DNA from: Phytohabitans maris
GTDB lineage: Bacteria > Actinomycetota > Actinomycetes > Mycobacteriales > Micromonosporaceae
Direction of reading: 5' to 3'
DNA: 64,000 bases
Assembly (NCBI RefSeq): GCF_031085175.1
Contig: NZ_JAVHUY010000015.1
Span: forward strand, 62,001-126,000
Position numbers and translations under genes: made by a program. Positions 1 to 64,000 of this stretch are shown piece after piece. Every line of letters starts with the position of its first letter. The first letter of the stretch is position 1. The notes under the pieces were generated by a model. It worked only from the letters and a program-made list of their open reading frames with translations, was not told where the DNA came from and made no database searches.

Positions 1-461
1 CGCGCCGTACCGGTGAGGCGGACGTAGCGCCCGGAGCCGCTCACCGCGAGGGTCTGCGTGCCGCCGGTGCCGGTGGTGGTGGCGTAGACCTGGGTCCAGG
101 CGCCGCCGTCGGTCGAGGTCTCGATCCGGAACCCGGTCGCGTACGCCGCCTCCCAGACCAGGGTCACCTGGTCGATCGCGGCGCTCTGGCCGAGGTCCAC
201 CTGGATCCACTGTGGATCGCTGAACGCGCTGGACCAGCGGGTACCCGGGTTGCCGTCGACGGCGAAGCGGGCGGCGAGCCCGTCCGCGTCGGCTTCGACG
301 GACGAGGCGGTCGCGGGCCTGCCCTGGGAGATCAGCGGACCGGCCGCGCCGGCCCGCCCCTGGGCGATCGCGATCGCGCCGAGCAGGCCGGCGAGCAGCA
401 CGGCCAGGGCGGCGGCGAGGGCGCGACGTGGTCGCGCGCGGACAAGGGAGTACGGCGACAT
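1..461 (-). CDS. Secreted protein with N-terminal F5/8 type C domain, 3' end missing
   Basis: The gene starts at the ATG at 461 on the minus strand, preceded by a strong GGAGGT ribosome binding site, and runs off the left edge after 153 codons. Residues 1-40 form an export signal: an Arg-rich start followed by an Ala/Leu core. From about residue 44 the protein reads as a discoidin (F5/8 type C, CBM32-like) domain, with the elements RPATASS, AVDGNPGTRWSS, WIQVDLGQ and RYVRLTGTA. Such domains bind sugars and in actinomycetes usually sit on secreted glycosidases or proteases; the catalytic part, if any, lies outside the window. It is divergent from the ArsR regulator gene. The domain call is firm and the enzyme class is unknown. 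Confidence 0.85.
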   Translation of the reverse strand, partial: MSPYSLVRARPRRALAAALAVLLAGLLGAIAIAQGRAGAAGPLISQGRPATASSVEADADGLAARFAVDGNPGTRWSSAFSDPQWIQVDLGQSAAIDQVTLVWEAAYATGFRIETSTDGGAWTQVYATTTGTGGTQTLAVSGSGRYVRLTGTA

Positions 462-611
462 GACACCTCCAGGCGTCGGGCGACGGTGGACGCACCGCCC
501 GAGGCGGGCCCGGGAGAGGGCCGCCACAGCGCCGAAGAGGCGGTTTCTGGCAACCAGCGTCATCGACGCACGCCAACTCGTCAAGAGACGGCTTTCGGTA
601 AGGCACGCAGC

Positions 612-657
612 GATGCACAAGTTCCATGCAAAGATATTGTGCACACTTCTTGTGCAC
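612..657. promoter_or_regulatory. Candidate ArsR-family operator (two GTGCAC boxes)
   Basis: GTGCAC occurs at 639-644 and again at 652-657, each in the context TTGTGCAC, so the pair reads as both a direct and an inverted repeat spaced 13 bp apart. A related TGCAC lies at 614-618. The stretch is AT-richer than its surroundings and ends 14 bp before the GTG of the ArsR-family gene, where autoregulation is typical. The function is inferred. Confidence 0.5.
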
Positions 658-671
658 GCTACCGTGACCCC

Positions 672-1253
672 GTGACGTCTCAGGAGCGGCGATCCGCGAT
701 CCGGCTGGACAGCCGTCAGCTGCGAGTGCTGGCGCATCCGCTGCGGTCGCGGCTGCTCACCGCGCTGCGGCTGGACGGCCCGGCCACCGCCACCCGGCTG
801 GCCGCGGCGATGGGCACCAACACCGGCGCGACCAGCTATCACCTGCGCCAGCTCGCCGCCGTCGGCCTGGTGGTCGAGGAGGCCGGGCAGGGGCATGGCC
901 GGGAGCGGTGGTGGCGGGCGGCGCACCACGAGCACGGCTGGCGGAGCAGGGACGTCGTCGACGACCCTGACGACCGGGCGGCCGCCATGTGGCTCTCGGA
1001 GCACCAGGTGCGGCTGTTCGCGGAGCTGCTGGCCAGCTGGGTGCGCGACCACTACTCGCACCCTCCGGACTGGCGGGACGCGGCCGAGGTCAGCGACTTC
1101 GGGCTCCGGCTGCCGCCCGACCGGCTGCGCGCGCTCAACGATGAGCTGCACGCCGTGGTCGACCGCTACCAGCGCGAGGCCACCGGCGATGGCGATCAGG
1201 TGCTGGTGTTCTTCGCCGGCTTCCCCCGGCTGGCACCGGACGGGCCGGGGTGA
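672..1253 (+). CDS. ArsR-family (winged helix) transcriptional regulator
   Basis: This 193-residue DNA-binding regulator starts at the GTG at 672, since the open frame upstream has no plausible ribosome binding site and lacks family similarity. Residues 10-80 carry the winged helix of the ArsR/HTH_20 type (LRVLAHPLRSRLLTAL, then the recognition helix region NTGATSYHLRQLAAVGLV). The rest is helical with no metal-binding Cys pair visible, so it probably senses an organic ligand or partner rather than metal. Its stop overlaps the start of the MFS gene (TGATG), implying translational coupling, so it most likely controls that transporter. Two GTGCAC boxes just upstream are a candidate operator. 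Confidence 0.85.
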   Translation: MTSQERRSAIRLDSRQLRVLAHPLRSRLLTALRLDGPATATRLAAAMGTNTGATSYHLRQLAAVGLVVEEAGQGHGRERWWRAAHHEHGWRSRDVVDDPDDRAAAMWLSEHQVRLFAELLASWVRDHYSHPPDWRDAAEVSDFGLRLPPDRLRALNDELHAVVDRYQREATGDGDQVLVFFAGFPRLAPDGPG

Positions 1254-2539
1254 TGAGCGCGCTCGGCGCCGTGCGGGCCCGCCGGCGCTACCTGCTGCTG
1301 CTCGGGCTGCGCTGGCTCGCCAGCGGGCTGATCATCCCGATTCTCGTGCTCCTGCCGCTTGACCGTGGCCTCACGCTCAGCCAGGTCGGCGCCGCCGGCG
1401 TCGCGCAAGGGCTGCTGGTGCTCGCTCTGGAGCTGCCCACCGGCGGCCTCGCCGACGCGCTCGGCCGGCGGCCGGTGCTGCTCCTGGCCGGATTCGTCAA
1501 CCTGGCGTCGTTCGGGCTGCTCGCGGTCGCCGGTTCGCTGCCGCTGTTCGTCGCGGTCTTCGCCTTGCAGGGCGTCTACCGCGCCCTCGACAGCGGTCCG
1601 CTCGACGCGTGGTACGTGGACGCCGCTCTCGCCGCCGACCCCGAGGCCGACATCGAGGGCGGTCTCAGCCGCGGTGGGGTCGTCACCGGCCTGTCCATCG
1701 CCGGCGGCGCGCTGGCCGCCGGTGGGCTCGTCGCCCTCGACCCGCTGCCCGGCGTGAACCCGCTCGCCGTCCCGGTGCTGGCCGCGATCGCGGTCCAGGC
1801 GCTGTCGCTGGTCGCGGTCGCGCTGCTGCTGGCCGAGGTGCGGCCCGCCGGGGGAGCGGCCCCGCTCGTCGCCTCTGTGCGGCAGGTGCCCGGGACCGTC
1901 CGCGCCGCGTTCGGGCTGCTGCGCCGCTCCCGGGTGCTGCTCGCCGTGGTCGCCGTCGAGCTGTTCTGGGGCTTCGGCATGGTGACGTTCGAGATGCTGC
2001 TGCCGGTGCGGCTGACCGAGGTGGTCGGCGACGCCGACACCGCCGCCGCGCTGCTCGGCCCGGCCGGCTCGGCCGCCTGGGTCGCGTCGGCCGCCGGGGC
2101 CGCGCTGGTGCCGCTGGCCGCCGGCCGGATCGGCGCGCCGTGGACCGGCGCCGTGCTGCGGGTGCTGCAGGGCGCGACGGTGGTCGGCATGGCGCTGCTG
2201 GCCGGCCCGGTCGGCGTTCTCGCCGCGTACCTGCTCTGCTACGTCGTGCACGGCGCCGCCAACCCGGTCCACATGGGACTGCTGCACCGCCAGGTCGACG
2301 GCCCGTACCGCACGACGGTGCTGTCGTTGAACTCGATGATGGCCCAGCCGGCGGGTGCCCTCGGCCTGCTGACCCTGACCGCGCTCGCCGATGCCACCTC
2401 GGTCAGCGCCGCGATGCTCGTGGGCGCCGCCGTGCTCGCGGCCGCCGCCCCGTTGTACCTGGTCGCCCGCCACAAGGTTTCGGATCGGGGGAGTGGGGTA
2501 GGGGTACTCCAGGCGGACGGTGTCCAAATAGGACGATGA
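1253..2539 (+). CDS. MFS transporter
   Basis: A major facilitator of about 428 residues in the cytoplasmic membrane, with about 12 hydrophobic segments. The loop after the second helix carries the MFS motif A pattern (GGLADALGRRPVLL). The ATG at 1253 overlaps the stop of the ArsR-family gene as TGATG; a GTG one codon earlier is possible. The coupling suggests that the regulator and pump form one operon and that the substrate is also the regulator's ligand. The substrate cannot be told from sequence. Proton-coupled efflux is the usual role of such actinobacterial pairs. Confidence 0.85.
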   Translation: MSALGAVRARRRYLLLLGLRWLASGLIIPILVLLPLDRGLTLSQVGAAGVAQGLLVLALELPTGGLADALGRRPVLLLAGFVNLASFGLLAVAGSLPLFVAVFALQGVYRALDSGPLDAWYVDAALAADPEADIEGGLSRGGVVTGLSIAGGALAAGGLVALDPLPGVNPLAVPVLAAIAVQALSLVAVALLLAEVRPAGGAAPLVASVRQVPGTVRAAFGLLRRSRVLLAVVAVELFWGFGMVTFEMLLPVRLTEVVGDADTAAALLGPAGSAAWVASAAGAALVPLAAGRIGAPWTGAVLRVLQGATVVGMALLAGPVGVLAAYLLCYVVHGAANPVHMGLLHRQVDGPYRTTVLSLNSMMAQPAGALGLLTLTALADATSVSAAMLVGAAVLAAAAPLYLVARHKVSDRGSGVGVLQADGVQIGR

Positions 2540-2934
2540 GCGCACATCCGTTCAATCGCTTCAATCGGCTTGATCGCGAAAGAAATCGATGAAGTGCTAT
2601 TGAAGGATCCAATCGGGTGCAATATGGTACGGGTAGAGCCGCGCCAGGCAGCCGGTTGAGGGCGATCCGGGTCGTTTGACCGTTCGCTGGGGCTACCACA
2701 GGGCACGGGGGCATTGGTGTACGCCCCGCGACGGCCCCCCGCCGCTGACCTGACGCACAGCCGCCCGAGGTCCGGGCAGGGTTGGCTGACGTTCCGGTGG
2801 TGTCCCGCGGCGATGGTCGTCGCGCGCGTCTCCGCGGGTCACCGCCCCCGGGAGGGCCGCCGCGCGCAGGGCGCGCCATGCGGTCGTGGGACTTGCCGGG
2901 GATTCCGCACGCGACCCCACAAGGAGTAAATCGC
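2540..2934. other. Intergenic region with an AT-rich island upstream of the cellulase
   Basis: No gene is supported here; the open frames are GC-driven. The first 90 bases are much richer in A+T than the window, with repeated TTCAATCG/CTTCAATCGG near 2550-2570 and a matching ATTGAAG near 2599-2605 that gives an inverted CTTCAAT...ATTGAAG pair. This is the most likely promoter or regulator region for the cellulase gene, although it lies 300 bases from its start and would imply a long leader. No CebR-type operator was seen. A clear AAGGAG ribosome binding site lies at 2921-2926. Confidence 0.45.
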
Positions 2935-4290
2935 ATGCACGTCAACCGTCGGTTGCGCCGCGGCCTCGCCGTGGCCGCCGCGTTCACGCTGATGGCCGGG
3001 GCCGTCGCCATCGGCACCGGCTCCGCCAGCGCGCTGGCGCGGGTCGACAACCCGTACGAGGGCGCCCAGGTCTACGTCAACCCGGAGTGGTCGGCGCAGG
3101 CCTCGGCGAACGGTGGCGCGGCGATCGCCGACCAGCCCACCGCGATCTGGCTGGACCGGATCGCCGCGATCGAGTCCGGTTCCGCCGGGTCCAACACCAT
3201 GGGCCTGCGGGACCACCTCGACGAGGCCCTGTCCCAGGGCGCCGACCTGATCCAGGTGGTCATCTACAACCTGCCCGGCCGGGACTGCGCCGCGCTCGCC
3301 TCCAACGGCGAACTCGGCCCGGACGAGCTGGACCGGTACGAGTCCGAGTACATCGACGTGATCGCCGGCATCCTGGGCGACCCGGCCTACGCCAGCCTGC
3401 GGATCGTCACGATCATCGAGATCGACTCGCTGCCCAACCTGGTGACGAACGTCAGCCCGCGGGAGACCTTCACGCCCGAGTGCGACGCGATGAAGGCGAA
3501 CGGCAACTACATCCAGGGCGTCGGGTACGCCCTGGCGCAGCTCGGCGCGATCGAGAACGTCTACAACTACATCGACGCCGGGCACCACGGCTGGCTGGGC
3601 TGGGACGACAACTTCCAGGCCTCGGCCGACGTGTTCCTGCAGGCCGCGAACTCGGGCGGCGCCACGCCCGCGGACGTGCACGGCTTCATCACCAACACGG
3701 CGAACTACGGGATCCTGGACGAGCCGTTCTTCGACGCGAACACCGTCGTGGGTGGCAAGGTCGTCCGCGAGGGCAACTCGTCCTGGGTGGACTGGAACCG
3801 GTACGTGGACGAGCTCTCCTACGCCCAGGCGTACCGCAACCTGCTCGCCAACATGGCGTTCGACGACAACATCGGCATGCTGATCGACACCTCCCGCAAC
3901 GGCTGGGGCGGCCCCGACCGGCCCACCTCGGCGAGCACGTCGACGGACCCCGAGACGTTCGTGAACGAGTCCCGGCTGGACCGCCGGATCCACCTCGGCA
4001 ACTGGTGCAACCAGTCCGGGGCGGGCATCGGCGAGCGGCCGACGGCGTCGCCCGAGTCGGGCATCGACGCGTACGTGTGGATCAAGCCGCCGGGTGAGTC
4101 CGACGGCGCGAGCCGCGAGATCCCGAATGACGAGGGCAAGGGCTTCGACCGGATGTGCGACCCCACGTACGAGGGGAACCCGCGCAACCAGAACAACATG
4201 TCCGGCGCGCTGGCGGACGCCCCGCTCTCCGGGCACTGGTTCCAGGCCCAGTTCGAGGAGCTGATCGCGAACGCGTACCCGCCGCTGTAG
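2935..4290 (+). CDS. Secreted glycoside hydrolase family 6 cellulase (cellobiohydrolase type)
   Basis: This 451-residue secreted enzyme is expected to cut beta-1,4-glucan with inversion. The ATG at 2935 follows AAGGAG, and residues 1-35 are a typical signal peptide ending near SASALA. Both GH6 signatures are visible: VIYNLPGRDCA at residues 109-119, and EIDSLPNLVTN at 162-172, whose Asp (about 165) is the expected general acid. EID in place of the EPD common in endoglucanases, and the length, fit the bacterial exo-acting Cel6B type. YVWIKPPGESDG near the C-terminus holds the second conserved Asp. There is no carbohydrate-binding module, which is unusual for an exocellulase. A perfect terminator follows. 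Confidence 0.9.
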   Translation: MHVNRRLRRGLAVAAAFTLMAGAVAIGTGSASALARVDNPYEGAQVYVNPEWSAQASANGGAAIADQPTAIWLDRIAAIESGSAGSNTMGLRDHLDEALSQGADLIQVVIYNLPGRDCAALASNGELGPDELDRYESEYIDVIAGILGDPAYASLRIVTIIEIDSLPNLVTNVSPRETFTPECDAMKANGNYIQGVGYALAQLGAIENVYNYIDAGHHGWLGWDDNFQASADVFLQAANSGGATPADVHGFITNTANYGILDEPFFDANTVVGGKVVREGNSSWVDWNRYVDELSYAQAYRNLLANMAFDDNIGMLIDTSRNGWGGPDRPTSASTSTDPETFVNESRLDRRIHLGNWCNQSGAGIGERPTASPESGIDAYVWIKPPGESDGASREIPNDEGKGFDRMCDPTYEGNPRNQNNMSGALADAPLSGHWFQAQFEELIANAYPPL

Positions 4291-4300
4291 GGCACGACAG

Positions 4301-4331
4301 GAGAGGGGCGTCCGGTGCGGACGCCCCTCTC
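4301..4331. terminator. Bidirectional terminator between cellulase and chitinase genes
   Basis: A perfect 13-bp inverted repeat (GAGAGGGGCGTCC / GGACGCCCCTCTC) with a 5-base loop lies between two converging stop codons. It has no U-tract, as is usual in actinomycetes. Confidence 0.85.
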
Positions 4332-4335
4332 CGCC

Positions 4336-5685
4336 TTACCTGCCTTGCAGGGCGCGGACGTTGTCGCCGAAGGTCCAGTTGCGCGAGCCGTCCCAGTTGA
4401 TCGACCAGGTCATCAGCCCCTTGAGCTGCCCGTTGATCGAGCCCCACGCCTGGCTCACCAGGCCCGTGGACATGTAGCCGCCGCCGGCGCCCTGCTGGGC
4501 CGGCAGGCCGGGGACCTGCTTGTCGTACGGGACGCGGATCGTCGTGCCCTGGATGACCAGCCCGCTGTTGAGGCAGTTGGTCTGCACCGTGAAGCCCTGC
4601 ACGGTGCCGGCCGCGTACGAGTCGCCGGAGCAGCCGTACATGCTGCCGTTGTAGTACTGCATGTTGAGCCACCAGAGCCGGCCGTTGTCCGCGTACTTCT
4701 TGACGATCGGCAGGTACGCGCCCCAGATCGAGCCGTAGGTGACGCTGCCGCCGGTCACGTACGCGGTCTCCGGCGCCATCGTGAGCCCGAAGTTGGACGG
4801 CATCTGGGCGAGCACCCCGTCGATGATGCGGATCAGGTTGGCCTGCGAGGCGGAGAGCTGGTTGATGTTGCCGCTGCCGGTGAGGCCGGTCTCGATGTCG
4901 ATGTCGATGCCGTCGAAGTTGTACCGCTTGAGGATCGGCACGATCGTGGCGACGAACCGGTCGGCCACAGTGGACGACGACAGGTCGATGCCGGCCGTGG
5001 CGCCGCCGATCGACATGAGGATCGTGGCGCCGGCCGCCTTGGCCGCGCACATCTCCGCCGGCGTGGCCACCCTCACGCCCGCGTCCATGCCGTCCTGCCA
5101 CAGCACCGTGCCGTCGGAGAGGATCACCGGGAACGCCGCGTTGATCACGTTGTAGCCGTGCTGGCGGATCCGGGCGTCGGTGATCGGGATCCAGCCGAGC
5201 GGCGGGTGCACGCCGTTCGCCGCGCCGTCCCAGTTCTCCCAGTACCCCTGCAGGACCTTGCCCCCGGGCCGCGACTTGACCGCGCAGGTCGTGCCGCCCG
5301 TGGGCGTCGGGGTCGGGGTGGGCGACGCGGTCCGCGTCGGGGTCGGCGTGGGTGACGCGGAGGGCGTCCGCGTCGGGGTGGGCGAGACCCCGCCGTCGCA
5401 GGCGCCGAGGTCGCGCCAGAGCGAGGGGGTGGCCGCCGGGTTCCAACCCGTGCCCGGGTACGCGGTGTGCGTGACCAGGGCCTGGTAGAGGCGGCCGGCG
5501 TAGGTGACCTGGGCGCCGGCCGTGTAGGTGTTGCCTTCGGCCCACGCCGGCGCGGTGCAGACCACGAGCAGTTGGGGCGCCGCCCCGACGTTCGGCGCGA
5601 GGCCGATCCCGGCGACAACCGCCGCCGCCACCCCTGTCACCAGGGCCAACAAGACACGCCGAGCGCCCACGAGAACCCCAATCAT
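4336..5685 (-). CDS. Secreted chitinase, CBM5/12 plus GH18
   Basis: A 449-residue secreted chitinase. An N-terminal signal peptide (residues 1-36) is followed by a chitin-binding CBM5/12 module at about 44-95 (WAEGNTYTAGAQVTYAGRLY, then W90), a Pro/Thr linker of SPTPTPT repeats at 100-131, and a GH18 barrel from about 141. The barrel has the catalytic DxxDxDxE motif as DGIDIDIE at 258-265, with Glu265 as proton donor, and a substrate-wall MSIGG. The ATG at 5685 has a weak ribosome site, and a GTG five codons later is an alternative start. The order CBM-linker-GH18 is typical of actinomycete chitinases acting on insoluble chitin. It is transcribed away from an AT-rich intergenic region. Confidence 0.92.
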   Translation of the reverse strand: MIGVLVGARRVLLALVTGVAAAVVAGIGLAPNVGAAPQLLVVCTAPAWAEGNTYTAGAQVTYAGRLYQALVTHTAYPGTGWNPAATPSLWRDLGACDGGVSPTPTRTPSASPTPTPTRTASPTPTPTPTGGTTCAVKSRPGGKVLQGYWENWDGAANGVHPPLGWIPITDARIRQHGYNVINAAFPVILSDGTVLWQDGMDAGVRVATPAEMCAAKAAGATILMSIGGATAGIDLSSSTVADRFVATIVPILKRYNFDGIDIDIETGLTGSGNINQLSASQANLIRIIDGVLAQMPSNFGLTMAPETAYVTGGSVTYGSIWGAYLPIVKKYADNGRLWWLNMQYYNGSMYGCSGDSYAAGTVQGFTVQTNCLNSGLVIQGTTIRVPYDKQVPGLPAQQGAGGGYMSTGLVSQAWGSINGQLKGLMTWSINWDGSRNWTFGDNVRALQGR

Positions 5686-5773
5686 CGTCGATTGGGCAGG
5701 AAGCTTATCAGTTAACTTTGTTCATAGTAAGAGACGGCGGCAGGCGGATCGTGCCGCCCGTAGGCTGGAACCC
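5686..5773. promoter_or_regulatory. AT-rich divergent promoter region of chitinase and EEP genes
   Basis: Bases 5700-5735 are strikingly AT-rich (TTATCAGTTAACTTTG, then TTCATAGTAAG) and contain the palindrome AGTTAACT at 5709-5716. The position is suitable for the chitinase promoter and a repressor site. It does not match the DasR consensus (TGGTCTAGACCA-like). The function is inferred from position and composition. Confidence 0.4.
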
Positions 5774-6583
5774 GTGCGCCTGGCCACCTTCAACGTCCTG
5801 CATGGAAGGTCGCTCGACGACGGGGCGGTGGAGCGGGAGCGCTTCCGGCTGGCGGTCGCCGAGCTCAAGGCCGACGTGCTCGGGCTGCAGGAGGTCGACC
5901 GGGGGCAGGCCCGCAGCGGCCACCTCGACCTCACCGCGCTGGCCGCCGAGGCGAGCGGCGCGACCGCGCACCGGTTCGCGCCGGCGCTGATCGGGACGCC
6001 CGGGGAGGCGTACCGGCGGCTGGTCCACGACGAGGACGGCGTCGACGAGCCGAGCTTCGGGGTGAGCCTGGTCAGCCGCTGGCCGGTACGGTCCTGGCAC
6101 GTCACCCGGCTGACCGGCGCGCCGGTGCGGTCGCCGATCTTCGCGCCCGGCGGGTTCATGTGGCTGCGCGACGAGCCGCGGGTCGTGCTCGCCGCCGTGA
6201 TCGAGGGGCCGGACGGGCCGTTCACCGTCGCGACCACCCACCTGTCGTTCGTGCCCGCCTGGAACGCCGGCCAGCTGCGCCTGGTGGTACGGGCACTGCG
6301 CCGGCTCCCGTCGCCGCGGCTGCTGCTCGGCGACCTCAACATGCCGGCCCGCGCGGCGGCACTCGTTTCCGGATGGCGGCCGCTGGCCCGCCGGGCGACC
6401 TACCCGGCCTGGCAGCCGCGGGTGCAGCTCGACCATGTACTGCTGGACCGGCGCGGGGGAGCGCGGTGGCCGGCCGAGGGGACCGCGGAGACCCCGCGGG
6501 TGCCCTTCTCCGACCACCGGCCGCTGGTCGTGGAGGTGAGCGCCGGGCCGCCCCCACGACGGCCCGGCACCGACCGCTACTGA
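5774..6583 (+). CDS. Endonuclease/exonuclease/phosphatase (EEP) family protein
   Basis: A 269-residue protein starting at the GTG at 5774, where the family homology begins (RLATFNVLHGR). The EEP fold motifs occur in order: LQEVD (metal-binding Glu), TTHLSF, LLGDLNMP (catalytic Asp-x-Asn) and SDHRPLVVEV at the C-terminus (catalytic His). Members are metal-dependent phosphodiesterases acting on nucleic acids, phospholipids or phosphoinositides. There is no signal peptide, so a cytoplasmic site is likely, and the substrate is unknown. It is divergent from the chitinase gene and convergent with the flavin monooxygenase gene. A second, unrelated EEP protein lies at 41698-42807. Confidence 0.85.
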   Translation: MRLATFNVLHGRSLDDGAVERERFRLAVAELKADVLGLQEVDRGQARSGHLDLTALAAEASGATAHRFAPALIGTPGEAYRRLVHDEDGVDEPSFGVSLVSRWPVRSWHVTRLTGAPVRSPIFAPGGFMWLRDEPRVVLAAVIEGPDGPFTVATTHLSFVPAWNAGQLRLVVRALRRLPSPRLLLGDLNMPARAAALVSGWRPLARRATYPAWQPRVQLDHVLLDRRGGARWPAEGTAETPRVPFSDHRPLVVEVSAGPPPRRPGTDRY

Positions 6584-6623
6584 GCGTATACCTCCAGTTC
6601 GGACAGTCGACCCACGGGCCGCC

Positions 6624-7727
6624 TCAGGGACGGTCCCGCAGCGGCCGGTAGCTCGCCTGGAAGAGCCGCACGCCCAGCCGGCCGAGCACCAGGTTGCGCA
6701 GCGGGGTGGGGAGCGCGCGGCTGCGATCCCGGCGGTGGGTCTGGGCCCGTACCCACTCGGTGCGCGGCCGGCGGCGCTCCTCGAACGCCCGCAGCGCGCC
6801 GCCGATCGACCCGGCCGCCGCCAGGCAGTCCGCCAGTACCAGCGCGTCCTCGACCGCCATCGCCGCGCCCTCGGCCATGTTGGGCGAGGTGGCGTGCGCG
6901 GCGTCGCCGATCAGCAGCACCGACCCGCGCGACCAGCGGGGGAGCGCGACCTCCTCGATCGGGCCACTGCGCATCCCGTCCAGGGCGGCGTCGAGCACCG
7001 TCGGCGCCGGCTCGGCGAATCCGGCGAGCAGCTCCCGCGGCGGCACCCGGGGCGCGTCGAGCGGCCCGTCGCAGTAGACGTAGACGAGGCCGCCCCCGAT
7101 CGGGATCGTCAGGAACGCGCTGCCGCGCCCTACCAGCACCGACCACACTGGACGGGAGTCGGGCCAGCGGGCGAGGAAACGCCACGCGTACTGCCCGGCC
7201 GGCCGGGCGGCGGCGGACGGGCCGAAGAGCAGCCGTCGCACCGCCGAGTGCACCCCGTCGGCGCCCAGCACGAGGTCGTACCCCTCCCGCGTGCCGTCGC
7301 CGAACGCCACCCGCACCCCGCCGCCGGAGTCCACGATGGACTCGACCGTGCCACCCCAGCGGATCGGCACGTCGGTGGCGCCGGCCAGGAGCACCTGGTG
7401 CAGCTCCGCGTGGCGCAGCGCCAGGCACGGCCCCACCCCGTGCCAGACCTCCGCCATCGCCAGGTCCATCAGGGACCGTCCCCTGTGGTCGCTGACCCGC
7501 TGGCGCTGGATCTCCACCGCCCGCGCCGCCACCTCCCCCGCGAGCCCGAGGTCGTCGAGCGCCCGGACCGCGTTTCCCGGCAGGTAGATGCCGGCCCCGT
7601 CCGCCCGCGCGGCCGCCGACCGCTCCACGATCTCGACATCCGCGCCCCAGGCCCGCAGCGTGCGGGCGGCCGCCAACCCGGCGATCCCCGCCCCCACCAC
7701 GAGCACCCGCACACCGGTACCCCGCAT
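6624..7727 (-). CDS. FAD-dependent monooxygenase (PHBH fold)
   Basis: A 367-residue flavoprotein hydroxylase of the p-hydroxybenzoate hydroxylase class. The chosen start is the ATG at 7727, just before the Rossmann motif VVGAGIAGLAAARTL (residues 10-24); the in-frame extension upstream lacks similarity. The NADPH/FAD motif DG appears as LGADGVHSAVR and the third motif as GDAAHATSPNMAEGAAMAVEDA, both diagnostic. Such enzymes use NAD(P)H and O2 to hydroxylate aromatic or polyketide substrates. No biosynthetic partner genes are adjacent, so the substrate is open. The gene is monocistronic and convergent with the EEP gene. Confidence 0.88.
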   Translation of the reverse strand: MRGTGVRVLVVGAGIAGLAAARTLRAWGADVEIVERSAAARADGAGIYLPGNAVRALDDLGLAGEVAARAVEIQRQRVSDHRGRSLMDLAMAEVWHGVGPCLALRHAELHQVLLAGATDVPIRWGGTVESIVDSGGGVRVAFGDGTREGYDLVLGADGVHSAVRRLLFGPSAAARPAGQYAWRFLARWPDSRPVWSVLVGRGSAFLTIPIGGGLVYVYCDGPLDAPRVPPRELLAGFAEPAPTVLDAALDGMRSGPIEEVALPRWSRGSVLLIGDAAHATSPNMAEGAAMAVEDALVLADCLAAAGSIGGALRAFEERRRPRTEWVRAQTHRRDRSRALPTPLRNLVLGRLGVRLFQASYRPLRDRP

Positions 7728-7859
7728 GCCGTGAACGTTAGGGCATCCACCTTCCGGAGTCCCTATGGCCGTGACCGAATGGGCAGGGCTTCGCAGGCGG
7801 CGGCCTGCCACACCGCGCGGTGGTGGCGCGCGGGGACCGGCGGCGGCGCGGCGCGCGGG

Positions 7860-8285
7860 TCACGGGGTCTGGTCGAGGTCGGACAGGAGCGCGATGTTGC
7901 CCGCCTCGTCGGGGTCGGGCTCGGCGGTCTCGAAGAACGCGCGCGCCACCTCGACCGCGACGTCCGGGGCCAGGCGCTTGAGGCTCATGGCGAGGACGTT
8001 CGCGTCGTTCCAGAGGCGGGCGCCCTTGGCGATCCAGGGGTCCCAGGCCAGCGCGGCGCGGACGCCGGGCACCTTGTTGGCGGCGATGGCCGTGCCGGTG
8101 CCGGTCCAGCACATCACCACGCCCAGGTCGGCCTCGCCGCCGGTCACGGCGCGACCCACGGCGGCGCCGATCCGCGGCCACGGCTGGGAGGTGTCGACGC
8201 GGACCACCTCGCCGAGCCCGGACAGGTAGTCGACCACCGCCCGGGTGGTCTCGTTGTCGTCGTCGGCCCCGAACGCGATCCGCAC
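7860..8285 (-). CDS. RpiB/LacA/LacB-family sugar-phosphate isomerase
   Basis: A 141-residue isomerase starting at the GTG at 8285 (VRIAFGADDDNE). The conserved RpiB core is present: VVMCWTGTGTAIAANKVPGVRAAL, holding the active-site Cys, the GTG phosphate/anion-hole loop and the AANK segment, followed by NDANVLAMSLK. Ribose-5-phosphate to ribulose-5-phosphate isomerization is the archetype; actinobacterial paralogues may act on other pentose or hexose phosphates. It lies 29 bases after the DraG-family gene and is probably cotranscribed with it. A link between ADP-ribosyl hydrolysis, which releases ribose derivatives, and ribose-phosphate isomerization is suggestive but unproven. Confidence 0.85.
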   Translation of the reverse strand: MRIAFGADDDNETTRAVVDYLSGLGEVVRVDTSQPWPRIGAAVGRAVTGGEADLGVVMCWTGTGTAIAANKVPGVRAALAWDPWIAKGARLWNDANVLAMSLKRLAPDVAVEVARAFFETAEPDPDEAGNIALLSDLDQTP

Positions 8286-8314
8286 CCGGCCAGCATACGA
8301 CCGCCCACCCGGGG

Positions 8315-9421
8315 TCAGGCGGGGTAGCGGCGGAGCCACCGCAGGGGCGGGCCGTGGTCGCCGTGGAGGTGGGTGGGCTGGGTCTGCTCCATGGCCCAGT
8401 CGTCGGCGAGTTCCAGGATCGTGCCGCGCCCCTCGACCGCGGCGACCCAGTCCGGGGGCAGGGCGGTCTCGCCGTGCCAGGTGCCGAGGAGGTTGCCGCA
8501 GATGGAGCCGGTCGAGTCGCTGTCGCCCGAGTGGTTGACGGAGAGCAGGAGGGCCCGGCGCACCTCGTCCGGGTCTGGATAGGACAGTGCACAGTAGACG
8601 CCGATGGCGAGCGCCTCCTCGGCGACCCAGGCGCCGCCCAGGCGTTCGATCCGGTCGGGGGAGCGCGGATCGGCGTCCGCCGCGGCCAGCGCGGCCCGCA
8701 GCGCCGCCGTGGTCTCCTCGTGGCCGGTGCGGGTGGCGAGCAGGTCGAGCGCGACCGCGGCCGCCGCGCGCAGGTCCGCGCCGTCGACCAGGGCGCGGAC
8801 GATCGCGGCGAACGCCCCGGCGGCCAGGTAGCCGGTCGGGTGGCCGTGGGTCTGCGTGGCGCACTCGGCGGAGAGGTCGAAGACCGCCTCCGGCGTCGCC
8901 CACGCCTGCGGGTACAGGCCGAACGGCGCGGAGCGCATGACCGTGCCGCAGCCCTTGGAGCCCGGGTTCTTGGGCCGCTCCGGGGTGCCCATGCCGGGCG
9001 ACTCGAGGCCGGAGAGGCAGGCGTTGCCGGGGGCGCGGCGAGCGTACAGCCAGGGCTGGGCGGCCAGCCACCCGCTCGGCTCCGGCGGCGGCCCGGGGAG
9101 GCGCTGGGTGTCGAGCCAGCGCAGGTAGGCGCGGTGCACCAGCGACGGCGGGTGGCTGACTCCGCGGTCAGCGCGTACCGCGGCGCGGATCAGGCCCTCC
9201 ACGGTGAAGAGGGTCATCTGGGTGTCGTCGGTGACCGGGGCGACGCCGGCGGAGTCGGTGACGATGTCGCTGAGGCCGTCCGGGCCGTGCTCGGCGCGGA
9301 TGCGCTCCAGCGACATGAACTCCACGGGCGCGCCCAGCGCGTCACCGACCGCGCCGCCGATCAGGCAGCCGCGGACGCGGGAGCGGAAACGTTCGAGGGC
9401 GGAGCGGTCCGTCACGGTCAT
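8315..9421 (-). CDS. ADP-ribosylglycohydrolase (DraG/ARH) family protein
   Basis: A 368-residue all-helical hydrolase. The two bimetal Mg-binding motifs are intact: TDDTQM at residues 64-69 and NHSGDSDSTGSICGN beginning near residue 296. These define the DraG/ARH family, which cleaves N- or O-glycosidic ADP-ribose bonds or related ribosides. The N-terminal GCLIGGAVGDALGAPVEF is also conserved. The start is the ATG at 9421. It is first in a two-gene operon with the RpiB-family isomerase. No DraT partner or nitrogenase context is present, so regulation of nitrogenase is not implied. Confidence 0.88.
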   Translation of the reverse strand: MTVTDRSALERFRSRVRGCLIGGAVGDALGAPVEFMSLERIRAEHGPDGLSDIVTDSAGVAPVTDDTQMTLFTVEGLIRAAVRADRGVSHPPSLVHRAYLRWLDTQRLPGPPPEPSGWLAAQPWLYARRAPGNACLSGLESPGMGTPERPKNPGSKGCGTVMRSAPFGLYPQAWATPEAVFDLSAECATQTHGHPTGYLAAGAFAAIVRALVDGADLRAAAAVALDLLATRTGHEETTAALRAALAAADADPRSPDRIERLGGAWVAEEALAIGVYCALSYPDPDEVRRALLLSVNHSGDSDSTGSICGNLLGTWHGETALPPDWVAAVEGRGTILELADDWAMEQTQPTHLHGDHGPPLRWLRRYPA

Positions 9422-9471
9422 CGACCGGCGATCCTAGCAATCGCGTACCCGATGGTGCTGGCACGGCCAGA

Positions 9472-10128
9472 ATGAGCGTTATGCGCTGGTGGCGGGTGAC
9501 GCGGTGGGTGGTCGCGTCGGCTCTCGCCGCCGGTGGGCCGCTCGCCGCCGGCGGCGCTCCCGCCCGCGCGGACATCGGCGACGAGACGGCGCTGGCCCAG
9601 CGGTACGCGCCGGTGGTGCTGCTGGTCCGGCAGGACGAGGAGTGCGGCTACGGCGAGCCCTACCGGCCGCTGGACGTCGACGTGCTCTTCGGACAGTCCA
9701 CGGTGGCGCTGCGCGGGCCGTGGACCTCCACCGACCTGGTGGAGATCGGGCCGAGCGCGGCGGACCTGTCGGCCGGGCGGTACGAGTACCACCTGGACTT
9801 CCCCGGCAACCCGCTGCACCCGGGCTGCGGCTACCAGCGGTGGGCGGAGCGGATCGACGGCACGACGCCGCCGGCCGTGTACGCGCACGTGGCGACCGAC
9901 CCCGGCTACCCGGGGAAGGTGGCGTTGCAGTACTGGTTCCCCGCCAGGAGACCAGCGAACTCCCCGCCTGACCCCGAGCGGCCCCGGTCCGCGGACGGCC
10001 CGGCGGCCCGGTCCGGGGACGGAGGCCCTGCCCGAGGGGGCGGGTGCGGTCCGAGGGGCGGCCGCGCGGCCTGGGGGACGCGCGCCGAAGCCACGGTCCA
10101 GCCGGACCGGCAACGGCCGCGGACATGA
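9472..10128 (+). pseudogene. Truncated secreted Vps62/DUF946-like protein
   Basis: Residues 1-34 are a good signal peptide ending PARA. The next 120 residues (LAQRYAPVVLLVRQDEECGY, PYRPLDVDVLFG, YEYHLDFPGNPLHPGCGYQRWAERI, KVALQYWF) look like the N-terminal half of a family of large secreted actinobacterial proteins of several hundred residues. Just after QYWF, where the family continues with a NxxHEGDWE-type core, the frame breaks into Pro/Arg/Gly-rich sequence with no similarity and stops at 218 residues. The loss is at about 9940. No remainder of the core is visible in any frame before the next gene, so this is a deletion rather than a simple frameshift. The family assignment is from memory of its N-terminal pattern. 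Confidence 0.55.
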
Positions 10129-10147
10129 TCACGGATACCATCGCGCT

Positions 10148-10984
10148 GTGACGCGACTGGTCCGCACCGACGCCGGCTGGGCCGTGGAAGCGGCGGACGG
10201 GCACCGCTTCGGGCTCGGTGCCACCCTGGCCGACCTCCTGGCGGTACCCCTGGCCGAGGCGCGCGAACGCTACGACGCCGCGGCCGAGGCGGCCCAGGCG
10301 GCTCCGGTCCGGGCGCCCGTCGACGCGCAGGAGGTGTGGGCCGCCGGCGTCACCTACCAGCGCAGCCGCGAAGGGCGCCGGGAGGAGTCGGAGCAGGCCG
10401 GGCACGCCGGGCTCTACGACCACGTGTACACCGCGCCCCGTCCGGAGATCTTCTTCAAGGCGACCGCCGGGCGGGTCGTCGGCGACGGCGAGCCGGTCGG
10501 GATCCGCGCCGACTCCGGCTGGGACGTGCCGGAGGCCGAGCTGGGCCTGGTGGTCAACGCGGCCGGCGAGGTCTTCGGGTACACGGTCGGCAACGACGTG
10601 AGCAGCCGCTCGATCGAGGGGGAGAACCCGCTCTACCTGCCGCAGGCCAAGGTGTACACGCGCTCCTGCGCGCTCGGCCCGGCGATCGTGCCGGTGTGGG
10701 AGGCGGGGCCCGGGCCGTTCCCGGTGGCGGTGCGGGTGGAGCGGGAGGGCGCGGTGGCGTGGAGCGCCGAGACGTCGACCGCCCGGCTGGCCCGTACCCC
10801 GGCGGATCTGGTTTCCTGGTTGACCCGGGCGCTGGACTTTCCCGCGGGCGTCGTGCTGCTCACCGGCACCGGCGCGGTCCCGGACCGCGACTTCACGCTC
10901 CAGGCCGGCGACGTGGTGACGATCGACGTCGCCGGGGTAGGAACTCTGCGCAACCCGGTCATGGTCGTCGGTACAGGGGGATGA
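10148..10984 (+). CDS. FAH-family 2-keto-3-deoxy-sugar-acid dehydratase (probable)
   Basis: A 278-residue protein of the fumarylacetoacetate hydrolase superfamily, starting at the GTG at 10148. The core WAAGVTYQRSR, then PEIFFKA, and VGNDVSSRSIEGENPLYLPQ with AKVYTRSCALGP, resembles the XylX/KdaD branch that dehydrates 2-keto-3-deoxy-pentonates to 2,5-dioxopentanoate. The metal-binding acidic residues (EAELGLV) and LLTGTG are present. Its stop overlaps the start of the aldehyde dehydrogenase gene by 4 bases (ATGA). That pairing is what a Weimberg-type pentose oxidation route requires. A general acylpyruvate hydrolase role is the alternative. Confidence 0.75.
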   Translation: MTRLVRTDAGWAVEAADGHRFGLGATLADLLAVPLAEARERYDAAAEAAQAAPVRAPVDAQEVWAAGVTYQRSREGRREESEQAGHAGLYDHVYTAPRPEIFFKATAGRVVGDGEPVGIRADSGWDVPEAELGLVVNAAGEVFGYTVGNDVSSRSIEGENPLYLPQAKVYTRSCALGPAIVPVWEAGPGPFPVAVRVEREGAVAWSAETSTARLARTPADLVSWLTRALDFPAGVVLLTGTGAVPDRDFTLQAGDVVTIDVAGVGTLRNPVMVVGTGG

Positions 10985-12357
10985 ACGTGGACCACATCGA
11001 GAGCCGCTCGCCGCAGTCGCCGGACGACCTGGTCGTCCAGGTGCCGGACAGCCCGGCCGCCGAGGTGTCGGCGGCCGTGGAGCGCACCCGCGCGGCCGGC
11101 GCCGGCTGGGCCCGCCGGCCGGCCACCGAGCGGGCGGCCGCGCTCGGCGCCTGCGCCGACGCCCTCGCGGCCGCCGCCGGGGAGGTCGCCGCGCTGGTCG
11201 TACGCGAGGTGGGCAAGCCGGTCGGCGAGGCGGCCGGCGAGGTGGCCCGGGGCGTGGCGATCCTGCGGTACTTCGCGCAGGCCGCCCTGCTGCCCGAGGG
11301 CGACGTCTACCCGCCCGCCGACGGCGCCTCGCTGCTGCACACCCGCCGCCGCCCGCACGGGGTCGCCGGGCTGATCACGCCGTGGAACTTTCCGGTCGCC
11401 ATCCCGCTCTGGAAGGCGGCTCCGGCGCTCGCGTTCGGCAACGGCGTGGTGCTCAAGCCGGCCGAGCAGTCCCCGGCGGTCGCGCTGCGGCTGGCCGAGC
11501 TCTTCGCCGGCGCGCTGCCGGACGGGGTGCTGACCGTGGTCACCGGCGGCGGTGCGGCCGGCGCGGCGCTGGTGGAACGGGCCGACGCGGTCTCGTTCAC
11601 CGGGTCGGTGGCGGCCGGGGCGCGGGTACGGCGGGCGGCCGCCGAGCGGGGCGTCCCGGTGCAGTGCGAGATGGGCGGGCAGAACGCCTCGATCGTCCTC
11701 CCCGACGCCGACCTCGCCGCCGCCGCCCAGGCCATCGCCGCCGCCGCGATGGGGTACGCCGGCCAGAAGTGCACCGCCACCAGCCGCGTCATCGTGGTCG
11801 GCGACGCGGACGGCTTCGCCGAGCGGCTGGTCGCGGCCGTCGAGGCGCTCGGCGTCGGCGACCCCACCGAGCCGGGCACCGCCGTCGGACCGGTCATCGA
11901 GGCGGGGGCCCGCGACGCGGTCGTCAACGCCGCCGACCGGGCGGCCAGCCGGGGTGCGAAGGTGCTCACCGGCGGCCGGCCGCTCGACCGCGCCGGCTGG
12001 TTCGTGGGGCCGACCGTCGTCAGCGGCGTACCCGAGGGGGACGAGCTGCTCACCGAGGAGGTCTTCGGGCCGATCTGCGCGGTGGTGCCGGCCGCCTCGC
12101 CGGAGGCCGCGGTCGAGGCCGCCAACTCCGTGCGGTACGGCCTGGTCGCCGCCCTCTTCACCCGCGACCTGGGGCACGCACTGACCCTCGCGCCCCGCCT
12201 CGACGTCGGCATGGCCAAGGTGAACGCGCCGACCGCCGGCGTCGACTTCCACGCGCCCTTCGGCGGGGCGAAGCAGTCCAGCTACGGGCCGCGCGAGCAG
12301 GGCCCGGCCGCGCGCGACTTCTACACCCGTACGACCACCGTGACGCTCACCCCCTAG
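10981..12357 (+). CDS. NAD(P)-dependent aldehyde dehydrogenase, likely 2-oxoglutarate semialdehyde dehydrogenase
   Basis: A 458-residue ALDH-superfamily enzyme. The cofactor-binding segment ITPWNFPVAIPLWK with KPAEQSP, the catalytic Glu230 in CEMGGQNAS and the catalytic Cys264 in GQKCTATS are all in place, as is EEVFGPI near the C-terminus. The MGGQNA form of the Glu motif is typical of the 2,5-dioxopentanoate (alpha-ketoglutarate semialdehyde) dehydrogenase branch. It is coupled to the preceding FAH-family gene by a 4-base overlap, so together they would convert 2-keto-3-deoxypentonate to 2-oxoglutarate. The sugar dehydrogenase, lactonase and first dehydratase of such a path are not in the window. 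Confidence 0.82.
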   Translation: MNVDHIESRSPQSPDDLVVQVPDSPAAEVSAAVERTRAAGAGWARRPATERAAALGACADALAAAAGEVAALVVREVGKPVGEAAGEVARGVAILRYFAQAALLPEGDVYPPADGASLLHTRRRPHGVAGLITPWNFPVAIPLWKAAPALAFGNGVVLKPAEQSPAVALRLAELFAGALPDGVLTVVTGGGAAGAALVERADAVSFTGSVAAGARVRRAAAERGVPVQCEMGGQNASIVLPDADLAAAAQAIAAAAMGYAGQKCTATSRVIVVGDADGFAERLVAAVEALGVGDPTEPGTAVGPVIEAGARDAVVNAADRAASRGAKVLTGGRPLDRAGWFVGPTVVSGVPEGDELLTEEVFGPICAVVPAASPEAAVEAANSVRYGLVAALFTRDLGHALTLAPRLDVGMAKVNAPTAGVDFHAPFGGAKQSSYGPREQGPAARDFYTRTTTVTLTP

Positions 12358-12749
12358 CGGGCGGCCGTCCGGCGCAGGCCGGGGACCAGCACCGCGGCGG
12401 CCGCCAGGTGCATCGCGAGGAGCGCGGCCGTCCCGCCCCCGGTCCGCGCCGCGCCGACCGGCCCGGCCAGCGAGAGCAGCAGCACCGCCACCGCCACGCA
12501 CGTCCAGGCGGTCGCGGCGTGCCGGGTGAGGCGTTCCAGCAGCGCGAGCAGCGCCCACGCCGCCAGCCCGACCAGGACCGTCGTCACCAGCACCGCGGGC
12601 AGCGTCACCGCCCGCCCGTCGGCGGTCAGATCGGCGCCGAGCCCGCGGGCGGCCGCCCAGACCACGCCGGTCGCGGCCGCCGCTCCCACGATCCAGACCG
12701 CACGGGTACGCGCGACCGGCCTTGCCTTCGGTTTCAGAGTCGTCGTCAT
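12354..12749 (-). CDS. Small four-helix membrane protein (DUF6069-like)
   Basis: A 131-residue integral membrane protein with four hydrophobic segments (about residues 18-34, 50-70, 82-97 and 107-124) after a basic N-terminus. A GGAGGTG ribosome site lies 8 bases before the ATG at 12749. The pattern resembles small actinobacterial proteins classed as DUF6069; this was not checked by search. Its stop overlaps that of the aldehyde dehydrogenase gene by 4 bases in convergent orientation. It is divergent from the damaged histidine kinase gene. Confidence 0.65.
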   Translation of the reverse strand: MTTTLKPKARPVARTRAVWIVGAAAATGVVWAAARGLGADLTADGRAVTLPAVLVTTVLVGLAAWALLALLERLTRHAATAWTCVAVAVLLLSLAGPVGAARTGGGTAALLAMHLAAAAVLVPGLRRTAAR

Positions 12750-12916
12750 TTCGGGGCACCTCCTGGAGTGGATCGACGCACACCGCGATCCGCCGTGCGG
12801 GCCTCGTCCCGGATCGCCCGCGGGACCGGACCTCGCCTCCGTCCCGGGACGGATGTGCCGGAGCCGCCCGGTCGGTCCCGGGCCCGATGGCCGCGCGCCC
12901 GCCGCCGCATACCGTG

Positions 12917-13880
12917 ATGTCCATGAACGCCATCCGTTGCCGGCCCGCCGTCCTCGACGGGATCATCGGCGCCGTCGTCGCCATCGGGCTCGTCACCCTC
13001 GTGCTGGCCGTCCCGGACGGGCGGCCCGGCCCGGCCGGTATCGCCGTGGCCGTCGTCTGTGCCCTGGCGCAGGGCGCGTCGCTGTCGCTGATGCGCCGCC
13101 ACCTCGGCTGGGCGATCGCCGTGGCGCTGGTCGCCGGCGCCGGCTTCGAGGCAGTCGCCCCGGACGCGGGCTGGCTGGGGCTGATCGCCGCGCCGCTCAC
13201 GTACGTGTCCCGGCTCCGCCCGCCCCGCCAGTCGCTGTGGCTGCTCGGCGTGGTGGTGGCGCTGACCCCGGTCGAGCTGGTGACCGGCGGCGGGCAGAGC
13301 TTCGTCATCGCCCTCTTCGCCACCCTCCTGGGCTGGAGCTGGGGCGAGCTGGCCCGGGGCCGGGCGGTGCGCCGGGCCGAGGAGCGCCGCCGGATCGTCG
13401 CCGACGAGCGCGCCCGCCTCGCCCGCGAGCTGCACGACGTGGTGGCGCACACCGTGTCGCTGATGGTCGTGCAGGCCGGCGCCGCCGCCGACGTCTTCGA
13501 CGCCCGCCCGGAACGGGCCCGCGCCGCGCTCGACACCATCCAGGAGCACGGCCGCGCCGCCCTCGCCGAGCTGCGCGCGATGCTGGAGACCATGCGTACC
13601 GGCGACCCCGACCCGAGCGGCCCCCGCCCCGGCCTCGACCAGGTGGACGCGCTCGCCGCCTCGCTCGGCGCGGCCGGGCTCGCGGTCGCGGTCAACCGGG
13701 CCGGTCACCGACGACGGCACCGCGGCACCGGCGCCCGCCGGTGGGGGAGCCGGGCTGATCGGGATGCGTGAGCGGGCCCGCCTGGTCGGCGGCACGCTGG
13801 AGGCCGGCCCGCTGCCCGCCGGCGGGTTTCGCGTCGCCGTCCTCGCCTACGAAACCGGACTCGTCCGGCCCGGAATTTGA
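12917..13880 (+). pseudogene. NarL/DesK-type sensor histidine kinase gene with internal deletion
   Basis: The N-terminal part is a normal sensor kinase: four to five membrane helices in residues 11-140, then the dimerization helix with ERRRIVADERARLARELHDV holding the phospho-acceptor His (about residue 173). The frame stays open to 13771, but after GAAGLAVAV (about 13692) sequence similarity jumps to another frame at about 13700: VTDDG...GAGLIGMRERARLVGGTL...GGFRVAVL, which is the G-box end of an HATPase_c domain, finishing with TGA at 13878. Roughly 50 residues that should carry the N-box are absent in every frame. The kinase therefore cannot bind ATP normally, and its usual LuxR-type response regulator is also absent. 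Confidence 0.75.
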
Positions 13881-13887
13881 AACAGCC

Positions 13888-15477
13888 CTAGTGGATCATC
13901 GTGGCCGGTGCCGGCTTGTCGCCGCCGAGGTCGCGGACGTCGTCGCTCACCACGAGCGGCGAGGCCGCCCGCTTGCGCGGCAGGAACGCGATCGGGATGA
14001 ACGTCAGCAGCACCAGTACGAAGCCGACCCAGAACGTCGTGGCGAACGAGTCGGCCACGAACGCCAGGCCCCGGGAGAGCACGTCCGGCGGCAGCGGGAT
14101 CTGGGCGCCGTGCTGTACCGCGATCGCGGCGCTGGCCTCGGTGATCGGCTCGCCGGTGCCCGGGTCGTTCAGGCCCGGGATCGGCGTCGACCCGTTCAGC
14201 TGGCTGGTGAGGATGACCGACATTGTCGCGGCGCCGGCGGAGCTGCCGATCTGCTGGAGGATGTTGACCAGCGTCGACCCGCGGGCGGTGTCGTGGCTGC
14301 TCAGCGTCCGCAGCGCGGAGGTCATGATCGGCATCATCGTGCCGCCCATGCCGAGCCCCATGACGAACAGCGAGCCGCACAGCAGCAGGTACGAGGTGTC
14401 GGTGCCGACCTGGGTGAACGTGAAGAAGCCGGCGGCGATGAGCGCCATCGCGAACGGCACGGTGCGCCCGACCGGGATCTTGTCGGCGAGCGTGCCGGCG
14501 ATCGGCATGGTGAGCATCGCGCCGATGCCCTGCGGGGCCATCAGCAGGCCGGCGTGGAGCGTCGACTCGCCCCGCACCTGCAGGAAGTAGCTCGGGAAGA
14601 GCAGGCCGGCGCCCATGAACGCGATGATGAACACGAACAGCGACACGGACGCGATGGTCAGGTTGCGGTTGCGGAAGAGGCGCAGGTCGAGCAGCGGGTG
14701 CCGGGGGCGGAACGAGTACAGCACGAAGAGGATCACCAGGAGCCCGCCGGCCAGCATCGTGGCCCAGACCTTCGTGGCGGTGATCGTGCCGGTCTCCGGC
14801 AGCGACGAGACGCCGAACAGGAAGAGGGCCAGGCCCGGCGAGAGCATCAGCATGCCGATGAAGTCGAACGACTCGGACGGCTCGGCGGAGTCCTTGGGCA
14901 GGGCGAAGAACGCGTACACCAGCGCGATCGCGCCGATCGGCAGGTTGATCAGGAAGATCCAGTGCCAGCTCGCCGCGTCGATCAGCCAGCCGCCGAGGAT
15001 CGGGCCGCCGATCGGGCCGAGCAGCATCGGGATGCCCAGGACGGCCATCAGCCGGCCGATCCGCGCCGGGCCGGCCGCCCGCGTCATGATCGTCATGCCG
15101 AGTGGCATGAGCATGCCGCCGCCGAGGCCCTGCAGGACCCGGAAGGCGATCAGCTGGCCGATCGAGTCGGCGGTGGCGCAGAGCGCGGAGCCGAGCGTGA
15201 AGAGCAGCACCGCCAGCATGTACAGCCGCTTGGTGCCGAACCGGTCGGCCGCCCACCCGCTGAGCGGGATCACCGTGGCCAGGGCCAGGGTGTAGCCGGT
15301 CATCGTCCACGCGACCTCGGCGTACGTCGCGTCGAACTCGGTCTGGAAGGTCGGCAGCGCGACGCTGACGACCGTGATGTCGAGGATCGACATGATCGCG
15401 CCGAGCACGACGACGCCGGCGATCTTGAGGACGGTCGCGTCCAACTTGTCGGGCGCGACCTCGGCTTGGCTCTTCAC
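13888..15477 (-). CDS. DHA2-type (14-helix, EmrB/QacA) MFS drug exporter
   Basis: A 529-residue exporter of the cytoplasmic membrane. The GTG at 15477 follows a GGAGGG ribosome site. The N-terminus SILDITVVSVALPTFQ is the DHA2 motif D1, GWAADRFGTKRLYML is motif A, and GPIGGPILGGWLI matches the antiporter motif C. About 14 membrane helices are apparent. It lies 123 bases downstream of, and in the same direction as, the TetR gene, with a 14-bp palindrome (15547-15560) between them. That context marks it as a TetR-controlled multidrug or antibiotic efflux pump. The substrate is unknown. Confidence 0.88.
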   Translation of the reverse strand: MKSQAEVAPDKLDATVLKIAGVVVLGAIMSILDITVVSVALPTFQTEFDATYAEVAWTMTGYTLALATVIPLSGWAADRFGTKRLYMLAVLLFTLGSALCATADSIGQLIAFRVLQGLGGGMLMPLGMTIMTRAAGPARIGRLMAVLGIPMLLGPIGGPILGGWLIDAASWHWIFLINLPIGAIALVYAFFALPKDSAEPSESFDFIGMLMLSPGLALFLFGVSSLPETGTITATKVWATMLAGGLLVILFVLYSFRPRHPLLDLRLFRNRNLTIASVSLFVFIIAFMGAGLLFPSYFLQVRGESTLHAGLLMAPQGIGAMLTMPIAGTLADKIPVGRTVPFAMALIAAGFFTFTQVGTDTSYLLLCGSLFVMGLGMGGTMMPIMTSALRTLSSHDTARGSTLVNILQQIGSSAGAATMSVILTSQLNGSTPIPGLNDPGTGEPITEASAAIAVQHGAQIPLPPDVLSRGLAFVADSFATTFWVGFVLVLLTFIPIAFLPRKRAASPLVVSDDVRDLGGDKPAPATMIH

Positions 15478-15546
15478 GTAACCCTCCAGATCCCCGGCGG
15501 CCGTGGGTGGCGGCGGCCGTCGTCCCCCGTCATGTTTCCGTGTACA

Positions 15547-15560
15547 GGATCACACGATCC
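15547..15560. promoter_or_regulatory. Candidate TetR operator upstream of the MFS exporter
   Basis: GGATC-ACAC-GATCC is a perfect inverted repeat with a 4-base centre, placed 70 bases before the MFS start. A TGTAC box adjoins it. Binding by the adjacent TetR protein is inferred. Confidence 0.4.
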
Positions 15561-15600
15561 ACCGGTTTAGCCGCTCCCGGGTCGGGATAGGTGTCCTGGC

Positions 15601-16167
15601 TCACGGCGGCGGGCTGACCGCGCCGGCGAGCGTGCGGAGCATCAGGCGGAGCACGTGGTGACGGGACTCGCCACTGTCAGTCACGTAGCTCCACGCGGCG
15701 TAGAGCTGGGACCAGAGCACGCTCTCCAGCCAGGTCGCCGGCAGCTCCGGGTCGATCGAGCCGTCCCGGTGGCCGCGCTCGACCACGGCCTTGAAGCGGT
15801 CCTCGGCGCCGGACTGGCCCCGGTCGACCTCCTCGAGGCAGTGCGGGTCACCGAAGACCAGGGAGAGCACGTCGCCGAGCTCGAAGTACTCCTCGCAGAG
15901 CCGGTGCAGCGCCTCGGCGCCGGTGCCCTCGTCGAGGCGGGCGTGCTCGGTGGCCCGCTCGAGGCGGAGGACGCTCTCCGCCCGCACCGCGCTGAGCAGG
16001 TCGGAGCGCTCCGGGTAGTACCGGTGCAGGGTCGTGCGACCGACGTCGGCGGCGGTGGCGACCTCGCTGAGAGGGGCGGACAGGTTTTTCCCGAGCACGG
16101 CGATGGCGGCGTCGATGATCGCCTGCCGGGTGCGGGCCCGGCTGGCCGTGTCCTGCGTGTCCACCAC
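15601..16167 (-). CDS. TetR-family transcriptional regulator
   Basis: A 188-residue repressor. The N-terminal helix-turn-helix is clear (RQAIIDAAIAVLGKN, then LSEVATAADVGRTTLHRYYP at residues 33-52, then RSDLLSAV). The C-terminal ligand domain is divergent, as usual. The start is at GTG 16167 or the adjacent GTG 16164. It sits between an MFS exporter gene transcribed in the same direction and an ABC exporter gene transcribed divergently, with palindromes on both sides, so it may control both pumps and itself. Confidence 0.88.
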   Translation of the reverse strand: MVDTQDTASRARTRQAIIDAAIAVLGKNLSAPLSEVATAADVGRTTLHRYYPERSDLLSAVRAESVLRLERATEHARLDEGTGAEALHRLCEEYFELGDVLSLVFGDPHCLEEVDRGQSGAEDRFKAVVERGHRDGSIDPELPATWLESVLWSQLYAAWSYVTDSGESRHHVLRLMLRTLAGAVSPPP

Positions 16168-16198
16168 GTAAAGAGGCTAGCAGTGTGCCTATCTGGCA

Positions 16199-16232
16199 TT
16201 CCACTTGACCGTATTGGAACAATCATGTTCCA
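16199..16232. promoter_or_regulatory. Operator-like triple half-site in the tetR/ABC divergent promoter
   Basis: Three half-sites occur: TTCCA (16199-16203), TGGAAC (16215-16220) and GTTCCA (16227-16232). The last two form a perfect inverted repeat with a 6-base spacer. A -35-like TTGACC lies at 16205-16210, so the palindrome would cover the core promoter of the ABC gene. Repressor binding is inferred. Confidence 0.55.
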
Positions 16233-16240
16233 CTCGGGGC

Positions 16241-17995
16241 ATGGGGCCACGCATCCGTACCCTCGTCTCCTTCCTCACCCCGCACACCCCGACGCTCGTC
16301 GTCGGCCTCCTGCTCGGCCTGCTGGCCAACGCCGCCGGCCTCGCCACCCCGATGGTCACCAAGTGGGTGCTCGATTCGCTCGGCGGCTCGATGGCCTGGC
16401 CGCTCACCGCGCTGGTCGCGCTCGTGGTGGTCGGCGCCGGCATCTCGCTGCGTCAATGGATCCTGATGGGCACGCTCGCCGAGCGGGTGATCCTGGACGC
16501 GCGGGTGTCGATCATCCGGCGGTACTTCGCGGCCACCGTCGGCGACCTCACCCGCCGTCCCAGCGGCGAGCTCGTCACCCGGGCCACCTCCGACACCGGG
16601 CTGCTGCGCGAGGCGTCCAGCAGCATCGTCGGCATCGTCAACAGCTCCCTCGCCATGCTCGCCACGCTCGTGCTGATGGGCGTGCTCGATCTGGTGCTGC
16701 TCGGCTGCACGCTCGCCGCCGTGGTGATCGTGGGCGCCATCATGGCCGCGCTCATGCCCACGATCGCCAAGGCGCAGGAGGCCGCACAGGAGTCGGTGGG
16801 GCGGCTCGGCGGCACGCTCGACGGCGCGCTGCGCGCCATCCGCACGGTCAAGGCCAGCCGCGCCGAGGCCCGGCAGAGCGAGCGGATCGTCGCCGACGCG
16901 CGGGAGTCCGCCGAGTACAGCATCCGCGCCGCCCGCCGTACCGCCGTCGTCTGGACCATCGCGTGGAGCGGCATCCAGCTCTCGGTCATCGCGATCCTCG
17001 GCATCGGCGCGTGGCGGGCCGAGCGCGGGCTGCTGGAGATCTCCAGCCTGATCGCCTTCCTGCTGTACGCGTTCCAGCTGATGGGCCCCATCACCGAGCT
17101 GACCCAGAACGTCACTGCCCTCCAGGCCGGCGTCGCGGCCGCGGCCCGCATCCGCCAGATCGAGGCCATCGAGGTCGAGCCGGCGCCGCCAGCCGCGGCG
17201 CCCGCGCCTGCGGCGGCGCAGCCGGACCCGGCCGCGCCGATCCTCGCCATCCGCGGCGTCACCGCCCGCTACACCCCGGACACCCCACCGGCGGTACGCG
17301 ACGTCGACCTCGACATCCCGCGCCGCGGCCACACCGCGCTCGTGGGACCCTCCGGCGCGGGCAAGACCACGCTCTTCTCGCTGATGCTGCGGTTTCTGGA
17401 ACCGGAGAGCGGCGAGCTGTTCCTGGACGGGCGCCCCTACCGGACCTACGGGCACGGCGAGGTGCGCGCCCGCTTGGCGTACGTGGAGCAGGAGACGCCC
17501 ATCGTCCCCGGCACCATCCGGGACAACCTCCTCTTCACCCACCCCGACGCGACCGAGGAGGAGCTGCGCGCGGTGCTCGCGGCGGTCCGGCTCGACGGCA
17601 AGGTCGACGCCCTCGACCAGGGGCTGGACACCCCGCTCACGTCGAGCGCGGTCTCCGGCGGGGAACGCCAGCGCATCGCCCTCGCCCGGGCCATCCTGCG
17701 TACGCCGGACGTGCTCCTCCTCGACGAGGCCACCGCGCAGGTCGACGGGCTGACCGAGGCGGCGCTGCAGGAGTGCGTCCGCGAGCGCGCGGCGGCCGGT
17801 GCGGTCGTGACGATCGCCCACCGGCTCTCCACAGTGCTCGACGCGGACACCATCGTGGTGCTGGAGGAGGGCCGGGTGCGCGCCAAGGGGACCCACGCCG
17901 AGCTGCTGGCCACCGACGACCTGTACCGCCGCCTGGTCGAGGCGCTGCGCATCGCCGGCCAAGCCGAGCAGGACCTGGTGCCCGGCGCGGTGTGA
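16241..17995 (+). CDS. ABC exporter (fused membrane and ATPase domains)
   Basis: A 584-residue half-transporter that should dimerize in the cytoplasmic membrane. Residues 10-300 form a six-helix exporter domain; residues 333-584 are the ATPase with Walker A GPSGAGKT (369-376), a Q-loop in YVEQETP, signature SGGERQR, Walker B VLLLDEAT and H-loop TIAHRLSTV. The ATG at 16241 was chosen because the upstream frame crosses the operator palindrome. An Ala/Pro linker separates the domains. The position beside a TetR gene with operator half-sites suggests inducible efflux of a drug, lipid or peptide. Confidence 0.9.
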   Translation: MGPRIRTLVSFLTPHTPTLVVGLLLGLLANAAGLATPMVTKWVLDSLGGSMAWPLTALVALVVVGAGISLRQWILMGTLAERVILDARVSIIRRYFAATVGDLTRRPSGELVTRATSDTGLLREASSSIVGIVNSSLAMLATLVLMGVLDLVLLGCTLAAVVIVGAIMAALMPTIAKAQEAAQESVGRLGGTLDGALRAIRTVKASRAEARQSERIVADARESAEYSIRAARRTAVVWTIAWSGIQLSVIAILGIGAWRAERGLLEISSLIAFLLYAFQLMGPITELTQNVTALQAGVAAAARIRQIEAIEVEPAPPAAAPAPAAAQPDPAAPILAIRGVTARYTPDTPPAVRDVDLDIPRRGHTALVGPSGAGKTTLFSLMLRFLEPESGELFLDGRPYRTYGHGEVRARLAYVEQETPIVPGTIRDNLLFTHPDATEEELRAVLAAVRLDGKVDALDQGLDTPLTSSAVSGGERQRIALARAILRTPDVLLLDEATAQVDGLTEAALQECVRERAAAGAVVTIAHRLSTVLDADTIVVLEEGRVRAKGTHAELLATDDLYRRLVEALRIAGQAEQDLVPGAV

Positions 17996-17999
17996 TGAT

Positions 18000-19886
18000 G
18001 TGGCGATGCGCCCCCTCCCCTCGCCCGGCCGCGCGCTCTCCGCCTCGTTCGCGCTCCTGCTCGCGACCGCGGCCGCCGTCCTCGCCGCCGCCCCGCCCGC
18101 CGCGGCCCACGGCACCCTCGCCATGTCCACCCCGGCCGAGGGTGCCACGGTGACCGCGCCCGTGACCTCGGTGGAGCTCTACTTCACGGAGAAGGTCGCC
18201 GCGAACGCGTACTTCACGATCACCGCCCCGGGCGGCGGCCGGGTCGACGGCGGCTGGACGTACGGCTCGCCGAAGCCCCTGGACAAGCCGGTGCGCGAGT
18301 ACTTCATGGTGGACGGGAAGTTCGAGCCGCGCGAGTACACGACCGGCTTCCCCGCGGTGGTGACCGTGGCCCACCTCCCCGCCGCCGGCCAGTACTCGGT
18401 GAGCTACCTGTCGGTGGCCTCCGACGGCGAGGCGGTACGGGGCACGATGACGTTCCGCTACGCAGGGAAAGCCACCGCGGTGCCGCGGGGCTGGACGGCG
18501 CCGACCAACCAGCCGGACCCTGCGCTGGTCGCGGCGGTCGAGCGGCACGGCACCTCCGCCGGCCAGGGCTCGACCGGCTCGCCCTCGGCCCCGGCCGCCC
18601 CGCCGGTCTCGCCCGTCCCGCCCGCGGCGGCGCCGGCCGGGACCGTGGACGACGGCGGCGGCAGCCCGGCCTGGGTCACCTGGTCCGGCTGGGCGGTGGC
18701 GATCGCGGCCGCCGTCGCCGGCTTCCTCGGCTGGCGCCGCCGTCCCGCGGTGGCGAGCGGGCCGCCGGGCCGGGCCCGCCCCTCCGGCCCGAGGTCCGGG
18801 CAGCGCGGCGGGAAGCGCCCGGCCGGCAAGACCGCCGGCGCGTCCGCCCGAAGTGCCGGCTCCAGCGGCGCGTCCGCGCGGAGCGGTGGCTCCAGCGTCC
18901 CGGCTGTCGATGGTGCCGCCGCGGGGTCCGCTGTGGACGGTGGGGCACCGGCCGGCGGGCTCACCAACACGCGGCTGGCGTTGCTGGCCGGTGGGCTCGT
19001 CGTGGCCCTGCTCGGCGGGTTCGGGCTGGGACGGCTGGGCACGGGCGGCGAGGCCGGGACCGCCGGCGCGCCGGCCGCGCCCACGAGCACCGGCGGCGGC
19101 GCGGTCACCGCGGGCGACGGCCACCAGCACCCGGCCGGTACCGGCCCGCACAGCCACCCGGGCGACGCGAACACGGCGCAGGCGACCGGCACCACGGTCA
19201 GCGCCGGCGGGTACACGCTGCGGCCGGACCGGCGCGCCCAGCCGGCCGGGGCCACTGTGGACTACCGGTTTCAGGTCGTCGGCGCGGACCGGCGGGCGGC
19301 GACGCGCTTCACCGTCGTACACGACAAGACGTTGCATCTGATCGTGGTCGGGCGCGACCTCTCCGGGTACCAGCATCTGCACCCCACGATGGCCCCCGAC
19401 GGCACCTGGAGCGTCCCCCTCACGCTGGCGCGGGCCGGCGGCTACCGGGTCTACGCCGACTTCACGGTGACCGCCACCGACGGTACCCAGCTCCCGCTGG
19501 TCCTGGGGGTCGACCACCACGTGCCCGGCGCGCACACCCCGGCCGCGCTGCCGCCGGCGGCGCCGCGGGCGGTCGCCGGGCCGTTCGCGGTGTCGATGGA
19601 GGGCACGCCGACCATCGGGGTGACCGCGCCGATGTTCTTCCGGGTGAGCCGCACCGGCGCGCCCGGCCCCACCCAGCTGGAGCGCTACCTCGGCGCCTAC
19701 GGCCACCTGGTCGTGGTCCGCGAGGGCGACCTCGGGTACGTGCACGTCCACCCGGAGCCGGAAATGGTGGACGGGGCGGTCAAGTTCTGGCTGACCGCCC
19801 CGAGCACCGGCCGCTACCGGGCCTTCCTCGACTTTCAGGTGGCGGGCGAGGTGCACACCGCCGAGTACACGATGGACGTCGCCTGA
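18000..19886 (+). CDS. CopC-domain protein fused to a C-terminal His-rich metal-handling region
   Basis: A 628-residue exported or membrane-anchored protein. Residues 1-37 are a signal peptide ending AAA, so the mature protein begins with His, as in CopC copper chaperones (HGTLAMSTPAEGATV). The CopC-like beta-sandwich spans about 38-155. A membrane helix follows (about 222-242), then a long basic Ser/Gly-rich low-complexity linker, a second helix (about 323-345), a His-rich patch (GDGHQHPAGTGPHSHPGD) and a 210-residue C-terminal beta domain with YQHLHPTM and YVHVHPEPEM. Copper or other metal handling at the cell surface is likely. Two membrane helices flanking a 90-residue linker are unusual for CopC proteins. 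It starts 5 bases after the ABC exporter gene. Confidence 0.75.
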   Translation: MAMRPLPSPGRALSASFALLLATAAAVLAAAPPAAAHGTLAMSTPAEGATVTAPVTSVELYFTEKVAANAYFTITAPGGGRVDGGWTYGSPKPLDKPVREYFMVDGKFEPREYTTGFPAVVTVAHLPAAGQYSVSYLSVASDGEAVRGTMTFRYAGKATAVPRGWTAPTNQPDPALVAAVERHGTSAGQGSTGSPSAPAAPPVSPVPPAAAPAGTVDDGGGSPAWVTWSGWAVAIAAAVAGFLGWRRRPAVASGPPGRARPSGPRSGQRGGKRPAGKTAGASARSAGSSGASARSGGSSVPAVDGAAAGSAVDGGAPAGGLTNTRLALLAGGLVVALLGGFGLGRLGTGGEAGTAGAPAAPTSTGGGAVTAGDGHQHPAGTGPHSHPGDANTAQATGTTVSAGGYTLRPDRRAQPAGATVDYRFQVVGADRRAATRFTVVHDKTLHLIVVGRDLSGYQHLHPTMAPDGTWSVPLTLARAGGYRVYADFTVTATDGTQLPLVLGVDHHVPGAHTPAALPPAAPRAVAGPFAVSMEGTPTIGVTAPMFFRVSRTGAPGPTQLERYLGAYGHLVVVREGDLGYVHVHPEPEMVDGAVKFWLTAPSTGRYRAFLDFQVAGEVHTAEYTMDVA

Positions 19887-19892
19887 CCGGCC

Positions 19893-20399
19893 TCAGTCCT
19901 TCGCCGGCCTGGTCCGGACGAGGAGCTCCCGGACCAGGTGGAGCAGGATGAAGAAGAGCAGCGTGCCGGCCGCGACGCTGTCGAGGGTCGTCGCGCCGGG
20001 CCCGGGGACGGCCGGGATCAGCAGCGGCCCGGCGGCCATCTTGACGACGCCGCCGCCGGACGCGGTGAGCGCGCTGATCATCGCCCTGATCTGCGGCGCC
20101 CGCCGGCGGGTGCGGAAGGCGACGAGCTTGGCCAGGAGCGCGCTGGCGGCGCTGACCGCGAGGCTCTGCGGCACGGTGCTCGCGCCGAGGCCGTGCAGCA
20201 GCAGGTTGCCCGCCACGATGAACGGCACGAGCAGCCCGAGGAACGCCCAGTCCGGGGCCTTTCCGGTCACCCGCAGCGCGTTGCCGCCGAACCGGATGCC
20301 GCCGAACTCCAGGAGCCAGCGCTTCCCGGTATCGGCGGCGTCACGTGGGGTCCCCACGGGCCCCTTGGGGCGGGTAGTCTTATCAGTCGCGGCGCCCAC
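19893..20399 (-). CDS. Unknown small membrane protein
   Basis: A 168-residue protein starting at the GTG at 20399 with AGAGGA upstream. After a soluble N-terminal 45 residues (TGKRWLLEFGGIRFGGNALRV) it has three or four hydrophobic segments, the last being TLLFFILLHLVREL. No family is recognised. It converges on the CopC fusion gene with only 6 bases between stops. No function is proposed. Confidence 0.55.
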   Translation of the reverse strand: MGAATDKTTRPKGPVGTPRDAADTGKRWLLEFGGIRFGGNALRVTGKAPDWAFLGLLVPFIVAGNLLLHGLGASTVPQSLAVSAASALLAKLVAFRTRRRAPQIRAMISALTASGGGVVKMAAGPLLIPAVPGPGATTLDSVAAGTLLFFILLHLVRELLVRTRPAKD

Positions 20400-20806
20400 G
20401 TCAGATCCTCTCTGATGGGATGGGCCGCCGAGCGGACCTGGAAATCTGGCTCGGCGTCCCGGGTGCGTTGCCAGCCCCCTACGGTGACGTGGGGGGCTGC
20501 TTACGTTTTCACGATGCCGCACCCGCTCTGGCCAGCGGAAGATCCGCGACCGGCGGATCAAACTCGACCTTGCGCGCCCGGCGGCCCACCTTGCGCCGGC
20601 GCCGCCCAGGACCGTCCACAAGCGCAACATCCCGCGCCGATCGCCGCTCGTTCCCCGGTATCCGTGCGCCTGGACGACCGTCTTGTTGCGACAGTCGACC
20701 GTGGTCATGCGCGGCCCGGAGCGGTACGTGCGCCGGCCGCACGTCCGAGCACCGGTCGGTCAACAAGTGGACTGTCCGGCTCAACACGCCTCGCTACTGT
20801 CGCGAC
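20400..20806. other. Intergenic region without a supported gene
   Basis: These 407 bases separate two divergent genes. Open frames exist on both strands but show no family pattern and have low-quality starts. The last 50 bases before 20807 (GGACTGTCC, then CTACTGTCGCG) are a likely short-leader promoter for the downstream gene. No strong palindrome or RNA structure was seen. Confidence 0.4.
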
Positions 20807-22600
20807 ATGCCCAAGCCGGTCGAGCAACTGATCCGCAGCATCAGCGGACCCGACGACGTCATCCGCTTCGCGGTGTCGGCGCAGGTCAGCCAGCTTCCGG
20901 AGGGCACGACCGACGCGTGGGTGGCCAAGGCGCTCAAGATCTCGTCGCAGGAGTTCAGCCGCAAGCTGAGCCCCAACAGCGACCGCGCCTTCACCGACGA
21001 CGAGCTGCGCCGGCTCGACCAGATCTTCGTGGCGGCCGCCGGCAACCGGCCACCCTCGGCGCTGATGCACGTCGGCGGCACCCGTTCGCTGGCCGCGCGG
21101 GTCCGGCCCCTCGACGTGAACACCACGCTGGCCGACTCACCGGCGGAGTGGACACCGGACTGGCTGACCGACGACACCCCGCCGCGCACCGAGTTCGAGC
21201 TGCTCGGGCAGGCCTCGGCGCTGCTGGCCGCGTTCCGGACGCCGAGCCGTGCCTCGCGCGACACGCTGCTGCGGTACAACCGGCCGACCCGCGACATCGC
21301 CCGCCGGCTGATCGTGCTCGGCGGTTCCCCGCCGACCTCGCGCAACATCGACGCGCTCATCCTGCTCGGCGGGCTGGCCAACTACGCGTTCCCGCTGATC
21401 ACCGAGATCCTGGAGTACGCGATCCGGACCACCCCGCTCGGCTTCCGCGCGTGGCGGGCGGTGTCGAAGCTGGTCCGGACCAAGCGGCCGGAGCGCGACG
21501 AGACCACGCGGGCCCTCAAGGCCTGGGTCTTCGAGCTGCTCACCCGCGCCGAGCCGCTCCGCGGCACCAGCCTCTACCCGGCCCGGTCGCTCGACCTCGA
21601 GGTCGCCGTCAACATCCCGCCGGACTGGTCCCCGGAAGACGAGGACTGGGTCGAGGACGTGCTGTACAAGCGCACCCAGAACCCCGACGCGTCGCTGCGC
21701 GAGCGGGGGACCGCGATGCACGCCATCTGGCAGCGCGCCCAGCACGGCTCCGCGGACAAGCAGCGGCGGGTCAAGGACCTGCTGCGCAGGATCATCGCGG
21801 AGCGGGGAGCCGACCCGCCGCCCGAGGTCGCCGCCGGCGAGCGGTGGGTCGCCACCACCCTGCGGCACGCCATCGACTCCGACTCGCCGGGCTGCGACGA
21901 CCTCCCCACCATCGACGAGGACTGGCACCGCGCGGTGCACAAGGCGCTCAAGGGCGTGGAGCGCTCCTCGATACCCGACCACCTCAAGGCGGGCACCACC
22001 AAGCTGGTCGAGCACGCCCTCCTGCAGAACGCCGGCGCCGAGCGCCGCCGGGCCGTCGACACCCTCCAGACCGGCGGCTACGTCGATCCGGTCACCCGGG
22101 TGCTCGCCTCGATCGTCCAGGACTCCGACGAGACCTGGCTGCGGATCCGGGCCCTGTTCAGCCTGGGCTTCCTCAAACACCCGAGCCTGCTGGTCCAGCA
22201 GACCCTCGTCGACGCCTGCGTCGCCGCGCACGAGCGGCTCGTCGCCAACCCCAACCCCTCGACGATGAACGAGCTGCACACCGCCCTCTTCGCCGTCGGC
22301 GACTGCTTCGGCACCTCGCCCGACGTCGCCGGGGAGGTGCGCGGCCTGCTCGAACCGCTCCTGCGCGAGCTGGTCAAGGAGGAGGCGCACAACGAGGAGC
22401 ACGCCCTCATCGCCCGCGCCGCCGGCTACCTGCTCACCGTGACCGCGCAGCCGCGCGCCGGCGCGACGCCCGACCTCTCCGAGGAGCTCCTCACCGACCT
22501 CAGCCACCACCCGGACAGCCGGACCGCCCAGCTGAGCACCTGGGCGCTCGGCTTCCGCTTCGCCGACGGCCGGATCCGGCCGCTGTTTCACGGCGCCTGA
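20807..22600 (+). CDS. Large helical-repeat protein of unknown function
   Basis: A 597-residue cytoplasmic protein with no signal peptide or membrane helix, starting at the ATG at 20807. The first 80 residues (PKPVEQLIRSISGPDDVIRF, then KALKISSQEFSRKL and FTDDELRRLDQIF) resemble a small helix-turn-helix-like domain such as might read DNA or bind a partner. The rest is a run of amphipathic helices with leucine-spaced repeats (RNIDALILLGGLANYAFPLI; RALFSLGFLKHPSLLVQ; EEHALIARAAGYLLTV) of HEAT/ARM character. No catalytic motif is visible. It converges on ligA with a 3-base gap. A regulatory or scaffold role is only a guess. Confidence 0.6.
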   Translation: MPKPVEQLIRSISGPDDVIRFAVSAQVSQLPEGTTDAWVAKALKISSQEFSRKLSPNSDRAFTDDELRRLDQIFVAAAGNRPPSALMHVGGTRSLAARVRPLDVNTTLADSPAEWTPDWLTDDTPPRTEFELLGQASALLAAFRTPSRASRDTLLRYNRPTRDIARRLIVLGGSPPTSRNIDALILLGGLANYAFPLITEILEYAIRTTPLGFRAWRAVSKLVRTKRPERDETTRALKAWVFELLTRAEPLRGTSLYPARSLDLEVAVNIPPDWSPEDEDWVEDVLYKRTQNPDASLRERGTAMHAIWQRAQHGSADKQRRVKDLLRRIIAERGADPPPEVAAGERWVATTLRHAIDSDSPGCDDLPTIDEDWHRAVHKALKGVERSSIPDHLKAGTTKLVEHALLQNAGAERRRAVDTLQTGGYVDPVTRVLASIVQDSDETWLRIRALFSLGFLKHPSLLVQQTLVDACVAAHERLVANPNPSTMNELHTALFAVGDCFGTSPDVAGEVRGLLEPLLRELVKEEAHNEEHALIARAAGYLLTVTAQPRAGATPDLSEELLTDLSHHPDSRTAQLSTWALGFRFADGRIRPLFHGA

Positions 22601-22603
22601 GGC

Positions 22604-24706
22604 TCACGGCTGGGGTACGGCCAGGATCTCCGCCACCGCGTCCGGGTCGCCGTCCTCGTGCGCCGTCAACAGCGCGGCGAACGCCTCGGCGGGCAGGATC
22701 CGGATGCCCAGCTGCTCGGCCTTCGCGGCCTTGGAACCGGCGCCGTCGCCGACCACGACCAGGTCGGTCTTCTTCGACACCGAGCCGGCGGACCTGCCGC
22801 CGAGCCGCTCGACCGCCGCGTTGCCCTCGTCGCGGGTCAGGCCGGGCACCGAGCCGGTCACCACCACCGTCATCGGGGTACCGTCCGGCCGCTGCAGCGG
22901 CAGCGACGCCGTCGAGGTCACGACCGCCACCGGCTCGGTCATGTTGACGCCGCGCTCGGCGAGGCGGGCGATCAGCGGGGTCAGCTCGACCAGCTCGGCG
23001 GCGATCGTCACCGCCCGCTCGGGACCCACCCCGTCGACCCGCTGCAGCTCGTCGACCGAGGCGGCGAGCAGCGCCTCCATCGTGCCGAAGTGGGCGGCCA
23101 GCCGGCGCGACATCGAGCGGCCCGTCATCCGTACGCCGAGCGCGGTCAGCACCCGGGACAGCGGGCGCGCCTTGGAGCCCTGGATGTTGGTGACCAGCTT
23201 GGTGGCGGAGACCTCGCCGAGCCGTTCCAGGGCGGCGAGGGTGGGCACGTCCAGGTCGTACAGGTCGGCGGGGTCGGTGACCAGGCCGGCGGCGACCACC
23301 GCCCGCAGGATCCGGTCGCCGAGCCCCTCGATGTCCATCGACGTGCGGGCGACGTAGTACTCCAGCGCGACGTCGGTGCCGCAGGCCCGGCCCTGGACGC
23401 AGCGCCACCGCTTCTGCGAACGGTCGATCTCCCCGCCGCAGCGCGGGCAGTCGGCGGGAGGCTCGAACGGCACCGAGCCGGCCGGGCGCAGGTCGAGCTG
23501 GGCGCCGGTCACCTCGGGGATCACGTCGCCGGCCCGGCGGACGAAGACGGTGTCGCCGGCGCGGACGTTGCGGCGGACCAGGTCGTCGAAGTTGTGCAGC
23601 GTGGCCGAGGTGACGATCACGCCGCCCACCTGGACCGGCTCCAGCACCGCCACCGGCGTGATCACACCGGTGCGGCCGACCTGCACCTCGATCCGGAGCA
23701 GCTTGGTGGTGCGGGTGTCGGCCGGGAACTTGTACGCGACACCCCAGCGCGGCGCCCGGCTGGACGAGCCGGCCCCGGCCCGGTCGGCGGGCAGGTCGGC
23801 CTTGACCACCGCGCCGTCCACGCCGAAGCCGAGGGTGCCGCGGGCGGCGGTGAGCGCCTGCACCGCCGCGTACACCTCCTCGACCGTCGCGCAGACCGGC
23901 ATCCCGGCCGCCGAGGTCGCGGTGGTGGCGAACCCGAGCTCCGCCAGCCGGGCCAGCGCGGCCGAGCCGGCCATCGGCTCGGTGACGCCGTGCACCGAGT
24001 ACGCGAGGAAGGAGAGCGGCGCGTCGTACGGCCGCTTCGGCGCGCGGAGGGTGCCCGCCGCGGCGCTGCGCGGGTGGGCGAAGGGCGGCTCGCCGTTTCC
24101 GGTCCGCATCGCCTGCGCGGCGGTGAAGTCGTCGTCGGTCATGAAGACCTCGCCGCGCACCTCCACGGTCAGCGGCTCGCGCAGCCGCGCCGGCAGGCCC
24201 GCGGCCCGGCGGGCCTGGGCGGTCACGTCCTCGCCCGCGAACCCGTCACCCCGCGTCGCCACCAGGGTCAGGACCCCGTCCGTGTACCGCGCGGCGATGG
24301 CCAGCCCGTCGATCTTCGGCTCCACCGTGTAGCCGGCGACCGGGCGGCCGAGGAGCTTTTCCAGGCGCTCCGCCCACCGGCGCAGCTCGTCCTCGCCGAA
24401 GACGTTGTCGAGGCTGAGCATCGGCTCGCTGTGCACGACGTCGCCGACCACCCCGCCGCCCGCGCCGACCGCCTCGGTGGGGGAGTCGGCCTCCTTCCAC
24501 GCCGGGCGGGCGGCCTCGGTGGCGGCGACGCGGGCCATCAGGCCGTCGTACGTGGCGTCGTCCATGGCCAGGTCGGGACCGCTGTAGTACGCCTCGGCGG
24601 CGGCCCGGACCCGCTCGACCGCGGCACGGTACTCGCCGGCGTCCGGAAACGGTGCCGCCCGCCCCGCGTCGACGACCGGATCGACCGGATCCACCAGCTC
24701 CCGCAT
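22604..24706 (-). CDS. ligA: NAD-dependent DNA ligase
   Basis: A 700-residue ligase that seals nicks using NAD. The N-terminal Ia domain has YYSGPDLAMDDATYD, and the adenylation motif KxDG is EPKIDGLAI with Lys131. An OB fold follows (GDVIPEVTG), then a four-Cys zinc site (CPRCGG...RCVQGRACG), helix-hairpin-helix repeats and a C-terminal BRCT domain (TVVVTGSVPGLTRDE...GGRSAGSVSKKTDLVVVGDGAGSK). Length and domain order are complete. Some Micromonosporaceae carry more than one ligA, so this could be a paralogue. The window also encodes an ATP-dependent ligase at 54785. Confidence 0.95.
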   Translation of the reverse strand: MRELVDPVDPVVDAGRAAPFPDAGEYRAAVERVRAAAEAYYSGPDLAMDDATYDGLMARVAATEAARPAWKEADSPTEAVGAGGGVVGDVVHSEPMLSLDNVFGEDELRRWAERLEKLLGRPVAGYTVEPKIDGLAIAARYTDGVLTLVATRGDGFAGEDVTAQARRAAGLPARLREPLTVEVRGEVFMTDDDFTAAQAMRTGNGEPPFAHPRSAAAGTLRAPKRPYDAPLSFLAYSVHGVTEPMAGSAALARLAELGFATTATSAAGMPVCATVEEVYAAVQALTAARGTLGFGVDGAVVKADLPADRAGAGSSSRAPRWGVAYKFPADTRTTKLLRIEVQVGRTGVITPVAVLEPVQVGGVIVTSATLHNFDDLVRRNVRAGDTVFVRRAGDVIPEVTGAQLDLRPAGSVPFEPPADCPRCGGEIDRSQKRWRCVQGRACGTDVALEYYVARTSMDIEGLGDRILRAVVAAGLVTDPADLYDLDVPTLAALERLGEVSATKLVTNIQGSKARPLSRVLTALGVRMTGRSMSRRLAAHFGTMEALLAASVDELQRVDGVGPERAVTIAAELVELTPLIARLAERGVNMTEPVAVVTSTASLPLQRPDGTPMTVVVTGSVPGLTRDEGNAAVERLGGRSAGSVSKKTDLVVVGDGAGSKAAKAEQLGIRILPAEAFAALLTAHEDGDPDAVAEILAVPQP

Positions 24707-24820
24707 GCTCCCCGCTCCTTACTCCCGTGTACGCGGGATATTGTGGCTGGTCCGGCCCGGATCCGGCGAACCAGCGGCGCGCCGTGTTGGGGTACTTGTG
24801 CCACTTTGCGGGGTGGCAGG

Positions 24821-25717
24821 ATGCTGCCCGTGCTGGAACGACTCGACGACGTCGACTGGGCCCGGATCACGCACGCCTACGGCCCGGCCACCGACGTACC
24901 CGATCAGATAACGGACCTGCGCTCCGCCGACCCCGACCGGCGGGAGAAAGCGCGCTGGCAGCTCTACGGCAACATCTTCCATCAGGGCACCCGCTACGAG
25001 GCCACGGCCTACGCGGTGCCGTTCCTGCTCGAGATCCTCGCCGACCCGGACGGCGCCGACAAGGGGGAGCTGGTGCGGCTCCTCGCCGCGATCGCGGTGG
25101 GGTACGACGAGTTCTGGTTGCCCGACGGGCTGCCGATCGCCGAGCACCGCCGTACGGCCGAGGGCGGGGCCGCGGTGCTCGCCGCCGCGCCGCATCCCGG
25201 CGACCCGGGGTGGGACGAGGAGGAGGGCGACGCCGAGTACATCGAGGCGCTCACCGCGCGGGAGCAGGAGGCGATGCTCGCGCACGTGGCCGTCGCCGCG
25301 CACGAGGCGGTACGGCAGGGGGTGCCCCTCTTCCGCGCGCTGCTCGGGCACGGCGACCCGGACGTGCGGGCCCTCGCGGCGTACACGCTGGGGTGGTTTC
25401 CGGAGGACGCGGAGGGGAGCCTGCCGCCCCTCGCCGCGCTCGCCTCGTCCGAAGTGGACGAAGCGCTGGCGGCGACCGCGCGCGTCTCGATGGGGCTGCT
25501 GGGCGTGGCGGCCGAGTTCGACGACCCGCGCCCGGTGGTGCGGTGGGCGACCGCGATCGCGCGGCTGCGGGTCTTCGGCGACCGTGCGGGCCAGGAGGCG
25601 GTCGACGAGCTGCGCCGCTGGTCCGGCGGGGTGGGGCGGGACGAGCGCGTGCCGTTCCTCGACGGCGACCTGGTCGGTTACGCGACGGTGGTGCTGGACC
25701 GCCTCGGGACGCCCTGA
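24821..25717 (+). CDS. HEAT-repeat family protein
   Basis: A 298-residue cytoplasmic protein starting at the ATG at 24821 (GTG three codons later possible). The N-terminal pattern WARITHAYGPATDVPDQI, then WQLYGNIFHQGTRYEATAYA and PFLLEIL, is a recognisable signature of a family common in streptomycetes and relatives. HEAT-like helices follow (FRALLGHGDPDVRALAAYTL; EALAATARVSMGLLG). Members are of unknown function; some occur beside polymorphic toxins as possible immunity or scaffold proteins, but no toxin is adjacent here. It is divergent from ligA. Confidence 0.7.
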   Translation: MLPVLERLDDVDWARITHAYGPATDVPDQITDLRSADPDRREKARWQLYGNIFHQGTRYEATAYAVPFLLEILADPDGADKGELVRLLAAIAVGYDEFWLPDGLPIAEHRRTAEGGAAVLAAAPHPGDPGWDEEEGDAEYIEALTAREQEAMLAHVAVAAHEAVRQGVPLFRALLGHGDPDVRALAAYTLGWFPEDAEGSLPPLAALASSEVDEALAATARVSMGLLGVAAEFDDPRPVVRWATAIARLRVFGDRAGQEAVDELRRWSGGVGRDERVPFLDGDLVGYATVVLDRLGTP

Positions 25718-25727
25718 CCCCCGCCCG

Positions 25728-26339
25728 TCACGGCCGGCCCCGGCGCCGCCGCACGGCGCCGACGGCCACCGGGACGAGGATCCAGCAGAGCCACGACTGC
25801 TCGGTCAGGAAGGAGACCGGGATCGACACCAGGAACGCGGCCGCGAGCGTCGCCATCGCGGCCGCCGCCCCGGCGAGCACCTCGGGCGGCATGTCGGAGC
25901 GGTGCAGCGTGTGACCGCGGACCTCGCGGATCATCAGTACGAACGTGATGCCCGCCGCGCCCTGCACGAGCGAGTAGAAGCCGAACCGCGCCTGGTACGC
26001 CCCGTCACCGGTGATCACGCGGGTGGCGAACGGCGTGACCACCTGCAGCAGCAGCCACACCATGGTCAGCGCGCCGAGGCGGCCGCCGAGCGAGGTGACG
26101 TACCGGAACACCCGGTGGTGCGCCGACCAGTGCCGGCCGATCACGGTGAAGCTGAGCAGGAACGCCAGGTACGCCGGCCAGTCGTCGCCCGCGGAGCGGA
26201 GCACCTCGGCGTTGGAGTCGCCGGCCGGCAGCGGGAGGTCGAGCGCGAGGAGAGTGATGGCGATCGCGATCACCGCGTCGGCGAAGAACGTCAGCCGCTC
26301 GGCCGCGATCGCCCGGACCTCGACCTCGCGCTCGTTCAC
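25728..26339 (-). CDS. TMEM175-family membrane channel protein
   Basis: A 203-residue integral membrane protein starting at GTG 26339. The first helix RLTFFADAVIAIAITLLALDL carries the FxxDAVxAIAITL-type filter motif of bacterial TMEM175 potassium channels, and about six membrane helices follow in one repeat unit, which would assemble as a tetramer. Potassium conductance is known for family members; here it is inferred. The stop is only 10 bases from that of the convergent HEAT-family gene. Confidence 0.8.
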   Translation of the reverse strand: MNEREVEVRAIAAERLTFFADAVIAIAITLLALDLPLPAGDSNAEVLRSAGDDWPAYLAFLLSFTVIGRHWSAHHRVFRYVTSLGGRLGALTMVWLLLQVVTPFATRVITGDGAYQARFGFYSLVQGAAGITFVLMIREVRGHTLHRSDMPPEVLAGAAAAMATLAAAFLVSIPVSFLTEQSWLCWILVPVAVGAVRRRRGRP

Positions 26340-26410
26340 GGGCGCCGCCCGGGCCGCGGGGCGGCGGGCGCGCTCCCGCTCGCGGCGTGCGGCGTCGGCA
26401 CATGATCAAG

Positions 26411-27328
26411 CTACACCCGGGGAGCCCTCGCCGTGGGCAGTCCGACCGGTGTGCCGGGCGGGGTGAGCAGGCAGCGGGCCACCGTCGCCAGGCGCCGCCG
26501 GTGCGGCACGACCGCCCGCCGGGCGAAGACGTCGTGGCCGGCCCGCTCGACCTCGTCGAGGATCCCGCCGTAGAGGTGGAAGGCCGCCCGGATGCACGCC
26601 TGCGACGCGGGTGCCAGCATCGGCACCCCGGGCGCGGCGGCGGCGTAGTGTGCCCGGGCACGCGTCACCTCGTACCCGATGAGGTCCTTTATGGAGGGTG
26701 AGGCGGCGCGGCGGTCCGCGGCCGCGCGGAGGTCGGCCCGGGTGACGCCGAATTTCTCCAGGTCGGCGCGGGGCAGGTAGACCCGGCCGCGGTCGAGGTC
26801 TTCGCCGACGTCGCGGATGAAGTTGGTGAGCTGGAAGGCGAGGCCGAGCTGGCGGGCCGGCTCGCGGGCCAGCGCGCGGTCGGCGGGCTCCAGGATCGGC
26901 AGCATCATCGCGCCGATCGCCGCCGCCGAACCCTCCATGTAGGACAGCAGGTCGTCGTAGCCGGCGTAGTCGCGGACCTCCAGGTCCATCGCCATGCTTT
27001 GCAGGAACGTGGCGAAGTCGGCCGGGTCCATCGCGAAGACCTCGATGGTGTGCAGCACCGCGGGGAGGAGGGGGTCGTCGACCCGCTCGCCGGCCAGCCC
27101 GGCCAGGAAGCGGTCGGACCAGTCGCGCAGCCGCCGCGCCCGCTCGGCCGTGGCGAGCCCGTCGGCGCGGTCCACGATCTCGTCGGCGTAGCGGGTGAAG
27201 CCGTACAGCGCGTGGACGTGGCGGCGCTTTCCGGCGGGGAGCAGGCGGGTGGCCAGGTAGTAACTGCGGCCGTGCCGGCGGTGCAGCGCACGGCAGCGCG
27301 CGTACGCGGCGGCGAGTGCCGGGTCCAA
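26411..27328 (-). CDS. crtB: Phytoene/squalene synthase family enzyme
   Basis: A 305-residue prenyl synthase, which in the CrtB branch condenses two geranylgeranyl diphosphates to phytoene. Both Asp-rich motifs are visible: YADEIVD at residues 47-53, and QLTNFIRDVGEDLDRGRVYL. The predicted start is a TTG at 27328 after a GAGGGGAGC ribosome site; no better in-frame start exists. It is divergent from a CarH/LitR-like photoreceptor regulator with direct repeats between them, which supports light-controlled isoprenoid synthesis. Desaturase and cyclase genes are not in the window, so the product could instead be an unmodified C30 or C40 isoprenoid. Confidence 0.85.
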   Translation of the reverse strand: MDPALAAAYARCRALHRRHGRSYYLATRLLPAGKRRHVHALYGFTRYADEIVDRADGLATAERARRLRDWSDRFLAGLAGERVDDPLLPAVLHTIEVFAMDPADFATFLQSMAMDLEVRDYAGYDDLLSYMEGSAAAIGAMMLPILEPADRALAREPARQLGLAFQLTNFIRDVGEDLDRGRVYLPRADLEKFGVTRADLRAAADRRAASPSIKDLIGYEVTRARAHYAAAAPGVPMLAPASQACIRAAFHLYGGILDEVERAGHDVFARRAVVPHRRRLATVARCLLTPPGTPVGLPTARAPRV

Positions 27329-27358
27329 TCCCGCTCCCCTCGATATCGGTGCCGTTTC

Positions 27359-27381
27359 TTAACGACGCAGTAAACGACGCA
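27359..27381. promoter_or_regulatory. Direct-repeat operator between crtB and the MerR/B12 regulator
   Basis: AACGACGCA occurs at 27361-27369 and again at 27373-27381, in the contexts TTAACGACGCAG and TAAACGACGCAA, a 12-bp period on one helix face. Direct repeats near promoter elements are characteristic of CarH-type operators. The repeats lie 27 bases before the regulator start and 32 bases before the crtB start, so one bound protein could repress both. Confidence 0.6.
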
Positions 27382-27407
27382 AGTCGCGCCTACGTTACCC
27401 TGATCCA

Positions 27408-28331
27408 GTGAACAGGGCGCCCGGAGACGGGCTGAGCGCGGGTGAGGTCGCCCGCCGGCTCGGGGTCGCGGTCACCACGTTGCGCAGCTGGCACCGGCGG
27501 TACGGGCTCGGCCCGGACCAGCACGAGGCCCACCACCACCGGCGGTACACCCGGCAGGACCTCTCCCGCCTCGAGGTGATGTGCCGCCTGACCGGGGAGG
27601 GCATGCCGGCCGCCGATGCCGCACGGGCCGCGCTCACCGTGCACCCGCTGGAGAGCGTCGAGCGGCCGCGGACCGGTTCCGCCCTCAGCGCCCGCGCCGG
27701 CGGCGGCAACACGATCCCGGTCGGCGGCGCCGGCCCGGAGGCCCGCGGGTTGGCCCGGGCCGCCATGCGCCTGGACGTCGCCACGATGTCCAGTGTGATC
27801 ACCCGCATGATCGGCGCGCGAGGGGTGGTCCACACCTGGGACCACCTGCTGCGCCCGGTGCTCGCCGGCGTCGGCGAACGGCACGCGGCCGGCGGCGGGC
27901 TGGTCGAGGTCGAGCACCTGCTCTCCCGCACCATCTCCGAGACGTTCGCCGCCGTGCCCCGCCCGGCCGGCGCCCCCACCCCGCGGACGCTGCTCGCCAG
28001 CGCCGACGAGGAGCAGCACACGCTCCCCGTCGAGGCCCTCGCCGCGGCGCTCGCCGAGCGCGGCCACCGTTCGCTGATGCTCGGCGCCCGCGTCCCGCCC
28101 GGCGCGCTCGCCGCGGTGGTCGGCCGCGTCGGCCCCACCGTCGTGGTGCTCTGGTCGCAGGCGCCGGCCACCGCGGCGGCCGGCCAGCTGAACGGCCTAC
28201 GGGGCACCCCGCTGGTCGTCGCCGCCGGCCCCGGCTGGCCCCGCGACGGCCTGCCCCCGTCGGCGGCCCGCCCGGCCAGCCTGGGCGAGGCGCTCGACCT
28301 CACCCTCCGCTGGCTGCCCACCGCCGGCTGA
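27408..28331 (+). CDS. MerR-type regulator with cobalamin-binding domain (CarH/LitR-like photoreceptor)
   Basis: A 307-residue regulator starting at GTG 27408. Residues 8-70 are a MerR winged helix (LSAGEVARRLGVAVTTLRSW, RRYTRQDLSRLEVM). A helical bundle and a Rossmann-like B12 domain follow. The CarH Wx9EH signature appears as H159-x9-E169-H170 (ERHAAGGGLVEVEH), with His in place of Trp. The B12 lower-ligand motif ExHxxG appears as E202-Q-H204-TLP, keeping the axial His but with Pro for Gly. In CarH/LitR proteins adenosylcobalamin makes a DNA-bound tetramer that light breaks. Control of the divergent crtB is therefore inferred, with the caveat of the altered residues. Confidence 0.82.
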   Translation: MNRAPGDGLSAGEVARRLGVAVTTLRSWHRRYGLGPDQHEAHHHRRYTRQDLSRLEVMCRLTGEGMPAADAARAALTVHPLESVERPRTGSALSARAGGGNTIPVGGAGPEARGLARAAMRLDVATMSSVITRMIGARGVVHTWDHLLRPVLAGVGERHAAGGGLVEVEHLLSRTISETFAAVPRPAGAPTPRTLLASADEEQHTLPVEALAAALAERGHRSLMLGARVPPGALAAVVGRVGPTVVVLWSQAPATAAAGQLNGLRGTPLVVAAGPGWPRDGLPPSAARPASLGEALDLTLRWLPTAG

Positions 28332-28380
28332 GCGGAGCGTTTCTTGGGGTGCGTTTCCCGCGGCCTCACCCTCCGGCGGC
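28331..28380. repeat. Dispersed intergenic repeat, copy A
   Basis: The sequence AGCGGAGCGTTTCTTGGGGT, followed by GCGTTTCCCGC and TCACCCTCCG, recurs nearly intact at 45589-45636, and its right half recurs inverted at 42960-42981. Here it fills the gap between two converging genes and may also terminate transcription. Confidence 0.6.
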
Positions 28381-28388
28381 GGCCGGTC

Positions 28389-29321
28389 CTACGGGCCGGA
28401 GCCGTCGCTCAGCGCCGGTAGCTCCGCCTCCACCTCGGCCCGGGTGAAGTCGCCGGCCGGCAGGTGGCGGGCGTTGGCGCGGGCGGCCGCGGCGGCCAGG
28501 CGGAGCCCGGCGAGCACGTCTGCGCCGCCATCCGCGAGGTGGGCCGCGGCCAGGCCGGCGAGGAACGCGTCGCCGCTGCCGACCGGCAGCGCGCCGTCGA
28601 GCGGGGGATGGGTGACCGCGCGCCGGCCGTCCGGGCCGAGGTAGCGGGCGCCACCCGGGCCGGCGGTGACGACGGCGGCGCGGGCGCCCAGCGCGCGGAG
28701 CGCCTCGGCGCTGGCCCAGCCCTGCGCCGGGGCGCCGGTCACCGCGGCCGCCTCGTGCTCGTTGACCTTGACCAGGTCGGGGCGGCGGGCGAGCGCGGCG
28801 GCCAGGGCCGGCCCGTCCGAGTCCACCAGCACCGGTACGCCCCGGGCGGCGGCGACGTCGACGATCTCGGCGAGCGCGGTGACCGGCAATCCGGGCGGTA
28901 CCCGTCCGGAGAGCGCGACGGCGTCGCCGGGCCCCAGCCGCTCGACGTGCTCCACGACGGCCGCCCGGACGCCCGGCCAGAGCGCCGCCGGCACCGCGCG
29001 TACCGGCTCGTAGACCTGGGTCAGCGTGCCGGTGCCCTCGTCGAGCAGGCACTGGCACTCGCGGGTCTCGACGCCACTGTCCACCCAGGACACGTCGAGC
29101 CCGTCCGTGTGCGCCCGCATGACCTCGCCGGTCGCGCCGCCGACGAGCGCGACCGCCCGGGTGGGTACCCCGAGGCTGGTGGCGGCGCGGGCGGCGTTGA
29201 GGCCCTTGCCACCGGCCCGGACCAGCACGTCGCGCGGCCGGTTGATGCCGCCGAGGCGCAGGGCGGGGAGCCAGGCGTACCGGTCCAGCGACGGCGCCAG
29301 GCTCACGCAGAGCAGCGTCAT
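28389..29321 (-). CDS. PfkB-family hexose kinase (1-phosphofructokinase type)
   Basis: A 310-residue ribokinase-fold enzyme. N-terminal LAPSLDRYAWLPALRLGGINR and RAGGKGLNAARAATSLG match the 1-phosphofructokinase/tagatose-6-phosphate kinase branch, and the catalytic Asp lies in PVGSGDAFLAGLAA. It is the last gene of a six-gene sugar operon and overlaps the preceding kinase gene by 4 bases. With that kinase and the aldolase, it could supply the second phosphate that makes a ketose bisphosphate for cleavage. The true sugar is unknown. Confidence 0.82.
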   Translation of the reverse strand: MTLLCVSLAPSLDRYAWLPALRLGGINRPRDVLVRAGGKGLNAARAATSLGVPTRAVALVGGATGEVMRAHTDGLDVSWVDSGVETRECQCLLDEGTGTLTQVYEPVRAVPAALWPGVRAAVVEHVERLGPGDAVALSGRVPPGLPVTALAEIVDVAAARGVPVLVDSDGPALAAALARRPDLVKVNEHEAAAVTGAPAQGWASAEALRALGARAAVVTAGPGGARYLGPDGRRAVTHPPLDGALPVGSGDAFLAGLAAAHLADGGADVLAGLRLAAAAARANARHLPAGDFTRAEVEAELPALSDGSGP

Positions 29322-30190
29322 CGGAGCGCGGGCAGGCTCGGTACGACGGTCATCGGCCCGGTCACCCGGATCGCCTGGGCGGCGACCGCGACCCCGGCCC
29401 GGGCCGCCGTGCGGGGGTCGGCGCCGGCCAGGGAGGCGGCGATGAACCCGGCGGCGAACGAGTCGCCGGCGCCGTCGGTGTCGACCGGCTCCACCGGGAC
29501 CGCCGGTACCGCCGTGGTGCCGGTGCCGTCGCGGACCAGCGCGCCGGCCGGCCCGCGCGTGGTGCAGACGGTGGCGCCGCCCGCGACGAGCGCGTCGACG
29601 TCCGCGCCGAGCGCCTCGAGCTCGCCCTCGGTGGGGAGCAGCACGTGGGCCAGGGGCAGCACGTCGAGCAGCGCCCGCGCGTTGGTCGACTCGGGGCGTA
29701 CGTTCGGGTCGACGGAGACGCGGGCGCCGGCGCGGTGGGCCCGGCGCAGCGCGGCGAGGGCGGTCGCCGCGAGCGGTTCGCCGAAGATGAGCGCCGAGCC
29801 GGACATGTGCAGCCAGGCGGCCCGCTCGGGCAGGTCGCCGAGGTCGGCCTCGGTGACCCGGGTCGCGGCGGTGCCGGCCACCGCGAAGTCGAACTCGCGG
29901 TGGCCCTCACCCCGGTACGTGATGCGGGCGGTGGCGGTCGGCGCGTCCGCCACCTCGACGAGGTGCCCGAGGTCGACGCCGGCCGCGCCGAGCCCGTCCC
30001 GCATCACCTGGCCGTGCGCGTCCCGGCCCACCCCGCCGACGAACGCCGTGGGTACGCCGAGCCGGGCGGCCACGTACGCGGCGATCGCCGGTGCCCCGCT
30101 CGGCCACGGCCCCGCGTACGGCGTGTCCGCGCCGGCGGGACCGACGTCGCGCTGGTACACGACGATCGCCTCGCCCACGATCAACAACAT
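29318..30190 (-). CDS. PfkB-family carbohydrate kinase
   Basis: A 290-residue ribokinase-fold kinase from the ATG at 30190 (LLIVGEAIVVYQRD). PSGAPAIAAYVAARLG and FVGGVGRDAHGQ form the sugar-binding side, and TDGAGDSFAAGFIAASL holds the catalytic Asp and anion hole. This form resembles fructokinase, 2-keto-3-deoxygluconate kinase or 5-dehydro-2-deoxygluconate kinase more than FruK. It sits 13 bases after the aldolase gene and overlaps the next kinase gene. Two different PfkB kinases in one operon imply sequential phosphorylations or two related substrates. Confidence 0.82.
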   Translation of the reverse strand: MLLIVGEAIVVYQRDVGPAGADTPYAGPWPSGAPAIAAYVAARLGVPTAFVGGVGRDAHGQVMRDGLGAAGVDLGHLVEVADAPTATARITYRGEGHREFDFAVAGTAATRVTEADLGDLPERAAWLHMSGSALIFGEPLAATALAALRRAHRAGARVSVDPNVRPESTNARALLDVLPLAHVLLPTEGELEALGADVDALVAGGATVCTTRGPAGALVRDGTGTTAVPAVPVEPVDTDGAGDSFAAGFIAASLAGADPRTAARAGVAVAAQAIRVTGPMTVVPSLPALR

Positions 30191-30203
30191 GGCGGCCGCC
30201 CTC

Positions 30204-31049
30204 TCAGTGTCGGGCGAGGGCCCGCTCGGGCGGTACGCCGTCGTGGGTGACGGCGCGCAGGCCGGCGAGCACCTCGGCCGGGTGCTCGGCGCGGAAGACC
30301 CGCCGCCCGAACATGACGCCCGCGGCACCGGCGGCGACCGAGTCGGCCGCCAGCCGCAGCGTGCTGGCCGGGTCCTCGCCGCCCGGGCCGCCAGCCACCA
30401 GGATCGGCGCGAAGCAGGTCTGCGCGACCGGGCTGAACGCCTCGACCGAGCCGTTCCAGACGACCTTAACCAGGTCGGCGCCGATGTCGGCGGAGATCCG
30501 GCAGTACAGGCTGAGCACATCGGTGCTCAGCGCCGCGCCCCCCTCCGGTTCGAGGGCGGAGCGCGGCTCGATGATGACCGCCACGCCGACCCGGGCCGCG
30601 TCGCGGACGATACGCGCGTTGCGCTCGATCTCGGCGCGCTCCAGGGCGGTGTCCCGCTGTCCGATGTAGAGGTACGTCATGACGGCGTCGACGCCGGCCG
30701 CGGCGACCTCCTCCAGCGAGGCGAGCTGGGCCAGCACCCCCTCGCCCCGCCCGTCGGCGCCCGGCGTGTAGATCTTGCGGCCGTGGTTCTTCCAGTCCAG
30801 GTGCAGGACCAGCGCCGGGCGGCCGCGGCCGACGAAGAAGTCTTCGACCAGCGGCAGCATCCCGGGCGTCACCATGACCCCGTCCGCGGCGTCGAGCTGG
30901 CCGAACACCGCGTCGATCTCCGCGCGGGTGGCCAGGCCCGCGGGCGGCCCGCTCATCACGCCGTGCGAGGCCGCGACCACGACGGCTCGGCCGGTACGCG
31001 GGTCGAGCACCCGGCCGAGCCTGATCTTCTTACCGGTACGGGAGTCCAT
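30204..31049 (-). CDS. Class I (DhnA/LsrF-type) aldolase
   Basis: A 281-residue TIM-barrel aldolase. KKIRLGRVLDPRTGRAVVVA with ASHGVMSGP at the N-terminus, LVLHLDWKNHG, and the Schiff-base Lys in ADLVKVVWNG mark the DhnA/LsrF fructose-bisphosphate aldolase-like family, followed by the phosphate-binding VAGGPGGEDPA and AAGAAGVMFGRRVF. It should cleave a phosphorylated ketose or keto-acid into C3 units. It is only 3 bases after the periplasmic-type binding protein gene and 13 before the first kinase gene, so it is part of the same catabolic operon. Confidence 0.85.
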   Translation of the reverse strand: MDSRTGKKIRLGRVLDPRTGRAVVVAASHGVMSGPPAGLATRAEIDAVFGQLDAADGVMVTPGMLPLVEDFFVGRGRPALVLHLDWKNHGRKIYTPGADGRGEGVLAQLASLEEVAAAGVDAVMTYLYIGQRDTALERAEIERNARIVRDAARVGVAVIIEPRSALEPEGGAALSTDVLSLYCRISADIGADLVKVVWNGSVEAFSPVAQTCFAPILVAGGPGGEDPASTLRLAADSVAAGAAGVMFGRRVFRAEHPAEVLAGLRAVTHDGVPPERALARH

Positions 31050-31052
31050 GCC

Positions 31053-32054
31053 TCACGCCTTCGGGCAGTCGAAGCTGTACAGGTACTTGCGCACCTCCGG
31101 GCTCTGGAGGTTGTCCTTCGTGGCGACGACCGCGCCGGTGGAGATCTCCTTGGTCACCGGCTTGCCGGTCAGCGCGTTGACCGCCTGCTCGGCCGCGGCG
31201 ATGCCCTCGTCGTACGGCTTGAGCACCACCTGCGCGGCGACCGTTCCGTCCTCGATCTGCTGGACGCCGGGCGGGTTGGCGTTGAACCCGACGATCGTCA
31301 CCTTGCTGGCCGCGTTGGCCGACTTGAGCGCGGCGACCGCGCCCTCGGTGTTGAACGCGGCGGTGGAGAAGATGCCGGTCAGGTCCGCGTTCGCGGCGAG
31401 GGTGGCGGAGACGATCGACGCGGCGGTCTGCACGCTGTTGTTGGAGAACTGCTGGCCCAGGTACTTCAGCCCGGACGCCGCCTTGATGCCCTCGGCGAAG
31501 CCCTTCTCCCGGTCGTCGGTGGTGGTGACGCCGGCGGAGAGGTTGACCGTGAGCACCGAGCCGGACTTGCCGCCGAGCAGCTCGACGAGCTTGGCCGCGG
31601 CGACCTTGCCGGCCTCGATGTTGTCGGAGCTGACCTGCGCCTCGGCCAGCGACGGGTCCTCCAGCGTGGTGTCCACGAGCACGACCTTGATGCCCTGGCT
31701 GGTCGCCTGGCGCAGCGGGGCGTAGAGCGCCTTGCTGTCGGTCGGCGCGATGATGATGACGTCCGGCTTCTTGGCGATGACCGCCTGCAGGATCGGGATC
31801 TGGTCGGTGGGGCTGAACGACTTCGGCGCCTGTACGTCCACTGTGGAGCCAGACTTGGCGGCGACCGCCTGGATGCCGCAGGCGACGGAGCCGTAGTAGG
31901 CGTCGTTGGCGACGCCGGGGATGAACGCGATGTCGAAGCTGTCCTCGGCGGAGCCGCCGCTGCCGCTGCCGCCGTCGTTGTCGTCGCCGCAGGCGGCCAG
32001 CGACAGGGCCAGTAAGGCGGCCGTGGCGGCCGCGCCGAAACGTATGTGACGCAT
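31053..32054 (-). CDS. Sugar ABC transporter substrate-binding lipoprotein
   Basis: A 333-residue lipoprotein anchored outside the membrane. The lipobox LSLAAC places the lipidated Cys at residue 22, followed by a Gly/Ser/Asp tether. The mature part is a ribose-type (Peripla_BP_4) binding protein: FDIAFIPGVANDAYYGSVACG, IIIAPTDSKALYAPL, VVLVDTTLED, KVTIVGFNANPPGVQQI. It delivers a sugar or polyol to the permease encoded 40 bases upstream. No second permease or second binding protein is seen. Confidence 0.88.
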   Translation of the reverse strand: MRHIRFGAAATAALLALSLAACGDDNDGGSGSGGSAEDSFDIAFIPGVANDAYYGSVACGIQAVAAKSGSTVDVQAPKSFSPTDQIPILQAVIAKKPDVIIIAPTDSKALYAPLRQATSQGIKVVLVDTTLEDPSLAEAQVSSDNIEAGKVAAAKLVELLGGKSGSVLTVNLSAGVTTTDDREKGFAEGIKAASGLKYLGQQFSNNSVQTAASIVSATLAANADLTGIFSTAAFNTEGAVAALKSANAASKVTIVGFNANPPGVQQIEDGTVAAQVVLKPYDEGIAAAEQAVNALTGKPVTKEISTGAVVATKDNLQSPEVRKYLYSFDCPKA

Positions 32055-32094
32055 GGTCGGTTCCTTCCGGTCGTGCTGTGTGGGGGTTGCCGCG

Positions 32095-33270
32095 TCAGCG
32101 GGCGGTTCTCGCCCGCCTTCGCAGCTGGTCCAGGTAGACGGCGGCGACGAGCACGACGCCGACCGCGAAGTCGCGCCAGAACGAGTTGAGGCCGACGATC
32201 ACCAGGCCGTTGGCGAGGACGGCGGGGATCATGGTGCCGACGAGCGTGCCGAACATCGTGCCGACGCCGCCGAAGAGGCTGGTACCGCCGATCACGACGG
32301 CCGCGATCACGGCGAGGTTGTCGGTCGCGTGGCCGCTGAGCGTGGTCGAGCCGAACTGGGCGTAGCTCATGATGCCGGCGAGCCCGGCCAGCAGCCCGGC
32401 CATCGTGTACACGCTGATCAGGTGCCGGTCCACGCTGATGCCGGCGCGGCGGGCCGCCTCGGCGTTGGAGCCGATCGCGTACGTGCGCCGCCCGTACCGG
32501 GTCACGCCGAGGACCAGCCCGCCGACCAGCGCGACCGCGAGGGCGACCACGACCAGCCACGGCACGCCGGCCACCCGGCCCACGCCGAGGTTGTCGACCA
32601 GCTCGTACGGGATGTCCTTGAGGTCGTTGCCGTTCGTGATGACCTGGGCCAGGCCCTGCGCCGCCCCGAACGAGCCCAGCGTGGCGATCAGCGGCGGCAC
32701 CCGCAGCTTGGTGACGACCAGGCCGTTGACGACGCCCCACGCGGCGCCGGCGGCCATGCTGACCGCGATGCCCACGAGGGCGGCGCCCCAGCCCTGCCCG
32801 CCCATCGCCTTCATCACCTCGCCGGCCGCTACGCCGGAGAAGACCAGCACCGAGCCGACGGAGAGGTCGACGCCACCGGTGATCAGCACGAACGTCGCGC
32901 CGACCCCCATCACGATCAGCAGGGAGGCGCTGATCAGGACGTTCGTGAAGTTGGCGGTGGTGAAGAACGCGTCGAAGTCGAGGATCGCGAACAGCGCCAC
33001 GATCACCAGGAGGATCGCGGTGATGTCGGTGGCGGAGCCGAGCAGGGCCCGGCGGCGGCGCACCTTGGGTGCCTCCTCGGCGCCCGCCGCCGGACCGGCC
33101 TTGGCGAGCAAACCGCCCGGTGCCTTCCGCGCTCCGCCGTTCGGCGCTTGTCCGCCGTCGTGGTTGAGGCCCGTGGCCTCACGGCTCCCGCCCTCCGCCT
33201 TCCTCGCTCCGCCGTTCGGCGCTTGTCCGCCGTCGTGGTTGAGGCCCGTAGCCTCACGGCTCCCGCTCAT
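32095..33270 (-). CDS. Ribose-type ABC sugar permease with a duplicated N-terminal insertion
   Basis: A 391-residue membrane permease of the RbsC/BPD_transp_2 family with about ten helices and the conserved ITGGVDLSVGSVLVFSGV and ISVYTMAGLLAGLAG. The ATG at 33270 overlaps the stop of the ATPase gene (ATGA), which fixes the start. Residues 2-53 are foreign in style: two near-identical copies of SREATGLNHDGGQAPNGGAR-KA before the normal cytoplasmic N-terminus (KVRRRRALLGSATDIT). The copies are encoded by a 75-bp-period tandem repeat. The insert lies before the first helix, so transport may be unaffected. Confidence 0.88.
   Translation of the reverse strand: MSGSREATGLNHDGGQAPNGGARKAEGGSREATGLNHDGGQAPNGGARKAPGGLLAKAGPAAGAEEAPKVRRRRALLGSATDITAILLVIVALFAILDFDAFFTTANFTNVLISASLLIVMGVGATFVLITGGVDLSVGSVLVFSGVAAGEVMKAMGGQGWGAALVGIAVSMAAGAAWGVVNGLVVTKLRVPPLIATLGSFGAAQGLAQVITNGNDLKDIPYELVDNLGVGRVAGVPWLVVVALAVALVGGLVLGVTRYGRRTYAIGSNAEAARRAGISVDRHLISVYTMAGLLAGLAGIMSYAQFGSTTLSGHATDNLAVIAAVVIGGTSLFGGVGTMFGTLVGTMIPAVLANGLVIVGLNSFWRDFAVGVVLVAAVYLDQLRRRARTAR
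33122..33266. repeat. Tandem 70-bp repeat (75-bp period) inside the permease gene
   Basis: Copy 1 spans 33122-33191 and copy 2 spans 33197-33266, with 68 of 70 bases identical. Each copy contains small hairpins (GCCGTTCGGC; GAGGC-CACGG-GCCTC on the coding strand, with TACGG in copy 2) and stays open in the permease frame. Such near-identity in coding DNA implies recent duplication or gene conversion. Confidence 0.9.
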
Positions 33271-34037
33271 TCCGCGTCCTCCTGGGTCCACGCGCCCGTC
33301 ATCGCGCCGACGATCTGCGCCTCGTCGGTCTCCCGGGTGACCAGCCGGGCCACCCGGCGGCCGAGGCGGAGCACCTCGATCCGGTCGGAGACCGCCATCA
33401 CGTCCGGCAAGCTGTGGCTGATCAGCACGACCGAGCGGCCCGAGTCGCGCACCCGCCGGATCAGGTCGAGCACCGCCCGGGTCTGCGGCACGCCGAGCGC
33501 GGCGGTCGGCTCGTCCATGATCACGAGACGGTCCGCCCAGGTCACCGCCCGCGCGACCGCGACGCTCTGCTGCTGACCGCCGGAGAGCGTGGCCACCGGG
33601 GCGGTGGGGTCCTTGATGGCGACCTTCAGGTCGGTGAGCACCTGGACCGCCCGGGCGGCCATCCGCTTCTTGGCCAGCACGCCGAACCGCCCGAGCAGGC
33701 CGGCGGCGAGCAGCTCGCGGCCGAGGAAGAGGTTGGCCGCCGTGTCGAGGTCGGGGGCGAGGGCCAGGTCCTGGTACACGGTCTCGATGCCGAGGCCGTG
33801 GACGGCGCTCGGCGACAGGCCGGCGATGGAGCTGCCGGCGAAGCGGATCTCGCCCGCGTCCGGGGCGTACACCCCGCAGATGGTCTTGATCAAGGTGCTC
33901 TTGCCGGCGCCGTTGTCGCCCATCAGGGCGACGACCTCGCCCTCGCCGACGGCGAAGCTCGCCCCGCGGAGCGCTTCGACCGCGCCGAACCGCTTCGTCA
34001 CCCCGCGTGCCTCGAGCAGTGCTGTCACCGCTTCCAC
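33267..34037 (-). CDS. Sugar ABC transporter ATPase
   Basis: A 256-residue ATPase, first gene of the operon, with Walker A MGDNGAGKST, Q-loop VYQDLAL, signature LSGGQQQSVAVARAV, Walker B RLVIMDEPTAAL and H-loop LISHSLPD. It is a single-NBD protein, not the double-NBD RbsA form, so it should dimerize with itself under the permease. The start is GTG 34037. It is translationally coupled to the permease by a 4-base overlap. A TTGACA box 112 bases upstream is the likely operon promoter. Confidence 0.9.
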   Translation of the reverse strand: MEAVTALLEARGVTKRFGAVEALRGASFAVGEGEVVALMGDNGAGKSTLIKTICGVYAPDAGEIRFAGSSIAGLSPSAVHGLGIETVYQDLALAPDLDTAANLFLGRELLAAGLLGRFGVLAKKRMAARAVQVLTDLKVAIKDPTAPVATLSGGQQQSVAVARAVTWADRLVIMDEPTAALGVPQTRAVLDLIRRVRDSGRSVVLISHSLPDVMAVSDRIEVLRLGRRVARLVTRETDEAQIVGAMTGAWTQEDAE

Positions 34038-34238
34038 CTTCTCGTCCCGGAGCCGGTCCGCGCCGCCAACCTGAGGATCTCGCGTCGCCGGCCTGAGAAT
34101 TCAGAAATCTGCGTACTGAGTCGAGACTAGGATCCGTGTTTCAATCATGTCAAGAGCATGCTTCCTGCGAATGAGCTCCGCTTGACAACTCAGTTTTTTG
34201 AGGATTGAGTGGTGGTGACAGGGTGAGGGGAGCATGTC
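34038..34238. promoter_or_regulatory. Divergent promoter/operator of the sugar operon and the FAD oxidase/YhfZ pair
   Basis: Two perfect TTGACA -35 boxes face away from each other: minus strand at 34154-34149, followed by a TAGTCT-like -10 near 34129-34124, and plus strand at 34182-34187. CTGAG/CTCAG elements recur near 34072, 34093-34104 (CTGAGAATTCAG, a near-perfect palindrome), 34116 and 34188, flanking both promoters. They are candidate sites for the YhfZ-like regulator encoded next door. Confidence 0.55.
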
Positions 34239-35654
34239 ATGCCTGCTGTGGCCGACCGCCTGCGCACCGCGCTCGGCGATGCCGCCGTTTCCACGTCCGA
34301 GGCCGACCTGGACGCGCGCAGCCACGACACGTGGCCGGTCGCGACCGTCTGGGCGCGGCTGGGCCGCCACCCGTACCGGCCGGAGGTCGTGGTCACGGCA
34401 CGCGGCGTCGACGACGTGGTCACCACGCTGCGGATCGCGGCCGACGCCGGCGTACCGGTGACCGCCTGGGGGCTGGGCTCCTCGGTGACCGGCCAGCCGC
34501 TGCCGGTCGCCGGCGGCATCGTGCTCGACATGTCCGGCCACGTCTCCACACCCGAGCTGGACGAGACCGACCGCACCGTGCGGGTCGCCGCCGGCGTACG
34601 CGGGAGCGACCTGGAGGCCTGGCTGGCGCGGCGCGGCCGCACGCTCAACCACACCCCCCAGTCGCTCGGCCGCTCCACCGTCGGCGGCTGGGTCGCCACC
34701 CGCGCCACCGGCCAGTTCTCCTCGCGGTACGGGGGGATCGAGGACCTCGTCGTCGGGTACCAGGTGGTGCTCGCCGACGGCACGGTCGCCGAGCTCGGCC
34801 AGCGGCCGCGCGCCGCGATGGGCCCCGACCTCCGGGAGGTCTTCATCGGCTCCGAGGGGACGCTCGGCATCGTCACCGCGGTGACCCTCAAGGTGTTCGC
34901 GATCGCGCCGCACCGGATCGTCGAGGCGTTCGCGCTGCCCGAGGTCGAGGCGGGGCTCGCCGCGATGCGCCAGATCGCCCAGGCCGGCCTGCGGCCGTTC
35001 CTGGTCCGCTTCTACGACCGCGAGGAGGCCGCGCACGCGGTCCCCGACCGGCCGGTCGGCACGCCGGTACTATTCCTGGGGCACGAGGGCCTGGCCGGCG
35101 TCGCGACCGCCGAGCACGCCGCCGCGACCGGCATAGTCGAGGCGCTGGGAGGGACGAGCATGGGGGCGCCACCGGTGACCGCCTGGCTCGACCGCCGCTA
35201 CGACTTCTCCACCATCGAGCGCCGCCTCGCCGAGCCCGGCGGCTACGCGGAGACCATCGAGGTCGCCCACCTCTGGAGCCGGATCGGCCCGATGTACCGC
35301 GAGCTGAAAGAGCAGCTCGCCCCGCTCGCCGACGAGGTGCTCGGCCACTTCTCGCACGTGTACGAGCAGGGCACCTCGCTGTACGTGATCCTGCTCGGCC
35401 GCGCCCCCGACGACCGCGCCGCGCTCGCCCGGCTGGAGGAGATCTGGGATCGGGCGATGAAGGTCGTGGTCGCTCACGACGGCGAGGTCTCCCACCACCA
35501 CGGCGGCGGCCTGGCCCGCCAGCCGTGGGTGCGGCAGTCACTGGGCAGCGGGTACCCGGTGCTGGAGCGCCTCAAGCGCGGCCTCGACCCGGCCCACCTG
35601 CTCAACCCCGGCAAGCTCGGCTTCGGCCCCGACCCCCGGCGCGGTCCCGCGTGA
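34239..35654 (+). CDS. FAD-linked oxidase (VAO/GlcD-AGPS type)
   Basis: A 471-residue flavoenzyme from the ATG at 34239. The FAD-binding half carries the PP-loop-like WGLGSSVTGQPLPVAGG, the NHTPQSLGRSTVGG segment and GSEGTLGIVTAVTLKVF. The C-terminal half has HFSHVYEQGTSLY, the HHHGGG motif and LNPGKLG. The His triplet and these flanks resemble alkyl-dihydroxyacetone-phosphate synthase and D-lactate/glycolate oxidase relatives. It probably oxidizes a hydroxy acid or sugar derivative, perhaps one produced or imported by the divergent sugar operon. Its stop overlaps the next start (GTGA). Confidence 0.82.
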   Translation: MPAVADRLRTALGDAAVSTSEADLDARSHDTWPVATVWARLGRHPYRPEVVVTARGVDDVVTTLRIAADAGVPVTAWGLGSSVTGQPLPVAGGIVLDMSGHVSTPELDETDRTVRVAAGVRGSDLEAWLARRGRTLNHTPQSLGRSTVGGWVATRATGQFSSRYGGIEDLVVGYQVVLADGTVAELGQRPRAAMGPDLREVFIGSEGTLGIVTAVTLKVFAIAPHRIVEAFALPEVEAGLAAMRQIAQAGLRPFLVRFYDREEAAHAVPDRPVGTPVLFLGHEGLAGVATAEHAAATGIVEALGGTSMGAPPVTAWLDRRYDFSTIERRLAEPGGYAETIEVAHLWSRIGPMYRELKEQLAPLADEVLGHFSHVYEQGTSLYVILLGRAPDDRAALARLEEIWDRAMKVVVAHDGEVSHHHGGGLARQPWVRQSLGSGYPVLERLKRGLDPAHLLNPGKLGFGPDPRRGPA

Positions 35655-36595
35655 GTGGGGGGTTCACCAAGCCGGACGTGCTCGCGCACGTGGCCCGCGT
35701 GCTGCTCACCCGGGAGGTCGGGCAGCGCATCCCCACGGTGCAGGAGCTGCAGACCACCAGTGGCGCCGGCACCGGCACGGTGGTCAAGGCGCTGCGCAGC
35801 CTGGAGACCGGGGGAGCGGTCACCCTCACCGCCCGCGGCCACCAGGGCACGGTCGTCGCCGACCGGGACGTCGGCAAGCTCTGGAACGCGGCGGAGCTGG
35901 GCAACTTTCGCCTGGTCATGCCGGCCTCCGGGCCGCTGGAGCAGCAGGCGATCCTCGACGTGATCCAGGGCGCGCTCCGCGACGTCGGCGTCTCCGTCGT
36001 GGTCGACTACCGCCCTGGCGCGCACCTGCGGCTGGAGGAGGTCTACCACGAGCGGGCGCACGCGACGGTGACCTCGGCCGGGGCGCTGGCCCAGCACCGG
36101 GACAGCTTCCCCGGGCTCGCCGGCGTCCACCTTGGACCGTCCACTTTCTACTCCAGCGGCTCGCTCGTGGTCGTCGAGCACGCCACCCGGCCGCCGAAGG
36201 ACCCGCCGCGGGTCGGCATCGACCACTCCTCGTACGACCACCAGAAGCTCAGCGAGGCGGAGTTCGCCGGCACCCCGGTCGAGTACGTCGAGTGCCCGTT
36301 CGTGGTCGCGCCCGCCGCGGTCCTCGCCGGCGAGGTCGACGCCGCCGTCTGGCACTCGATGCCCACCGTCATCCCGCCCGAGCTCGCCGGCCTGCGCCTG
36401 CGCCCGGTGGCCAACCCGGCCGCGCTCGACGTGGTCCGGGAGATCTCCCCCGCGGTCCTCGTCACCCGCGCCATCGAGCCGGGGCCGAACGCGCTGCTGC
36501 GCCAGGTGCGCCCGGCCGACGTCGCCGGCGCGCAGAGCCGCCTGCTGAAGATGGCGGCGACCGACGGGTTCATCGGCTCGCTGCGGCTGCGCTGA
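35651..36595 (+). CDS. YhfZ-like regulator: GntR-like HTH plus binding-protein-like domain
   Basis: A 314-residue protein starting at GTG 35651, coupled to the FAD oxidase gene. Residues 8-72 form a GntR-like winged helix (TREVGQRIPTVQELQTTSGA, GTGTVVKALRSLETGGAVTL). The remainder resembles a solute-binding-protein fold as in E. coli YhfZ (FRLVMPASGPLEQQAILDVI, EEVYHERAHATVTSAGA, EVDAAVWHSMPTVIPPEL). The architecture suits a ligand-sensing repressor or activator, and its position facing the sugar operon across shared CTGAG sites suggests that it controls uptake and oxidation together. Confidence 0.75.
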   Translation: MSGGFTKPDVLAHVARVLLTREVGQRIPTVQELQTTSGAGTGTVVKALRSLETGGAVTLTARGHQGTVVADRDVGKLWNAAELGNFRLVMPASGPLEQQAILDVIQGALRDVGVSVVVDYRPGAHLRLEEVYHERAHATVTSAGALAQHRDSFPGLAGVHLGPSTFYSSGSLVVVEHATRPPKDPPRVGIDHSSYDHQKLSEAEFAGTPVEYVECPFVVAPAAVLAGEVDAAVWHSMPTVIPPELAGLRLRPVANPAALDVVREISPAVLVTRAIEPGPNALLRQVRPADVAGAQSRLLKMAATDGFIGSLRLR

Positions 36596-36632
36596 GTCGC
36601 GCCGGGGCCCGCCGGGCGCTTCGATACCGGCC

Positions 36633-37526
36633 CTACGGCAGGACGGCGTCGAGCAGGGCGACGACCCGGGCCGCGTACCCGCCGCCGGGGTCGAGGTCGG
36701 GGCGGAAGTCGGCCACGCTCACCCCGCTCAGGTGAGGCGAGGTGGCGAGCGGGCGCAGCGCGGCGGCGAGCGCGTCCCAGTCCGGCCCGCCGGGCTGCGG
36801 GTACGTGACCGCGGGCAGCGCGCTCGGGTCGAGCACGTCGAGGTCGAGGTGGAGCCAGACGCTGCGGCCGGAGCCGTCGAGCCAGCCGCGGGCCCGTTCG
36901 CCGGCGGCGGCCGGGTCGGCGACCAGCGTGGCGGCGTCGATCCGGCGTACCGCCTCGGGCACCCGGGCCACCTCGGCGGCGGCCGCCGCGTCGAGGCCGG
37001 CGGCACGGTGGCCGATCAGCACCGCGGCGGCCGGCGGGACCATCGGCGGCGGGCCGGCGAGGCCGGTCAGCGCGTCGGGGCCGTCGCCGGTGACCAGGCC
37101 GAGCTCGAGGTCGGCGGTCTCGCCGGTCGCGGAGTCGGCGGGCGCCTGGTAGTCGGGGTGGCCGTCGACGAACCAGAGCCCGACCGGGCCCAGCGCGCGC
37201 ACGGCCGGGACGACGCCGAGCAGCAGGCTGCAGTCGCCGCCGACCACCAGCGGACGGCGGTCGGGCGCCCGGGCGAGCAGGCTGGTCAGGGCGGCGGTGA
37301 GCGCGTCGGCGGCGCGGCGGGTCTCGGCCAGCGCGCGGACGCCGGTGGCCGGGTCGCGTGCCGTCGTGGTGATCGCGATGGGTGCGTCGCCCGCGTCCAG
37401 GCCGGCCAGGTCGCCGAGCCCGGCCCTGCGCAGCGCGGCCGGCGCGTCGGCCTCCCCACGCCCGGTGCCCGAACAGTCCCACGGCGCGCCCAGCACCGCC
37501 CACCCCGACGCCTCCACCCAGCTCAC
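36633..37526 (-). CDS. Arginase/agmatinase (ureohydrolase) family protein
   Basis: A 297-residue ureohydrolase-fold protein starting at GTG 37526. The Mn-binding motifs are GGDCSLL (the usual GGDHS His replaced by Cys), DGHPDYQ (usual DAHxD) and HLDLDVLDPS. Loss of the first motif's His removes one usual ligand of the Mn-A ion, as also seen in some formimidoylglutamase-like or non-arginase members. Arginine, agmatine or another guanidino substrate is therefore uncertain. The start lies at the edge of an extreme G/C homopolymer tract, and a longer reading through that tract was rejected. Confidence 0.75.
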   Translation of the reverse strand: MSWVEASGWAVLGAPWDCSGTGRGEADAPAALRRAGLGDLAGLDAGDAPIAITTTARDPATGVRALAETRRAADALTAALTSLLARAPDRRPLVVGGDCSLLLGVVPAVRALGPVGLWFVDGHPDYQAPADSATGETADLELGLVTGDGPDALTGLAGPPPMVPPAAAVLIGHRAAGLDAAAAAEVARVPEAVRRIDAATLVADPAAAGERARGWLDGSGRSVWLHLDLDVLDPSALPAVTYPQPGGPDWDALAAALRPLATSPHLSGVSVADFRPDLDPGGGYAARVVALLDAVLP

Positions 37527-37543
37527 GCTACGCCCGCCCGGCC

Positions 37544-37625
37544 CCCCTCGCGGGGGGGGCGGGGCGGGGGGGGGGGGGCGGGCGCGCCCCCCCCCCCCCC
37601 CCCCCCCCGGGGGGCCCCGGGGGTG
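37544..37625. repeat. Extreme G and C homopolymer tract
   Basis: The stretch contains runs of 8 G (37552-37559), 13 G (37566-37578), 22 C (37587-37608) and 6 G (37609-37614). G-runs followed by a C-run can fold into a very stable hairpin, or the G-rich strand into a quadruplex. It lies between the divergent ureohydrolase and beta-glucosidase genes. The exact lengths may be assembly artefacts. Confidence 0.8.
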
Positions 37626-37690
37626 GGACGGGCTTGACCGGTCCGGGCGGGTACGCATAGATTCAGGTCACTGCGGGATTTCCGGGCATT

Positions 37691-37716
37691 CTCGCCGGCC
37701 ACGGGTGGCCGGCGAG
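37691..37716. promoter_or_regulatory. Perfect 12-bp palindrome upstream of the beta-glucosidase
   Basis: CTCGCCGGCCAC-GG-GTGGCCGGCGAG is a perfect inverted repeat with a 2-base centre, 36 bases before the GH3 start codon. It may be an operator or a leader hairpin affecting translation; the role is unproven. Confidence 0.5.
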
Positions 37717-37752
37717 CTCACGTCGTTGCCCCAGGTTTGTAGGAGTGCCCGC

Positions 37753-40176
37753 ATGTCCGCCACACCCCCCACCGAAGACGAGGAGCCCAACGCTCCGGCG
37801 CAGCACCGCAAGGTCCTGCGCCTGGACCGCCACGGCCGCACGATGATCGCGGTCACGGCCGCCTGCGCGTGCCTGGCCGCGGCCACGCTGGTCGCGTCCG
37901 CGCTCGACCTCGTCGGGCCGGCCCACGACGCGGGGGCGACGGCCAACCGGGCCGCGCCGGCCTACCAGGACCCGGCCCAGCCGGTGCCGGCGCGGGTCGA
38001 AGACCTGCTCGGGCGGATGACGCTGGAAGACAAGCTCGGCCAGCTCGCCCAGGTCGACCGGGCCGCGCTGACCAGCCCGCAGGACATTGCCGCGTACCGG
38101 ATCGGGTCGATCCTCTCCGGCGGCGGCTCGGCCCCGGCCGACAACACCCCGAACGGCTGGGCCGACATGTACGACGGCTACCAGAGCGCGGCGCAGGCCA
38201 CCCCGCTGGGCATCCCGATCATCTACGGCGTCGACGCGGTGCACGGGCACAACAACGTGCGCGGCGCGACGATCTTCCCGCACAACATCGGCCTCGGCGC
38301 CACCCGCGACGCCGGGCTGGTACAGGCGGTCGGCCGGGCCACCGCCGAGGAGGTCGCCGGCACCGGCATCGACTGGACCTTCGCGCCCTGCCTCTGCGTG
38401 GCGCGCAACGACCGGTGGGGGCGCACCTACGAGTCGTTCGGCGAGCAGGCCGAGATCCCCACCGCGATGACCTCGATCATCGGCGGCTTCCAGGGCGGCA
38501 ACCTCGGCGAACCCACGTCGATCCTCGCCACGGCCAAGCACTACGTCGGCGACGGCGGCACCACCGGCGGCCGCGACCAGGGCAACACCGAGATCTCCGA
38601 GGCCGAGCTGCGGGCCGTACACCTGCCTCCGTTCCAGGCGGCCGTCGCGCAGGGCGTCGGCTCGATCATGGTCTCCTTCAGCAGCTGGAACGGGCAGAAG
38701 CTGCACGGCCACGAGCGGCTGCTCACCGACGTGCTCAAGGGCGAGCTCGGGTTCACCGGGTTCGTGGTCTCCGACTGGGCCGGCATCGACCAGATCGACG
38801 GGCAGCGCGGCTTCACCGGCGCGGAGATCGCCACCGCGGTCAACGCGGGCATCGACATGGTGATGGTGCCGACCGACTACCGGCAGTTCCTCCAGCTGCT
38901 CCGCGCCGAGGTGGACGCCGGCCGCATCCCGATGCCGCGGATCGACGACGCCAACCGGCGCATCCTCACCAAGAAGTTCGAGCTGGGGCTCTTCGAGCGG
39001 CGCTTCACCGACCGGGCGCTGACGTCCACTGTGGGCAACCAGGCGCACCGCGACCTGGCCCGCGACGCCGTACGCCGCTCGCAGGTGCTGCTCAAGAACG
39101 CGGGCGGCGTCCTCCCGCTGGCCAAGAGCGGCGGCAAGATCTTCGTGGCCGGCAAGAGCGCGGACGACATCGGCCTCCAGTCCGGCGGCTGGACGATCTC
39201 GTGGCAGGGCTCGGCCGGCAACATCACCCCGGGCACCACGATCCTGCGCGGCATCCGCGACGCGGTCGGCTCCGGCACCACCGTCACGTACAACCGGGAC
39301 GGCACCGGCATCGACTCCTCGTACCGGGCCGCGATCGCGGTCGTCGGGGAGACCCCGTACGCCGAGGGGCAGGGCGACCGCACCGGCGCGATGGGGCTCG
39401 ACACCGCCGACCTCGCGGTGCTGTCGCGGCTGCGCGCCTCCGGCGTACCCGTGATCGTGGTCCTGGTCTCCGGCCGCCCGCTGGACATCGCCGCGCAGGT
39501 CGACGGGTGGGCGGCGCTGGTCGCCGCCTGGCTGCCCGGCACCGAGGGGCGGGGCGTGGCGGACGTGCTGTTCGGCGACTACAACCCGAGCGGCAAGCTG
39601 CCGGTGACCTGGATGAGCGGCGTCTCCCAGCAGCCGATCAACACCGGCGACGGCAAGCCGGCGCTCTTCCCGTACGGCTTCGGGCTCAGCTACCCCGGCG
39701 GACCCACCACGCCGTCGCCCACACCGCCGGCCACCACGCCCCCGCCGCCGACGACGCCCGCGCAGACGACACCGCCGGCACAGACCACCCCGCCCGCGCC
39801 CACCACCCGCCCGCCCGCGCCGACCACGACCCCACCCACGACACCGACGGCGGGCGTGGCCTCGTGCACCTTCCGGTACACGGTGAGCAACCAGTGGGCG
39901 AACGGCTTCGTCGCCGAGGTGCGGGTCACCGCGGGGTCGGCGCCGGTGAGCGGGTGGACGCTGCGGTTCGGGTTCCCGGGCGACCAGGCCATCAGCAACG
40001 CCTGGAACGCGACGGTCACCCAGAGCGGCACCCAGGTCTCCGCGGCCAACCTCGACTGGAACGCGAGCGTCCCGGCCGGCGGCAGCATCACGTTCGGCTT
40101 CCAGGCCACGTACAGCGGCACGAACTCACCCCCGACCGCCGCCACCCTCAACGGCACCGCCTGCGGCACGGGGTAG
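37753..40176 (+). CDS. Secreted GH3 beta-glucosidase with C-terminal CBM2
   Basis: An 807-residue enzyme from the ATG at 37753 with AGGAG 8 bases upstream. A basic N-terminal tail precedes a membrane/signal helix at about 30-52. The GH3 barrel includes KH (262-263) and the catalytic nucleophile Asp341 in GFVVSDWAGID; the second alpha/beta domain follows (VLLKNAGGVLPL...PSGKLPVTW). After FPYGFGLSYPGG comes a Pro/Thr linker and a CBM2 cellulose-binding module at about 702-807 with paired Cys. It should release glucose from cello-oligomers, complementing the GH6 cellulase. A CBM on a GH3 enzyme is less common and would hold it on the substrate. Confidence 0.92.
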   Translation: MSATPPTEDEEPNAPAQHRKVLRLDRHGRTMIAVTAACACLAAATLVASALDLVGPAHDAGATANRAAPAYQDPAQPVPARVEDLLGRMTLEDKLGQLAQVDRAALTSPQDIAAYRIGSILSGGGSAPADNTPNGWADMYDGYQSAAQATPLGIPIIYGVDAVHGHNNVRGATIFPHNIGLGATRDAGLVQAVGRATAEEVAGTGIDWTFAPCLCVARNDRWGRTYESFGEQAEIPTAMTSIIGGFQGGNLGEPTSILATAKHYVGDGGTTGGRDQGNTEISEAELRAVHLPPFQAAVAQGVGSIMVSFSSWNGQKLHGHERLLTDVLKGELGFTGFVVSDWAGIDQIDGQRGFTGAEIATAVNAGIDMVMVPTDYRQFLQLLRAEVDAGRIPMPRIDDANRRILTKKFELGLFERRFTDRALTSTVGNQAHRDLARDAVRRSQVLLKNAGGVLPLAKSGGKIFVAGKSADDIGLQSGGWTISWQGSAGNITPGTTILRGIRDAVGSGTTVTYNRDGTGIDSSYRAAIAVVGETPYAEGQGDRTGAMGLDTADLAVLSRLRASGVPVIVVLVSGRPLDIAAQVDGWAALVAAWLPGTEGRGVADVLFGDYNPSGKLPVTWMSGVSQQPINTGDGKPALFPYGFGLSYPGGPTTPSPTPPATTPPPPTTPAQTTPPAQTTPPAPTTRPPAPTTTPPTTPTAGVASCTFRYTVSNQWANGFVAEVRVTAGSAPVSGWTLRFGFPGDQAISNAWNATVTQSGTQVSAANLDWNASVPAGGSITFGFQATYSGTNSPPTAATLNGTACGTG

Positions 40177-40355
40177 CGGCGCCGGGCAACGTCCGTACGG
40201 CCCGCGGCCCTGACCGAACCGGTGGGTCGCCGGCCCGAACGGCCATGCCTCACGGGCGGTGGCGTTTGGCGGACACAGAGTGCGGTTCCGGCCGTGGCTC
40301 CCCGCTGACCCTCGCAGGTGGAAATGACCATGCGGGCACACAGCAAGGAGAACCC

Positions 40356-41639
40356 ATGACACGTCGAGGTCGGACGCGCCGTTCCGCGCTGCGAGTGGCT
40401 CTCGCCGCGGCCGTCGCGCTCGGGTCGCCACTCGTTCTCAGCTCACCGGGTACGCCGGCGGCGGCCGCGCCCACACCCAACGCCGTCGTTACCTGGGACG
40501 CCCTCGCCCAGGAGTCGATCTGGGACGTCGCGCAGCAAGGGCCGCACGTGCAGGCCCGCTCCTTCTCGATCGTCCACGGCGCGATCTACGACGCGGTCAA
40601 CGCGATCGCGCGCAAGCCGTACCAGCCGTACCTCGGCGCCCCGCCGGCGACCGGCTCCGAGTCGGTCGACGCCGCCGTGGCGACCGCGGCGTTCCGCACG
40701 CTGGAGTGGCTCTTCCCCGGCCAGCAGGCGGCGCTCCAGGCGAAGTACGACACCTTCATGGCGCGCGTCCCCAACGGCACGGCGAAGACGGCCGGCACGG
40801 CGGTCGGCCAGAAGACGGCGAACGCCATGATCGCGTTCCGCACGAACGACGGCGCGTTCGGCTCGCGGATGTGGCGGGAGGGGACCGCGCCCGGCCAGTG
40901 GCGGCGTACCCCGCCCGGGTTCGGCTCGGACGGCGGGTGGGTGATGGACCTCAAGCCGTTCCTCATCCCGGACGCGACGATGTTCACCACGTCCGGCCCA
41001 CCGGCGCTGACCAGCTCCCAGTACGCCCGGGACTTCAACGAGGTCAAGGCGATCGGCGCGGCGAACAGCACCGTCCGTACCGCCGACCAGACCGACTCCG
41101 CGCGGTGGTGGCACGACCGCCGGCTGACCGAGTGGGAGATCAAGCGCCAGCTCGCGGTCAAGAACAACCTGAGCAACCTGCAGGCGGCGCGGATGTTCGC
41201 GATGGTGGACATGACCGAGATGGACGCGCTGATCGCCTGCTACTACGAGAAGTACCGGTGGAGCTTCTGGCGGCCGGTCACGTTCATCCCGGAAGCCGGC
41301 GCCGACGGCAACCCGAACACGGCGCCCGACCCCAACTGGACGCCGCTGCTCGTCACGCCGCCGCACCCGGACTACACCTCCGGCCACGCCTGCTTCACGG
41401 CCGCGTCGATGGGCGCCCTGGCGTACTTCTACGGCACCGACCGGATGTCCTTCAGCGCGACCAGCGCCGACACCGGCACCACGCGGCACTTCGACCGCTT
41501 CTCCGAGGCGGTCGCGGAGGTCATCGAGGCCCGGATCTGGGGCGGCATCCACACCCGCTCCGCCGACGTGCAGGGCGCGCTCATCGGCGCCAGGACGCTG
41601 TCGTACATGATCCCGCGCTACTTCAAACCGACCCGCTGA
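40356..41639 (+). CDS. Secreted vanadium-dependent haloperoxidase/PAP2-type phosphatase family protein
   Basis: A 427-residue exported protein from the ATG at 40356 after AAGGAG. The signal peptide has a twin-Arg-like start (RRGRTRRSALR) and ends near PAAAA. The vanadate/phosphate-binding residues of the fold are in order: YRWSFWRPVT (Lys/Arg-Arg-Pro motif region), HPDYTSGHACFTAA with the acid-base His near residue 343, and RIWGGIHTR with the vanadate-ligating His near residue 399. Proteins like this are labelled haloperoxidases, but many are phosphatases; halide oxidation cannot be told from sequence. A strong terminator follows. Confidence 0.85.
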   Translation: MTRRGRTRRSALRVALAAAVALGSPLVLSSPGTPAAAAPTPNAVVTWDALAQESIWDVAQQGPHVQARSFSIVHGAIYDAVNAIARKPYQPYLGAPPATGSESVDAAVATAAFRTLEWLFPGQQAALQAKYDTFMARVPNGTAKTAGTAVGQKTANAMIAFRTNDGAFGSRMWREGTAPGQWRRTPPGFGSDGGWVMDLKPFLIPDATMFTTSGPPALTSSQYARDFNEVKAIGAANSTVRTADQTDSARWWHDRRLTEWEIKRQLAVKNNLSNLQAARMFAMVDMTEMDALIACYYEKYRWSFWRPVTFIPEAGADGNPNTAPDPNWTPLLVTPPHPDYTSGHACFTAASMGALAYFYGTDRMSFSATSADTGTTRHFDRFSEAVAEVIEARIWGGIHTRSADVQGALIGARTLSYMIPRYFKPTR

Positions 41640-41647
41640 TCCCTTGT

Positions 41648-41677
41648 GGAGGGCCGGACCATCGGATCCGGCCCTCC
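41648..41677. terminator. Terminator after the haloperoxidase-family gene
   Basis: A perfect 11-bp stem (GGAGGGCCGGA / TCCGGCCCTCC) with an 8-base loop starts 8 bases after the stop codon and ends 20 bases before the next gene. Confidence 0.8.
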
Positions 41678-41697
41678 CGCCGTCTACGCTCTGCATC

Positions 41698-42807
41698 GTG
41701 CGGATCGGCACCTACAACGTGGAAAACCTCTTCAACCGCGCCCGCGCCCTCGACCAGCGCACCTGGTCGGCCGGGCGCCCCGCGCTCGAGGCGTACGAGC
41801 AGATCTGCGAGCTGCTCGAGGAGCCGCTGTACACACCGGACATCCAGGCCGGCATCCTGCGCCTGCTGCGCAAGCTGGACCTGCTGCACGGCGACACCGC
41901 CAAGTTCGCCCGGCTGCGCCAAAACCGGGGACGCCTGCTGCGCCGCTCCCGCAAGGACGGCGTGTACGTGGTGGCGAAGGGGCGCGGCGACTGGATCGGC
42001 TGGGTCGAGCTGACCACAGACCGTGTGGACGAGCAGGGCATGCTGAACACCGCACGGGTCATCCACGACGTCGGCGCCGACATCCTCGGCGTCATCGAGG
42101 CGGAAAACCGCATCGCGCTCAAGCGCTTCACCGACGCCGGCCTCCTGGTCGAGGGCGTGCCGAGGTACCCGCAGGTCATGGTCGTCGACGGCAACGACGA
42201 GCGCGGCATCGACGTGGGTGTGCTCGCGACCGGCGCCTACCCGCTGGTCGGCCAGCGCAGCCACGTCGACGACACCGACGAGGTCGGGCGGGTGTTCAGC
42301 CGCGACTGCCCGGAGTACCACTTCGCCACCCCCGGCGGCGGCCGCCTCGTCGTGCTGGTCAACCACCTGAAGAGCAAGGGCTACGGCGGCAAGCTCGCCT
42401 CCGACGCCACCCGCCGCCGCCAGGCCGGCAGGATCGCCGAGATCTACCGCGACCTGGTGGCCGGCGGCATCACGGACGTGGCGGTGGTCGGCGACCTCAA
42501 CGACACCCCGGAGAGCGAGCCGCTCGCCCCGCTGCTGCTCGGCACCGACCTGCGCGACATCTCCACCCATCCGTCCTTCGAGGACGGTGGGCGCCCCGGC
42601 ACGTACGGCTACTGCACCGCCCGCAACAAAATCGACTACGTGCTGCTGTCGCCGTCGCTCTTCGCCCGCGTCACCGGCGGCGGCATCTTCCGCAAGGGCG
42701 TCTGGGGCGGCAAGCGCGGCGTGCTCTGGCCCATCTACGACACGATGACCGCGGCCGTCCACGCCGGCTCCGACCACGCCTGCATCTACGCCGACATCGA
42801 CCTCTAG
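41698..42807 (+). CDS. Endonuclease/exonuclease/phosphatase family protein
   Basis: A 369-residue EEP-fold protein starting at GTG 41698 (RIGTYNVENLFNRARAL). Metal and catalytic motifs are GVIEAENRIAL, VLVNHLKSKGYGG, VVGDLNDTPESEPL, NKIDYVLLSP and GSDHACIYADI. A helical insert after strand one (LEEPLYTPDIQAGILRLL) makes it longer than the EEP protein at 5774, to which it is not close. No signal peptide is present. A nuclease or phosphodiesterase role is likely, with unknown substrate. It is transcribed separately, after a terminator. Confidence 0.85.
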   Translation: MRIGTYNVENLFNRARALDQRTWSAGRPALEAYEQICELLEEPLYTPDIQAGILRLLRKLDLLHGDTAKFARLRQNRGRLLRRSRKDGVYVVAKGRGDWIGWVELTTDRVDEQGMLNTARVIHDVGADILGVIEAENRIALKRFTDAGLLVEGVPRYPQVMVVDGNDERGIDVGVLATGAYPLVGQRSHVDDTDEVGRVFSRDCPEYHFATPGGGRLVVLVNHLKSKGYGGKLASDATRRRQAGRIAEIYRDLVAGGITDVAVVGDLNDTPESEPLAPLLLGTDLRDISTHPSFEDGGRPGTYGYCTARNKIDYVLLSPSLFARVTGGGIFRKGVWGGKRGVLWPIYDTMTAAVHAGSDHACIYADIDL

Positions 42808-42959
42808 CGACACCCGCCGGGCGGGCCCCGACGGGGTCCCGCCACCCCCGACCCGCGGCCGCGGGTCGGGACGTGCGTGCGCGGAGCTCTCGAGCTGCAC
42901 GCGCGAACGGGGCACCTCCCGTCCCGGGCTCGGGCGGTTGGGGCGTGAGCGCGGCCAGA

Positions 42960-42981
42960 CGCGGAGGGTGACGTGGCGGGA
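42960..42981. repeat. Dispersed intergenic repeat, inverted partial copy C
   Basis: These 22 bases are the exact reverse complement of 45614-45635. They lie at the left border of the palindromic region after the EEP gene. Confidence 0.75.
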
Positions 42982-43033
42982 GCAACGGCCTGGACCACGA
43001 CGGACGTCGCGGTAGCCCAAGATTGGCTCTGGT

Positions 43034-43140
43034 CCTTGATCGACGCTCGGAGATCGGCCCGGGGCGGAGATCGTGGTACCTGGGTGCCCCTCCAGGGGCA
43101 GTTGAGTACCACGATCTGCCAGCGTCGACGCCGATCAAGG
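43034..43140. repeat. Nested palindromic element (about 107 bp)
   Basis: Three inverted pairs are nested: CCTTGATCG (43034-43042) with CGATCAAGG (43132-43140); AGATCGTGGTAC (43068-43079) with GTACCACGATCT (43106-43117); and TGCCCCT (43085-43091) with AGGGGCA (43094-43100). TCGACGC/GCGTCGA adds a further pair. The whole could fold as one long hairpin and resembles a non-autonomous palindromic repeat or a composite terminator. No flanking target duplication was found. Confidence 0.75.
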
Positions 43141-43169
43141 GCTCCCGCCGCGGTCAGGAGGTGCGGCGG

Positions 43170-43568
43170 TCAGCGCAGGCGGCCGGCGCCCCGGAGGTGG
43201 TCGAAGATGACCTGGTCGACGGGGGAGACCCGGTCGCGGTCCCGGTACGTGAGCCAGAGGACCTCGGCGATCTCGCTGCTGGCCCGGAGGTCGCCGGCGT
43301 AGCCGGCCGTGTAGCAGGTCATCCGCACGAGGGTGCCGGCCGCGTGCCCGTGTGCCTGGGCCTCGAAGGTGCCGAGGTGCGCGGCGCTCTCCGGGGCGAT
43401 GGCGACGCTCAGCTCCTCCCCGACCTCGCGGACCAGCGTGTCGACGTCGCTCTCGCCCGGCTCGCGCTTTCCGCCGGGGAGGTAGTACACGTCCTTGCCC
43501 CGGGAACGGGTGCTGAGGATCGCCCCGCCCACGAGGTGGATCCACGCGATCTTGTCGATGACGGCCAC
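43170..43568 (-). CDS. NUDIX hydrolase
   Basis: A 132-residue hydrolase with a complete Nudix box GGKREPGESDVDTLVREVGE-EL (GX5EX7REUXEEXGU), which binds Mg and cleaves a nucleoside diphosphate linked to another group. The GTG at 43568 is preferred because GGAGG lies 8 bases before it; a longer start at 43604 would place the N-terminus inside a tandem repeat. The substrate is unknown. The short N-terminal strand AVIDKIAWIHLVGGAIL and a C-terminal WLTYRDRDRVSPVDQVIF complete the fold. Confidence 0.85.
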   Translation of the reverse strand: MAVIDKIAWIHLVGGAILSTRSRGKDVYYLPGGKREPGESDVDTLVREVGEELSVAIAPESAAHLGTFEAQAHGHAAGTLVRMTCYTAGYAGDLRASSEIAEVLWLTYRDRDRVSPVDQVIFDHLRGAGRLR

Positions 43569-43581
43569 GCACCCATCCTCC

Positions 43582-43731
43582 AGCACGGGCAAGGCCCGAG
43601 GCACGCAGCACGGGCAAGGCCCGAGGCGTGCCGCGTGGGCGCGGCGCGCGGCGTGGGCGAGGCCCGACGGACGCGGGACCGGGCGAGGCCCGAGGCCTGC
43701 GGGGACCGGCGAGGGCCGGAAGACAGGGGCT
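43582..43731. repeat. Degenerate 25-bp tandem repeat between NUDIX and MarR genes
   Basis: Two exact-start units (AGCACGGGCAAGGCCCGAGG at 43582 and 43607) are 25 bp apart and are followed by three or more decayed units sharing GGGCGAGGCCCGA. Each unit has a small GGGC...GCCC dyad. It is not CRISPR, since there are no spacers. Confidence 0.6.
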
Positions 43732-44185
43732 AGCCGGTGCGGCGGTGGGCTTCCAGCGCGTCGATGAGGCGGTCCATCAGGTCGGCGAGCTGCTCGCGGT
43801 CGGCCTCGGACCAGTCGGCCAGGATCCGGCCGTACAGGTCCTTGCGGGCCGCCCGCACCGCGGCCATCCGCCGCAGCCCGGACCCGGTCGGGGTGATCAC
43901 CGTGCCGCGGCCGTCGCGGGGGTCGGCCTCGCGCACGACGAGCCCGTCGCGCTGCATGGCCGACACCTGCCGGGTGACCGTCGAACCGTCCAGGCCGAGC
44001 CGGTCGGCGAGGGCCGAGACGTTCTGCGGGCCGGCGCCCGCCAGGTGGCGCAGGATCACGTACGCCGCGCGGTCCAGCGCCCGGTGCGCCGCCACCGGGG
44101 TGGCCCGGCGGGTGGTCTCGCCGAGGCGCATCAGGAGTGCGATCTGCGTCTCGATCCGTTCCAGCGGGGACTCGGCTGCGGCCAT
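43730..44185 (-). CDS. MarR-family transcriptional regulator
   Basis: A 151-residue winged-helix repressor. The DNA-binding core LRHLAGAGPQNVSALADRLG with LDGSTVTRQVSAMQRDGLV is followed by the wing VVREADPRDGRGTVITPT. It starts at ATG 44185, divergent from an MFS exporter gene, with two CTGTA...TACAG palindromes between them. This layout is the classic one for a MarR repressor that controls itself and the neighbouring pump in response to a phenolic or drug-like ligand. Confidence 0.88.
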   Translation of the reverse strand: MAAAESPLERIETQIALLMRLGETTRRATPVAAHRALDRAAYVILRHLAGAGPQNVSALADRLGLDGSTVTRQVSAMQRDGLVVREADPRDGRGTVITPTGSGLRRMAAVRAARKDLYGRILADWSEADREQLADLMDRLIDALEAHRRTG

Positions 44186-44208
44186 GGCGGTAGGATACCT
44201 GGAGATAC

Positions 44209-44240
44209 CTGTAATATACAGCTAGTTGTCTGTAGTACAG
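44209..44240. promoter_or_regulatory. Double MarR operator
   Basis: CTGTA-ATA-TACAG (44209-44221) and CTGTA-G-TACAG (44230-44240) are perfect palindromes whose starts are 21 bp apart, two helix turns. They lie in the only AT-rich part of the marR/MFS gap, ahead of a GGAGGAGG ribosome site at 44248. Confidence 0.7.
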
Positions 44241-44260
44241 CCAGTTCGGAGGAGGCGCGC

Positions 44261-45493
44261 GTGGCGCGGCGCGACGAACCCAACCGCAGGGCCATCTACG
44301 CCACCACGCTGGTGGCGTTCCTCGCGATCGCGGGCATCGCCGTGGTCGACCCGATCCTGCCGGCGATCGGCGAGGCGATCGGCGTCACCGCGTGGCAGGT
44401 GGAGCTGCTCTTCACGGCCTACATCGCGGTCATGGCCATCGGCATGATCCCGGCGGTCCTGGCGACCGGGCGGTTCGGGTACAAGCGGGTGCTCGTCGCC
44501 GGCGTCGGCGTGGTGGGTGTGGCGGCGATCCTCGCCTCCTTCAGCCAAAACATCACGCAGCTCTCCGTCCTGCGCGGCGTCTGGGGCCTGGGCAACGCGC
44601 TCTTCTTCGCCACCGCGATGGTCGTGCTGGTCGCCCTCGCCAACGACCGGGAGTGGGTCGTCGGCCTCTTCGAGACCGCGCTCGGCCTCGGGTTCGCCGT
44701 CGGGCCGCTGCTCGGCGGGCTGCTGGGCGAGGTGAGCTGGCGGCTGCCGTTCTTCGTCTGCGGGATGTTCATGCTGGTGGCGCTCGCCGTCGCCGCCGGC
44801 GCCCTGCGCGAGCCCGCGACCCGGCAGCCACCGGTGCGGGTCGCCGAGATCGGCCGCGCCTACCGCCGTCCCGCGTTCGTGGCGCTCTGCGCGGTCACCG
44901 CCGCGTACAACTTCGTCTTCTTCGTCATCCTCGGCTACACGCCGCTGTTCCTCGGCATCGACGTGATCCCGCTCGGGCTGGCGTTCACCGGGTGGGGTCT
45001 GGGGCTGGCCGCCGGCATCCTGGTCGTCGGCCACCGGCTGGCGCAGCGGATCGGCGCGGTGCAGACGGTCGGCGTGGCGGTCGCCGGGCTGCTGCTGTGC
45101 CTGGTGCTGCTGGCCACCTCCGCCGGGCTGGCCGAGTCGATCGTGGTGCTGGTGGCGTCCGGCCTCTTCATGGGCTTGGCCAACGCCAACCTCACCGACC
45201 TCGCGCTCGCCCTAGGCGGCGGCGACCGGCGGGTGGCGACCGGCGCGTTCAACCTGGTCCGCTGGGGTGCGGCCGCGCCGGCGCCGATCATCGCCGGCAA
45301 GCTGGCCGAGCACTCGCTCGCCCTGCCCTACTGGGTGGCCACCGCCGTCCTCGGCGCCGGCGCGCTGGTCTTCCTGGCGTTCGGGCACGTCATGGCCGCC
45401 GGCCACGGCGAGCGCGTGGTCTGGCACCGCTGGAACCGCCGCGCCCAGCAGGCCCAGCGCACCCCCGAGGAAGCGGTCGGCGAAGCCTACTAA
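44261..45493 (+). CDS. MFS exporter (DHA1 type), MarR-linked
   Basis: A 410-residue, 12-helix transporter from GTG 44261 after GGAGGAGG. AIAGIAVVDPILPAIGEAIG is the DHA1 N-terminal pattern, and LGFAVGPLLGGLLGEVSW matches the antiporter motif C. Motif A is weak (GRFGYKRVLV). A MarR gene with a double operator is directly divergent, so drug or metabolite efflux is likely. The C-terminal tail (EEAVGEAY) ends at the first half of a 20-bp imperfect direct repeat (45471-45490 and 45493-45512). Confidence 0.87.
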   Translation: MARRDEPNRRAIYATTLVAFLAIAGIAVVDPILPAIGEAIGVTAWQVELLFTAYIAVMAIGMIPAVLATGRFGYKRVLVAGVGVVGVAAILASFSQNITQLSVLRGVWGLGNALFFATAMVVLVALANDREWVVGLFETALGLGFAVGPLLGGLLGEVSWRLPFFVCGMFMLVALAVAAGALREPATRQPPVRVAEIGRAYRRPAFVALCAVTAAYNFVFFVILGYTPLFLGIDVIPLGLAFTGWGLGLAAGILVVGHRLAQRIGAVQTVGVAVAGLLLCLVLLATSAGLAESIVVLVASGLFMGLANANLTDLALALGGGDRRVATGAFNLVRWGAAAPAPIIAGKLAEHSLALPYWVATAVLGAGALVFLAFGHVMAAGHGERVVWHRWNRRAQQAQRTPEEAVGEAY

Positions 45494-45756
45494 AGAGATC
45501 GGCCAAGCCTACGAGAAAAATTCGAGCTACCGCGGCGTCCGCGGTGGTCCGGACCGTTGCGCGGGGCCCCCGGGGAAACGTGGAGCGCAGCGGAGCGTTT
45601 TCTTGGGGTGCGTTCCCGCCACGTCACCCTCCGCGGTGCACAACCACGCGGCCGCGCCGGCATGGCCGGGCCGATCTGTGGTAGCCATGGGATGATCGCC
45701 GCCTTTCGCCCCGGGCCGCCCGCGGCCGGGGTGGCGCCGTCGCGAGGGAGGGCCGC
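45494..45756. other. Intergenic region with dispersed repeat copy B
   Basis: The region has no supported gene. It contains repeat copy B at 45589-45636, matching copy A (28331-28380) along about 45 bases and copy C (42960-42981, inverted) exactly over 22. Upstream of it, GC-rich dyads (CCGCGG...CCGCGG; GGGGCCCCC) may end transcription of the first MFS gene. A GAGGGAGGG ribosome site precedes the next gene. Confidence 0.6.
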
Positions 45757-47190
45757 TTGACCCAGCCGCTGCCGCACCGCTGGCGGGCCCTCTGGGTGAC
45801 GCTGGTCGCCGGGTTCATGACCCTGCTCGACGTCAGCATCGTGGCGGTGGCGCTCCCGTCGATGCAGCGCGAGCTGGGCGCCGCACCCGCGTCGGTGCAG
45901 TGGGTCGTCTCCGGGTACGCCCTCACCTTCGGCCTCACCCTCGTCGCCGCGGGGCGGTTGGGGGACGCGGTGGGGCGGCGGCGGATGTTCCTGTTCGCGC
46001 TCGCCGCGTTCGTCCTGTTCAGCGCCGCCGCCGGCGCCGCGCCGTCGATCCAGGCGCTGGTGATCGCGCGGCTGGCCCAGGGCATCGCCTCGGGCAGCCT
46101 CGCCCCGCAGAACTCCGCGCTGATCCAGCAGCTGTTTCGCGGCGCGGAGCGGGGCCGGGCGTTCGGCTTCTTCGGCGCCACGATCGGCATCTCGACGGCG
46201 GTCGGACCGGTGGTCGGCGGCCTGATCCTGGCGTTCGCGAGCTGGCGCTGGATCTTCTACGTCAACGTACCGATCGGCGTGGCCGCGCTGGTCCTCGCCG
46301 CCCGCCTGCTGCCCCGTTCGCCGCGCTCGCCGCGGGAGGCGCGCGGCCAGCTCGACCCGCTCGGCGTACTGCTGCTCGGCGGCGGGGTGCTCGCCGCGAT
46401 GCTCCCGCTGGTACAGGCCGAGGACGGTGGCCTGCGCACGCTCTGGTGGCTCTTTCCGGGCGGCGCGGCACTGCTCGGCGCCTTCGCGTGGTGGGAGGCC
46501 CGGGCGGTACGCCGCGGTCGGCAGCCCCTGCTCGACCCCCGCCTGCTCACCGAGACCCCCGGGTACGCCGGCGGCATCGCGCTCGGCACCGTGTACTTCG
46601 TCGGCTTCAGCGGCATCTGGCTGGTGCTGGCCCTCTACTTCCAGCAGGGGCTGGGCTGGTCACCGTTGCGTTCGGGGCTGGCGGTGACGCCGTTCTCGGT
46701 GGGCTCCGCGGTGGCCGCCGTGGTGGCCGGGCGGCTGGTGGACCGGCTCGGCCGCCGGCTGACCGTCCTCGGGCTGCTCACGGTCGTCGTGGGGCTGGTG
46801 GCGACCGCGGCCATCCTCCGCTACGCGCCCGCCTGGGCGGTGGCTCCGGCGCTGCTCATCGGCGGTGTGGGCAGCGGCCTGGTGATCTCGCCGAACATCA
46901 CGCTGACCCTGCGCAACGTACCGGTGCGGATGGCCGGCGTGGCCGGTGGTGCGCTCCAGACCGGACAGCGGGTGGGTGCCGCCGTCGGCACGGCGCTGCT
47001 GCCCGGCCTGTACTACGTGGTGCTGGCCGCCACCCACCGCAACTCCGTCGCGGTGATGGTCGCCGTCTGCGCGGCGGCGGCCGCCGTGGCGGTGGCCCTG
47101 TTCATCGCGGGCGCCGAGTGGCGCGCCGACCGGGGCCGCCCGGAGCCCGAGCCCAACCCCGAACTGCGCGCGCACGCCGCCTCCGGATAG
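45757..47190 (+). CDS. DHA2-type MFS exporter
   Basis: A 477-residue multidrug-type exporter with a rare TTG start at 45757, supported by GAGGGAGGG just upstream and by the family N-terminus (VTLVAGFMTLLDVSIVAVAL, the DHA2 motif). GRLGDAVGRRRMFL is motif A and GISTAVGPVVGGLIL is motif C. About 14 helices are present. No regulator is adjacent; it lies between other MFS genes and ends at a bidirectional terminator shared with the convergent exporter gene. The substrate is unknown. Confidence 0.87.
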   Translation: MTQPLPHRWRALWVTLVAGFMTLLDVSIVAVALPSMQRELGAAPASVQWVVSGYALTFGLTLVAAGRLGDAVGRRRMFLFALAAFVLFSAAAGAAPSIQALVIARLAQGIASGSLAPQNSALIQQLFRGAERGRAFGFFGATIGISTAVGPVVGGLILAFASWRWIFYVNVPIGVAALVLAARLLPRSPRSPREARGQLDPLGVLLLGGGVLAAMLPLVQAEDGGLRTLWWLFPGGAALLGAFAWWEARAVRRGRQPLLDPRLLTETPGYAGGIALGTVYFVGFSGIWLVLALYFQQGLGWSPLRSGLAVTPFSVGSAVAAVVAGRLVDRLGRRLTVLGLLTVVVGLVATAAILRYAPAWAVAPALLIGGVGSGLVISPNITLTLRNVPVRMAGVAGGALQTGQRVGAAVGTALLPGLYYVVLAATHRNSVAVMVAVCAAAAAVAVALFIAGAEWRADRGRPEPEPNPELRAHAASG

Positions 47191-47194
47191 GGGA

Positions 47195-47221
47195 GTGGGC
47201 GGGCCGCCCGGACCCGCCCAC
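47195..47221. terminator. Bidirectional terminator between two MFS genes
   Basis: GTGGGCGGG (47195-47203) and CCCGCCCAC (47213-47221) form a perfect 9-bp stem around a 9-base loop between converging stop codons. Confidence 0.75.
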
Positions 47222-47237
47222 CCGCTTCCATGGTGCG

Positions 47238-48743
47238 TCAGCCCACGTGCACCGGGGCCAGCGTCGGCGCGTCGGCGCTCTCGCCGTCGGCCGTGGTGGT
47301 CTGCCGGGTGTTGCGGATCAGCAGGAACGTCAGCAGTGTCGACGCCGCCAGCAGCACCGCGCTCACCGTGAACGCCACGTTGTACCCGTGCACCGCCCCG
47401 AGCGGCGCGGAGGCCGGGCCGTGGTCGGTGACGTAGCCGGTCACCGCGGTCGTGAAGACCGTGTTGAGCAGCGCCACGCCGAGCGAACCGCCGATCTGCT
47501 GGGTGGTGTTGACCATCGCGCTGGCCACGCCGGCGTCGTGGTTGTCCACGCCGGTCAGCGAGGTGTTGCCCAGCGGCACGAAGACCAGCGCCATGCCGAT
47601 CGCCATGATGACCAGGGCGGGGAGCATCAGCGTCAGGTACGACGAGTCGATCCGCAGCTGGGTCAGCCAGACCATGCCGGCCGTGGCGAGCACGCCGCCG
47701 GTCGTCATCATCGCCCGCGGGCCGACCCTCGGCAGGACCGAGCTCGCCACCATCGCGGTGACGATCAGGGCCAGCGAGAACGGTAGGTAGGCGATGCCGC
47801 TGCGCAGCGGGGAGTACTCCAGCGTGCCCTGGAAGTAGTACGTCATGAACAGGAACATGCCCATCATGCCGGCACCCAGGAGCACCGAGACCGCGAATGA
47901 GCCGCCGCGGTTGCGGTGCAGCACCACGCGGAGCGGGAGCAGCGGGTGGGTGGTCCGCGACTCGAACAGCACGAAGCCCACCAGCAGTACCGCCGCGACC
48001 GCGAAGAACGCCAGCGTGACCGGGGAGGTCCAGCTGTCCTCGGCCGCCTTGGTGAACGCGTACACGAGCGCGACGAGCCCGCCGGTGGCCATGATGGTGC
48101 CGGGGATGTCGTACCGGGTGTTGCCGTGCGCCTTGCTCTCCCGCACGATCGGCACCGCCAGGGCGAACGCGGCGAGCGCGATCGGGATGTTCACCAGCAG
48201 GCACCACCGCCAGGTGGTGTACTCGGTGAGCACACCGCCGAGGATCAGGCCGATCGTGGCGCCCACGCCGGAGATCGCGCCGAAGACGCCGAACGCCTTC
48301 GCGCGGTCCCGCACGTCGGTGAAGGTGACCGTGATCAGGGAGAGCGCGGCCGGTGCGAGCAGCGCGCCGAAGACGCCCTGCAGGGCGCGGGCGGCGAAGA
48401 GGGTGCCCGCGTTGTTGGCGATGCCGCCGAGCCCGGAGGCGACGGCGAAGCCGATCAGGCCGATCAGGAAGATCCGGCGCCGTCCCACGTAGTCGGCGAT
48501 CCGGCCGCCGAGCAGCAGGAGGCCGCCGAACGCCAGCGTGTACGCCGTGACGATCCACTGCCGGTTGGCGTCGGAGATGCCGAGGTCCGCCTGTGCCGAT
48601 GGCATCGCGATGTTGACGATGGTGCCGTCGAGCACCACCATCAGCTGCGCGATGGCGATGACCACGAGCGCCAGCCAGCGCCTCGGATCGACCGCTGGCC
48701 CGCCGGCCGTGGTGTCCGCCCCCGTGGCGGTCTGCTGAGACAT
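47238..48743 (-). CDS. DHA2-type MFS exporter
   Basis: A 501-residue, 14-helix drug exporter starting at ATG 48743. QLMVVLDGTIVNIAMPSAQ is the DHA2 motif D1, GGRIADYVGRRRIFL motif A, and GVGATIGLILGGVLT the antiporter motif. It is close in type to actinorhodin/tetracenomycin-style exporters. The ribosome binding region (GAAAGG) is embedded in a 12-bp palindrome at 48751-48762, so translation or initiation could be gated there. No regulator gene adjoins. Confidence 0.88.
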   Translation of the reverse strand: MSQQTATGADTTAGGPAVDPRRWLALVVIAIAQLMVVLDGTIVNIAMPSAQADLGISDANRQWIVTAYTLAFGGLLLLGGRIADYVGRRRIFLIGLIGFAVASGLGGIANNAGTLFAARALQGVFGALLAPAALSLITVTFTDVRDRAKAFGVFGAISGVGATIGLILGGVLTEYTTWRWCLLVNIPIALAAFALAVPIVRESKAHGNTRYDIPGTIMATGGLVALVYAFTKAAEDSWTSPVTLAFFAVAAVLLVGFVLFESRTTHPLLPLRVVLHRNRGGSFAVSVLLGAGMMGMFLFMTYYFQGTLEYSPLRSGIAYLPFSLALIVTAMVASSVLPRVGPRAMMTTGGVLATAGMVWLTQLRIDSSYLTLMLPALVIMAIGMALVFVPLGNTSLTGVDNHDAGVASAMVNTTQQIGGSLGVALLNTVFTTAVTGYVTDHGPASAPLGAVHGYNVAFTVSAVLLAASTLLTFLLIRNTRQTTTADGESADAPTLAPVHVG

Positions 48744-48750
48744 GTCGATA

Positions 48751-48762
48751 CCTTTCGAAAGG
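48751..48762. promoter_or_regulatory. 12-bp palindrome over the ribosome site of an MFS gene
   Basis: CCTTTCGAAAGG is a perfect palindrome directly upstream of the MFS start and includes its likely AAGG ribosome binding site. It may be a repressor site. Confidence 0.5.
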
Positions 48763-49043
48763 TCGAGGCAGCGGTGTCTACTGCGAAAGCGTGTGAACCT
48801 CCGAGAACGTAAAGATCGCGTCCGACAGAATCATTGCCGTCGAGCGCCAAAGGTGTTGACCGTCACAGAGCGTGTTTCCGGCTCGTGACGGTCGTGTCAT
48901 CGACCCGCGCCGGACCGGGGGTCAGGGGGAACCCCGGGGGTGAGCCAGGGTGCCGTTCTGGGGAAGCTCCGGATGCGCGCCGGCGGTGAACCGGGGGACC
49001 CTGGATCGCGTATCACGGAAAACGTCAACGGGTGGTGAGCGCG
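48763..49043. other. Intergenic region upstream of an MFS gene and a small protein gene
   Basis: These bases separate two divergent genes. The part near 48780-48860 is AT-richer (CGTAAAGATCG, AGAATCATTGCC) and likely holds the MFS promoter. The rest has GC-rich dyads (GGGGGTCAGGGGGAACCCCG near 48918). No gene is supported. Confidence 0.4.
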
Positions 49044-49286
49044 ATGACCGAGCACATGCGGGCCGAGGCCCTGTTCGCCAGTGACCTCCAGCCCTCCGAC
49101 CGGCCCACCGCCGCGCAGGTGGCCCGGGCCATCCACACGAGCCTCGTCGCGCGGGGCGGCACGGCCGGCTGCGCCGCCGTCATGGCCGCCGAGTACGGCG
49201 AGCACCCCGAGGCCGCCGCGCTGCGGATGCGGTGGGCGCTCACGCTCGCCTCGGCCGGCAATGGGACGCACGCGCTGGCCGCCTGA
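49044..49286 (+). CDS. Small conserved-looking actinobacterial protein, unknown
   Basis: An 80-residue soluble protein from ATG 49044 (MTEHMRAEALFASDLQPSDR). It is mostly helical: PTAAQVARAIHTSLVARGG, GCAAVMAAEYGEHPEAAALRMRWALTLA. A similar small protein pattern is common in actinomycetes, with no known function. Its codon use and helix pattern favour a real gene over a chance frame. It ends 9 bases from the convergent MOSC gene. Confidence 0.65.
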   Translation: MTEHMRAEALFASDLQPSDRPTAAQVARAIHTSLVARGGTAGCAAVMAAEYGEHPEAAALRMRWALTLASAGNGTHALAA

Positions 49287-49295
49287 CCCGGGGCC

Positions 49296-49958
49296 TCAGC
49301 CCGCCCCGGCCAGCCGGCGCCGCACCTTGGCCCGGATCTCCTCCGGCAGCGTCCCGGCGGCGAGCAGCCGGGGCAGCAGCTCCGGCTCCCGGCCCAGCGC
49401 CCGAAACGTCAACCCGATCGTCACGTCGTGGTCCGGCCGCTCGACCACCTCGATCGGATCGCCGGCCCGGATCCGGCCCGGCGCGACGACCCGCAGATAG
49501 GCCCCGGGCGCGGCCCGCTCGGTGAACCGCCCGATCCAGCCCCGCTCCGCCATCCAGTGGGCGAACGTCTTGCACGGCGTCCGCGGCACCGTCACCTCCA
49601 GCACCACGTCGGCGCCCACCCGCCAGCGCTCGCCGATCCGGGCACCGGTGACGTCGAGGCCGCTCGTGGTGAGGTTTTCCCCGAAGACCCCGCCGGGCAG
49701 CTCCCGGCCCAGCTCGACGCCCCAGGCGTCGAGGTCCTCCCGGGCGTACGCGTACACCGCCTGGAGGTCGCCGCCGTGGTGGCCGCCGTCGAGGATGCGG
49801 TCGCCGACGAGCCCGCTGCCCAGCCCGGAACCCTTGGGACCGGGGGCGCGCACCTCGACCGGACCGCCGGCCGGGCGCTTGTCGATGCCGGTGACCCCGA
49901 TCCGGGTCGCCGGGCTGGAACGGGGAACGCCGAGGTTGACCGAGAGGAGCACCGCCAC
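49296..49958 (-). CDS. MOSC-domain protein (YiiM-like)
   Basis: A 220-residue protein from GTG 49958. The MOSC beta-barrel spans most of it: GDRILDGGHHGGDLQAVYAY, FGENLTTSGLDV, GARIGERWRVGADVVLEVT and the conserved Cys in VPRTPCKTFA. MOSC proteins bind molybdenum cofactor sulfur or carry it to enzymes; YiiM relatives detoxify N-hydroxylated bases such as 6-N-hydroxyaminopurine. No cofactor genes are adjacent. A C-terminal 50 residues (DHDVTIGLTFRALGREPELL) match the extension seen in YiiM-type proteins. Confidence 0.85.
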   Translation of the reverse strand: MAVLLSVNLGVPRSSPATRIGVTGIDKRPAGGPVEVRAPGPKGSGLGSGLVGDRILDGGHHGGDLQAVYAYAREDLDAWGVELGRELPGGVFGENLTTSGLDVTGARIGERWRVGADVVLEVTVPRTPCKTFAHWMAERGWIGRFTERAAPGAYLRVVAPGRIRAGDPIEVVERPDHDVTIGLTFRALGREPELLPRLLAAGTLPEEIRAKVRRRLAGAG

Positions 49959-50008
49959 CCCCGCACTCTATGCGGACGCGGCGGGCGGCAGGCCGCAGAA
50001 TGTAGGGC

Positions 50009-51859
50009 GTGCCGCCACCCCCGGATCTCACCGACGTCGAAAAGGCCCTCTGGGACGGCTTCGCCACGGGCACCGCGGTCGATGCCGGCGGTGCCCCGGT
50101 GCGGGCCGAGGTCATCGCCGCCCTGCTCCGCGAGGAGGCGCCCGGAGCGGCCGCCGTCCACCTGCGCGGCGGTCGGGTCACCGGGCCGCTGCGGCTGGCG
50201 TTCGCCGAGGTGGGGCACCCGCTACTGCTCGAAGAGTGCGACTTCGACGAGGTGCCCGACCTGTACTGGGCGCGGATGTCGCACACCAGCTTCGCCGGCT
50301 CCCGCATGCCCGGCTTCCGCGGCTCCAACCTGCGGGTCGACGGCCACCTGCAGCTGAGCCGCTGCGCGGTCGGCGACGGCGTACGGCTGCCCGGCGCGCA
50401 GATCTCCGGCGGCCTGCTCCTGGCCGGCGCGGTGCTCGGCGGCGGCGGGGAGGCGTGGGCCCTGTACGCCCGCCGCGCCACCATCGGCGGCGACCTGGTG
50501 CTGACCGGCGCGGAGCTGACCGGCGGCCTCGCCCTCACCAACGCCCGGCTGGGCGGCACCGCCGACCTCGACCGGGTACGGATCACCGCCGCCCCGGGCG
50601 AGTGCGCGGTCGACGCCGACAACCTCGCCGTCGAGGCCGCCTTCTACTGCCGCTGGGCCGAGATCCGCGGCGAGGTGACGCTCCGCCACGCCCGGATCGC
50701 GGCCGCGCTGTCGTTCAGCCGCTCGGCCCTGCGCAACCCGGGCGGCGTCGCGGTCCGGGCCAGCCGGGCCACCCTCGAAGGCGGCCTCTACCTGCACGAC
50801 GGGTTCGTGGCCGAGGGGCAGGTGCGGGTGGTCAGCGCCCGGATCGTCCGCACGCTGCGGCTCGACGGGGCGTCCCTGCGCCATCCCGGGCAGGTCGCGT
50901 TCTGCGCCGACTTCGCCACGGTCGAGGGGATGCTCGACGGCCGCCGCGGCCTCACCGTCGACGGCGAGACCACGCTGCTCGACGCCACCGTCACCGGCCC
51001 CCTCCACCTCGAAGGCGCCCACCTGCGCAACCCGGGCGGCGCCGCGCTCACCGCGCACGGCCTGACCGTCGGCGCGCTGCTCCAGCTCTGCGACGGCTTC
51101 ACCGCCGAGGGGCGGATCCGCCTCGCCGGAGCCAAGGTGGGCAGCCGGATCTGCTTCGACGGCGCCACCGTACGCGCGCCGGGCGGGAAGGCCGTCTCCT
51201 GCTGGCGGGTCGAGACGCCCGAGCTGGCGCTGCGCTGGGCGGTGGCGCCGGAGGGCGGGGTCGACCTGCGGTACGCGACGGTCGGCATCCTCCGCGACGA
51301 CCCGCGCACCTGGCCGTCCACACTGGACCTCGACGGGCTCCGGTACGACGTGCTCGAGCCACCCGGCGAGGCCGGTGCCCGGCTGCCCTGGCTGGCCCGG
51401 GGGCCGGACGGCTTCCGCCCCCAGCCGTACGAGCAGCTGGCCACCGTCTTCCAGGCGCTCGGCGACGGCGCCCAGTCCCGTACCGTGCTGCTGGCCAAGC
51501 AGCGGCGGCAGAGCGCGGTCGGCGCCTGGTACGCCCGGGCCTGGGGCCTGCTCCAGGACGTCACGGTCGGCTACGGCTACCGCCCGCTGCGCGCGGCGTC
51601 CTGGCTGCTCGCACTCCTGGTCGCCGGCGCGGTGCTGCACACCCAGTTCCAGCCCGCGGCCGCCGCCGACGGGGCGCCCAGCTTCCAGCCGGTGATCTAC
51701 ACGCTCGACCTGCTGCTGCCCATCGTCGACCTGGGCCAGGAGCGGGCCTACCAGCCCGCCGGCGCCCAGCAGTGGCTCGCGTACCCGCTGATCGCCGCCG
51801 GCTGGCTGCTGGCCACGACGATCGCGGCCGGCCTGACCCGGGCCCTGCGCCGCGCGTAG
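50009..51859 (+). CDS. Beta-helix-like membrane protein
   Basis: A 616-residue protein from GTG 50009. Residues 50-470 are built of about 20-residue repeats of the type GG-x-LxLxGAxL (GGDLVLTGAELTGGLALTNA; GPLHLEGAHLRNPGGAALTA), as in pentapeptide or solenoid beta-helices. The C-terminus has two membrane helices (about 530-548 and 587-608) flanking YTLDLLLPIVDLGQE, which is strongly hydrophobic and may be a re-entrant loop. Similar proteins are sometimes labelled membrane-associated oxidoreductases, but no redox motif is visible here. The likely topology is a cytoplasmic solenoid on a membrane hairpin. Function unknown. Confidence 0.7.
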   Translation: MPPPPDLTDVEKALWDGFATGTAVDAGGAPVRAEVIAALLREEAPGAAAVHLRGGRVTGPLRLAFAEVGHPLLLEECDFDEVPDLYWARMSHTSFAGSRMPGFRGSNLRVDGHLQLSRCAVGDGVRLPGAQISGGLLLAGAVLGGGGEAWALYARRATIGGDLVLTGAELTGGLALTNARLGGTADLDRVRITAAPGECAVDADNLAVEAAFYCRWAEIRGEVTLRHARIAAALSFSRSALRNPGGVAVRASRATLEGGLYLHDGFVAEGQVRVVSARIVRTLRLDGASLRHPGQVAFCADFATVEGMLDGRRGLTVDGETTLLDATVTGPLHLEGAHLRNPGGAALTAHGLTVGALLQLCDGFTAEGRIRLAGAKVGSRICFDGATVRAPGGKAVSCWRVETPELALRWAVAPEGGVDLRYATVGILRDDPRTWPSTLDLDGLRYDVLEPPGEAGARLPWLARGPDGFRPQPYEQLATVFQALGDGAQSRTVLLAKQRRQSAVGAWYARAWGLLQDVTVGYGYRPLRAASWLLALLVAGAVLHTQFQPAAAADGAPSFQPVIYTLDLLLPIVDLGQERAYQPAGAQQWLAYPLIAAGWLLATTIAAGLTRALRRA

Positions 51860-51908
51860 CCGCTGTTCTGGATCTTTGTCCTGTGCGGCGTGCGTGAGCG
51901 ACGCCGGC

Positions 51909-52727
51909 TCAGCGAGCGGCGCGGCGCGGGTTGGTGAGCACCGGGGAGCGGCCCGCGCCGGCCTCGGTGAGCAGGCGCCAGGTGTCCACCTCGACCTCCC
52001 CCTCGTCGAGGGTGGCGTAGTCGGCGGGCAGCCACGGCGCGACCCGCTCGTCCGTCGTGCGGCCGTGCTCCAGGATGGTGCCGTCCGGCAGCCAGTCCAG
52101 CACCGCCACCCGGGCGCGCAGGTCGCCGCCGAGGTCGTACGAGTGCTGGCCCTGCACGAACAGGTCCGCGACGATGTCGCCGCCCGCGCCGAGGCCGCCG
52201 TCGCTGTTGAAGCAGACCACCACGTCGGACTCGACCCGGCCGAGCACCAGGTTGAACGCTCCACTGTGGATCGCCCGGGCGCGCAGGTCGCCGGTGACCG
52301 CGAGGAAGCTGCGGTCCACGTCGCCGTCGCTCAGCAGCCCGTCGACGGTGAGGTCGCCGAGCACGACCAGCGGGCCGTCGAGCGTGAGGTCGTCGTCGAA
52401 GTGGGCGTCGCCGAACCAGACCGCCGGCCGCCCCTGCGCCACCTCCCAGCCCTCGGCGGTCCGGTCGACACCGGCGTTGTCGGCGGGGGACGGCGCCGGC
52501 AGGGCGAGGGCGAGCGCGAGGGCGAACTCCACATAGGAGTTGTAGAAGCCGTCCGCCCAGCCGTCGTCCTCGGCCAGGCCGGACAGCCAGTCCCGGATCT
52601 CGGGCAGGTGGGCGTCGAGGAAGCCGACCTCGTAGTTGACGCCCGCCGACCCGTACGGGTGCAGCCGCCGCACCGCGTCGTCGAGGTTGCCGGCGGCGAG
52701 GTGGAGGTGTTCGGTCCGCAACAGCAC
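51909..52727 (-). CDS. Beta-solenoid-like protein of unknown function
   Basis: A 272-residue soluble protein from GTG 52727. After an N-terminal helical part (LRTEHLHLAAGNLDDAVRRL) there is a polymer-like run of short strands (DAHFDDDLTLDGPLVVLGDL, TVDGLLSDGDVDRSFLAVTG, ADLFVQGQHSYDLGGDL) resembling bactofilin or polymer-forming-cytoskeletal folds. Strong acidity and lack of a signal peptide suggest a cytoplasmic site. It converges on the gene for another beta-solenoid protein, a possible functional pair, though not shown. Confidence 0.6.
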   Translation of the reverse strand: MLLRTEHLHLAAGNLDDAVRRLHPYGSAGVNYEVGFLDAHLPEIRDWLSGLAEDDGWADGFYNSYVEFALALALALPAPSPADNAGVDRTAEGWEVAQGRPAVWFGDAHFDDDLTLDGPLVVLGDLTVDGLLSDGDVDRSFLAVTGDLRARAIHSGAFNLVLGRVESDVVVCFNSDGGLGAGGDIVADLFVQGQHSYDLGGDLRARVAVLDWLPDGTILEHGRTTDERVAPWLPADYATLDEGEVEVDTWRLLTEAGAGRSPVLTNPRRAAR

Positions 52728-52855
52728 CGCAGGAGTATGTCAGGTACGCGCCGGTCCCGCGTCCCTGGCGTAGGTCAGCGCGGAGCGACACGGGTGAAGG
52801 GGTAGATACCGGACACTGCCCGGGTCCGGCGGGTGGGGCGGTGTAGAACCTTAGG

Positions 52856-53896
52856 GTGACTACTCCGTGGTGCGGCGGGTGTGATCCACACTCGCGTGCG
52901 GACGCGGAGGGGCAGCCCTGCGCCGCCTGCCACCCGGCCGCCGCGCCCGTGGCGGACGCCCGGCGGTGGTGCGGCCAGTGTCACCGGCGCACGCGGCTCA
53001 CCGCCGACGGCCGGCGCTGCCAGCGGTGCAACCCGCTCGCCGGGCGCGACGACGACCCCTACCGGCGGCGCGCCTGGTGCGGGCGGTGCGACAAGCGGGA
53101 CCGGATGGTCCGCGACGCCGGCGGGGTCCACAAGTGCCGGGCCTGCCACCCGCTCGGCCGCCCGCCGGCCCAGTGGCCGATGCACGACGTCCCGGACGGG
53201 TACACCGAGCAGCTGATGGCCTGCGAGTGGCTCTGCTACGTCTCGCCGACGCTGCGCCGCACCGGCAGTGACCGGCTGCGGGTGCTGTTGCAGCTCTGGT
53301 TCGACGCGGGGTGGACGCCGCGCGACGTGCTGTACGCGCTGGACCACCTGCCGACCGGCGAGACCCAGCCGGGCGAGATACCCACCGCGGCGGCCGACCC
53401 CAGGACCACCGAGGCGTACGTGAAGCGGCGGCTGCGCGGCTGGCTCGACGGCGACGACGGGCCGCTGCCCCCGGTCAACCGGCAGATCGCCGACAAGCGG
53501 CGCAAGGTGGTCGCGGCGCAGGAGGCGGCGCGCGAGGAGTGGCTGCGCCGCAGCCGGGTCGCGGTGCCGCCGGCGCTGTCCCGGGGCGCGGCGATGGCGC
53601 GGCAGGTGGCCCGCGACGCGGCGGAGCGCAACCGGCGGCGCCGGCGGGCGGCCGACGACCGGGAGCTGCAGCGGCGCGGTGAGGAGCTGGTCGCCGGGCA
53701 GGAGGCCTCCGCGCACTGGCGGGAGCTGCTGGTCCGGGAGGCGCAGCCGCACGCCGAGGAGCCGCCGCCCGGGGTGGTCCCGTCGACCGGGGAGGAACGG
53801 CTGCGGGCCGCGCTCTCCGCGCCCACCCAGATGATCAGCCTGCCGACGATCGGCGAGTCGCTCCGCTCCCGCCGCCCCAGCCCGCGCCCCCGCTAG
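52856..53896 (+). CDS. Triple zinc-ribbon protein, unknown function
   Basis: A 346-residue basic protein starting at GTG 52856. The first 100 residues hold three tandem zinc-ribbon units, each WCGxC-(about 12)-CxxC-[HN]P: WCGGC...CAACHP, WCGQC...CQRCNP, WCGRC...CRACHP. A middle helical domain (MACEWLCYVSPTLRRTGSDR, LLQLWFDAGWTPRDVLYALD) follows, then a long Arg/Ala-rich helix likely to be coiled coil (AREEWLRRSRV...RRRRRAADDRELQRRG). The middle domain recalls proteins linked to actinobacterial plasmid replication modules, so nucleic-acid binding is likely. The exact role is unknown. A TAGAAC box near -13 suggests a leaderless transcript. Confidence 0.65.
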   Translation: MTTPWCGGCDPHSRADAEGQPCAACHPAAAPVADARRWCGQCHRRTRLTADGRRCQRCNPLAGRDDDPYRRRAWCGRCDKRDRMVRDAGGVHKCRACHPLGRPPAQWPMHDVPDGYTEQLMACEWLCYVSPTLRRTGSDRLRVLLQLWFDAGWTPRDVLYALDHLPTGETQPGEIPTAAADPRTTEAYVKRRLRGWLDGDDGPLPPVNRQIADKRRKVVAAQEAAREEWLRRSRVAVPPALSRGAAMARQVARDAAERNRRRRRAADDRELQRRGEELVAGQEASAHWRELLVREAQPHAEEPPPGVVPSTGEERLRAALSAPTQMISLPTIGESLRSRRPSPRPR

Positions 53897-53914
53897 CAAT
53901 GCCGGCCCGCGGGG

Positions 53915-54613
<699 letters not shown>

Positions 54614-54784
54614 GCGCCCATCATGCCGCCCGCCGCGCCGGCCGGGCCGTAGGACCGGCCCGATCCCCCGAGGTCAGGACGGCCGCCAGCAGCGCCCCGA
54701 CGTGCCGGGTGCCCGGTCGGTCCACCAGCAACAAGGGTACGGGCCGGGGCCCCCATCAGGCCGCTGGCGAGCCAGAATGGGGGC

Positions 54785-55864
54785 ATGCGACTTCCGATCA
54801 TGCCGCCGGTCCCGCCGATGCTGGCCAAGGCCGTGAAGGGCCTGCCCGAGGGTGCGATGGGCTTCGAGCCGAAGTGGGACGGCTTCCGCTCGATCATCTT
54901 CCGGGACGGGGCCGAGGTGGAGGTCGGCAGCCGCAACGAGAAGCCGATGACCCGGTACTTCCCGGAGGTGGTCGAGGCCGTCCTGGCCAACTTCCCGGAG
55001 CGGGCGGTCGTCGACGGCGAGATCATCCTGATCGGCGAGTCCGGCGACCGCCTCGACTTCGAGCTGCTCCAGCAGCGCATCCACCCCGCGGCCAGCCGGG
55101 TCAAGCTGCTGTCCGAGACGGTGCCGGCCCGCTTCGTCGCGTTCGACCTGCTGGCGCTCGGCGACACCGACTGGACCCAGCGCCCGTTCGCGCAGCGGCG
55201 GGCCGCGCTGGAGGAGGCGCTCGCCCCGGCCAAGGCGCCCGTGCACATCACGCCGGTGACCACCGACCGCGCGGTGGCCGAGCGGTGGTTCCACCAGTTC
55301 GAGGGGGCCGGGCTCGACGGGGTGGTCGCCAAGCCGCTCGACGGGCTGTACGAGCCGGACAAGCGGGTCATGTTCAAGGTCAAGCACGAGCGCACCGCGG
55401 ACTGCGTCGTGGCCGGGTACCGGTTGCACAAGAGCGGGCCGGACCGCATCGGCTCGCTGCTGCTCGGCCTGTACAACGCGGACGGCGTGCTGGCCAGCGT
55501 CGGGGTGATCGGCGCGTTCCCGATGGCCCGGCGCGCCGAGCTGTTCGAGGAGATGCAGCCGCTGGTCACCACGTTCGACGACCACCCGTGGGACTGGGCC
55601 CGGCAGATGGAAGGGCACCGCACGCCGCGCAACTCGGAGGGGAGCCGGTGGGCGGCGGGCAAGGACCTGTCGTTCACGCCGCTGCGGCCGGAGCGGGTGG
55701 TCGAGGTGCGGTACGACCACATGGAGGGCGTCCGCTTCCGGCACACCGCCCAGTTCGTCCGCTGGCGCCCCGACCGCGAGCCGCGCTCGTGCACGTACGA
55801 GCAGCTCGAAGAGCCGGTCAACTTCGACCTCGACGACGTCCTGAACGCCGGCCGCACGGCGTGA
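54785..55864 (+). CDS. ATP-dependent DNA ligase (LigC-type)
   Basis: A 359-residue ligase from ATG 54785. Motif I is FEPKWDGFRSI with the nucleotidyl Lys30; motif III appears as ARFVAFDLLAL, motif IV as EGAGLDGVVAKPL, and motif V as MFKVKHERTADCVVAGYR. The C-terminal OB domain has VRYDHMEGVRFRHTAQFVRW. There is no primase, nuclease or Ku domain, which fits LigC rather than LigD. It seals nicks in repair, adding to NAD-dependent LigA (22604-24706). It is separated from the convergent Usp gene by a hairpin. Confidence 0.9.
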   Translation: MRLPIMPPVPPMLAKAVKGLPEGAMGFEPKWDGFRSIIFRDGAEVEVGSRNEKPMTRYFPEVVEAVLANFPERAVVDGEIILIGESGDRLDFELLQQRIHPAASRVKLLSETVPARFVAFDLLALGDTDWTQRPFAQRRAALEEALAPAKAPVHITPVTTDRAVAERWFHQFEGAGLDGVVAKPLDGLYEPDKRVMFKVKHERTADCVVAGYRLHKSGPDRIGSLLLGLYNADGVLASVGVIGAFPMARRAELFEEMQPLVTTFDDHPWDWARQMEGHRTPRNSEGSRWAAGKDLSFTPLRPERVVEVRYDHMEGVRFRHTAQFVRWRPDREPRSCTYEQLEEPVNFDLDDVLNAGRTA

Positions 55865-55870
55865 CGGTCC

Positions 55871-55924
55871 GTGATCGAAGCTCCCGCCACGTCGCTGGAA
55901 CGACGCGAGGGGAGCTTCGATCAC
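55871..55924. terminator. Two-level hairpin terminator between ligase and Usp genes
   Basis: GTGATCGAAGCTCCC and GGGAGCTTCGATCAC make a perfect 15-bp stem; the 24-base loop itself contains CGTCG-CTGGAA-CGACG. It begins 6 bases after the ligase stop and lies between converging genes. Confidence 0.8.
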
Positions 55925-55941
55925 AGCTCGATGGACGAGGG

Positions 55942-56766
55942 CTAGGCGCGGGCCGGGCCGAGCCGGGAGGCGGGCCGGCGCAGCGACGAGGCGATGCGGG
56001 CCTGGGCGGGCACGTGCCGCTTGCGGGCCACCAGCACCGGGCAGTCGGCGTGCCGCAGCACCGTCTGGGTGACCGGGCCGAGCGGCGTCGGGCGGTCGCC
56101 CTGCGCGCCGACGACCACGAGCTGGGCGTCCTGGGAGGCGGCGACCAGCACCTGGCCGGCCGGGCCCTCGGCGCGCCGGTGCTCGACCTTCAGGTCGCCG
56201 GCCTCGTGGGTCTCCGCGCAGGCCGCGCCCTCGGCGTGCAGCACCACCAGCGGGGCCTGCCGGCGCCGGGCCTCCTCGACCGCGATCGCCAGCCCCACCG
56301 CCGCGTCCGGCGAGCCGTCGACGCCGACCACCACCGGGCCGCCGTCCGAGCCCGAGCCGCGGACGCAGAGCACCGGTCCGGCCGCCCGCGCCGCCACCTG
56401 GAACGAGACCGAAGCCGACGGGTCGGCCGGGCCGCCCGGGTCGTCGCTGCCGATGACCAGCATCGAGGCGTGGGCGGCGGTGCGCAGCAGCACCTCGATC
56501 ACGTCGCCGTCGACGACCTCGGGCGCCACGTCCAGTCCGCGGTGCCGCTCGCGGGCCCGCTCGGCGGCGTCCGCGACGATCCGCTCGGCCTGCTCGCGCT
56601 CGGTGCCGTCGTCGCCCGGGGGCAGCTCCAGCGGCCACATGAACGCGTGCACGACGTGTAACGGCCGTCCGGTGGCCGCCGCCTCGGCCGCGGCCACGCT
56701 CACGGCGGCCATGTCCGTCATCAGGTCCTTGACTCCAACCGCAACGGGCGCATCCGTGCTCGCCAT
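55942..56766 (-). CDS. Tandem universal stress protein
   Basis: A 274-residue cytoplasmic protein from ATG 56766 with GGAGGTGGC upstream. Two Usp (alpha/beta) domains are joined: residues about 7-135 ending in LVIGSDDPGG, and about 140-255 starting VVVGVDGSPDAAVGL and ending LVVVGAQGDRP...VLRHADCPVLV. The second domain keeps more of the ATP-binding G-2x-G-9x-G(S/T) pattern; the first is degenerate. A basic C-terminal tail of 20 residues follows. Such proteins respond to hypoxia, stationary phase or redox stress in actinomycetes. Confidence 0.87.
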   Translation of the reverse strand: MASTDAPVAVGVKDLMTDMAAVSVAAAEAAATGRPLHVVHAFMWPLELPPGDDGTEREQAERIVADAAERARERHRGLDVAPEVVDGDVIEVLLRTAAHASMLVIGSDDPGGPADPSASVSFQVAARAAGPVLCVRGSGSDGGPVVVGVDGSPDAAVGLAIAVEEARRRQAPLVVLHAEGAACAETHEAGDLKVEHRRAEGPAGQVLVAASQDAQLVVVGAQGDRPTPLGPVTQTVLRHADCPVLVARKRHVPAQARIASSLRRPASRLGPARA

Positions 56767-57147
56767 GGCCGCCACCTCCACACTGAGGCTCGATCGCCGT
56801 CGATACCGGTCGCCGTAGGCCAGGACCGGTTCATACCCCTCTGCCTGCCCACCTAACCGCATGTGACCTCGTAACGACAGGCCTGAGCGCGGATCGGGAC
56901 CTTTCCCACACATCGTCCGAAGGCCGGGACCTGATCATGCTGTGGGACGTTGTGGTCGCGCGCGGACGAACCGTGGGAAAAGGGTTCGCCGGTTCCATAC
57001 CTCTTGATCCATATCACCGCGGACGCCGTCGCGCTGACCTGGATCAACGGTCATCGCTGGTGGTGCGCGCGGGCAGATGCCCTTGCTAGGCCCGGTGCGG
57101 ACGAGTATCCACACATGCAAACACCTGCATCGACAAGGGGGACCGTC
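56767..57147. other. Divergent intergenic region of the Usp and metalloprotease genes
   Basis: These 381 bases hold promoters for both genes. Inverted elements are CCTTTCCCAC near 56899 and GTGGGAAAAGG near 56973, and ATGCA-AACACC-TGCAT at 57115-57130. GGGACCT occurs near 56896 and near 56928 as a direct repeat. A frame open through the region has an in-frame ATG at 57115, but it has a poorer ribosome site than GTG 57148. No RNA gene was recognised. Confidence 0.45.
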
Positions 57148-60027
57148 GTGCGCAAAGTGGCCGCGGCATGGATCGCCGCCGTCGTGTTCCTGGCCGGACC
57201 GCCAGCCCTTTCCAGATCGGCGACCGCGGCCCCCGCGGCGCCTCCCGACCTGAGCCTGGCCGGAGAGAAGCACCTTTCCCGGGACCTCGACAACCGCGGC
57301 GGCGCCGTCGCCCCGACCGCCGCGCAGCGCGCCCGCGCCGGCGCGCTGGGCGACGTCCGGTTCAACGCCCTGGGTACCCCGAGCGCGCTCGGCACCGGCG
57401 CGAAGCCGTTGGCGACCGGCCTGCCCGCCGGCGCCGAGGCGGCCGCCCGGGCCTACCTGGCCGGCAACCGCGACCTGTTCGGGCTGGACGGGGCGGCCGT
57501 CGCCGCGCTGGAGCCGTTGCTGGTCCGCCCGATGGGCAGCGGCACGGTGGTGACCCTCCGGCAGCGCTTCGGCGACCTGCCCGCCGGCCACGACGGCCTG
57601 GTCACGGTGCTGGTCACCGGCGGGAAGGTCGTGCGGGTCACCTCCTCGCTGTCCCGCGACACGAGCGCGCCGGAGCCGGCCACGCTGAGCGAGGCGGAGG
57701 CGGTGGCGGTCGCCCGCGCGGACGCCGGGCTCGGCGCCGCGCAGGGCTCCAGCACGGTCAAGCGGGTCGCGGTGCCGACCCCCGCCGGCGGGCCGCGCGC
57801 GGCGTACGCGGTGACGCTCACCGCCGCGTCCGGCGCCGCCGACCCGGTCGCGGTCACGACCTATGTGGACGGTCGCAGCGGCGAGGTGCTGGTCCGCGAG
57901 GACCTCGTCGACTTCGACAGCGACAACCCGCGCTGGGCGGTCTTCCAGGCCACGCCGCCAAGCGGCGTCGTCGCCGGCCGCGACCCGCGGGTGCTGTGGT
58001 GCCTGGAGCAGTCCGGCCGGTGCGTGCGCGCGGTCCGCGACCCGAACACCGGCCAGGCCTGGGACGTCGACGTCGCCACCGGCCTGCCCACGTTCACCTC
58101 GCGCGGCAACTCCGCCGACAACACGCTCAGCCTCGGCGCCGGCAACCCGGCCGTACCGGCGACGGCGAGCCCAAACCGCGAGTACGTCTACCCGTTCACC
58201 GACCAGTGGCGGCAGTCCCGGTGCAACCCGGCGTCGTTCACCTCGGCCCAGCGCAACGACGCGGACGCGGCCATCGCCAACCTCTTCGCGATGCACAACC
58301 GCATGCACGACTTCGCGTTCAACCTCGGCTTCACCGAGTCGGCCTGGAACATGCAGGTGGTCAACGTCTCCGGTGAGGGGCTCGGCGCCGACCCGGAGCT
58401 CGGCCGGGCCCAGTCGAACGCGCTCGGCGGCAGCCGCAACAACGCCAACCAGAGCACCGGCCGCGACGGCGTCCCGCCGGTGACCAACATGTTCCTGTGG
58501 CAGCCGCAGGCCGGCGGGGCGTACCCGCCCTGCGTCGACGGCGACTACGACATGACGGTGATCGGCCACGAGTACACGCACGCGATCACCAACCGCATGA
58601 TCGCCGGCCCGGACACCGGCATCGGCTCGGCGCAGGGCGGCGCGATGGGCGAGTCGTGGAGCGACCTGATCGCCGCCGAGTACCTGTACGAGTACGGCCT
58701 GCGGGCGCCGGGCGACAGCCCGTTCGTCACCGGCGCGTACGTCACCGGCAACACCGCCAACGGCATCCGCAACTACGACTCCACCCGCAGCCCGCTCAAC
58801 TACTCCGACGTGGCGTACGACATGGTCGGCCAGCAGGTGCACGCGGACGGCGAGATCTGGAGCGCCACCCAGGTGCGGGTGCGCGCCGCGCTCCTCGCCC
58901 GGTACGGCAACGGCACCCCGTCGCTGCAGGCCCGCTGCGCCGACGGGCTCGTCGAGGTCACCTCCTGCCCGGGCAACCGGCGATGGGCGCAGCTGCTGTT
59001 CGACTCGTTCCTGCTCCAGGCGGGCAGCCAGTTCAGCATGCTGGACATGCGCGACAACATGCTCGCCGCCGACCTGGTCCGCTTCGGCGGCGCCAACCAG
59101 GAGCTGATGTGGGACGCGTTCGCCACGTCCGGCATGGGTCGGGACGCCACCAGCGGCCCGAGCGACGCCGACCCGGTGCCGAGCTTCGCCTCGCCGTACG
59201 CGCGGAACGCCACCGTCACGCTCCGGCCGCTCGGCGACTCCGAGGGCGCGCCGATCCGGCTGTACGTGGGCGACTACGAGGCGCGGGCCACGCCGGTCGC
59301 CGACACCGACCCGGAGACCGACCTGCCGGACACCTTCGAGATCGTCGGCGGCAAGCAGTTCAACCTGGTGGCGGCCGGCCCCGGTTACGGGCACCGCAAG
59401 TTCACCACGCTCTTCCTGCCCGGCCGCGCCCAGGAGCTGAAGGTCAACCTGCCGCGCAACCTGGCCTCGGCGGCCGGCGGCGCCACGGTCAGCGGCCCGG
59501 GCGTCAACGTGGACCGGCTGGTCGACGACACCGAGGGTACGAACTGGGCCTCGCTGGACGGCGTGGCCGGCCGTACGCTCACCGTCGACCTCGCCGGTGA
59601 CCTGCCGCAGAAGGTCAGCGTGGTGAACGTGAGCGCGCTGCTGCGCCCGCCGGTCACCGGCGACGCCGACCCCAACACCCAGAACCGGTTCTCCGCGCTC
59701 CGCTCGTTCGCCGTGTGGGCCTGCGACGCCACGAAGGCCGACTGCGCGACGGACGCCGGCTGGCGGCGGGTCTACCGCAGCCCGAGCGACGCGTTCCCGT
59801 CCGGTGCCTTCCGGCCGACCGCGCCCTCGCTCAACCTGCGGCAGTTCCGCTTCACCCCGACGCCCGCCACCCACCTGCGCCTGGAGGTGGTGGCGAGCCA
59901 GTGCACCGGCAACCCGCTCTACGCCGGCGAGCAGGACGCCGACCCGGCGGCAGCGACCGACTGCGCGGCGGCCAGCCCGTTCGCGGCCCAGGTACGGGTG
60001 TCGGAGTTCCAGGCCTTCACCCGGTAG
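57148..60027 (+). CDS. Secreted M36 (fungalysin) metalloprotease with C-terminal discoidin-like domain
   Basis: A 959-residue preproprotease. The GTG at 57148 is chosen for AAGGGGGA 6 bases upstream; ATG 57115 is possible. Residues 1-32 are a signal peptide. The propeptide holds FTP/PepSY-like segments (LGDLPAGHDGLVTVLVTGGK, VVRVTSSL). The catalytic domain has the zinc site HEYTH at 474-478 and the third ligand Glu502 in GESWSDLIA. After about residue 700 come beta domains, ending in an F5/8 type C-like module (GVNVDRLVDDTEGTNWASLD...FTPTPATHLRLEVV) that may bind cell-surface or plant polymers. The product is an extracellular protease for nutrient release. Confidence 0.9.
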   Translation: MRKVAAAWIAAVVFLAGPPALSRSATAAPAAPPDLSLAGEKHLSRDLDNRGGAVAPTAAQRARAGALGDVRFNALGTPSALGTGAKPLATGLPAGAEAAARAYLAGNRDLFGLDGAAVAALEPLLVRPMGSGTVVTLRQRFGDLPAGHDGLVTVLVTGGKVVRVTSSLSRDTSAPEPATLSEAEAVAVARADAGLGAAQGSSTVKRVAVPTPAGGPRAAYAVTLTAASGAADPVAVTTYVDGRSGEVLVREDLVDFDSDNPRWAVFQATPPSGVVAGRDPRVLWCLEQSGRCVRAVRDPNTGQAWDVDVATGLPTFTSRGNSADNTLSLGAGNPAVPATASPNREYVYPFTDQWRQSRCNPASFTSAQRNDADAAIANLFAMHNRMHDFAFNLGFTESAWNMQVVNVSGEGLGADPELGRAQSNALGGSRNNANQSTGRDGVPPVTNMFLWQPQAGGAYPPCVDGDYDMTVIGHEYTHAITNRMIAGPDTGIGSAQGGAMGESWSDLIAAEYLYEYGLRAPGDSPFVTGAYVTGNTANGIRNYDSTRSPLNYSDVAYDMVGQQVHADGEIWSATQVRVRAALLARYGNGTPSLQARCADGLVEVTSCPGNRRWAQLLFDSFLLQAGSQFSMLDMRDNMLAADLVRFGGANQELMWDAFATSGMGRDATSGPSDADPVPSFASPYARNATVTLRPLGDSEGAPIRLYVGDYEARATPVADTDPETDLPDTFEIVGGKQFNLVAAGPGYGHRKFTTLFLPGRAQELKVNLPRNLASAAGGATVSGPGVNVDRLVDDTEGTNWASLDGVAGRTLTVDLAGDLPQKVSVVNVSALLRPPVTGDADPNTQNRFSALRSFAVWACDATKADCATDAGWRRVYRSPSDAFPSGAFRPTAPSLNLRQFRFTPTPATHLRLEVVASQCTGNPLYAGEQDADPAAATDCAAASPFAAQVRVSEFQAFTR

Positions 60028-60037
60028 CCACCGACCC

Positions 60038-60070
60038 GCTCGGGGCGCGGACGCCGGCCGCGCCCCGAGC
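60038..60070 (+). terminator. Terminator of the metalloprotease gene
   Basis: GCTCGGGGCGCG (60038-60049) and CGCGCCCCGAGC (60059-60070) form a perfect 12-bp stem with a 9-base loop, starting 11 bases after the stop. Confidence 0.8.
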
Positions 60071-60126
60071 CCGTGGTCGATCGGTTCTCCGCCAGGCTTC
60101 GACCGGCCGGGTCGAGTCTGGGTGCC

Positions 60127-61449
60127 ATGGGGCGGATGGTGGTGCGGTTCGCGGGCGAGGGTTCCGGCGTCGCCGAGCTGAGCTGGGGCCAGCTGGAGAT
60201 CCTCGGCGCCATGCGACGCCAGGGGTGCTGGCTGGCACTGTCCAATGTGGCGCCGCTGCCGGCCGGCACCGCCGTGGACGACGTCGCCGACTGGCTGCGG
60301 TTCCTGATGAGCCGGTACCAGGTCCTGCGCACCCGCATCCGGTTTCCCGCGGACGGTGCGGCGCAGCAGGAGGTGTACGCCGCCGGCGAGGTCGCCCTCG
60401 ACGTGGTGGAGGCGGGGGAGGAGGACCCGGCGGAGGTCGCCGAGCGGGTCGTCGTCGAGTACGCCGAGCACGACCTCGACCTCGCCCGGGAGTGGCCGAT
60501 CTTCGTGGCCGCGATCGTGCGGGACGGGGTGCCCGCCTACCGGGTGCTGACCGTGTGCCACGTCGTCTGGGACGCGTTCGGCGCCCTCACCGTCCTCGCC
60601 GACCTGCGCGAGCGGGCCGCCTCGGGCGGCGTCCTGCCCAGGCCGGTCACCGCGGCGCAGCCCCTCGAACAGGCCCGCTGGCAGCGCTCGCCGGCCGGCC
60701 AGCGGCACAACGAGGCAGTGCTGCGGCACTGGGCGCACGCGTTGCGGCAGATGCCGGCCCGGCGGTTTCCCGCACCCGCCGACCGGGGCGGGCCGCGGCA
60801 CTGGAAGATCGAGTTCGCCTCACCCGCCACCCACCTGGCGATCCAGGCCATCCGGAGCCGGACCCGGGCGGGCAGCGCCCAGGTGATCCTCACGCTCTTC
60901 CTCGTGGCCCTGGCCCGGGTCACCGGCGTCAACCCGGCGGTCGCCCGGGTGGCCGTCAACAACCGGTTCCGGCGCGGGCTGGCCGACTCGGTCGCGGTCG
61001 TCACCCAGTACGGCCTCTGCGTGGTGGACGTCGCCGGCGTCAGCTTCGACGAGGCCCTCGCCCGGCTCGGCCAGCGGGTCGTCGCCACCTTCAAGAACGC
61101 CTACTACGACCCGGTCCAGCTCGCCGAGCTGGTCGACCGGATCGGCCGCGAACGGGGCGAGGAACTCGACGTCCACTGCTACTTCAACGACCGCCGGCTC
61201 GACCCGGACGGCGGGCCGGTCGCCGACCCGCCCGGGGCCGCCGAGGTGCGCGCCGCGCTGCCGGCGACCGCGCTGAGCTGCCAGCCGCTGACCCGGCGGG
61301 GGAGCGAGCGGCTGCTCGCCGCGGTCGAGGAGGCGCCCGGCACGTTTCAGCTGACCATCGAGGCGGACACCCGGTACCTGTCCCGTGAGGATCTGGTCGC
61401 CTGCGCCCGCGCGATGGAGGAGGCGGCCGTCGCGGCGGGAGCCGGCTGA
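60127..61449 (+). CDS. Stand-alone condensation-domain-like protein
   Basis: A 440-residue soluble protein from ATG 60127 (alternative 60136). It has the two-lobed acyltransferase fold pattern of NRPS condensation domains: AELSWGQLEILGAM, YQVLRTRIRF, then VCHVVWDAFGALTVL in place of HHxxxDG, and GVNPAVARVAVNNRFRRGLADSVAVVTQYGL. The second His of the motif is kept but the first is Cys and the Gly is Ala, so normal peptide-bond catalysis may be altered. No adenylation or carrier domains are in the window. It could act in trans on a carrier protein or a lipid. It is followed by, and convergent with, a lipoprotein gene. Confidence 0.7.
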   Translation: MGRMVVRFAGEGSGVAELSWGQLEILGAMRRQGCWLALSNVAPLPAGTAVDDVADWLRFLMSRYQVLRTRIRFPADGAAQQEVYAAGEVALDVVEAGEEDPAEVAERVVVEYAEHDLDLAREWPIFVAAIVRDGVPAYRVLTVCHVVWDAFGALTVLADLRERAASGGVLPRPVTAAQPLEQARWQRSPAGQRHNEAVLRHWAHALRQMPARRFPAPADRGGPRHWKIEFASPATHLAIQAIRSRTRAGSAQVILTLFLVALARVTGVNPAVARVAVNNRFRRGLADSVAVVTQYGLCVVDVAGVSFDEALARLGQRVVATFKNAYYDPVQLAELVDRIGRERGEELDVHCYFNDRRLDPDGGPVADPPGAAEVRAALPATALSCQPLTRRGSERLLAAVEEAPGTFQLTIEADTRYLSREDLVACARAMEEAAVAAGAG

Positions 61450-61453
61450 CCGC

Positions 61454-62548
61454 TCAGCCGACCTCGACCCGCACCGAGTCCAGGGCCGGGATCTGGTTGG
61501 CGCGCTGCATCATCGGTATCCGGTGCGAGGCGTCGCCGGCCCAGGCGGAGCACTGGAACGTACCGGCCTGCGGCAGGCCCGGCACCCGGATCTCGATGAC
61601 GTCCGGCTCGCTGCCGCCCTGCCGGTCCTCGGTCGCCACGAAGAACGCCGGCGCGGGCGCGGGCTCCGGGGCCACCTCGGTGCTGGTGAGCACCCGGCAG
61701 GCGGTGTGGAAGTGGCCGCGCACCAGCCCCTGGGCGGTCAGGATCGACATGTCCACGTAGTACCCGCCCTGCCCGGCCGGCAGGAACCGGTCGCGGACCA
61801 GGTTGCGGGTGCTGACCCGGATCGTGAAGGGCTGGTTGACGCCGACCCGCTCCGGCGCCTCGGTGATCAGCAGCGACGGGTTGTCGGCCGCGCCGGCGAC
61901 CTCGCCCATCTCCGTGTCGACGCAGCGGCCGCCGTTCTGGAAGCCGTCGTGCAGCGGCAGGCCGTTCCCCTCGGAGCACTCGTCCGGACCGAAGTCCAAC
62001 CCGGGCGGCGCGGTCGTCGCCGGCGGCGGCGCGGTGGTCGCGGGGGGTTGCGGCGGCCCGGTCGTCACCGGCGGGGGCGCGGTGGTGGCCGGCGGCTGCG
62101 GCGGTCCGGTCGTCACCGGTGGCCGGGTGGTCGCGCTGTTTTCGCGGCCGGGCTGCGGCGGGCCGGTGGTGATCGGCGGCCGGGTGGTGCCGCGCTTCAC
62201 GGCCGGCGGCGGCTCCTGCCGGGGCGCCGGGTTCGTCGTCGCCGGCTGGTTGGGCTCGTCCGCCCCGCCGGGGTCGGGCTCGGCCGTCTCGGCCGGCTTG
62301 TTGGGCTTGCTTCCGGGCTCGCCGGTCTTCCCGGTCTTCGCGGCCGCGGCCGGCGTGGTCGGGTCCGCGCCGGGAGTCGACTCGCTGTACCGCTCGTCCG
62401 TGGCGGCCACCGCCGGGTCGCCAGCGGCCTGCGGCTCGTTGACGACCTGTTCGCCGGGTTGGCCCGCGCAGCCGGCGAGCGCGGTGACGAGGACGGTCAG
62501 CGCGGCCAGCGCCACGCGCACACGCCGGGGGGAAGACTCAGGTGCCAT
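61454..62548 (-). CDS. Lipoprotein with a long PT-repeat linker, unknown
   Basis: A 364-residue surface lipoprotein. The signal VALAALTVLVTALAGC gives the lipidated Cys. A 160-residue low-complexity stalk includes repeated TTRPPVTTGPPQPPATTAPPP units; the C-terminal 180 residues are a compact four-Cys domain (DFGPDECSEG...NGGRCVDTE, FHTACRVL, TFQCSAWAGDASHRIPM) with beta character (RVGVNQPFTIRVSTRNLVRD). It resembles actinobacterial secreted domains of unknown role. The stalk would reach through the thick cell wall. It is divergent from the AAA+ gene. Confidence 0.7.
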   Translation of the reverse strand: MAPESSPRRVRVALAALTVLVTALAGCAGQPGEQVVNEPQAAGDPAVAATDERYSESTPGADPTTPAAAAKTGKTGEPGSKPNKPAETAEPDPGGADEPNQPATTNPAPRQEPPPAVKRGTTRPPITTGPPQPGRENSATTRPPVTTGPPQPPATTAPPPVTTGPPQPPATTAPPPATTAPPGLDFGPDECSEGNGLPLHDGFQNGGRCVDTEMGEVAGAADNPSLLITEAPERVGVNQPFTIRVSTRNLVRDRFLPAGQGGYYVDMSILTAQGLVRGHFHTACRVLTSTEVAPEPAPAPAFFVATEDRQGGSEPDVIEIRVPGLPQAGTFQCSAWAGDASHRIPMMQRANQIPALDSVRVEVG

Positions 62549-62801
62549 GAGCGGGACTCCAGGGTACGGAGAGCAGGGAGCGCGCGGAGCGTACTGCCGG
62601 CGCGCCGGCGCCTGTCAAACGCACGAAAGCCCGTGTTTAAGCCGGTTTTGAGGATGCGCGGCCGGTGTCGGGGATGGATTCGGCGGTTCTGTCCGCGTTC
62701 GCGCCCGCTCACCAGGCTCGGCGGTCCTCCAGGAACCAGAAACAAACTTAAGGTACGGATAACCGCCCGAAAAACCGGCGGCCGACGAGGGAGGTGGGTC
62801 C
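62549..62801. promoter_or_regulatory. Divergent promoter region of lipoprotein and AAA+ genes
   Basis: A minus-strand TTGACA lies at 62618-62613. A perfect 14-bp palindrome GCCGGCGCGCCGGC (62596-62609) occupies the spacer where the lipoprotein promoter -10 region would follow, a typical repressor position. On the plus side an AT-rich stretch (AACAAACTTAAGGTACGGAT, about 62744-62763) precedes a strong GGGAGGTGGG ribosome site for the ATPase gene. Confidence 0.45.
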
Positions 62802-64000
62802 ATGCCGGACGGTGCCGAGATCGCCGAGTTCGGCCGGCTGTTCCAGGAGTTCCTCCAGCTGTCGCTGGATCGGGCCACCGCCCGGCCGTCCGAGCTGATC
62901 GCCCGGCTCACCGACCACCTCGGCGTGGAGCCGATGGGGCTGCCGGTGGTCGCCGAGTCGTACCAGACCTTCGACCACGCCAACGTACAGGTGGCGATCG
63001 AGGCGTACCTGGCCGGTGACGGGCGTTCCGCCGAGGTTGTCGGCATCGCTGGGCAGGGGATGCGCGACGTGCACAGCCTCGCCGAGATGGTGGAGCTGGC
63101 CGCGCGGCACGGCGCGTTCGCGCCCGGCGGCGTCGACTACGCCACCGCGCCAGCCGGCGTCGGGGTCGAGCGGCGGGTGGTCAACTTCGGCATCTTTCTG
63201 ATCTGCGACGGGCCGGTGCGGCTCGCCGCCCTGCTGCGCGGCAGCTCCGCGCGGCACGGCCGGCCGATCGTGCAGCTGGAGGTGCTCTGCGCCGATCCGG
63301 CGGGCGCCCAGGGCATGCTGGCCGAGCTGCGCCAGCTGATGGTGATCCACAACGTCTTCCGCGGCCAGGTCGTCTCGTTCGAGCCCCACGACTTCGGCAT
63401 GGTCCACGGTGGAGTGGGGCCGCTGCGCTTCCACGCCCGGCCCGCCCTCGACGCCGGCGACGTGGTCCTGCCGCCGGGCGCGCTCGACGCCGTCGACCGC
63501 CAGATCGTCGGCATGGCCCGGCACCGCGACCGGTTGCGTGCCGCCGGCCACGCGCTCAAGCGGGGCGTGCTGCTGTTCGGCCCGCCGGGTACCGGCAAGA
63601 CCCACACCGTGCGATACCTGATGGCGCGGCTGCCCGAGTTCACCGTGGTGCTGCTGCCCGGGATGGCGCAGCGGTTCGTCCAGCACGCCTGCGGACTGGC
63701 CCGGCTGCTGCAGCCCGCCCTGGTCGTGCTGGAGGACGTCGACCTGGTCGCCGAGTCGCGCGACACCCGGCCCGGTATGGACAACCCGCTGCTGTTCCAG
63801 GTGCTCAACGAGATGGACGGCCTGGCCGGCGACGCGGACGTGGCGTTCCTGCTCACCACCAACCGCGCCGACCTGCTGGAGGCCGCCCTCGCCCAGCGCC
63901 CCGGCCGGGTCGACCTGGCGGTGGAGCTGCCGCTGCCCGACGAGGCCGGCCGCGCCGCCCTGCTGCGCCTGTACGCGCGCGGGCTGCCCCTGACCGAGCC
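62802..64000 (+). CDS. AAA+ ATPase (Cdc48/FtsH-like core), 3' end missing
   Basis: The gene starts at ATG 62802 after GGGAGGTGGG and runs off the right edge after 399 codons. Residues 1-245 are an N-terminal region with no recognised domain (PDGAEIAEFGRLFQEFLQLS...VERRVVNFGIFLICDGPVRL). The AAA+ core follows: Walker A GPPGTGKT from about 260, Walker B ALVVLEDVDLVA (LEDVD in place of the usual DEID), sensor-1 LLTTNRAD, and the arginine finger in AQRPGRVDLAVEL. It should remodel or unfold a protein or complex. The missing C-terminus may hold the effector part. Confidence 0.82.
   Translation, partial: MPDGAEIAEFGRLFQEFLQLSLDRATARPSELIARLTDHLGVEPMGLPVVAESYQTFDHANVQVAIEAYLAGDGRSAEVVGIAGQGMRDVHSLAEMVELAARHGAFAPGGVDYATAPAGVGVERRVVNFGIFLICDGPVRLAALLRGSSARHGRPIVQLEVLCADPAGAQGMLAELRQLMVIHNVFRGQVVSFEPHDFGMVHGGVGPLRFHARPALDAGDVVLPPGALDAVDRQIVGMARHRDRLRAAGHALKRGVLLFGPPGTGKTHTVRYLMARLPEFTVVLLPGMAQRFVQHACGLARLLQPALVVLEDVDLVAESRDTRPGMDNPLLFQVLNEMDGLAGDADVAFLLTTNRADLLEAALAQRPGRVDLAVELPLPDEAGRAALLRLYARGLPLTE

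Follow-up and report, generated by a model that had tools for sequence, protein, structure and literature searches.

A repeat at start codons in Phytohabitans, apparently mobile, with restart and fused forms

Why should a sugar permease begin with the same 25-codon stretch twice? In the window, the 64,000-nt stretch of Phytohabitans maris DNA analysed here, two 75-nt units stand in tandem at 33118-33267 on the minus strand, in frame directly behind the ATG of an RbsC-type permease, and encode the peptides SGSREATGLNHDGGQAPNGGARKAE and GGSREATGLNHDGGQAPNGGARKAP (Table 1). Tandem repeat search and direct comparison reproduced what a sequence-only reading of this DNA had reported for the array in position, in period (75) and in identity between the copies (68 of 70 positions over 70-mers). 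Both differences inside the 70-mer are synonymous (GCT/GCC, AGG/CGG); over the full 75-nt units 69 of 75 positions agree, the remaining four of the six differences falling in the first codon and the last two codons. Unit 1 ends in AAG GCG GAG, in place of the consensus TAG GCA and a start or CAG codon. A 29-nt core pattern, allowed up to three mismatches, matches the window twice, both times at the permease start (mean of 100 shuffles, 0.00), and the array there has the top score among the 25 rows of the window's TRF list. Second in TRF score is a tandem array of GGCGGC-type units of 21, 27 and 48 bp at 62004-62180.

The permease is likely translated from the ATG at 33270-33268, because this codon forms an ATGA overlap with the upstream gene and has an AGGAGG 7 nt upstream; the GTG at 33291, where the ORF list starts the permease, is the less likely start. 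By its motifs, the upstream gene probably encodes a sugar ABC transporter ATPase. The permease domain (BPD_transp_2, PF02653, E 4.8e-35) begins at residue 108.

Table 1. Features at the permease start, in window coordinates
Feature	Position	Strand	Remarks
RbsC-type permease	32095..33270	-	N-terminal 50 residues repeat-derived
Element A unit 2	33118..33192	-	75 nt = 25 codons, fused type; ends AAG GCA CCG
Element A unit 1	33193..33267	-	75 nt = 25 codons, fused type
Outer stem of unit 1	33211..33260	-	arms 33260-33256 and 33215-33211; covaries across copies; inner hairpins
Likely start codon ATG of permease	33268..33270	-	overlaps upstream TGA stop as ATGA, 33270-33267
AGGAGG, Shine-Dalgarno-like	33278..33283	-	within 3' end of upstream gene; 7 nt upstream of ATG
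Upstream gene	33267..34037	-	stop overlaps permease start

The reading we favour, with a probability of about 0.8, is that this unit, here called element A, is a small, apparently mobile parasite in Phytohabitans genomes which inserts at start codons while leaving the gene behind it translatable, in either of two forms. Copies of the restart form would rely on the host's start codon and ribosome-binding site to drive a mini-ORF inside the element (23 codons in most); the ribosome would stop at its TAG and begin again at a start codon shortly after it. Copies of the fused form lack that stop and second start and would be read as a 25-codon in-frame insert behind the start codon; the window permease would thus have gained 50 residues from two fused units in tandem. 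Both the restart and the expression of N-terminal extensions are predicted from sequence, and mobility is suggested by insertions specific to single species.

Dispersal of element A

A search of the genome to which the window belongs (9.87 Mb, 95 contigs) with a 149-nt query found 21 places at E<=2.1e-10. The consensus matches 8 of 41 genomes, including five of the six of Phytohabitans, and lies in many genes, as expected of the dispersed element that the sequence-only reading had proposed. With 22 candidates scored per genome, the counts for the genus are lower bounds: at least 34, 29, 19, 17 and 3 matches in G000 and G002-G005. In the sixth genome (G001) none of the 22 candidates scored matches element A, and there is one match to family B, described below. 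The same reading mentioned similar peptides elsewhere in the Micromonosporaceae, which for this sequence is mostly not borne out: with six candidates scored per genome, at least 10 of 150 genomes of the family match, five of them Phytohabitans. One genome of another genus (G145) has four matches, two of which we inspected by eye and found at apparent gene starts. An exact 30-nt pattern occurs in 16 stretches of a contig collection that may omit records near the window's genome, all from P. flavus or P. suffuscus. Neither the plasmid collection (element A and family B, E<=1e-3) nor the phage collection (element A) yielded a match, and no Rfam family reached its gathering score in seven loci, where weak matches to mir-598 and sR53 fell far below theirs.

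Two weak matches in other genera differ in character: one (L067) looks like chance within GC-rich DNA, and the other (L068) retains the 3' half, followed by an ATG. In a further genus (G058, L190, 1401-1633), a tandem 77-bp repeat shares the GCGAGGCTACGG and GATCGCCGAGCGGCGGAGCG-like blocks and has units joined by ATGACC; it is perhaps a distant relative.

This dispersal bears on the simplest explanation of the permease array, a local tandem duplication or an assembly artefact limited to this gene. The draft state of the genome, in 95 contigs, and the near identity of the copies would suit such an artefact, but the units differ at 6 of 75 positions, the element is confined neither to this gene nor to its orthologues, and it is present in single-contig genomes with other flanks. 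We consider this explanation refuted.

Restart and fused arrangements at start codons

We merged the matches in five Phytohabitans genomes into 82 places and analysed 80 of them, with 102 copies, leaving out two partial places in G003; the set of near-full copies omits 9 of the 102. Element A is 74-75 nt long, with the consensus ATG AGC GGG AGT CGC GAG GCT ACG GGC CTC GAC CAC GAC GGC GGA CGA GCG CCG AGC GAC GGA GCG TGG TAG GCA. A locus was called restart if a mini-ORF ends in a stop close to a new start codon, which opens a coding frame at the element's 3' end, and fused if the stop is lost and the reading frame runs uninterrupted from the start of the element into the gene, adding about 25 codons per unit. 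By this automatic test, in which frames were judged by GC3 and ORF length without annotation, 60 of the 80 loci are start-codon sites, 32 restart and 28 fused, and 20 are neither; the 80 are best matches and may favour start-codon sites. That the unit can occupy coding DNA in frame, as the sequence-only reading held, is thus seen at 28 loci. By eye, two restart calls are doubtful (L124, L167), one locus in neither class resembles a restart (L150), and possible internal insertions are limited to L110, L124, L140 and L169.

The two forms differ at the 3' end of the element. A pattern scan found GG-stop-GC at 28 of the 32 restart loci and at none of the 28 fused loci; L102 and L163 retain a TAG that an extra G puts out of frame, and L099 and L116 read TAGGT. 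Among the 22 restart loci with a single unit, the stop and the second start are separated by 2 nt in 14 and by 3 nt in one, and overlap by 4 nt in four (L101, L138, L165, L168); in two others the first codon is not intact, and the first frame of L116 reads on. Fused copies often have CAG GCA CAG in place of TAG GCA ATG, and CACAG occurs in 14 of 76 tails read (eight fused, six other, no restart), a recurrence which suggests that a fused subfamily is spreading as such. The first codon, in 54 loci counted, is followed by A as ATGA in 41, GTGA in 12 and ATAA in one; the second start is ATG in 27 and GTG in two of 29. Ribosome-binding complementarity before the second start, scored against an anti-Shine-Dalgarno sequence, is marginal for element A (-6.6 kcal/mol, where 5% of background lies at -6.7; the window's own scores -5.8). 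Tandem arrays occur at 11 of the 80 loci, and copy number at one site differs between species, with two and three units at one pair (L092, L113) and three and one at another (L097, L139).

Two groups of copies stand apart from these arrangements. One apparently intergenic site is filled in three Phytohabitans genomes (L105, L145, L162), as a degenerate array of four copies in the window's genome, and these are probably old insertions. At three similar places, two of them in P. flavus (L115, L156, L157), a 39-codon ORF begins with element A; these are perhaps copies of one small gene that was duplicated.

The sequence-only reading described internal hairpins, and this stands in part. Single copies fold barely better than shuffles (z -1.37 and -1.80), but the outer stem, consensus positions 11-15 with 56-60, covaries across copies. 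In 53 gapless distinct copies, whose kinship weakens covariation tests, this stem is 92.8% paired, with both-sided changes in three of its five pairs. The covariation score of the whole structure (0.128, shuffle mean 0.101) exceeds all 500 shuffles, as do the share of paired cells and the cells with both-sided changes; by contrast, 60 of 500 shuffles gave at least as many pairs with both-sided changes, and 57 of 500 at least as many pair types. When the structure was slid along the alignment, the covariation score peaked at the true register, although one slid version has four both-sided pairs against three. RNAalifold finds the same outer stem with partly different inner pairs, and pair 12-59 has the highest mutual information among the pairs scanned.

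Constraint on the encoded peptide bears on whether the mini-ORF or N-terminal extension has been domesticated, with a selected function such as that of a leader peptide or tag. Codon position 3 is slightly more variable than the others (0.116 vs 0.069 and 0.079), and pN/pS in frame 0, taken over the 53 gapless distinct copies (0.57 in fused, 0.56 in restart copies), is lower than in the other frames (0.74-3.00), both of which would agree with a selected peptide. Selection on the peptide is, however, weak and equal in the two forms, and equal pN/pS means that the peptide is no more constrained when it belongs to a protein; the target genes are unrelated, orthologues exist that lack the element, and families B and C, found at the same position, encode other peptides. 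We consider domestication improbable.

Insertion sites, unfilled orthologues and families B and C

With the element removed by script, 47 of the 80 sites are start-like in a strict test and 66 in a tolerant one, against 312 of 2403 (13%) and 545 of 2371 (23%) for the other RTGA sites of these loci, counted on both strands. Fourteen sites fail both versions, among them five that had been classed as restart or fused (L095, L120, L140, L149, L153), so the two start-site tests disagree in places. Joined 90+90-nt flanks of 24 sites, searched against G001-G005, gave at least one element-free Phytohabitans orthologue for 16, in 29 pairs; a thirtieth pair is the filled site itself, and the other eight sites fell outside the 30 loci returned by the flank search. 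In most filled and unfilled pairs the junction lies at the start codon; alignment there is loose for L125, L144 and L147 with L230, and L142 with L243 shows other short changes in the orthologue. At three fused loci (L108, L122, L130), the alignment with the orthologue resumes at codon 2 immediately after the insert, and 75 nt net have been gained between the first two codons. The TGA stop of the upstream frame survives at L103, because the element and the target both supply RTGA. These junctions fit an element that would land behind the host start codon and bring its own ATG, a reading on which the orthologues disagree at L095, L102, L122 and L147. At both ends of restart copies stands an RTG, possibly a duplication and possibly part of the element itself.

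The genes so entered are varied. We scanned 30 of the 60 proteins downstream of restart and fused elements with Pfam and found a family in 18 of 20 fused and 10 of 10 restart proteins. Some domains of fused proteins begin early, at residue 27 for adh_short and 28 for ThiG (profile position 2 in both) and 34 for CoA_transf_3 (profile position 1); in L111, L130, L151, L158 and L161 they begin at residues 96-275, far from the insert, so that the frame there rests on codon composition. An NAD kinase gene (L146) carries three units. Restart proteins have domains starting at residue 4 (Pup ligase), 5 (hydantoinase B), 6 (response regulator) and 7 (arginine repressor, ArgR), with later starts in L091, L103 and others.

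The permease itself has an orthologous region in P. suffuscus, with flanks 93-96% identical. It lacks element A but carries, at the same start codon, two copies of another repeat, ATGAGCGCGCAGCGAAGCGG... (family C, 59 bp), which matches 2 of 31 genomes. A third repeat, family B (80 bp), adjoins element A in L106, matches 10 of the 31 genomes and, with four candidates scored per genome, at least 28 of 200 genomes of the order, in families f1, f2, f13 and f15. Among 25 distinct B loci (30 less two without a match and three repeats; B and C loci alike are the best matches returned), 22 have a coding start immediately after the element, in a 4-nt overlap with the stop of a 27-codon mini-ORF; two more continue into a long frame and one does neither. 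The 4-nt overlap recurs at 17 of 19 further B loci, which are partly independent (L294 and L295 are alike, as are L308 and L310). All nine distinct C loci (12 less three repeats) have a coding start behind, with the 4-nt overlap in eight. Ribosome-binding complementarity before the second start is strong in C (-10.3) and fair in B (-8.4). A common origin of the three is not supported, as their alignments are no better than those of shuffles (A-B 297, A-C 69 and B-C 190 per 1000 as good).

How the copies come to lie at start codons is the step on which another explanation bears: the element may land widely without targeting, with only harmless insertions at start codons surviving selection. This contests one step and leaves the anatomy as it is. 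Retained insertions are by nature tolerated ones, and some degenerate copies look intergenic (L105, L145, L162). Without targeting, however, intergenic copies in either orientation should be common, and we observe 60 of 80 loci co-oriented at a start codon, as well as coding starts behind the B and C loci just described (22/25, 9/9 and 17/19). We regard landing without targeting as a serious possibility, if the weaker one, and infer that element A is targeted to start codons.

Relation to known small repeats

The sequence-only reading compared the unit with Rickettsia palindromic elements (RPEs), which the available text of PMC10969869 reports inside ORFs. The likeness holds in that a palindromic, coding-compatible repeat becomes an in-frame part of unrelated proteins. 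It does not extend to size or placement: RPEs are about 150 bp against about 75 bp for element A, and RPEs lie inside ORFs whereas element A stands at codon 1, with 60 of 80 loci at start codons, and 32 of those 60 are not fused and have a stop and new start. The term 'start codon' is absent from the portion of PMC10969869 at hand.

Mycobacterial interspersed repetitive units (MIRUs) are the better match in logic. As far as the accessible portions of the sources go, they are 40-100 bp long and occupy 41 locations in M. tuberculosis (PMC2734929), have units of 77 and 53 bp confined to M. leprae and the M. tuberculosis complex (PMC4213456; a review, at odds with this, places them in many mycobacteria), and hold small ORFs overlapping their neighbours, with no dyad symmetry (PMC4473831); a 4-nt stop-start overlap is also reported for them. 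Elements A (74-75 bp), B (80 bp) and C (59 bp) are likewise dispersed units of this size, some in tandem and varying in copy number. The same-direction small ORF overlapping the adjoining ORFs is found in B and C and, in part, in A, where 4 of 22 single-unit restart loci overlap and 15 of 22 have a gap of 2-3 nt. Element A differs in its bacterial family, in its fused form and in its covarying dyad stem. We do not file it as a MIRU because this stem breaks the no-dyad feature given in the part of PMC4473831 available to us, and the likeness is drawn from arrangement, not from sequence.

Enterobacterial RU/ERIC and other MITEs resemble element A as small non-autonomous repeats able to carry ORFs, to judge from the accessible text of PMC2759123 and PMC10969869. 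Inspection showed no terminal inverted repeats in element A, and the RTG at both ends of restart copies may be a target duplication or belong to the element.

REP elements are short stem-bearing repeats, as is element A. It could accordingly be a REP/RAYT or IS200/IS605-type element moved by a Y1 HUH transposase, given that it is short and stem-forming and that fused copies show no clear target duplication. Element A sits at coding starts, however, and PF01797, the Y1/RAYT transposase family, has no match in six Phytohabitans genomes, where the control was positive in 5 of 14 known genomes. The enzyme could since have been lost, but we think this origin very unlikely.

Among the matches listed in a literature collection lacking most subscription journals, we found no prior description of these repeats of Micromonosporaceae. 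Three families without detectable sequence kinship share a MIRU-like placement in Phytohabitans, which extends the MIRU lifestyle beyond mycobacteria, and the natural filled and unfilled orthologues make start-codon finding by repeats testable in soil bacteria. One may speculate, though we would sooner bet against it, that several unrelated families of mini-elements across the order, with MIRUs as one branch, use start codons as a general landing site, that a shared integration machinery recognises translation starts, and that element A began as a coupled leader ORF and gave rise to an in-frame version that spreads and adds N-terminal extensions. By way of the fused form, selfish DNA may extend housekeeping proteins at the N-terminus, and annotators should not count such repeat-derived N-termini as part of the protein family.

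Element A is itself host to another repeat. At four loci in three genomes (L104, L098, L134 and L148, just before position 2001 on the element strand), with the same places also in L016 and L013, a second palindrome, about 70 bp long (GGAAACGCGGAGCGGCGCGAAGCGC...GTTTTCGTGGGGTGC), lies nested near position 10 of the element. The two form a composite, perhaps one that has spread as a whole. In the window, far from the element A copies, 28 bp at 45584-45611 match the second half of the nested palindrome at 93% (E 5e-6).
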